DNA of 24,088 nt. Origin: a virus. The notes under the pieces are model-generated. The model ran no database searches. It saw only the letters and a program-made list of their open reading frames with translations, and was not told the origin of the DNA. The position numbers were made by a program, and so were the translations under genes. The stretch spans positions 1 to 24,088 of IMG/VR virus record IMGVR_UViG_3300024262_002289; one strand, 5' to 3'. Below, piece by piece: positions 1 to 24,088 of this stretch (the first letter of the stretch is position 1; every line of letters starts with the position of its first letter).

Positions 1-36
1 TCACTGGTGTGCTAACATGAAGTCAGGTAAGAAAAA

Positions 37-225
37 ATGAAAGCAAATGAAATCTTAAAAGAAGGATTAATGTACAAAGGCTATCCTTGTACCAAAGACT
101 GTTCAGGACACATGGCAGGATATGCTTGGGCCAAGGCTCGTAATATTGTTAATCCACAAGATCTTCCTACAGACACTAACAACAGTTTCCGTGAAGGCAT
201 GCTAAGTTTTACAGAGGGCAAGTAA
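37..225 (+). CDS. small conserved-looking phage protein, function unknown
   Basis: A 62-residue protein that I cannot assign to a family. It begins MKANEILKEG and has a compact centre with two cysteines four residues apart (YPCTKDCSGHMAGYAW), which could form a disulfide or part of a metal site. There is no signal peptide and no membrane segment. The stop codon is directly followed by the ATG of the next small gene, so the two are probably co-transcribed. The upstream ribosome-binding site is weak (AGGTAAG). The opposite-strand frame over the same bases looks like a shadow. Confidence 0.6.
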   Translation: MKANEILKEGLMYKGYPCTKDCSGHMAGYAWAKARNIVNPQDLPTDTNNSFREGMLSFTEGK

Positions 226-393
226 ATGAAAATAAAAGATATAGTACAGGAAAATGCAGATGCAACAACAACTAGTGCAAGCAATGTTGCAGTTGTACAA
301 TCTAATTTATTTGCTCAACCTATAAAACGTGTAGAACCACGTGCTTACGGTAACACACCTAATCCAAAAAATTACAAACCAAAAGCTTCTTAA
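226..393 (+). CDS. 55-residue hypothetical protein
   Basis: A short gene starting MKIKDIVQENADATTTS and ending NPKNYKPKAS. Its ATG immediately follows the stop of the previous gene with no gap, and it sits in the same direction. The N-terminal MKIxDI(V/L)xE pattern resembles the start of other proteins here (for example MKISEV near 2371). The rest is low-complexity Thr/Ser/Ala followed by a Pro/Lys/Asn-rich tail. No domain can be recognised. It is supported mainly by tight coupling and a clean reading frame. Confidence 0.5.
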   Translation: MKIKDIVQENADATTTSASNVAVVQSNLFAQPIKRVEPRAYGNTPNPKNYKPKAS

Positions 394-395
394 CA

Positions 396-500
396 ATATT
401 TGTTGATCTTTCACAAGAACAATTCGCAGAACTGAACAAAAATTCTATTTGGATAATCATGGATCCCTAGGAAAACCAAGAAGAATTATTTCCATTTTGG
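396..500 (+). pseudogene. upstream in-frame remnant of the cysteine-hydrolase-like gene
   Basis: Read in the same frame as the gene at 501, this stretch gives IFVDLSQEQFAELNKNS, then WIIMDP, then a TAG stop at 468-470, then ENQEELFPFW running straight into the next gene. The hydrophobic strand ending in Asp (IIMD) is where isochorismatase-like hydrolases carry their catalytic Asp. So this looks like the natural N-terminus of the 501-914 protein. It is broken by an amber codon, possibly TGG (Trp) changed to TAG. No ATG, GTG or TTG opens the frame between the stop at 360-362 and the ATG at 459, so the original start is also missing. Confidence 0.5.
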
Positions 501-914
501 GTGCCAAAAAACCTTGGCCCTGGCGAGCTAAATGATTGGAACAGTGTCTACATGAAAAAGATAATCGAGTATCTTCCAAACATGAAATATCCACTGGTTG
601 TTACAACTGAGATTGACAAATCACCAGATGTATTACAAAATTTACCCTACGTTCAGCATTATCCAAACAAAGCTGGACCTTTTGTAGTCGAAAAGTATAT
701 TAAACAATACAACCTTACAAATATTATCTACTGTGGTTTTCATGAACAAGAGTGCATAATCAATCGCCGCACAGGATATAAAAACATGAGCAGTCTTGGT
801 ATTGAATGTTATATTTGCAAAGACTTGACGTGTGCATATCCTGTAGAAGGTTGGGCAAAAGTTGTTAACAGTCAGAGACTAAGCCCTAACTATCGATATT
901 TCAATCTCATTTAA
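501..914 (+). CDS. cysteine hydrolase (isochorismatase-like) fragment
   Basis: The open frame starts at a GTG and encodes 137 residues. The C-terminal half has the isochorismatase-like pattern: a strand (NIIYCGFH), then EQECIINRR with the probable nucleophile Cys85, then GIECYICKDLTCAYP, matching the usual G-x-x-V-x-v-x-x-D-A segment. Members hydrolyse C-N, ester or vinyl-ether bonds using an Asp-Lys-Cys triad. From GTG 501 the protein lacks the catalytic Asp, which would lie upstream of the in-frame TAG at 468-470. No convincing ribosome-binding site precedes 501. The gene is therefore probably a broken or amber-interrupted member rather than a full enzyme. The family call is moderate and the substrate is unknown. 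Confidence 0.5.
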   Translation: MPKNLGPGELNDWNSVYMKKIIEYLPNMKYPLVVTTEIDKSPDVLQNLPYVQHYPNKAGPFVVEKYIKQYNLTNIIYCGFHEQECIINRRTGYKNMSSLGIECYICKDLTCAYPVEGWAKVVNSQRLSPNYRYFNLI

Positions 915-935
915 CAACCCCTTATTGTTTCTTTC

Positions 936-946
936 AGATAAATACT
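936..946 (+). promoter_or_regulatory. T4-type late promoter (GATAAATACT)
   Basis: AGATAAATACT lies about 20 bases upstream of the Dps-like start and closely matches the T4 late promoter element TATAAATA, which is read by the gp55/gp33/gp45 system. It is in the only gap before the run of putative late genes. The match is by eye; there is no transcript evidence. Confidence 0.45.
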
Positions 947-965
947 CTTAATAAAGGAATTAAAA

Positions 966-1409
966 ATGTTATCTGACGATTTAAAGACACTGTTGGCAAG
1001 CACCTATGCTTTCGCAATAAAAGCTCAATACTTTCATTGGAATGTTGAAGGATCAAACTTTGCACAGTATCACGAATTTTTTGCTAATCTATATCAAGAA
1101 TTAAATGAAAATGCCATTGATCAGATCGCAGAATATATCAGAACATTAGATACTTACACTCCAGGATCGTTTGAAAGATTTTCAGAACTTAGTGTAATAC
1201 AAGGACAGACAAAAGTGCCAAGAGCATCAATCATGATGCAAGAACTACTTGATGATAATCGTGCGTTAGAAAGCATACTAGAACAATCGTTTCAATCTGC
1301 AGGTGCAGAAAAGAATAGAGGAATAGAAAATTTTATTGCAGAGCGACTAGACGCTCATGCCAAACATGGATGGATGTTAAAAAGTTTTTTAAAAGAGAGT
1401 AGAGAGTAA
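966..1409 (+). CDS. Dps/ferritin-like DNA-protection protein
   Basis: This 147-residue protein matches the Dps family in length and motif. An early helix contains YFHWNVEG (His24), followed by FAQYHEFF (His36, the same 12-residue spacing as the Dps ferroxidase histidines) and AIDQIAEYI (Asp52, Glu56, spaced as in Dps). Dps proteins form 12-subunit shells that oxidise and store iron with peroxide, and many bind DNA. The ferroxidase residues look intact. The N-terminus is short and not very basic, so DNA binding is not assured. A late-type promoter and AAAGGAA ribosome-binding site lie upstream, and the stop overlaps the next start by one base. In a phage it could protect DNA from oxidative damage or be packaged. 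Confidence 0.85.
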   Translation: MLSDDLKTLLASTYAFAIKAQYFHWNVEGSNFAQYHEFFANLYQELNENAIDQIAEYIRTLDTYTPGSFERFSELSVIQGQTKVPRASIMMQELLDDNRALESILEQSFQSAGAEKNRGIENFIAERLDAHAKHGWMLKSFLKESRE

Positions 1410-2341
1410 TGGACGATAACAGTTTTGCAAGCCTGGTTAGTAAACTAAACAGTATAGACAATGCACGTAAGCCACACGAGCGTGAGTTCAAACCCAGAGA
1501 TAATCATATCAAAGAAGGTATGAAAGCCAATGATATGACCAGCATTTTAGAAAACCTGTACCGTGACATTCCATTTGAAAGTGCCAAGACTGTTAGCACA
1601 AAAGAATTTGAAAAGGGTTATAAGCCAAAACAACTGCCTGCTGATTACCAAATGCCAGATGTGAGCCCAGTGTTAGGCAGTGACAACGAAAAAAATCCAA
1701 CCAAAGGTTACCTAGTAGGCGAAGATGCCATTGATGTGTCACTTTATGCAGATGATGCAGAAGAAATAGACATAAAGGACAAAGGCGAGTACGACGAAGA
1801 AGGTGCAATGGCAAAAGACCAGTTAGCTCGTGCAGCTGATGCGGCACTTGAACTACAAAGCATCTTAGATGATGATGAAAACTTACCTGAATGGGTACAA
1901 GGAAAAATTATAAAAGCACTAGACTATCTTGATATTTCTCGAGACTACATGAAGCAGGAACTAGGCGAAGGACCAAATCCAGGAGATGAAGAATCATGGG
2001 ACGGCGTTTCGCCAGATACAGATCAAACACTAAGCGGACCAATCAACCCTGCCAGTAAAAAAGCAGAGTTACCTGAGGATAGTATCAGCGATAAAAAATC
2101 AATCATGGACTATCTTGGCGACATTGAAAAAAAGAAAAACGAAGAAATGTTAGCAGAACCTGTTAAGACTTTTACCACAGACGATGGCAAAGAACTTAAA
2201 GTATATGGTTCAGAAGATGACGGCTACAGAGTAAAAGTAAACGGAAAAGAATCTAAAAAATCCTTTGGCAAACTTGCAGATGCAGTAATGGCATGTGAAA
2301 CCTTTGTGCAAAGATCAAGAGACTATGCGAGCGAAAAATGA
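1409..2341 (+). CDS. acidic hypothetical phage protein, probably late/virion-associated
   Basis: A 310-residue, strongly acidic protein. Around residues 130-190 it has a helical segment (AKDQLARAADAALELQSI, then LPEWVQGKIIKALDYLDI) that resembles a recurrent module I recall from T4-like marine phage proteins. There it is typically about 60 residues: a MAKxQL helix, a DDDxLPxWVQ turn and a second helix. The C-terminal part from about residue 250 looks like a small beta domain (ELKVYGSEDDGYRVKVNG). No enzyme motif is visible. It overlaps the Dps stop by one base (TAATG) and the next gene by four, so it belongs to the late-type operon. A structural or assembly role is inferred only from context. 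Confidence 0.6.
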   Translation: MDDNSFASLVSKLNSIDNARKPHEREFKPRDNHIKEGMKANDMTSILENLYRDIPFESAKTVSTKEFEKGYKPKQLPADYQMPDVSPVLGSDNEKNPTKGYLVGEDAIDVSLYADDAEEIDIKDKGEYDEEGAMAKDQLARAADAALELQSILDDDENLPEWVQGKIIKALDYLDISRDYMKQELGEGPNPGDEESWDGVSPDTDQTLSGPINPASKKAELPEDSISDKKSIMDYLGDIEKKKNEEMLAEPVKTFTTDDGKELKVYGSEDDGYRVKVNGKESKKSFGKLADAVMACETFVQRSRDYASEK

Positions 2342-3864
2342 GACTACTACATCTATTTGAGGAAGAAAAAATGAAAATTAGCGAAGTGCATATGCAGGAA
2401 GCAGAACCTAACTATGAGACCAATCCAGCACAGGCAAGATTAGCTGCCATTGCAGTTAAATTAATGGATAAAGCAGAGACCACCTCAGATGAGAATCTAC
2501 AAATTGCACTGTCAAGAGTAGCACAACACTTACCAAACTATGGTACTGCTTTTGGTGCAAAGAACATGCAGGAACTTTTGGACATTGTAAACGGTGAAGG
2601 TAGATATGCTCCTGATCCAGACATGCCACAGGACAATAAAAATCCTATAAAAGTTTCAAAAGAAAGCCTTATGAAAATGATGGCTTATGGACAAAAGATG
2701 GTGGACAAAGAAGGTACAGTTAAAGTTGATGTCAAAGAAGCAGAAACTACTGTAAAGGGTAAACCTTACAGTGCTTACAAAGCCAAAGCACAGTTGAGAG
2801 AATTAAGCGAAGCACGCCGTATGCTTGAAAACGAGATTATCAAATTAGCCGATCTCGACAACGGTGATTTAACAGATCAACTCACTACAATGTTCAATGC
2901 AAATACACGTATGTCTGGTGCAATACGTAGAGCTTATGCTATAATACCAGTAGATCCAAGAGATCATATGGCAGATCCACGAGAAGGTGTTGGCGAATCA
3001 AGTTTTGGCGACAACTCACTGGCAGCAAGACAAATGAAATCTGATTCTAAAGATGTAACCATGATGGTTGGGAACATAGATGATCCTGCTAGTGTTGCAA
3101 GAACAATGAACAACGCACACAGAAGTCCAAGTTTCAAAGGCATAAAGTTTAATGCAAAACCAGCAGGCAGTAACAGTATAAAAGTGTCTGGCCCTGCAGG
3201 TAAAATCAAAGATTTTATAAAAATGGCCACTGGCAGTGCTACATTCAAAATGGTTGAAGCGGCCATACCAACCAGTGAATTTGATTATGATTTAAAAAAG
3301 TTTTACGACAAAGTAATGGAACTTGAAGATCAAAACCATCATGGAAAAGTTGCTGAAATGCTTGTAAACCTCTATGGTACAAGTCCTGAATCAATGGTAA
3401 TACGTGGTATCAACGGAATGCACAGTGCTCAAGGCAGTATTATGCCAGAACAACAAAAACTACGTGATATGATTTCTACCAAGTACTACAAAAAATTAGA
3501 ACAAGAAGTAAAAGGCATGAAAGAAGGCGTAATATCTGACTTGTTTACACCAAGCAAAGATGAAAAAAGGCTAAAGCAAAGAACTGGCGATGCGTATGAT
3601 CAACACATGGTAGACAGGCATACAAAAAAGTTTGAAAAGCAAGGTCTTTCACCAGAAGATGCACGCAAGTATGCATATAGAAAAGTTTTTGGTAAGCCTT
3701 TAGGAGAAGGCAAGTTACCAATGAACAAGATACATAAAGCAGTCGATGATGGTAAAAGCATGGATGCTATTGTTGGTATGTTTGCAAATAAAGGAACAAC
3801 AAACACAGATGATATACGTAAGATAGTAAAAGATTACAAATTTAAATCACGCATGAAGAAGTAA
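2338..3864 (+). CDS. hypothetical phage protein, 508 residues (alternative start at 2371)
   Basis: A large protein of unknown function with alternating acidic and basic stretches. Visible parts are an N-terminal helical region, a middle GAIRRAYAIIPVDPRDHMAD segment, a Gly/Ser-rich beta-like stretch (residues about 255-300) and a basic C-terminus ending KDYKFKSRMKK. A segment near residue 400 reads ISDLFTPSKDEKRLKQRTGD, looking like a linker to a separate basic domain. The first ATG overlaps the previous stop by four bases. A second in-frame ATG at 2371 is preceded by GAGGAAG and begins MKISEVHM, so the true start could be either. A virion or late role is inferred from position. Confidence 0.6.
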   Translation: MRLLHLFEEEKMKISEVHMQEAEPNYETNPAQARLAAIAVKLMDKAETTSDENLQIALSRVAQHLPNYGTAFGAKNMQELLDIVNGEGRYAPDPDMPQDNKNPIKVSKESLMKMMAYGQKMVDKEGTVKVDVKEAETTVKGKPYSAYKAKAQLRELSEARRMLENEIIKLADLDNGDLTDQLTTMFNANTRMSGAIRRAYAIIPVDPRDHMADPREGVGESSFGDNSLAARQMKSDSKDVTMMVGNIDDPASVARTMNNAHRSPSFKGIKFNAKPAGSNSIKVSGPAGKIKDFIKMATGSATFKMVEAAIPTSEFDYDLKKFYDKVMELEDQNHHGKVAEMLVNLYGTSPESMVIRGINGMHSAQGSIMPEQQKLRDMISTKYYKKLEQEVKGMKEGVISDLFTPSKDEKRLKQRTGDAYDQHMVDRHTKKFEKQGLSPEDARKYAYRKVFGKPLGEGKLPMNKIHKAVDDGKSMDAIVGMFANKGTTNTDDIRKIVKDYKFKSRMKK

Positions 3865-3868
3865 CACG

Positions 3869-4708
3869 ATGTCTGATATCGAAGAAAGAAAACTCACTGG
3901 TGGCGAAAAGCGTAGCAAAGAAGCCAAGTTCAAAAAACTTAAAAAACACAAAGGTGATTTCGTAGATCGTTATGGCAAAGATGCTGAATCAGTAATGCAC
4001 GCAGTAGCAACCAAGCAAGCCAAGAACGAAGATAAAGATTATACTCAAGGCTACATGGATCATATGAAGAAAGTTAACAAAGGTGAAGTTAACAAGTATC
4101 CAATGAGAGGCAAAGGCAAGCCACTTAGTCAGGCACGAAAAGATGCATTGTTTGGCAAAAAGAAAAAAGATGCAGACTATGTAGAAGAAAAAGCAACATA
4201 CAAACCTGATCCTAAATTAAAAAATCTACGTATAAGTGATATTCCAAGTGACTATGAAAAACGCAAGTATGCGGCAAAAACAGCAAAGAAAAACGAAGAT
4301 ACAGAATCAGATCTTCCTACAACTAACAAAAGATCACAACGCATACTAAATCTAATTAGAGCAAACAATCCAACTGCAAAGAATGACTTTGAAGCTGTAT
4401 TATTGTCTTTAGACAAAGCAAAGAAAAACCTAAGCAACGACGAAGATCAAAGAGATATTTCCAGATTGCAAACTCAAGTTGACCAAATAGCACTACAGTT
4501 GAATCAACTTAAAGGCAAGGTTGACAACCTAAACGAAAGTAGTACCTTAATTACCGAAGAACAATTTGACGAAGCTGCTGGCGAAAAAGATGCTTGCTAT
4601 CACAAGGTGAAATCACGTTACAAAGTATGGCCAAGTGCATATGCATCAGGTGCATTAGTTCAGTGCCGAAAAAAAGGTGCAGCTAACTGGGGGAACAGCA
4701 AAAAATGA
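3869..4708 (+). CDS. basic hypothetical phage protein with C-terminal Cys-containing module
   Basis: A 279-residue Lys-rich protein. The N-terminus (LTGGEKRSKEAKFKKLKKHK, residues about 9-28) is highly basic and is followed by DFVDRYGKDAESVMHAVATK, a helical module I recall from marine phage proteins. Residues about 185-225 are heptad-like and may form a coiled coil. The last 40 residues (ACYHKVKSRYKVWPSAYASG onward, with a second Cys in VQCRKKGAANWG) form a compact module that recurs at the ends of many marine phage proteins; I will not name it. The charge pattern suggests nucleic-acid contact or a scaffold-like function, which is inference. Confidence 0.6.
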   Translation: MSDIEERKLTGGEKRSKEAKFKKLKKHKGDFVDRYGKDAESVMHAVATKQAKNEDKDYTQGYMDHMKKVNKGEVNKYPMRGKGKPLSQARKDALFGKKKKDADYVEEKATYKPDPKLKNLRISDIPSDYEKRKYAAKTAKKNEDTESDLPTTNKRSQRILNLIRANNPTAKNDFEAVLLSLDKAKKNLSNDEDQRDISRLQTQVDQIALQLNQLKGKVDNLNESSTLITEEQFDEAAGEKDACYHKVKSRYKVWPSAYASGALVQCRKKGAANWGNSKK

Positions 4709-5118
4709 GAAATTTAATCAGTATTATTGAAGCAATTGGAAAAAATTGTCCACTACCAACGCAAGATTTAGAACTAAACACCAAAAACCGTGACGCAAGT
4801 ATCAAAGCAAAGCACATTCAATATGGTCCTCTTAATGTTGGAGTACCTGGTGATTACTGGGTAGACATTGCTGACTACTGGAATACCAGCGAAGAGGCTG
4901 CTAAAGCAAGCAACTGTTCAGTTTGTGCAGCGTTTGATATATCACCAAGGATGCTAGACTGTATGCCCGGCGAGCTTGAAGATAAAGACGGTTATCTGGG
5001 CTATTGCTGGATGCACAAGTTTAAATGCCACAGTGCTAGAAGTTGTAGAACATGGGCTGGCGGCGGACCAATTGAAACTGACGAAACAAGTTATAGTTGG
5101 GACAAAGAGTCATCATGA
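4705..5118 (+). CDS. cysteine-rich hypothetical protein, possible metal or Fe-S site
   Basis: This 137-residue protein contains C71-x2-C74-x11-C86-x14-C101 followed by W102, then Cys108 and Cys114. The end reads CHSARSCRTWAGGGPI. The spacing and the Cys-Trp after the fourth Cys are reminiscent of high-potential iron-sulfur proteins (C-x2-C-x14-C-x13-C), but the spacings are not identical, so only a possible metal or Fe-S site is claimed. There is no signal peptide. It overlaps both neighbours by four bases and is probably translated with them. A role in the virion or in the redox chemistry of late infection is a guess. Confidence 0.6.
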   Translation: MRNLISIIEAIGKNCPLPTQDLELNTKNRDASIKAKHIQYGPLNVGVPGDYWVDIADYWNTSEEAAKASNCSVCAAFDISPRMLDCMPGELEDKDGYLGYCWMHKFKCHSARSCRTWAGGGPIETDETSYSWDKESS

Positions 5119-5504
5119 AAATACTAGAAGTACTCACAGAAAAATGCTGGAAGGGCTACCAAAAGAAGGGCATGAAAACCATGTTCGGAAAACGTGTACC
5201 CAACTGTGTTAAACGTGAAAGTGTTGACTTCTGTGTAAACTGTGGCGAACTGGTATTCGAAGATGACGTTACAGAAGATCTACGAAAATGGTTTAAAGAA
5301 AAATGGGTGCGTTTTGGTCCAGATGGAAAAATACGTGGCGACTGTGCTAGAGGCAGTAGTTCAGAAGGCAAGCCAAAATGTTTACCACAAAAGAAAGCAC
5401 ATGCACTGGGCAAGAAAGGTCGCAAGACAGCGGCTAATAGAAAACGCAAACAGGATCCTGATAAGAATCGCCGTGGCAAGGCAAAAAATGTAAAGACCAA
5501 ATAA
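5115..5504 (+). CDS. small basic protein with two Cys-containing modules
   Basis: I choose the ATG at 5115, which overlaps the previous stop as ATGA, over an upstream in-frame start at 5097. The product is 129 residues. The N-terminal module reads CWKGYQKKGMKTMFGKRVPN followed by Cys. The middle has DFCVNCGELVF, a single CxxC knuckle. The C-terminal half (GDCARGSSSEGKPKCLPQKK, then a very basic tail with AANRKRKQDPDKNRR) resembles a small domain often appended to marine phage structural proteins. The tail is strongly positive and could bind DNA. Function is unknown. It ends the first co-directional cluster, and a 19-base gap precedes the glycosyltransferase genes. Confidence 0.6.
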   Translation: MKILEVLTEKCWKGYQKKGMKTMFGKRVPNCVKRESVDFCVNCGELVFEDDVTEDLRKWFKEKWVRFGPDGKIRGDCARGSSSEGKPKCLPQKKAHALGKKGRKTAANRKRKQDPDKNRRGKAKNVKTK

Positions 5505-5523
5505 TACAAGGATAATTACTTGT

Positions 5524-6381
5524 ATGACTATTACTGAATATCAATCTACAAAATGTAAAAACTGCGGACACTACAGTCACTGTGGTGAACCATTGTGGAA
5601 AGAAAACAAAGGTTACCCACAAGATGGAAACAATTTTTACAAGGCATGCGATCATTGCAAATGTGAAAAGTGTGAAAGACCAAACAAACCATTTTTAACA
5701 GTTCTGTTACCTACACGCATGCGTACCATGCTTTCTGAAAAAAGCATCAAAGTCCTGCTTGAGTTTGCAAACAATCCACAAAGACTTCATATCGCAGTCG
5801 CTTATGACGATGATGATAGTGAAAGCGACAATTACTTTAACAGCAATCGATGGAAAATGCTGGTTGAACAAACAGGAGCAACGCAATCAGTTCACAAAAT
5901 GGAACGCACAGGATGGAGTGGCTTGCACGAATACTACAATCAAATGGCAAGATCCGTAGACAGTGAATGGTATCTTGTATGGAACGATGATGCGTACATG
6001 TGTGACCAAGGATGGGATGATGAAATCTACAATCATCGCAACTACAATTCGCTAATCAGTATGGAGTCCAATGGCAAACGCCCTGATAGCACTCTGTTTC
6101 CTTGCTTACCGAAACTATGGATTGATACTTTTGGCATGATAGGTATCAATCCTGTTGACCAATGGGTGCAAGATATTACCTATGAACTTGGTGCATACAA
6201 ACGTATTTCAAGCAAATTGTTTCATGATCATTTTCAATTTACTGGCAACAACAACGACGAAATATATCAAGAAACATCACGAACCAAAAAGTCAACCAAA
6301 CGGGCCTACAAAACTGTCGAAGTACATGAATTAAAACAAAAATGGATTGAACGTTGGAGGAGTGTAATGAATGAAAACTAA
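5524..6381 (+). CDS. GT-A type glycosyltransferase with N-terminal zinc-ribbon-like segment
   Basis: The first 50 residues carry cysteines in CKNCGHYSHC (Cys11, Cys14, Cys20) and CDHCKCEKC (Cys42, 45, 47, 50), a likely zinc-binding head. After it comes a family-2-like GT-A domain: FLTVLLPTRMR opens the first beta strand, IAVAYDDDDSES follows, and WYLVWNDDAYM (Asp155, Asp156) sits where the metal/nucleotide-sugar DxD-type motif is expected. Such enzymes move sugar from a nucleotide donor to glycans, proteins or DNA bases. The Cys-rich head is unusual for this family. The gene overlaps the next glycosyltransferase by 11 bases. Donor and acceptor cannot be told from sequence. Confidence 0.65.
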   Translation: MTITEYQSTKCKNCGHYSHCGEPLWKENKGYPQDGNNFYKACDHCKCEKCERPNKPFLTVLLPTRMRTMLSEKSIKVLLEFANNPQRLHIAVAYDDDDSESDNYFNSNRWKMLVEQTGATQSVHKMERTGWSGLHEYYNQMARSVDSEWYLVWNDDAYMCDQGWDDEIYNHRNYNSLISMESNGKRPDSTLFPCLPKLWIDTFGMIGINPVDQWVQDITYELGAYKRISSKLFHDHFQFTGNNNDEIYQETSRTKKSTKRAYKTVEVHELKQKWIERWRSVMNEN

Positions 6382-7090
6382 AATCATTGTACTTGAAAAC
6401 AACGACCATAGTGCAAGAATGGGACAAAAATGTATTACTAGAGCAAAAGAATTTGGTATTAGTCCTGAAATATTTTCAGCAGTAGACGGTCGTGATGCAC
6501 CAGCTATAATTGAAGAACTTGGTCTTAGGCAATACAAATTTAAGATGAAAGGTGGAAGACCTGGTGTACTTGGATGCTTTTTAAGTCATTACTTTCTTTG
6601 GTGTGAGTGTGCAGAAGCCAACGAACCTTACATGATATTCGAACATGATGCGTATATGCTTAGACCACTTCCAGATGATATACTACATCGTTTTAGTGAT
6701 ATTTTAAAACTAGACTACCTTAATCCATATAGTAAGCAGTACAACGATTGGATTAGAGAGCAAGAAAACGAAGAAGAAGAAATATGGAGCCTGCACGACA
6801 GAGAAGATCATGGAAAATTTGTTCACAGTCAAGGACTTTATAGCATGGGAGGATACGGTTACATTGTACATCCACATGCTGCTGAAAACTTAGTTGGTCA
6901 AGTCAGAATGCATGGCTTTAGACCAGCTGATCATATGTTATACACAAATGAATTCACTGACATACAACATATAAAACCTAGTATTGTTCGTATACATCCA
7001 GAGTATTTAGAAAAAAATGCTATGAAAACAATGTCTTTAACAAGAAACCTTGAACAAATTATAGACAATGAAAATACAAATACCAAGTGA
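6371..7090 (+). CDS. GT25-like glycosyltransferase
   Basis: A 239-residue protein with features of glycosyltransferase family 25 (the LPS beta-galactosyltransferase type): N-terminal KIIVLENNDHSARM, the PEIFSAVDGRDA segment, GVLGCFLSHYFLW (the G-C-x-L-S-H signature) and YMIFEHDAYM, where E91-H92-D93 is the acidic metal-binding motif. GYGYIVHPHAAENLV near residue 165 matches the later G-a-x-a-Y-x-v region. It overlaps the upstream gene by 11 bases and the downstream one by 23. The likely job is addition of a sugar to a surface glycan, virion protein or modified base; the context does not decide which. Confidence 0.7.
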   Translation: MKTKIIVLENNDHSARMGQKCITRAKEFGISPEIFSAVDGRDAPAIIEELGLRQYKFKMKGGRPGVLGCFLSHYFLWCECAEANEPYMIFEHDAYMLRPLPDDILHRFSDILKLDYLNPYSKQYNDWIREQENEEEEIWSLHDREDHGKFVHSQGLYSMGGYGYIVHPHAAENLVGQVRMHGFRPADHMLYTNEFTDIQHIKPSIVRIHPEYLEKNAMKTMSLTRNLEQIIDNENTNTK

Positions 7091-7835
7091 ATCACTGCGT
7101 ATACGTGAACAACTTTTTCCGTACTTGTTGAAAAATTATGATTGCAAAATAATACAATCTAAATCGGACATTGAAACTGATCGCATACTTGTGACTGGTG
7201 CTCCTTTTGACACATATCTACAACAAGTTATACGTAAATTTAAACTAAACTTCTTCTACATAGACAATGGATATATAGGAAATCACAACTATAAAAAACC
7301 TTGGTACTATAGAATAAGTTACAATCAATTGCAAAATACACGTATTGGAAAATTTGGCAAGAGCAGAATAAACACTCTTGAACTCGACGGAAGATACGAA
7401 GACTGGAATAACAATGGCGACTACAACTTACTTGTAATGCCATTGCCAAATAAACTGTTCACTTGGTTTAACAAAGATTACGACACATGGAGACAAGAAA
7501 CTTTAGAACACTATCAAAGTCTAGATACATACTGTGTAGTTAGAGACAAACCCGGAGGAAGAGCAAGTAGGCAACAACGTTTTCGTGACATACTGCCATT
7601 AATACAAGGAGCACGTAAGGTGATTACACACCATAGTATGGCTGCAGTCGAAGCATTATGTCTTGGTAAGCCAATTGAAATTCTAGGAGAGAGTGCAGTA
7701 CAACATTGGCAAAATAAAACCAACTTTGATAGGAATGAAATGTTAGAACATATTGCACACAGTCAGTTTTCTAGAGATGAATTTGCTGATGGCACTGCTT
7801 GGCAAGTAACAATGCAGTATCAACAAACAGAATAG
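7068..7835 (+). CDS. predicted GT-B-like glycosyltransferase
   Basis: A 255-residue protein starting inside the end of the GT25-like gene. The diagnostic part is near residues 180-210: ARKVITHHSMAAVEALCLGK followed by PIEIL, the pattern of GT-B enzymes and capsule-type transferases in which a Ser/His loop and Glu hold the nucleotide. Earlier, NFFYIDNGYIGN and YCVVRDKPGGR fit the Rossmann-like N-terminal half. It is shorter than most two-domain GT-B enzymes. It is the last of three overlapping sugar-transfer genes and is followed directly by two hairpins that may end the transcript. The acceptor is unknown. Confidence 0.5.
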   Translation: MKIQIPSESLRIREQLFPYLLKNYDCKIIQSKSDIETDRILVTGAPFDTYLQQVIRKFKLNFFYIDNGYIGNHNYKKPWYYRISYNQLQNTRIGKFGKSRINTLELDGRYEDWNNNGDYNLLVMPLPNKLFTWFNKDYDTWRQETLEHYQSLDTYCVVRDKPGGRASRQQRFRDILPLIQGARKVITHHSMAAVEALCLGKPIEILGESAVQHWQNKTNFDRNEMLEHIAHSQFSRDEFADGTAWQVTMQYQQTE

Positions 7836-7857
7836 CCTTAGGACCGATCCAAAGGCT
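7834..7857 (+). terminator. hairpin 1 after the glycosyltransferase run
   Basis: AGCCTT pairs with AAGGCT around an inner GGA/TCC stem and a four-base CCGA loop, with one opposed A pair as an internal mismatch. The stem begins within the last codon and stop of the upstream gene. It lacks a following T-run, so it could be a transcript-stabilising 3' end, a processing signal or part of a larger RNA rather than a classical intrinsic terminator. Confidence 0.4.
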
Positions 7858-7876
7858 AGGGAGGGAACTGCCCTAG
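7856..7876 (+). terminator. hairpin 2 (CTAGGG/CCCTAG) in the main intergenic region
   Basis: CTAGGG at 7856-7861 is perfectly complementary to CCCTAG at 7871-7876, with the nine-base loop AGGGAACTG. It follows hairpin 1 immediately, sharing two bases. Further on, GCTACCCTGGTTTTAAAA (7889-7906) supplies a weak T-run and an ACCA/TGGT pairing option. Together these probably separate the upstream gene block from the replication operon. Confidence 0.4.
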
Positions 7877-7953
7877 GACCAAGTTATCGCTACCCTGGTT
7901 TTAAAAGTGCCATTAATATCAAACAAGTTTTTTTAATAACTGCTTGTCCATAA

Positions 7954-7963
7954 TCTAAATACT
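7954..7963 (+). promoter_or_regulatory. possible late promoter TCTAAATACT
   Basis: It differs by one base from the TATAAATAC core of T4-type late promoters and shares the AAATACT end with the element at 936-946. It stands 14 bases upstream of the sigma70 -35 box. If used, the replication operon would have both early and late transcription. Confidence 0.3.
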
Positions 7964-7976
7964 ATTAATAAAATTC

Positions 7977-8005
7977 TTGACAATAAACAATAAACATACT
8001 ATAAT
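7977..8005 (+). promoter_or_regulatory. perfect sigma70 promoter for the replication operon
   Basis: TTGACA (7977-7982), a 17-base spacer and TATAAT (8000-8005): both hexamers match consensus exactly and the spacer is optimal. The start codon of the DsbA-like gene follows at 8029 after an AAAGGAG ribosome-binding site. This would let unmodified host RNA polymerase transcribe the replication genes early. Confidence 0.85.
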
Positions 8006-8028
8006 GCATTATACAAAGGAGTATTTAC

Positions 8029-8286
8029 ATGGCAACCCAATTTGACTCAGAACAAAAAGCAAAACTTACACAAATCATTAACGAAGGTATGGGTGTAATG
8101 AGCGAAGTTGAAGCACTAAACGAAGGACTTAATGACACAGTAAAATCTATTGCTGAAGAACTACAAATCAAACCTAGTGTGCTCAAGAAAGCAATACGTA
8201 TTGCACACAAAGCAAGTTACACTGCTGAAAAAGAAGATCAAGAACTACTAGATGAAATTCTTACAACCGCAGGAAGGACTTTATAG
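8029..8286 (+). CDS. DsbA-like dsDNA-binding / late-transcription accessory protein
   Basis: An 85-residue all-helical protein with the size of T4 DsbA (89 residues), the double-stranded DNA-binding protein that acts at late promoters. The core reads EVEALNEGLNDTVKSIAEEL, then LKKAIRIAHKASYTAEKEDQ, matching the pattern LNExIKDixxxaxxELgvxxxxxxxLxxxxHK of DsbA. It starts behind a perfect sigma70 promoter and AAAGGAG, and only 3 bases separate it from the polymerase gene. The family assignment rests on length, helix pattern and context, so other small helical phage proteins remain possible. Confidence 0.55.
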   Translation: MATQFDSEQKAKLTQIINEGMGVMSEVEALNEGLNDTVKSIAEELQIKPSVLKKAIRIAHKASYTAEKEDQELLDEILTTAGRTL

Positions 8287-8289
8287 TCT

Positions 8290-10950
8290 GTGAGTTATGT
8301 AGACGCACTGTTTGATAGAGAAAAAGATCGTATACATGTTGTAGAACGTATTGATGGTAGACGAGAATATCGTGAATATCCTGCCACATACTGTTTTTAC
8401 TATGCAGATCCTAGAGGCAAGTACAAAAGCATATATGGAAATCCTGTAAGTAGATTTTCAACACGCAACAACAAAGAGTTTCGCAAGGAACTCCGTATGC
8501 AATCTGGTAAAGATATATTTGAATCAGATATCAATCCTGTGTTTAGATGCTTTGAAGAAAATTACAAAGATCAAAACGCACCAACACTACAAACTGCTTT
8601 TTTTGATATCGAGACAGACTTTGATCCTGTACGAGGATATAGTAGTGTTGCTGATCCGTTTAATCCAGTCACTGCTATTAGTGTGTACCTACAATGGATG
8701 GAACAACTGATCACACTTGTGCTACCACCTAAGACACTTAGCTGGGAGACAGCTCAAGAGATATGCAACAAGTTCCCAAACACAATGCTATTGGAACGTG
8801 AAGAAGATTTACTACAAACATTTTTAGATCTAATAGAAGATGCTGATGTAATCAGTGGTTGGAACAGTGAGGGGTATGATATACCTTATCTTGTGAACCG
8901 TACTGCTCGTATACTATCAAAAGATGACACAAGACGTTTTTGTTTGTGGGGGCAACTTCCTAAGAAACGTACATTTGAACGTTTTGGATCAGAGAATATC
9001 ACGTTTGATACCATCGGCAGAGTGCATATGGACTATATGCAACTTTATAGAAAGTACACATACGAAGAGCGTCACAGTTATAGTTTGGATGCCATTGGTG
9101 AACATGAACTTGATGAGAAGAAAACTGCTTATGAAGGTACATTGGATCAACTGTACAATCAAAACTTTGAAACGTTTATAGAGTATTCAAGACAAGATAC
9201 TGCACTACTGGATAAACTAGATAAGAAACTGCGTTTTCTTGCACTGGCAAATGAACTAGCACATGCAAATACTGTGTTGCTACAGACCACAATGGGTGCA
9301 GTCGCAGTTACAGAACAAGCAATTATAAATGAAGCACATGAACAAGGCATGGTTGTTCCAAACAGACGTGAACGACTCACAGACGAAGATACTGCGGCCG
9401 CAGGTGCTTATGTTGCTTATCCTAAAAAAGGTATTCATGAATGGATTGGTGCTATTGATATCAACAGTCTATACCCAAGTGCTATTAGAGCACTTAATAT
9501 GGCTGGTGAAACTATTGTTGGACAACTGCGACCTATAATGACTGACCAATACATAAAGAACAAGATAAACAACAAGAGTAGTTTTGCTATGGCTTGGGAA
9601 GGCTTGTTTGGTACACTAGAGTATACCGCAGTAATGAAACAGGAACGTGGTACAGAAATCACAATTGACTGGGAAAATGGTGAAGAAACTGTACACAGTG
9701 CCGCAGAGATCTGGAAACTGATCTTTGATAGCAATCAACCTTGGATGCTCAGTGCAAATGGTACTATCTTTACATATGAAAAAGAAGGTATTGTTCCTGG
9801 ACTGCTTGCACGTTGGTACAGGGAACGTCAAGAGATACAGGCAAACCTTAGACAAGCAACCGACCCAGGAGAAATAGAATTCTTAGATAAACGACAGCTA
9901 GTTAAGAAAATTAATTTGAACAGTTTGTATGGTGCTATCCTTAATCCAGGTTGTAGATTCTTTGACAAACGTATTGGACAGTCAACTACACTTACTGGTA
10001 GAGCAATTGCACATCACATGGATGCATTTGTTAACGAAGCAATCACTGGCAAGTATGATCACATAGGTGATGCAGTAATTTATGGTGACACAGATAGTGT
10101 GTACTTCAGTGCGTATCCAATACTCAAGAAGGATATTGATGCAGGCAACATGGAGTGGAACAAAGAAATTTGTATACAACTTTATGATGCCATAAGTGAT
10201 CAACTTAACGACAGTTGGCCTGCGTTTATGGAACAGGCATTTCATGTTCCGAGAGACAACGGACTTATTATCAAAGGTGGCAGAGAAAGTATTGCTGACA
10301 GAGGATTGTTTATAACAAAGAAACGTTATGCAATCAATATCTTTGACAACGAAGGCAAACGTCTTGATGTTGCAGGCAAACAAGGCAAGATCAAAGCAAT
10401 GGGTTTGGACTTGAAACGTAGTGATACGCCTAAGGTGATACAGGACTTTTTGATGACATTGTTGGTAAGAGTGCTTGCTGGTGCTGAACGGCAAGAAATA
10501 ATTGATATGATCAAAGAATTCAAGATTGAGTTCAAGGATCGTCCAGCTTGGGAGAAAGGATCTCCTAAACGTGTAAACAATCTTACAATGTACGGAAAAC
10601 GTGAAGAACAAGAAGGTCGTGCAAACATGCCAGGACATGTAAGAGCCGCACTTAATTGGAACAACATGAAGAAGATGAATTCAGACAACTATAGCCAAAG
10701 TATTGTGGATGGCATGAAAACTATTGTGTGTAAACTAAAAGCCAATCCACTTAACTGGACTTCAATTGGATATCCAACCGATGAACTACATTTGCCACAA
10801 TGGTTCAAAGAACTGCCTTTTGATGATGCACTGATGGAAGCAACAGTAGTTGACCAAAAAATCAGCAATTTGCTTGGTGTTCTTGACTGGGACTTAGCAA
10901 GCGAAACAGATACCACCAACACATTTAACACACTATTTGAGTTTGAATAA
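8290..10950 (+). CDS. 43: DNA polymerase, family B, gp43-like
   Basis: The replicative polymerase, 886 residues (T4/RB69 gp43 is about 900). The 3'-5' exonuclease is intact: Exo I FFDIETDFD (Asp106, Glu108), Exo II GWNSEGYD (Asp197) and Exo III YSRQD (Tyr299, Asp303). Polymerase motifs are also intact: motif A DINSLYPS (from Asp390), motif B KKINLNSLYG (539-548) and motif C YGDTDSVYF (Asp600, Asp602). The start is a GTG at 8290, three bases after the DsbA-like stop; the protein then reads MSYVDALFDREKDRIHVVER, a typical gp43 N-terminus. It is not split into two genes as in some T4-like phages. The methyltransferase gene starts on its last base. Confidence 0.97.
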   Translation: MSYVDALFDREKDRIHVVERIDGRREYREYPATYCFYYADPRGKYKSIYGNPVSRFSTRNNKEFRKELRMQSGKDIFESDINPVFRCFEENYKDQNAPTLQTAFFDIETDFDPVRGYSSVADPFNPVTAISVYLQWMEQLITLVLPPKTLSWETAQEICNKFPNTMLLEREEDLLQTFLDLIEDADVISGWNSEGYDIPYLVNRTARILSKDDTRRFCLWGQLPKKRTFERFGSENITFDTIGRVHMDYMQLYRKYTYEERHSYSLDAIGEHELDEKKTAYEGTLDQLYNQNFETFIEYSRQDTALLDKLDKKLRFLALANELAHANTVLLQTTMGAVAVTEQAIINEAHEQGMVVPNRRERLTDEDTAAAGAYVAYPKKGIHEWIGAIDINSLYPSAIRALNMAGETIVGQLRPIMTDQYIKNKINNKSSFAMAWEGLFGTLEYTAVMKQERGTEITIDWENGEETVHSAAEIWKLIFDSNQPWMLSANGTIFTYEKEGIVPGLLARWYRERQEIQANLRQATDPGEIEFLDKRQLVKKINLNSLYGAILNPGCRFFDKRIGQSTTLTGRAIAHHMDAFVNEAITGKYDHIGDAVIYGDTDSVYFSAYPILKKDIDAGNMEWNKEICIQLYDAISDQLNDSWPAFMEQAFHVPRDNGLIIKGGRESIADRGLFITKKRYAINIFDNEGKRLDVAGKQGKIKAMGLDLKRSDTPKVIQDFLMTLLVRVLAGAERQEIIDMIKEFKIEFKDRPAWEKGSPKRVNNLTMYGKREEQEGRANMPGHVRAALNWNNMKKMNSDNYSQSIVDGMKTIVCKLKANPLNWTSIGYPTDELHLPQWFKELPFDDALMEATVVDQKISNLLGVLDWDLASETDTTNTFNTLFEFE

Positions 10951-11975
10951 TGCAACTTCGAGACCTAGTAAAATATCGTAATTCTCTTTCTCGTATAATT
11001 TCTACAAATCGAGATCATATCAATTATCAAAAAATTGAAAGACCAATTTTTCAGGAATTAGAAAATTTTAATGCAACAGTAAATTTAGAAAATATCGAAA
11101 TTGATAACCTCAAGGAAAGTATGCACAATACTCAAAGAGAAATTCTAAAAAATATCACTGACTTATATGTCTATCTAAATAGATTTATATTTGAACTGGA
11201 CCAGATGATTTTAGATACCGAACAAACATATCATATAAAAAGTATCGAGATACAGAAAGCAGATCTTGATCAACCTCCTGAACACAAGAATTTTCAAGCC
11301 GATTACCATAGGTTATTCTTTACACCTCCAATCTCAACTGAAGAACCATCAGAAATAGAACAGGCATTTGTTGGCACTATTAAAAAATATGTGGATTTTA
11401 AATGGCCAGGTTTGGAAATTGGACCATTGAAAGGATATTATACCAAAGAATTGGTAGCTCTTGATCCTCTGTATCTTGCTGATAACATCGACGGCAGATT
11501 CATTGAGACTCGAAAACTATGGAATAAAATGTATCAAAAGAGACTAAGGTATTACACATTCAACGACAACAATGACAATCCAATGCACCTGTTGCCAAAA
11601 AATCAATTTGGTTTAATTTTATCATTTAATTGGTTTAATTTTAAGACACAAGATGTGATAGAAAAGTATATAAAAAGTGCATTTGACCTTTTGAAGCCTG
11701 GTGGAGCAATGGTTTTTACCTATAACAATTGCAGTTTTCCAAAAGCGATTGACAATGTAGACGAAATGCACTATACTTACACGAATGGTCACACACTTAA
11801 AAAGTTCTGCGAATCAGTTGGTTTTGAAATTATGTCTAACTATGATGGCGAAAACCAATTTGTTAATTGGTGTGTTAGCTGGTTAGAAATTAAAAAACCT
11901 GGAAAACTTACAAGCCTTAGAGGTGGGCAAAACCTCGGTGCAATTAATCGATTATGGAATGGAGAAAATGAATGA
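10950..11975 (+). CDS. class I SAM-dependent methyltransferase with N-terminal coiled coil
   Basis: A 341-residue protein. Residues 1-110 are charged and heptad-like (LENIEIDNLKESMHNTQREI and onward), probably a coiled coil. From about 150 there is a Rossmann methyltransferase: LEIGPLKGYYTKEL is motif I (Glu156, Gly158), LVALDPLYLADN fits motif II, FGLILSFNWFNF motif IV and LLKPGGAMVFTYNN motif VI. There is no DPPY/NPPY DNA-amino or PCQ DNA-cytosine motif, so it is not an obvious DNA base methylase; the acceptor could be a small molecule, protein, sugar or RNA. It sits exactly between gp43 and the clamp, with a 1-base and a 4-base overlap, an unexpected place for such an enzyme. Confidence 0.7.
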   Translation: MQLRDLVKYRNSLSRIISTNRDHINYQKIERPIFQELENFNATVNLENIEIDNLKESMHNTQREILKNITDLYVYLNRFIFELDQMILDTEQTYHIKSIEIQKADLDQPPEHKNFQADYHRLFFTPPISTEEPSEIEQAFVGTIKKYVDFKWPGLEIGPLKGYYTKELVALDPLYLADNIDGRFIETRKLWNKMYQKRLRYYTFNDNNDNPMHLLPKNQFGLILSFNWFNFKTQDVIEKYIKSAFDLLKPGGAMVFTYNNCSFPKAIDNVDEMHYTYTNGHTLKKFCESVGFEIMSNYDGENQFVNWCVSWLEIKKPGKLTSLRGGQNLGAINRLWNGENE

Positions 11976-12703
11976 GAGATTATCTACTAGACTTGGTTGA
12001 ACATAGCTATGACTTAGGTTGTATTGATTTGATTAAGATAACAGGAACAGATACTGCAACCGCAGTTGATGGACTTGCAGAAGATAAGAGTGTTGTATTA
12101 CAAGCAAAGTTTCAAAAGCCAGTAGCAGACTATATTGGTACATTTGGCATGCCTAATTTAGCAAAATTAAAAATATTGCTTAACATTGGCGAATACAGAG
12201 AAAATGCAGAAATCTCTGTGAAGAGACAAGAACGCAATGGTGAACAAGCTCCGGTTGGATTGCATTTTAAGAATGCCTCTGGTGACTTTAAGAATGACTA
12301 TAGATTTATGGTTAGCGAAATTGTTAACGAAAAGCTCAAAGGCGTGAAGATGAAAGACGTGCCTTGGGATATTGAATTTGAGCCAACAACTGCAAGTATC
12401 ATGAGATTGAAAATGCAGGCACAGGCAAATGCTGAAGAAACAACATTTCAAACCAAAACAGAAGATGGGCACTTGAAGTTTTTGTTTGGTGATCATAGCA
12501 CACACGCAGGTGACTTTGTGTTCCAACATGACGTTGGTGGCAAACTAACTAAAACTTGGAGTTGGCCAGTGCAACAGTTTATAGCAATCATGAACTTAAC
12601 TGGAGACAAAACTGTGAGGATAAGTGATAGTGGTGCAACAAAGATCACAGTCGATTCGGGTATTGCAGTATATAATTACATACTTCCTGCACAGAGCAAG
12701 TAA
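11972..12703 (+). CDS. 45: sliding clamp / DNA polymerase processivity factor, gp45-like
   Basis: A 243-residue protein of the size of T4 gp45 (228). It is rich in beta strands, with GTFGMPNLAKLKILLNIGEY (residues about 56-75) aligning with the gp45 YDLNGFLGILSLVNDDAE region, followed by AEISVKRQERNG. A second half has the repeated clamp fold, including LKFLFGDHSTHAGDFVFQHD. gp45 forms a trimeric ring that tethers gp43 and also activates late transcription. The gene overlaps the methyltransferase stop by four bases and its own stop overlaps the next start by one, placing it in the replication operon. Confidence 0.8.
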   Translation: MRDYLLDLVEHSYDLGCIDLIKITGTDTATAVDGLAEDKSVVLQAKFQKPVADYIGTFGMPNLAKLKILLNIGEYRENAEISVKRQERNGEQAPVGLHFKNASGDFKNDYRFMVSEIVNEKLKGVKMKDVPWDIEFEPTTASIMRLKMQAQANAEETTFQTKTEDGHLKFLFGDHSTHAGDFVFQHDVGGKLTKTWSWPVQQFIAIMNLTGDKTVRISDSGATKITVDSGIAVYNYILPAQSK

Positions 12704-14163
12704 TGCTTGAACAGGATAACCTAACACTAAAACAAAAAGACTATGCAGTATTCTTGCCAGCTATCAGCAGTTTCTATGCTGGCTACATAGGCAAGGAACG
12801 TTTTCCTGCAAGTGACAAAAATAAAATCATTGGTGATAGGTTGCCAAAAGGCATTCCTAGCATGGAAAGTCTTAATTGGCTAAACAGCAAAGAAGCATTG
12901 TTTCCTTACAAGTATAGTTTGTATTCAGCCGGACATGCTGATATGGACCTTAACAAACAAGTACCCAAAGAAGACATGGTTCGCAACAGAGAAGCAGATA
13001 CTATAATGCTTGCAGACTCAGGTGGATTCCAAATTGCCAAAGGTGTATGGCCTGGTGCTTGGGCTGATCCTAAAGACAAAGCCTGTGAAAAAAAACGTGA
13101 ACAGGTGATTGCATGGCAAATGGGTATAGCAACACATGGTATGACCATGGATATTCCAACATGGACTTACTTAGACAAGAAAGCAAGTCAAGCCTGCGGC
13201 ATTCACAGTTATGATGATGCAGTAAATGCTACTCTGTTTAACAATGAATTTTGGATGCAGAGTAGAAGTGGCGACTTAAAAATACTAAACGTATTGCAAG
13301 GTTCCAATCACACAGAAGCAGATCATTGGTATGATCTCATGAAAGGTTTTTGTTCAGACAAGTATGATCGACCATTTGATGGTTGGGGTATGGGTGGACA
13401 AAACATGTGTGATGTGCATTTGGTATTGAAACGTCTAGTTACACTTATACACGAAGGTTTGTTGGAAAAAGGACAACATGATTGGATGCACTTTTTAGGT
13501 ACTAGCAAACTAGAGTGGGCATGTTTATTAACTGATGTACAACGCAGTATAAGACGGCATGCTAACTCAAACTTTACAATTAGTTTTGATTGTGCATCGC
13601 CATTCCTTGCAACTGCGAACGGGCAAGTGTATACTAACTTGCGTACCGAAGACAGAGGCAAGTGGAGTTACATGATGGAGGCCACTGCTGATGACAAAAA
13701 GTATGCACATGGCACAGACAGTTTTCGTGATGTTGTGCTACGTGATGGTATACATGAAAAATTTGAAGATTCGCCAATAAGTTCAAGACTTACTATTGGA
13801 GATGTTTGCTACTATGCACCCGGCGACCTAAATAAGATTGGTAAAGAAGGTAAAACAAGTTGGGATAGTTTCAGTTACGCACTGCTTATGGGTCATAATG
13901 TTTGGCAACACATTAGAGCAGTACAAGATGCTAATGTAAGATATGATGAAGGTATACTACCAGGAATGTTGGTACATGAAACATTTGAACGTGTGCTATT
14001 TCGAGACGTAGTTGAAAGAGTATTTGAAGCAAGAGATTACAACAAAAGCATGCAGATTATTGAAGACAACAGTAAGTTTTGGGATAGTATCAAAGGCACA
14101 AGAGGTTTTACTGGTAAGAAGATTGTTAACAGTGCAAGTCAGTTTAATGCACTATTTGATTGA
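12703..14163 (+). CDS. dpdA: TGT-like transglycosylase, probable DNA-guanine transglycosylase (DpdA type)
   Basis: A 486-residue protein with tRNA-guanine transglycosylase signatures: MLADSGGFQIAKG (Asp105 of DSGGFQ), FDGWGMGGQ (227-232, matching the substrate-binding G-G-x-x-x-G-E region), MHFLGTSKLEW (matching YLMGVG) and FTISFDCASPF (Asp296, where TGT has its nucleophilic Asp in FDCVxPTR). TGT swaps guanine for a 7-deazaguanine base. DpdA relatives do this in DNA, including in phages. The canonical zinc site C-x-C-x2-C is not visible. Placement in the replication operon, with folE and queD nearby, supports a DNA rather than tRNA target. The family call is firm; the DNA target is inference. 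Confidence 0.8.
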   Translation: MLEQDNLTLKQKDYAVFLPAISSFYAGYIGKERFPASDKNKIIGDRLPKGIPSMESLNWLNSKEALFPYKYSLYSAGHADMDLNKQVPKEDMVRNREADTIMLADSGGFQIAKGVWPGAWADPKDKACEKKREQVIAWQMGIATHGMTMDIPTWTYLDKKASQACGIHSYDDAVNATLFNNEFWMQSRSGDLKILNVLQGSNHTEADHWYDLMKGFCSDKYDRPFDGWGMGGQNMCDVHLVLKRLVTLIHEGLLEKGQHDWMHFLGTSKLEWACLLTDVQRSIRRHANSNFTISFDCASPFLATANGQVYTNLRTEDRGKWSYMMEATADDKKYAHGTDSFRDVVLRDGIHEKFEDSPISSRLTIGDVCYYAPGDLNKIGKEGKTSWDSFSYALLMGHNVWQHIRAVQDANVRYDEGILPGMLVHETFERVLFRDVVERVFEARDYNKSMQIIEDNSKFWDSIKGTRGFTGKKIVNSASQFNALFD

Positions 14164-14188
14164 CACCAAGAACAAATCGTTATATAAT
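14160..14188 (+). promoter_or_regulatory. perfect sigma70 promoter overlapping the dpdA stop
   Basis: TTGACA (14160-14165), a 17-base spacer and TATAAT (14183-14188). The TGA inside the -35 box is the stop codon of the transglycosylase gene. The gene at 14212 begins 24 bases after the -10 box. Confidence 0.8.
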
Positions 14189-14211
14189 AAACAGAAAAAA
14201 AAAGGCAAACA

Positions 14212-14718
14212 ATGGAACGTCCTAATCATGAAGAAACTAGTTTATTCATAGGCACAGAAGTTGAACATACTCCTGCGTTTGGCATGAAGACACTGTTTGT
14301 TGTTGGTATACAAGATGTAGTTGCTATCAAAGAAGCATATGAAAAGCATGGTTGTGAACACATATTTTTTGGTGCTAACCATACATATGATCCTAAAGAT
14401 GATGATGAGCATTATGAATGGACATTTATGATTACGCCTTTTCTTAAAGACAACATATGGTGTACACTGGATATTCCAGTTTCGCAGTTCGAAAACTTTC
14501 ATGAAGAAGGTTATTGCGAGTACGATACTTTTATTCCGCAGTTGAGAGTTGGTATTCCTTTTATCAAACATTGGAACTACAACACAATGTTAAAGATTGA
14601 TGACATAGACTTTGATAGTACCAATCCAGGAGTGTGGACACACAGCTTACACAAACTCATGGACAGGAGAAAGTTTACTCCTTGGACAGATTATTCTAAA
14701 GATGAGGTAATAGAATGA
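14212..14718 (+). CDS. conserved-looking hypothetical protein linked to the deazaguanine genes
   Basis: A 168-residue cytoplasmic protein that I do not recognise with confidence. It has alternating strands and helices: SLFIGTEVEHTPAFGMKTLF, then VGIQDVVAIKEAYEKHGCEH, then IFFGANHTY, suggestive of a partial alpha/beta or barrel fold, and it ends with KFTPWTDYSKDEVIE. It is acidic and aromatic-rich. The three cysteines are scattered, so there is no radical-SAM CxxxCxxC motif. It is the first gene behind a perfect sigma70 promoter, directly after the transglycosylase. It could be an accessory of base modification, but that is only a neighbourhood argument. Confidence 0.55.
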   Translation: MERPNHEETSLFIGTEVEHTPAFGMKTLFVVGIQDVVAIKEAYEKHGCEHIFFGANHTYDPKDDDEHYEWTFMITPFLKDNIWCTLDIPVSQFENFHEEGYCEYDTFIPQLRVGIPFIKHWNYNTMLKIDDIDFDSTNPGVWTHSLHKLMDRRKFTPWTDYSKDEVIE

Positions 14719-15503
14719 TTTATGTCAACGGAGACTCTTGGTCACAACGTAGTAATATAGATACTGATTATAGTTGGCCTTGTGTATTGCAATCACGTGT
14801 TAAATGTAGGGTTATCAATCAGGCAGCTGGTTGTGGAAGTAATAGTAGAATCCTAAACAACCTTTATAAATTATACCATACAAATTCAAAACCAAATCTT
14901 ATCTTAATAGGATTGACTGTACATTCACGTTGGCATTTGCCAAGTAAGATGAGCTCTAGTTGGAATATAGGACATGGTATAATCAATGATAGATTTGCTA
15001 AGAAAAATGATGTAAAATTTCATCGTGATTTGAATAATGAAAATAAATTGCTTGCTTTTTTTTTAAACGATGTATACGACGAAATAGAATATATATACCA
15101 AATGTTCAATCAGATATGGCAGATACACGAACTTGCTACTAACTATTTTAAATGTCCTGTGATATTTTTTAACAGTTGGTTTTCACCTAATGCTGATTAT
15201 CATCTTGTAACTGTATATAAAGAAATATATAAGGATCCAAATGCTTGGGTATTGAGTACAGGTGCCGACATTGATGACTATTCAACACATGAATACGTAC
15301 AGGCTTTTACCTTTTTTAAAACAAAATTCAACGAATGGCAATTGGTACTTGACTCATGGAGTGATTTAGTGTACAATCAAATTGATGATGAAAAAGGACT
15401 ACATCCTGGGCATCCTAGTCCTGAAGGACACAAAATAATATGCGATAGTGTATTAGATACCATAGAACAACGGTATCCTTTACTATATAAGGAGTTAATA
15501 TGA
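14715..15503 (+). CDS. SGNH/GDSL-like hydrolase
   Basis: A 262-residue protein. Block I is VNGDSWSQR (Gly6-Asp7-Ser8, Ser8 the likely nucleophile). Block II is AGCGSNSRI (Gly41, Asn43). A strand LILIGLTVHSRW stands where block III (usually GxND) is expected, and the C-terminal block V reads LHPGHPSPEGH (His233 the probable catalytic His). The usual Asp three residues before that His is replaced by His230. SGNH enzymes remove acyl groups from sugars or lipids. In a phage it could de-acylate host glycans or trim modified sugars. It overlaps both neighbours as ATGA, so translation is coupled. Confidence 0.65.
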   Translation: MIYVNGDSWSQRSNIDTDYSWPCVLQSRVKCRVINQAAGCGSNSRILNNLYKLYHTNSKPNLILIGLTVHSRWHLPSKMSSSWNIGHGIINDRFAKKNDVKFHRDLNNENKLLAFFLNDVYDEIEYIYQMFNQIWQIHELATNYFKCPVIFFNSWFSPNADYHLVTVYKEIYKDPNAWVLSTGADIDDYSTHEYVQAFTFFKTKFNEWQLVLDSWSDLVYNQIDDEKGLHPGHPSPEGHKIICDSVLDTIEQRYPLLYKELI

Positions 15504-15910
15504 TACAAGCAGAACGTGAAGCCGTCGAAAGTGCAAAAGACAAAGCCTCTAGACAGATTTGGGTGACATTTAAAAAAGAAGGCATACATAAATATCCTGC
15601 CGCACTAGATGATCCTAAACTAGCAACTGGTGATGAATATGATGTTAGTTTCTTAGGCTATCCTCATAGACACATATTTCATTTTCGTGTAGCAATTGCA
15701 GTATTTCACAATGATAGAGATATTGAGTTTATACAATTCAAACGTTGGTTGGAAAATCTCTACAAAGAAGACATACTCAACTTGGATTACAAAAGTTGTG
15801 AAATGATAGCAGATGATATTTACACACAAGTGGCCGCTAAATACCCAGGAAGAGGTGTAACAATTGAAGTCAGTGAAGACGGAGAGAATGGTTGTTGCAT
15901 AAGTTATTAG
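15500..15910 (+). CDS. T-fold-like protein resembling QueD/QueF
   Basis: A 136-residue protein whose layout resembles the T-fold (QueD, QueF, FolE superfamily). SFLGYPHRHIFHFRVAIAVF gives a His-rich strand (His56, His58, His61), DIEFIQFKRWLENLY (Glu76, Lys81) resembles both the QueD D-F-x-x-L-K turn and the QueF E-x-K-x-x-K motif, then LDYKSCEMIADDIYTQVAA is the long helix and VTIEVSEDGENG the last strand, whose Glu could bind a pterin or purine. The QueF catalytic Cys position appears to be Gly (FLGYP). I recall closely similar hypothetical proteins in marine T4-like phages. Binding of a deazaguanine or pterin is plausible but unproven. Confidence 0.5.
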   Translation: MIQAEREAVESAKDKASRQIWVTFKKEGIHKYPAALDDPKLATGDEYDVSFLGYPHRHIFHFRVAIAVFHNDRDIEFIQFKRWLENLYKEDILNLDYKSCEMIADDIYTQVAAKYPGRGVTIEVSEDGENGCCISY

Positions 15911-15911
15911 T

Positions 15912-16187
15912 ATGGAGACATTTTTATTATGCTTGGTAATCTTATTATTTATAGTGGCGGCCATGAGTATAGGCCTCCTAAGAGGCCGACGTGTAAAAGG
16001 CAGTTGCGGTGGTGCTACAGGCGAGTGCTCTGTATGTGGCAAAGACAATGCAAAAGACCGCCTACAACAGATGAAAAGAGATCCTAACCGTCGGATTGAC
16101 AGCGACAACATGACTGAGATCGAAAAGATGGATCGAGGTTTTACTCACGGTACTTACAACATAAACGGCAGAGATGTTGACTTTTAG
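15912..16187 (+). CDS. nqrM: NqrM-like small membrane protein
   Basis: A 91-residue protein with an N-terminal membrane helix (residues 3-23, FLLCLVILLFIVAAMSIGLL) followed by RGRRVKGSCGGATGECSVCG, with cysteines 32, 39 and 42. This is the layout of NqrM (formerly DUF539): one helix, AMxxGxxxGRxxIKGSCGG, then a Cys cluster. NqrM is needed for maturation of the Na+-translocating NADH:quinone reductase, apparently delivering iron to a Cys4 site in the membrane. The C-terminal 45 residues are charged and phage-specific. It starts one base after the T-fold gene. No other nqr gene is in the window, so it would have to act on host NQR. Confidence 0.7.
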   Translation: METFLLCLVILLFIVAAMSIGLLRGRRVKGSCGGATGECSVCGKDNAKDRLQQMKRDPNRRIDSDNMTEIEKMDRGFTHGTYNINGRDVDF

Positions 16188-16188
16188 A

Positions 16189-16217
16189 TTGACACAATCT
16201 ACAAAAGACTGTATAAT
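16189..16217 (+). promoter_or_regulatory. perfect sigma70 promoter for the sugar cassette
   Basis: TTGACA (16189-16194), a 17-base spacer and TATAAT (16212-16217), just after the NqrM-like stop. An AAGGAG ribosome-binding site (16231-16236) and the ATG at 16242 follow. Confidence 0.85.
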
Positions 16218-16241
16218 TAAGCATATTTCAAAGGAGTAAAA

Positions 16242-17435
16242 ATGCGTAAACTATTCTACATGGGTCTTGAATCTTATGAAGCTCGGTATACACTACAACT
16301 AACTGAATGGAATCGACGTGTGTTTGATCGTAGAGGTCTTGATGTTGTGTATGTTCCAGGCACTACAATCGATGATACTAAGAGTATATCAGTTGGACAA
16401 GTGCTAGATGCACATGGAAGAAGTTACTTTGGTATGAGCCAGATTATGAATCTAGTACAGATGATGCGTAATGGTGAATGTACAGGAGAAGATGTTATTT
16501 ACTTTGAAGATATGTTTCAGCCGGGCATAGAGAGTCTTCCATATATTATGGATCAGATTCCAGATGCCCAACGACCCCGAGTGTATGTACGCTGTCTTGC
16601 CCAAGCAATTGATCCAGATGATTTTGTGCATGTGTGGGGTATGTCCAAGTGGATGGGCCTATATGAGAAAATGGTATGTGAGTTTGCCACAGTCTTGGCT
16701 ACTAATGAAGAAATGGTAGCACACATGAAGATTGCTGGTTGGGAGTCACCTATATACAATATCTCAGGCTTGGCATTTGGCAAAGCAGAAGTTCAAGAAA
16801 GGTTGGGCGAACGGATAAAGCCTTTCAATGAACGTGCTAACAGAATTTGCTTTAGTGCAAGATTTGATCAAGAGAAACAACCAGACTTCTTTATGGATCT
16901 AGTAGAACGTTATAGCGAACAACACCCAGGTGCACAAACATTTGCAATACTACAAGGTGGACCACTGCGTAGTAACAATGAAAAATATATAACCCGTGCA
17001 AGAGAATTACAATCACGTGGCATACTAGAAATATACGAAAATCTACAAAAGCATGAATACTACAAAATACTAAACGATAGTAAAGTTTTATTTAATTGTG
17101 CTTTACAGGATTGGGTAAGCAATACAGTCAGTGAGGCAGATGCATTAGGTTGTAATGTTTTGTATCCAGCATACAGAAGTTTTCCAGAAACTTTTGCAAA
17201 TGATCCAAATCGATTGTATGTACCTTGGAGTATAGATGACGTTGAAGTTAAACTTGGAAACCTTCTAAAAGAAGCACATCACAACATGGGCTTGATAAGC
17301 GATCATACTGATGGTACTATTGACAGAATAGTTGACATCATGCAAGGCAAAGGTGAACAATGGTTACGTAGTGGCAATAGATATAGAGATCATGTTGCTG
17401 GTGCCAAGTATGCAGTAAGAAAAATTGAGGCATAA
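16242..17435 (+). CDS. GT4-like glycosyltransferase
   Basis: A 397-residue GT-B fold enzyme. The C-terminal domain opens with RICFSARFDQEKQPDFFMDL (from residue 201), the usual signature of the donor-binding half, and continues with a strand (QTFAILQGGPL), the KHEYYKILNDSKVLFNCAL segment and VSNTVSEADALGCNVLYPAY, where the Glu of SEADALG occupies the position of the E-x7-E type donor contact. Length is typical for family GT4. A strong early promoter and AAGGAG lie upstream, and galE starts after a one-base gap. It likely works with GalE-made UDP-galactose or a related donor; the acceptor is unknown. Confidence 0.75.
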   Translation: MRKLFYMGLESYEARYTLQLTEWNRRVFDRRGLDVVYVPGTTIDDTKSISVGQVLDAHGRSYFGMSQIMNLVQMMRNGECTGEDVIYFEDMFQPGIESLPYIMDQIPDAQRPRVYVRCLAQAIDPDDFVHVWGMSKWMGLYEKMVCEFATVLATNEEMVAHMKIAGWESPIYNISGLAFGKAEVQERLGERIKPFNERANRICFSARFDQEKQPDFFMDLVERYSEQHPGAQTFAILQGGPLRSNNEKYITRARELQSRGILEIYENLQKHEYYKILNDSKVLFNCALQDWVSNTVSEADALGCNVLYPAYRSFPETFANDPNRLYVPWSIDDVEVKLGNLLKEAHHNMGLISDHTDGTIDRIVDIMQGKGEQWLRSGNRYRDHVAGAKYAVRKIEA

Positions 17436-17436
17436 G

Positions 17437-18390
17437 ATGAAAACAGTTGCAATTACAGGTGGCGGTGGCTACATAGGTGGACAGACTGCTATCTATTTTA
17501 AAGAACAAGGTTGGGAAGTTACAGTTGTAGATAGAAATAACTTGCCCAAAAGACTTGAGCCATTTGTTGACAGATTTCTGCATGATGAATTCCACAACGA
17601 AGATGCACTACAAAAGTATGCAAGTGTGGATAGCATTATTCACTGTGCAGGATCAAGTTTGGTCGGTCCAAGCATAAAAAATCCTAGTCAATATTATGAG
17701 AACAATTTTATTGCTACAAAAAAGATGCTTGACTATTTGTGTCAATATGGTTATTATCCTAAGGTTGTGTTTAGCAGTAGTGCCGCAGTGTATGGCAATC
17801 CAATTGCAACACCAATAGCAGAAGAAGATCCTAAATTGCCTATATCACCTTATGGTATTAGCAAGCACATGGTAGAACAATTATTGGAAACATACAGTGA
17901 AGCATATGGATTAAACTATGTAGGATTGCGTTATTTTAATGCCGCAGGTGCTGATCCAGAAGGCAGACACGGACAAGAAAAATCTGCTACACATATTATT
18001 GCACGTGTGATGGAAGCAATAAAAGAACAAAAGCAGTTCACACTAAATGGTACTGGACTTGCAACCGAAGATGGTACCTGTGTGAGAGATTATGTTCATG
18101 TTGCTGATATTGCAAAAGCACATTTTTACTGTACAGAACCAAGAGTATCTCCGGGTTTTTACAATCTAAGTACAGGCATGGGTGCAAGCAATATGGAAAT
18201 AATACGTAAGTGTTGTGCAGTAAGTGGTAACAAGCCGGCCGCAGTTGTAGAAGGTCCAGGTAGGCCCGGTGATCCAGATACATTGGTTGCAAGCAATAAA
18301 AAGTTCTATGATGCATGCCAATGGCAAAACGAATACCATGTTGACGATATTGTTGAACATGCATGGGCATGGTATAACCGTGGGGTTTGA
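17437..18390 (+). CDS. galE: UDP-glucose 4-epimerase
   Basis: An extended short-chain dehydrogenase of 317 residues (E. coli GalE 338). The NAD-binding glycine motif is TGGGGYIGG (7-15). The catalytic Ser lies in FSSSAAVYG (113-115), and Tyr139 with Lys143 in SPYGISK form the Y-x3-K pair. LRYFNAAGADPEGRHGQ and VRDYVHVADIAKAH are the classic GalE signatures. It interconverts UDP-glucose and UDP-galactose, possibly the N-acetyl forms. I choose ATG 17437, right after the upstream stop, over an upstream in-frame TTG at 17425. The DegT-like gene overlaps its 3' end by 11 bases. Confidence 0.95.
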   Translation: MKTVAITGGGGYIGGQTAIYFKEQGWEVTVVDRNNLPKRLEPFVDRFLHDEFHNEDALQKYASVDSIIHCAGSSLVGPSIKNPSQYYENNFIATKKMLDYLCQYGYYPKVVFSSSAAVYGNPIATPIAEEDPKLPISPYGISKHMVEQLLETYSEAYGLNYVGLRYFNAAGADPEGRHGQEKSATHIIARVMEAIKEQKQFTLNGTGLATEDGTCVRDYVHVADIAKAHFYCTEPRVSPGFYNLSTGMGASNMEIIRKCCAVSGNKPAAVVEGPGRPGDPDTLVASNKKFYDACQWQNEYHVDDIVEHAWAWYNRGV

Positions 18391-18970
18391 AAAGTTTACT
18401 GAATTTGAAACTGCACTTAGTGAATACACTGGTGCACCTTATGTGGTCTTAACTGATTGTTGCACACATGCAGTCGAGTTATGCCTAAGATATAAAAGCA
18501 CTAAAACAGCAACATTACCATATAGAAGTTATATTAGTATTCCAATGACAATGCACAAACTGAATATAGATTATCACTATGATAAAATTGAATGGACATA
18601 TGAATACAGAATTGGACTTACAAATATTTGGGATAGTGCTAGAAGTTTTGACAAAGATATGTACCGTACAGGTCAAATACAATGTCTAAGTTTTGGACAT
18701 AGTAAACGTTTGGAAATTGGACATGGCGGTGCAATTCTTACTGATAATAAACAAGATGCGGATCAATTGCGATTAATGAGATATGATGGAAGAGATTTAT
18801 CAATTGCTCCTTGGCAAGATCAGAAAACTTTTCGTGTTGGATATCATTATAAACCCAGCATCGAAGATTGCGAGAAAGGACTGTACATGCTCGCTAACAA
18901 AGAACTAAAAACCAAACAGTCCCAACAGGTAATATATCCCGACTTAACCAAGATAAAAATAGTCGATTGA
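18380..18970 (+). CDS. short DegT/DnrJ/EryC1-family PLP aminotransferase
   Basis: From GTG 18380 the protein is 197 residues, against about 370 for a full sugar aminotransferase. The frame stays open further upstream inside galE, but that part reads like a shadow. FETALSEYTGAPYVVLTDCC then THAVELCLRY is the family's N-terminal signature. IWDSARSF (Asp85) matches the Asp that binds the PLP pyridine nitrogen, and CLSFGHSKRLEIGHGGAI holds the PLP lysine (Lys109). The substrate-binding C-terminal domain is missing or drastically shortened, with only PSIEDCEKGLYMLANKEL after it. Such enzymes make amino sugars. Activity of the short form is uncertain. Confidence 0.75.
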   Translation: MGFEKFTEFETALSEYTGAPYVVLTDCCTHAVELCLRYKSTKTATLPYRSYISIPMTMHKLNIDYHYDKIEWTYEYRIGLTNIWDSARSFDKDMYRTGQIQCLSFGHSKRLEIGHGGAILTDNKQDADQLRLMRYDGRDLSIAPWQDQKTFRVGYHYKPSIEDCEKGLYMLANKELKTKQSQQVIYPDLTKIKIVD

Positions 18971-19048
18971 CTTGCCCAGTTGTATAAATAATCGTACAAT
19001 AAGTTTAACTATTGTGGTCATCCTCGACCCAAACTCGGAGAATCCTAA
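18971..19048 (+). other. intergenic leader upstream of folE
   Basis: A 78-base gap holding a TATAAATA late-type element (18983-18990), a weaker sigma70-like pair (TTGCCC and TACAAT, 17 bases apart) and GGAG ahead of the folE start. The rest (GTCATCCTCGACCC and following) shows no convincing stem. I looked for a preQ1-type riboswitch and could not support one. Confidence 0.4.
18983..18990 (+). promoter_or_regulatory. exact TATAAATA late promoter element
   Basis: An exact match to the T4 late promoter octamer, about 60 bases upstream of folE. A sigma70-like pair (TTGCCC, 17 bases, TACAAT at 18995-19000) overlaps it, so this gap may drive folE both early and late. Confidence 0.5.
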
Positions 19049-19735
19049 ATGACAATTTCCAATATTATTACACAAAGATTAAAGAAAGCCAACAAGAGAT
19101 ACTGGGCTGGTGACAACATCAGTGGTTTTCTGCATGATGGTGACAAAGAAGCATTGATTGAAGAACTAGTGCCAAAGTTTGAAGCAGTATTAGATGGACT
19201 TATAATTGACAGAGAAAATGATCCAAACAGTAACGATACTGGAAGACGTCTTGCCAAAATGTATATTAATGAATTGATGAGTGGCAGATATAACCCTATG
19301 CCTAATGCAACCAGTTTTCCAAATCATTTAGAAGACAGATATGATGGAATGTTGGTTGTAAGAAGTGAACTTAAGAGTATGTGTTCACATCATCATCAAC
19401 CAGTAACTGGAACTGCATACATAGGATTGCTTGCTGCTGATCATCTAATAGGATTGAGCAAGTACACAAGAATTGCACAGTGGTGTGCAAGAAGAGGTAC
19501 ATTGCAAGAAGAACTTGCAATGGACATAGCCAGAGAAATAATGAAAGCAACTGACAGTAAAGATGTTGGTGTTTATATTCAAGCAACACATGGTTGTTGT
19601 GAAAATAGAGGCATCATGGCACACAGTAGTTTAACACAAACTACAGTATTAAAAGGTTCTTTCAAGACTGACCCTGGCACAAAGAAAGAGTTCATGGACA
19701 ATATTAAGTTGCAACAAGATTATAGTCCACGATAA
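19049..19735 (+). CDS. folE: GTP cyclohydrolase I
   Basis: A 228-residue enzyme that converts GTP to dihydroneopterin triphosphate, the first step of both folate and 7-deazaguanine synthesis. Zinc ligands are in place: Cys112 and His115 (KSMCSHHHQPV) and Cys183 (THGCCENRG), matching E. coli C110, H113 and C181. LIGLSKYTRIAQWCARR and LQEELAMDIAREIM are the classic FolE helices, with GIMAHSSLTQTTVLKG near the end. Length is near the usual 222. With a transglycosylase and QueD nearby, the most likely product route is preQ0 or a derivative for phage DNA, though boosting the host folate pool is possible. Confidence 0.95.
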   Translation: MTISNIITQRLKKANKRYWAGDNISGFLHDGDKEALIEELVPKFEAVLDGLIIDRENDPNSNDTGRRLAKMYINELMSGRYNPMPNATSFPNHLEDRYDGMLVVRSELKSMCSHHHQPVTGTAYIGLLAADHLIGLSKYTRIAQWCARRGTLQEELAMDIAREIMKATDSKDVGVYIQATHGCCENRGIMAHSSLTQTTVLKGSFKTDPGTKKEFMDNIKLQQDYSPR

Positions 19736-19787
19736 AACAACCATGGCAGAGTCGATCCTGCCTTAACACCCTCGAGAAGGAAACAAA

Positions 19788-20855
19788 ATGAAGGTTATAA
19801 AACTATTGGCAGTACTTCTGTCAGTTATGTTTTTCAGTGTTGCACATGCTGGAGACAAAGTAAAAGTAGGTTTTATCTATGTTGGCCCAACAGGCGATCA
19901 TGGATGGACCTATAGACACGATATAGGAAGACAGGATGTTGAAAAGCATTTTGGCGACAAAGTTGAAACAACTTTTATTGAAAGTGTAAAGTATGGTCCT
20001 GATGCAGAACGTGCAATTAGGGCTATGGCAAAAAGCGGAGCAGATATTATATTTGCTACAAGTTTTGGTTACATGGAGCCTATGCTTAAAGTAGCAAAAG
20101 AATTTCCAAATGTAAAATTTGAACATGCTACAGGTTACAAGCAATCTGATAATATGGCAAGTTATGGTTTAAGATTATATCAAGCAAGACACGTACAAGG
20201 TGTTATAGCAGGTATGATGACCAAGACCAACAAAATTTGCTACGTTGGTGCATTTCCAATACCAGAAGTTATTAGAGAAATTAACACCTACTACTTGGGT
20301 GCTAAGAGTGTAAATCCAGATGTTGATATTGACATTATTTGGGTAAACAGTTGGTACAATCCTGTTAAAGAAGGTGAAGCAGCCAAAGTGTTAATTACAC
20401 AAGGATGTGATATGGTTGCTCAGCATACTGACTCACCATCACCATTACAAGTTGCACAAAAAGAAGGTGTATTTGGTTTTGGTCAAGCAAGCAATCAATA
20501 CAAGTTTGCTCCGAAGGCTCAGTTGACTGCTACTATTGACAACTGGTCACCATATTACATTGCTAAGGTACAAGGTGTAATTGATGGTACTTGGAAAACT
20601 GGTGATTACTTTGGTCACATGAATGAAGATGTTGTACAAATGGCTCCGTTTACAAACATGCCAGCGGACGTAAAAGCATTTGCACAAAAGATCAAAGATG
20701 GTATTACCAACGGAAAATACTTTGCATTTACAGGTCCTATCAAAGATAACACAGGCAAACTACAGTTGAAAGACGGTGAAATTGCTGATGACGCACACCT
20801 TAACAGCATGATGTACTATGTTGAAGGTATTGACGCTAAAGTACCAGGGAACTAA
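19788..20855 (+). CDS. BMP-family periplasmic substrate-binding protein
   Basis: A 355-residue secreted protein. The signal peptide has Lys at 2 and 5, a hydrophobic core LLAVLLSVMFFSVA and an AHA|G cleavage site near residue 21; there is no lipobox Cys. The mature part starts KVKVGFIYVGPTGDHGWTYR then HDIGRQDVE, a hallmark of the BMP (basic membrane protein/PnrA-like) type I binding proteins that feed ABC importers, many for purine nucleosides. ADIIFATSFGYMEPM, KICYVGAFPIPEVIREIN and GCDMVAQHTDSPSPLQVA are further family segments. GAAGGAA precedes the ATG. No permease or ATPase is present, so it would have to dock with a host importer. The fold call is firm; the ligand is unknown. Confidence 0.9.
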   Translation: MKVIKLLAVLLSVMFFSVAHAGDKVKVGFIYVGPTGDHGWTYRHDIGRQDVEKHFGDKVETTFIESVKYGPDAERAIRAMAKSGADIIFATSFGYMEPMLKVAKEFPNVKFEHATGYKQSDNMASYGLRLYQARHVQGVIAGMMTKTNKICYVGAFPIPEVIREINTYYLGAKSVNPDVDIDIIWVNSWYNPVKEGEAAKVLITQGCDMVAQHTDSPSPLQVAQKEGVFGFGQASNQYKFAPKAQLTATIDNWSPYYIAKVQGVIDGTWKTGDYFGHMNEDVVQMAPFTNMPADVKAFAQKIKDGITNGKYFAFTGPIKDNTGKLQLKDGEIADDAHLNSMMYYVEGIDAKVPGN

Positions 20856-20858
20856 AAC

Positions 20859-21716
20859 ATGATACCAGTAATTGATTTTCAAAGCAAAACAGTACTGGAA
20901 GAGATACGCGAAGCCTATACAACTGTAGGCTTCGCAGTCTTTACTGATGCACTAAACACACAAGATCAAGATGATATGAAAAGTTGGTGGGAATTAATGC
21001 AAGACTTTTTTGATCTTGAACAAGAAACCAAAAACAAATACAGTTATCAAGCAGAAAACAATTTAGGTTACAGCATTGTTGGTGCAGAGAATGTAGACCC
21101 TAACGGTCCGAAAGACATGAAAGAGAGCTTTAATTATAATAACACTCGTATGCCTGAAGAACTATGGCCTGTTGATATAAACGGATTTAAAGCAACTGCA
21201 TTGCAATCAATAGACATTGCAGACAAACTTACCTTAAAAATACTAGAAAAATTTGACTTAATTTTAGATTCAGGCACAACACTAGTTGATGCACATCTAA
21301 GACCTTACAACACAACAAGAGTAATACACTATCCTGCAATGAAACCTACACTAGATAATCAACTGCGTATCGGCGAACATTCAGACTACGGCACAATTAC
21401 ACTGCTTTGGGATATAAATGGGGTTCCTGGCCTAGAAGTGCAAGACATAGATGGCAAGTGGCATCACGTTCCTTATGTATGGAATGGTGTGGTTGTAAAC
21501 ATTGGCGACTTGTTACAACGTTGGACTAACGATTATTTCAAAAGCACAAGACACAGAGTAGAAAACAGTCACTGTCACATTCCACGTTTTAGTATGCCAC
21601 ATTTTGTAGATCCAACTCCAGGGACTATAGTACAAAACCTATTAAAAGAACCAAACCATTATGATCCAATTGAATCAAAAGAATATCTAATGTGGCGATT
21701 AGCACAGAGTTATTAA
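20859..21716 (+). CDS. 2-oxoglutarate/Fe(II) oxygenase, isopenicillin-N-synthase-like
   Basis: A 285-residue dioxygenase. The N-terminal domain reads IPVIDFQSKTVLEEIREAYT then TVGFAVF, typical of the DIOX_N region. The catalytic core has IGEHSDYGTITLLW (His174, Asp176), KSTRHRVEN (His232) and RFSMPHF (Arg243-x-Ser245, the 2-oxoglutarate or substrate clamp). All iron ligands are present. Family members hydroxylate, desaturate or cyclise small molecules. It starts 3 bases after the BMP gene and its stop overlaps the reductase start by one base. The substrate is unknown; coupling with an import protein hints at an imported small molecule or a pathway intermediate. Confidence 0.88.
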   Translation: MIPVIDFQSKTVLEEIREAYTTVGFAVFTDALNTQDQDDMKSWWELMQDFFDLEQETKNKYSYQAENNLGYSIVGAENVDPNGPKDMKESFNYNNTRMPEELWPVDINGFKATALQSIDIADKLTLKILEKFDLILDSGTTLVDAHLRPYNTTRVIHYPAMKPTLDNQLRIGEHSDYGTITLLWDINGVPGLEVQDIDGKWHHVPYVWNGVVVNIGDLLQRWTNDYFKSTRHRVENSHCHIPRFSMPHFVDPTPGTIVQNLLKEPNHYDPIESKEYLMWRLAQSY

Positions 21717-22420
21717 TGAATCTTAAAATTACAGAAGTTGAACACTATACTGATAGTTTATTCCGTATACGTACAGAACGTCCGCAGTCATTTAGATTTA
21801 CTGCTGGCGAGTTTGTTATGATAAGTTTGCCCGATACTCCTAAAAGAGCATACAGTATGACCAGTGGTCCTTATGATGACTACATAGAATTTTATTCAAT
21901 CAAAGTGCCAAATGGACCACTTACCAGTAAACTACAACATGTGAAAGTAGGCGATTTATTGGATGTTGGAACTAAACCAACTGGTACTCTTACACTGGCT
22001 AATCTCGAACTTAGCGGAAACTTATGGTTACTGGCCACAGGAACAGGAATAGCACCGTTTATAAGTTTGTTAAAGGACCCAGAAACATTTGAAAGTTTTA
22101 GCCAGATCTCTGTGTATTGGAGTGTGCGAACTGCACAAGAACTTCTGGCATATGATGATTTTTTAAAACAATTGGATATAAAATATGTTCCAACAGTTAC
22201 ACAAGATCCCACATGGAATGGAAGAAAAACACGTATTACACACACTATCCGGCATGGTGAAATTGCAAGTAATTTAGAACCAAATGATCACAAAATAATG
22301 ATTTGTGGTAATTTAGAGTTCAATCAGGAAGTTGCAACTATGTTTGATGGTTGGGGATTTAAAGAAGGCAGTAGTAAACAGGCAGGTACGTTTGTGCAAG
22401 AAAGAGCATTTGTTGGTTGA
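21716..22420 (+). CDS. fpr: ferredoxin/flavodoxin-NADP+ reductase (Fpr-like)
   Basis: A 234-residue FAD enzyme. KRAYSMTSGP (Arg44-x-Tyr46-Ser47) binds FAD, ATGTGIAPFISLL (109-114) binds NADP, and MICGNLEFNQEV (Cys197-Gly-Asn) is the nicotinamide-side motif. The chain ends AFVG, as bacterial Fpr proteins do with a short tail after the F-V segment. It moves electrons between NADPH and ferredoxin or flavodoxin. I choose ATG 21716, overlapping the oxygenase stop (TAATG), over a start at 21692. Possible uses are feeding radical-SAM or diiron enzymes. No ferredoxin or flavodoxin gene is in the window. Confidence 0.9.
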   Translation: MNLKITEVEHYTDSLFRIRTERPQSFRFTAGEFVMISLPDTPKRAYSMTSGPYDDYIEFYSIKVPNGPLTSKLQHVKVGDLLDVGTKPTGTLTLANLELSGNLWLLATGTGIAPFISLLKDPETFESFSQISVYWSVRTAQELLAYDDFLKQLDIKYVPTVTQDPTWNGRKTRITHTIRHGEIASNLEPNDHKIMICGNLEFNQEVATMFDGWGFKEGSSKQAGTFVQERAFVG

Positions 22421-22444
22421 CATTCTTTGTAATAGTGCTATAAT
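22417..22444 (+). promoter_or_regulatory. sigma70 promoter overlapping the fpr stop
   Basis: TTGACA (22417-22422), a 16-base spacer and TATAAT (22439-22444). As in the promoter at 14160, the TGA in the -35 box is the stop codon of the upstream gene. The HIT gene starts at 22470 behind an ACGGAGTAA ribosome-binding site. Confidence 0.75.
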
Positions 22445-22469
22445 AACAGTATTAACAACGGAGTAAGCG

Positions 22470-22853
22470 ATGCATAGTGTAGACACGTTAGAAGTGGCAA
22501 AGCAAGAGGGCAGAGCTCCTTGGACTGATGTGCAGTTGGAAACAAAAGAATTTGTTGTATACAATGATGGCTTTCCAGTTACGCCAGGGCACACACTGAT
22601 TGTGCCTCGTGAGTCAAACATGCAAAACTTGCTTCGTTGTTTCAATTACGCAATGCAAATGGGCAATGCAAACGTTGAAGGTGAAGGTAACGAGATTACA
22701 GGCTTTAACGTTGGTATCAATGTAGGTACAAGTGCAGGTCAAACTGTGATGTATCCTCATGTGCATTTGATTTTTAGAAGAGACGGCGACTGTGAAGATC
22801 CAACAGGTGGTGTCCGTAATGTAATCCCAGGGAGTGGCAACTATGGCAACTGA
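22470..22853 (+). CDS. HIT-family nucleotide hydrolase/transferase
   Basis: A 127-residue histidine-triad protein. FVVYNDGFPVTPGHTLIVPR is the family's first strand-turn-strand region, and FNVGINVGTSAGQTVMYPHV then HLIFRRDGD the active site. The nucleophilic His97 and the third His99 are kept, but the first His of H-x-H-x-H is Tyr95. The end GGVRNVIPGSGNYGN matches bacterial HIT proteins with a DPxGGVRxVIP tail. HIT enzymes split dinucleoside polyphosphates or nucleoside phosphoramidates. It begins 26 bases after a sigma70 -10 box, and the acidic gene starts within its last 11 bases. It could recycle nucleotides or alarmones such as Ap4A; this is inference. Confidence 0.85.
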   Translation: MHSVDTLEVAKQEGRAPWTDVQLETKEFVVYNDGFPVTPGHTLIVPRESNMQNLLRCFNYAMQMGNANVEGEGNEITGFNVGINVGTSAGQTVMYPHVHLIFRRDGDCEDPTGGVRNVIPGSGNYGN

Positions 22854-23601
22854 TGAAGAACTAATTGAAGCAATTAAACGTCCAGACAGATACTATCACA
22901 TAAGCATTGGCGGATATGGTGGCGAAACATCTTATGCACGTATCAGCCAAGAAGCATTTGAATATTGGAATGAACAAAGCGACAGTGAACTAGAAAGCTA
23001 CATGGGTTCCCCAGAAAACTATGTAGAAGAAGAAAATCCAGATCTACCCGAAGATGCAAATTTTTTATACAATGCCGACGAAGAATACTACAGTGAATGG
23101 TATGAAGCACCTGATGAACTAGCACACAACTATGGAGTTGATATAGATAACAGTTGGATCACTGTCGAAGAAAGAGACGGAGAAGACTATAGCTCAAAAC
23201 ATATTGCCGATATAGTTGACACAGAAGACACTCCAAAGTATATTACAGACAACAATATAGAACGTGAAGATGGTGAATTTGATCTTGATAATGCACTGTA
23301 CCCAAATGGATTTGTTGAAGAAGGTGACAATGAAGGTGAACCATTGCCACTGGATGACGGTACCGTTCCTGGGCCATATGTTTTTTATGGTATGAGTGCA
23401 GAAAAAGGCACGTTCTTTGAAGGTGTTGTACATGTGGATGATGGTTCAAAATTTGATCCATCAAAGTTAAAAATTTATGTAGAAGCACAACCAAATGGTG
23501 ATAATATTATAACAGAAGTTGAATATGCTGGTGAACCTATTGACAATGCGGGCGGCGACACCACAGGCAAAGGCTATTATGCACAGGTATGGGATTATTA
23601 G
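22843..23601 (+). CDS. highly acidic hypothetical protein
   Basis: A 252-residue protein with about 64 Asp/Glu and only about 13 Lys/Arg. It opens with a small ordered part (YYHISIGGYGGETSYARISQ), has a long acidic middle and a beta-rich C-terminal part (GPYVFYGMSAEKGTFFEGVV, then KLKIYVEAQPNGD). I recall similar acidic proteins in marine T4-like phages, with no known function. I choose ATG 22843, preceded by GGGAG, over the GTG at 22834. It overlaps the HIT gene by 11 bases. The charge could mimic DNA, but this is speculation. Confidence 0.6.
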   Translation: MATDEELIEAIKRPDRYYHISIGGYGGETSYARISQEAFEYWNEQSDSELESYMGSPENYVEEENPDLPEDANFLYNADEEYYSEWYEAPDELAHNYGVDIDNSWITVEERDGEDYSSKHIADIVDTEDTPKYITDNNIEREDGEFDLDNALYPNGFVEEGDNEGEPLPLDDGTVPGPYVFYGMSAEKGTFFEGVVHVDDGSKFDPSKLKIYVEAQPNGDNIITEVEYAGEPIDNAGGDTTGKGYYAQVWDY

Positions 23602-23609
23602 GAGAGAGT

Positions 23610-24056
23610 ATGGCATACTATAGTACAAAAACATATGGACACAACATTGGACTTAGTGCAGTGTTTAGACAACCGCATGCAGATCATTCCCATTGTAGAT
23701 TCTTACATGGCTACAGTTTAGGATTCAAGTTTGTGTTTGCTTGTAGCAGTTTAGACAACAAAAACTGGGCAGTGGACTTTGGTGGACTAAAGCCATTGAA
23801 GAAGTGGTTAGAAGATACGTTTGATCACAAGGTAGTGCTTGATGAGAATGATGAGAAGTTACATTACTTTCACACACTAGAAGATGCTGGACTTGCACAA
23901 CTAACAATACTTGATGGTGTTGGTGCAGAGATGTTTGCAAAGCATGCTTTTGATTTTGCTGATAAACTAATTAGAGAACAAACAGATGGTAGATGTTGGG
24001 TACACAGTGTTGAGTGTAGTGAACATGGTGCTAATAGTGCAATCTACTCCATTTAA
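23610..24056 (+). CDS. queD: QueD-like 6-carboxytetrahydropterin synthase
   Basis: A 148-residue T-fold enzyme. ADHSHCRFLHGYSLGFKFVF holds the catalytic Cys29 and zinc ligand candidates His28 and His33. NWAVDFGGLKPLKKWL is the D-F-x-x-L-K turn, TFDHKVVLDEND the catalytic His, and CSEHGANSAIY the C-terminal Glu that binds the pterin. QueD turns FolE's product into 6-carboxytetrahydropterin on the way to preQ0. In E. coli QueD the zinc ligands sit in AAHR and HGHS; here they read AVFR and HGYS, so metal binding must differ. I believe this is a recognised QueD sub-branch. ATG 23610 has AGGAGAG in front and is preferred over a start at 23589. Confidence 0.85.
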   Translation: MAYYSTKTYGHNIGLSAVFRQPHADHSHCRFLHGYSLGFKFVFACSSLDNKNWAVDFGGLKPLKKWLEDTFDHKVVLDENDEKLHYFHTLEDAGLAQLTILDGVGAEMFAKHAFDFADKLIREQTDGRCWVHSVECSEHGANSAIYSI

Positions 24057-24088
24057 GACTCATATATATGATTGTCCATGCACTGATG
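24057..24088 (+). other. window end, possible start of another gene
   Basis: After the queD stop there are 32 bases. An ATG at 24068 opens a frame (MIVHALM) that runs off the end, but there is no ribosome-binding site, so nothing can be concluded. Confidence 0.15.

Follow-up and report, generated by a model that had tools for sequence, protein, structure and literature searches.

A phage-encoded BMP-family binding protein and its near-constant dioxygenase partner: a probable cassette for nucleobase scavenging

The BMP-family gene at positions 19788–20855 (+ strand) of the window probably encodes the ligand-catching component of a mobile viral cassette for nucleobase scavenging, in which a purine base would be taken up via a host importer, oxidised, and passed to salvage. 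The window, i.e., the whole stretch of DNA that was analysed, is a 24,088-base record of a marine bacterial virus with a phage-type family-B DNA polymerase (phrog_262, 6e-190). In related loci of many further ocean viruses, the BMP gene is half of a cassette with a near-constant 2OG-Fe(II) dioxygenase partner. Phage-carried binding proteins are known for phosphate; compared with known phage binding proteins, the notable features here are the near-constant enzyme partner, the spread of the pair, and its chromosomal inserts. No description of a BMP-2OG nucleobase pair was found in the open PMC literature, including the available portions of PMC7029224, PMC5628999, and PMC5504273.

The binding protein, its partner gene, and the missing importer

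The gene and its neighbours in the window are as follows.

19049..19735, + strand: GTP cyclohydrolase I FolE (Pfam PF01227, 9e-40), outside the cassette
19775..19781, + strand: AGAAGGA, a ribosome-binding-like stretch before the BMP start, read from the sequence
19788..20855, + strand: BMP-family substrate-binding protein, complete ORF with ATG start, 355 aa (Pfam PF02608, E = 1.2e-47)
19788..19850, + strand: predicted signal peptide MKVIKLLAVLLSVMFFSVAHA (21 aa), cleavage predicted at AHA|G from sequence features
20859..21716, + strand: 2OG-Fe(II) dioxygenase, 285 aa, 3 nt after the BMP gene (Pfam PF03171, 9e-19; PF14226, 1e-14)
21692..22420, + strand: FAD/NAD(P) ferredoxin-reductase-like protein (PF00175, 1e-11), overlapping the end of the dioxygenase gene
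22470..22853, + strand: HIT-family protein (PF01230, 3e-10), a neighbour in 8 of 80 viral loci

The ORF was confirmed as a complete BMP-family binding protein with predicted secretion. Pfam Bmp (PF02608) matched residues 24–286 with 162.8 bits (cut-off 24.1), and GPTGDHGWTYR occupies residues 33–43. The N-terminus (MKVIKLLAVLLSVMFFSVAHA|G) presents the regions of an export signal, with a basic start, a hydrophobic core (mean Kyte-Doolittle 2.26, residues 5–18), and AHA before G22; no lipobox cysteine was seen in the N-terminus of this protein. The initial annotation, which had described a complete phage-encoded BMP protein with a signal peptide ending in AHA|G, was thus borne out for the protein and, as far as n-, h-, and cleavage-region features indicate, for the signal peptide. 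Among 81 viral rows, 29 could be assessed by a simple pattern, with AxA near the junction in 25 and a cysteine at 13–30 in none. Around the ribosome-binding-like stretch, the viral-type copies in SAR116 genomes carry a leader resembling that of the window (ACACCCTC...GAAAGGAA). The dN/dS of the BMP gene against five viral relatives was approximately 0.07–0.11, which indicates purifying selection; the dioxygenase frame of another locus (L077) is broken, and dN/dS for that locus was set aside. GC and GC3 of the gene were unremarkable compared to six other window genes, the window BMP matched no PHROG family, and PADLOC returned nothing for six window proteins. Because FolE, BMP, and dioxygenase genes recur in identical order in independent viral contigs, including two of 328,292 (L006) and 316,012 bases (L049), the BMP gene is not chimeric; a bacterial or chimeric contig, named in the initial annotation as refuting its reading, was checked for and not found.

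A scan of viral contigs with a peptide pattern matched 277 stretches, 275 of them relatives; the best 80 of these 275 (75–92% identical) were fetched, and viral BMP counts given here cover these 80 loci unless stated otherwise. The BMP frame is full-length in 79 of the 80 and runs off the contig in one. The dioxygenase gene is next after the BMP gene in 74 of the 77 loci with room, with a spacing of −4 to +5 nt. A reverse scan from the dioxygenase gave 221 relatives, and a BMP gene was found ≤400 nt upstream in 76 of the 79 loci with room among the best 80; the two sets overlap, as many contigs are common to both. The forward exceptions are L054 and L055, with Clp-protease-like and tRNA-synthetase-like genes between the pair in L054 and the same ORF layout in L055, and L078, in which a complete NMT1/THI5-type ABC importer (binding protein, ATPase, and permease) and an arylsulfotransferase-like gene are located between the BMP and dioxygenase genes. 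The reverse exceptions are L200 and L243, which carry the same four intervening genes as L078, and L244, which carries part of the arylsulfotransferase-like gene. Across paired loci, identity of the dioxygenase to the window copy ranges from 54% to 95%. The dioxygenase partner had not been mentioned in the initial annotation.

Nucleic acids or peptides are commonly assumed to be the substrates of many phage 2OG oxygenases, and the substrate of the enzyme found here could be a nucleic acid or protein of the phage or its host, the pairing with the BMP gene being historical. This is very improbable given that the pairing is kept over 54–95% dioxygenase identity, in many contexts, and at a near-fixed spacing of a few nucleotides, and that the active site is of the free-base type, as described below.

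The pair is tied to no single phage lineage. Its surroundings include the window type, with FolE and glycosyltransferases, and a lysozyme/gp43 type; a phage lysozyme gene is close to the BMP gene in 45 of 80 loci, and the DNA polymerase of L017, a family-B enzyme different from that of the window, was matched in 18 of 80. The T4-type capsid family gp23 was found in 4 of the 50 longest contigs, searched whole (including L006 and L049), most of the others being short fragments. In 16 of 80 loci, none of the markers used was found; a PHROG scan of ten ORFs from nine such loci gave a family match for nine of the ten, with no match for L043. The flanks of L044, L063, L065, and L080 contain ribonucleotide reductase, L065 also contains an SbcC-like nuclease, and L067 a phrog_17 DNA polymerase, while the ORFs of L054, L072, and L074 matched metabolic PHROG families. 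A tRNA was detected in the flank of 10 of the 45 viral loci scanned, none adjoining the pair. Of the 50,697 records in a phage collection, 14 matched the BMP protein at ≤38% identity, all unannotated and of fecal or unstated source ("Bacteriophage sp."); the dioxygenase had one match (24% identity), and no cultured or named phage with this BMP was found among these 50,697 records.

Given these many backgrounds, FolE, which lies inside the fetched flank of 16 of 80 viral loci, is a neighbour in part of the phages and not the reason for the BMP gene; a FolE-feeding role was rejected on this count. The ferredoxin-reductase-like neighbour was matched near the BMP gene in one of the 80 relatives (L002). 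Purine-type phosphoribosyltransferase genes are found in a total of 37 of 80 loci. Among the 45 loci with at least 2300 nt downstream, 26 have one and 19 have none. An APRT relative is located downstream in 31 of 80 loci, mostly directly after the dioxygenase gene; the sole copy scanned (L010, cut by the contig end) scored 145.8 bits against a cut-off of 125 for NF002636 and fell below the cut-offs of other models. An XPRT-like gene, below the family cut-off in both copies scanned, is found 4.4–6.3 kb from the BMP start in 6 of 80 loci (L002, L006, L007, L049, L077, and L078), all with FolE; at this distance, such a gene would mostly fall past the end of the window.

Neither a BMP-type permease (BPD_transp_2, PF02653) nor an ABC ATPase (PF00005) was found in the window record, and PF02653 was absent from all 50 related viral records searched, which may be fragments. 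Among 20 viral records, nine had an ABC ATPase match at E ≤ 0.001 and one was above the cut-off, namely the NMT1-type importer of L078. The earlier description of the gene as lying in an operon without any permease or ATPase therefore holds for the window and fails for the variants L078, L200, and L243, which carry a complete importer of another family within the cassette. Without a BMP-type permease of its own, the viral BMP must dock on a host importer, and the dependence on the host proposed in the initial annotation is supported. Cyanophages are comparable in that they carry the binding protein PstS without the rest of the host ABC importer; however, PstS binds phosphate rather than a nucleobase and has no coupled enzyme.

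A phage binding protein that has no permease and differs by fixed changes from its bacterial orthologues could also serve as a periplasmic sink or competitor that alters uptake by the host importer and imports nothing. The near-constant coupling to an enzyme in which no signal peptide was seen, together with the nearby phosphoribosyltransferase genes, fits intracellular use of the ligand instead and leaves the sink a remote prospect.

Ligand class of the binding protein and active site of the dioxygenase

The best solved relatives of the window BMP are Brucella melitensis 3s99 (9e-125) and Pseudomonas AtzT 6pi5 (4e-101), with homology across nearly the entire mature protein. According to the available portion of PMC6834077, AtzT (6pi5/6pi6) was crystallised with guanine, binds guanine and adenine at 110 nM and 2.5 μM, respectively, and binds other nucleobases at 620 μM or weaker; the ligand of 3s99, an unpublished structural-genomics entry, is a modelled adenine. 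The AtzT base contacts listed there (Tyr45, Ser97, Phe98, Glu165, Trp194, Asn218, and Asn220) map to W40, S92, F93, E160, W189, H213, and D215 of the window BMP. All seven letters are those of 3s99, while AtzT differs at 45, 218, and 220 (Tyr, Asn, and Asn as compared to Trp, His, and Asp). None of the seven residues varies among all 81 viral sequences, and the bacterial ones show almost no variation there. Because all seven base-contact positions match the adenine-modelled 3s99, the pocket is placed by its sequence in the free-purine-base branch (3s99 and AtzT) and not in the PnrA nucleoside branch. With the seven contacts kept and PnrA-type receptors distant, the natural ligand of the viral BMP is most likely a purine base in free form or a closely related compound.

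The initial annotation had favoured a nucleoside or related compound as ligand, with PnrA-like uptake perhaps supplying GTP to the neighbouring FolE. PnrA/TmpC and BmpA/BmpD nucleoside receptors do share the Pfam Bmp family and the fold, and FolE is directly upstream in the window. However, the top solved relatives are base binders, and Foldseek identity, calculated from a low-confidence model, is 53% to 3s99 and 46% to AtzT, as compared to 15–18% to PnrA and BmpD entries; FolE is near the BMP gene in a minority of loci, whereas the dioxygenase is nearly constant. Neither the nucleoside ligand nor the supply of FolE was borne out, and both together would be a highly unlikely explanation. Residues of PnrA-type receptors that contact ribose (Asp/Lys) are listed in the portion of PMC13325309 available here.

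The viral proteins form a subtype. We compared 86 viral-type sequences (81 viral and 5 from SAR116) with 89 other bacterial rows, which include 12 SAR116 housekeeping rows; at least one gene is represented there by two rows (L173 and L185). At 22 positions, a single letter is found in ≥95% of the viral-type set and in ≤10% of the bacterial set; these include C151 (G in 89 of 89 bacterial rows), Q132-A133 (E-G in 89 of 89), E164 (G in 87 of 89), C207, and Q237. E164 aligns with AtzT Asn169, which is bonded to Asn218 beside the ligand, so that the second shell is rebuilt in the viral clade. As the second shell and other sites differ from bacterial purine binders, the viral ligand may differ from adenine or be a variant of the usual purine. 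Compared to 3s99 and AtzT, the viral BMP thus retains all 3s99 contact letters and carries fixed changes (E164, C151, C207, Q132-A133, Q237, and others), has no adjoining permease or ATPase, and has a dioxygenase partner. AlphaFold models of the BMP and the dioxygenase (mean pLDDT 67 and 62) were too poor for pocket geometry to be used.

The nearest solved structure of the dioxygenase is a fungal thymine dioxygenase, thymine-7-hydroxylase (5c3p; 2e-26, or 5.6e-39 with a profile). Fifteen residues, including the base contacts N87, E122, R190, Y217, F292, and N294, are given in the available portion of PMC4787775, and a single offset puts all 15 on the correct letters of the 5c3p chain. By alignment, the viral enzyme presents the HxD...H and RxS ligands, with H174, D176, and H232 for Fe, Y158, R243, and S245 for 2OG, and Y177 and F249 as a base sandwich; the Fe and 2OG ligands of thymine-7-hydroxylase are kept, and the hydrophobic L192 is replaced by I156. 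Four of the six base contacts are kept (N87, R190, Y217, and F292 as N68, R154, Y177, and F249) and two are changed (E122 to N92 and N294 to D251), so that the full set of six thymine-7-hydroxylase contacts is not present; the six positions are invariant in 14 of 14 aligned sequences. Alignments read by eye show no equivalents of N87 and Y217 in 3oox and 3on7, and an equivalent of Y217 but not of N87 in TraH; the F292 equivalent says little, because it is common to 3oox, 3on7, TraH, and the viral enzyme alike. These residues suggest that the dioxygenase suits a free flat base other than thymine. Beyond the two changed contacts, the viral enzyme differs from thymine-7-hydroxylase in that the match reaches only 2e-26 and in being paired with a binding protein. 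Its PHROG family (phrog_30382) has no function assigned.

These comparisons bear on pyrimidine uptake, in which the dioxygenase would genuinely hydroxylate thymine or 5-methylpyrimidines and the BMP of the viral clade would have moved from purines to pyrimidines. The best solved relative and its four kept base contacts fit such a role, as do the fixed near-pocket change of G to E164 and the NMT1/THI5-type importer inside the cassette in one variant. Set against this, all seven BMP contact letters are those of 3s99, AtzT binds nucleobases besides guanine and adenine at best at 620 μM in the portion of PMC6834077 available here, the two thymine contacts E122 and N294 are replaced invariantly, and the partner phosphoribosyltransferases look purine-type. 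We consider the pyrimidine explanation unlikely, and a purine base remains the favoured ligand.

Cellular relatives, chromosomal inserts, and phylogeny

A search of genomes returned at least 588 BMP relatives, of which the best 80 loci were kept. The closest are in a SAR116 single-cell genome (86%) and in Rhodobacteraceae SB2 (72%), followed by relatives at 59% and less. Besides L082, none of the other 79 loci (flank up to 8 kb; best 80 of at least 588) had a match to the viral dioxygenase or phosphoribosyltransferase. In four loci (L083, L084, L085, and L133), xanthine dehydrogenase, 8-oxoguanine deaminase, adenosine deaminase, or a TadA-like deaminase surrounds the BMP gene together with an ATPase and permeases, as read gene by gene and partly by eye; these purine-base enzymes around cellular BMP genes are an independent pointer to purines.

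In the SAR116 family, a BMP gene was found in 43 of 58 genomes searched. Five of the 58 hold a viral-type copy (86%), each in addition to an ordinary copy at approximately 52–55%, and the dioxygenase gene is beside the viral-type copy in 5 of 5. At E ≤ 1e-50, the dioxygenase was detected in one of 385 genomes sampled from the class, the SAR116 genome itself. In L180 and L184, the pair has a tRNA-Arg gene on one side and a 52-bp repeat of the 3' end of that gene on the other, and a relative (L266) presents an empty site, seen for the Arg site only. In L181 and L183, 53-bp repeats of the tRNA-Leu end enclose the pair together with two caprolactamase/hydantoinase-subunit-like genes (scanned and below cut-off in L181, recognised by eye in L183); a HyuA query found no match to these genes in the 80 viral loci. 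The pair of L182 is flanked by imperfect 105-bp repeats that end, as judged by eye, in a stretch resembling a tRNA 3' end, and ARAGORN predicted no tRNA. The repeats are thus clear copies of a tRNA 3' end in four of the five loci. Approximately 160 nt before the BMP gene are 92–94% alike between L180 and L181, L182, and L183, and 97% over 216 nt between L180 and L184. The BMP-2OG pair therefore also moves as a small chromosomal insert.

Tycheposons, which are tRNA-targeted integrative elements, and other small cargo islands resemble these inserts. The SAR116 copies share with tRNA-targeted integrative elements the tRNA 3'-end repeats and an empty site in a relative; they differ in that no integrase was seen by eye among the ORFs between the repeats (2.5–6.8 kb) and in that their cargo is common to phages. 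Integrase-like ORFs were seen by eye at the same tRNA-Arg site in L267, L269, and L277. The tRNA-flanked inserts suggest that genes pass between phages and an abundant group of marine hosts. Because the pair is inserted there and the group has the importer that the viral BMP would need, SAR116 is a plausible, though not proven, host. One SAR116 housekeeping locus read by eye (L185) has permease- and ATPase-like genes beside the BMP gene and no purine enzyme beside this importer. Purine exchange in the surface ocean has been described, with purine-use genes in about half of SAR116 genomes (PMC11698098, as far as available). XPRT genes beside the SAR116 copies (G065 and G076) were considered as support and rejected; XPRT is a host gene there, as strong matches (E below 1e-60) were found in 43 of 58 family genomes and the gene is also beside the empty site.

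Besides the SAR116 inserts, SB2 is the sole cellular lineage found with the viral BMP subtype among the matches listed. The subtype is present in 4 of 4 SB2 genomes (L083 and L293–L295), in which other BMP relatives are ≤32% alike to it, and at E ≤ 1e-150 it was found in one of 390 genomes of an order sample, SB2 itself. The L083 protein, which belongs to neither set of the subtype comparison, is 72% identical to that of the window and has 18 of the 22 clade-typical positions. The operon order is the same in all four genomes, i.e., xanthine dehydrogenase, XdhC, ATPase, two permeases, BMP, a Rieske-only protein, a VanA_C-only oxygenase, and a GST-like protein. Compared to the viral cassette, this purine operon is complete, with its own xanthine dehydrogenase, two permeases, ATPase, and Rieske/VanA_C/GST module. 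The closest solved relatives of the VanA_C protein are SxtDIOX and SxtT, followed by the methylxanthine demethylases NdmB (2e-10) and NdmA. The combination of a divided Rieske oxygenase and a GST-like protein is reminiscent of NdmC/NdmD/NdmE in caffeine degradation. No Rieske or VanA_C match was found in the other 79 genome loci (best 80 of at least 588); a GST-like match was found in L159 at 26%.

A 94-row tree was built from the window, 46 of the 80 viral sequences (near-copies removed), 34 of 78 other bacterial sequences (one of 79 loci having been dropped at ORF picking), five SAR116 viral-type copies, and eight SAR116 housekeeping copies. The SAR116 viral-type copies and L083 are nested among the viral rows. 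On a thinned 54-row tree, the AU test rejected neither a viral and SAR116 clade without SB2 (p = 0.744, with a likelihood better than that of the free search) nor a viral and SB2 clade without SAR116 (p = 0.371). Gene transfer between phages and SAR116 or SB2 could fit these trees in either direction.

Proposed route of the imported base

In the purine-scavenging cassette proposed here, the BMP would be exported to the periplasm during infection, bind a free purine base or close derivative, and hand it to the host's BMP-type ABC importer. The dioxygenase, which the spacing suggests is translationally coupled to the BMP, would work in the cytosol and oxidise the imported base, possibly by hydroxylation or by oxidative removal of an N-methyl group. 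The product would enter salvage, in many phages by way of the phage's own purine-type phosphoribosyltransferase encoded downstream, and might thereby feed viral DNA synthesis. Several observations count against a purine cassette: the substrate of thymine-7-hydroxylase is a pyrimidine, while AtzT has poor affinity for nucleobases besides its two purines; phosphoribosyltransferase genes are missing from 19 of 45 loci, and the XPRT-like gene is below cut-off; and the viral clade differs from bacterial purine binders, with L185 having no purine enzyme. If true, infection would be linked to the surface-ocean traffic of free purines by a novel type of viral metabolic gene set, in which a "catcher" for nucleobases is almost always paired with an oxygenase. 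The dioxygenase of a nameless PHROG family would gain a function, and a virus would have a route, open to testing, for acquiring nucleotide components of extracellular origin.

A bolder and tentative possibility, which we hold to be rather less probable than the general scheme, is methylpurine recycling by marine phages. The viral BMP would bind an N-methylated purine, the dioxygenase would be a new oxidative N-demethylase, and the phosphoribosyltransferase would return the bared base. An oxygenase gene is near the viral BMP subtype wherever it was found, Rieske-type in SB2 and 2OG-type in phages and SAR116, suggesting a ligand that needs oxidative demethylation; the SB2 side is one evolutionary event, which keeps our confidence in methylpurine recycling low. 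The N-methylated purines could come, for instance, from decaying nucleic acid.

Viral-type BMP and its inserts in SAR116 genomes

Residues 151 and 207 of the secreted BMP-family substrate-binding protein are both cysteines, fixed across the viral clade; in bacterial orthologues the first of these positions is G, the second A or V. The two cysteines could form a disulfide in the periplasm.

20238-20240, BMP codon 151 (Cys)
20406-20408, BMP codon 207 (Cys)

Five SAR116-family genome loci carry BMP with the 2OG-Fe(II) dioxygenase gene (2OG) in inserts of 2.5-6.8 kb, flanked by tRNA 3′-end repeats that are imperfect in L182.

L180:7444-10285, BMP-2OG insert
L181:3899-10813, BMP-2OG insert
L182:3325-6249, BMP-2OG insert (imperfect repeats)
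L183:3632-10506, BMP-2OG insert
L184:8272-10857, BMP-2OG insert

No integrase was seen by eye among the ORFs between the repeats of these five loci; the tRNA-Arg site of L180 and L184 is occupied in other genomes by ORFs that look integrase-like by eye.

Neighbours of BMP in related viral loci

L078:9182-12640, complete NMT1/THI5-type ABC importer and arylsulfotransferase-like gene
L012:3321-3926, HAD-type phosphatase-like protein (Pfam match under cut-off)
L051:5035-5910, amidinotransferase-looking protein, 291 aa (by eye)

The importer of viral locus L078, comprising binding protein, ATPase and permease, lies with the arylsulfotransferase-like gene within the BMP-2OG cassette of a phage whose polymerase resembles that of the window; all four genes are shared by L200 and L243, two viral loci found through 2OG. 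Among the best 80 of 275 viral BMP relatives, a phosphatase-like gene of the L012 type stands immediately 5′ of BMP in 29, and the cluster containing the L051 protein, which had no match in Pfam and NCBIfam searches, occurs in seven.

Other genes of the window

12703-14163, DSGGFQ-containing protein, 486 aa
18269-18970, DegT-type aminotransferase ORF, 233 aa
966-1409, Ferritin/Dps-like phage protein (PF00210, 3e-19; phrog_3636)

The DSGGFQ stretch is reminiscent of tRNA/DNA-guanine transglycosylases. Searches of Pfam, PHROG and PADLOC gave no match for this protein, and its relatives at 27-32% identity, annotated as hypothetical, are found in large phages (e.g., PA5oct and Phosso); together with FolE (GTP cyclohydrolase I) and QueD, it may be a sign of 7-deazaguanine DNA modification. 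The DegT-type aminotransferase is possibly shortened: its ORF, the first start of which lies ~120 nt inside the NDP-sugar epimerase gene, covers only part of the 360-position profile.
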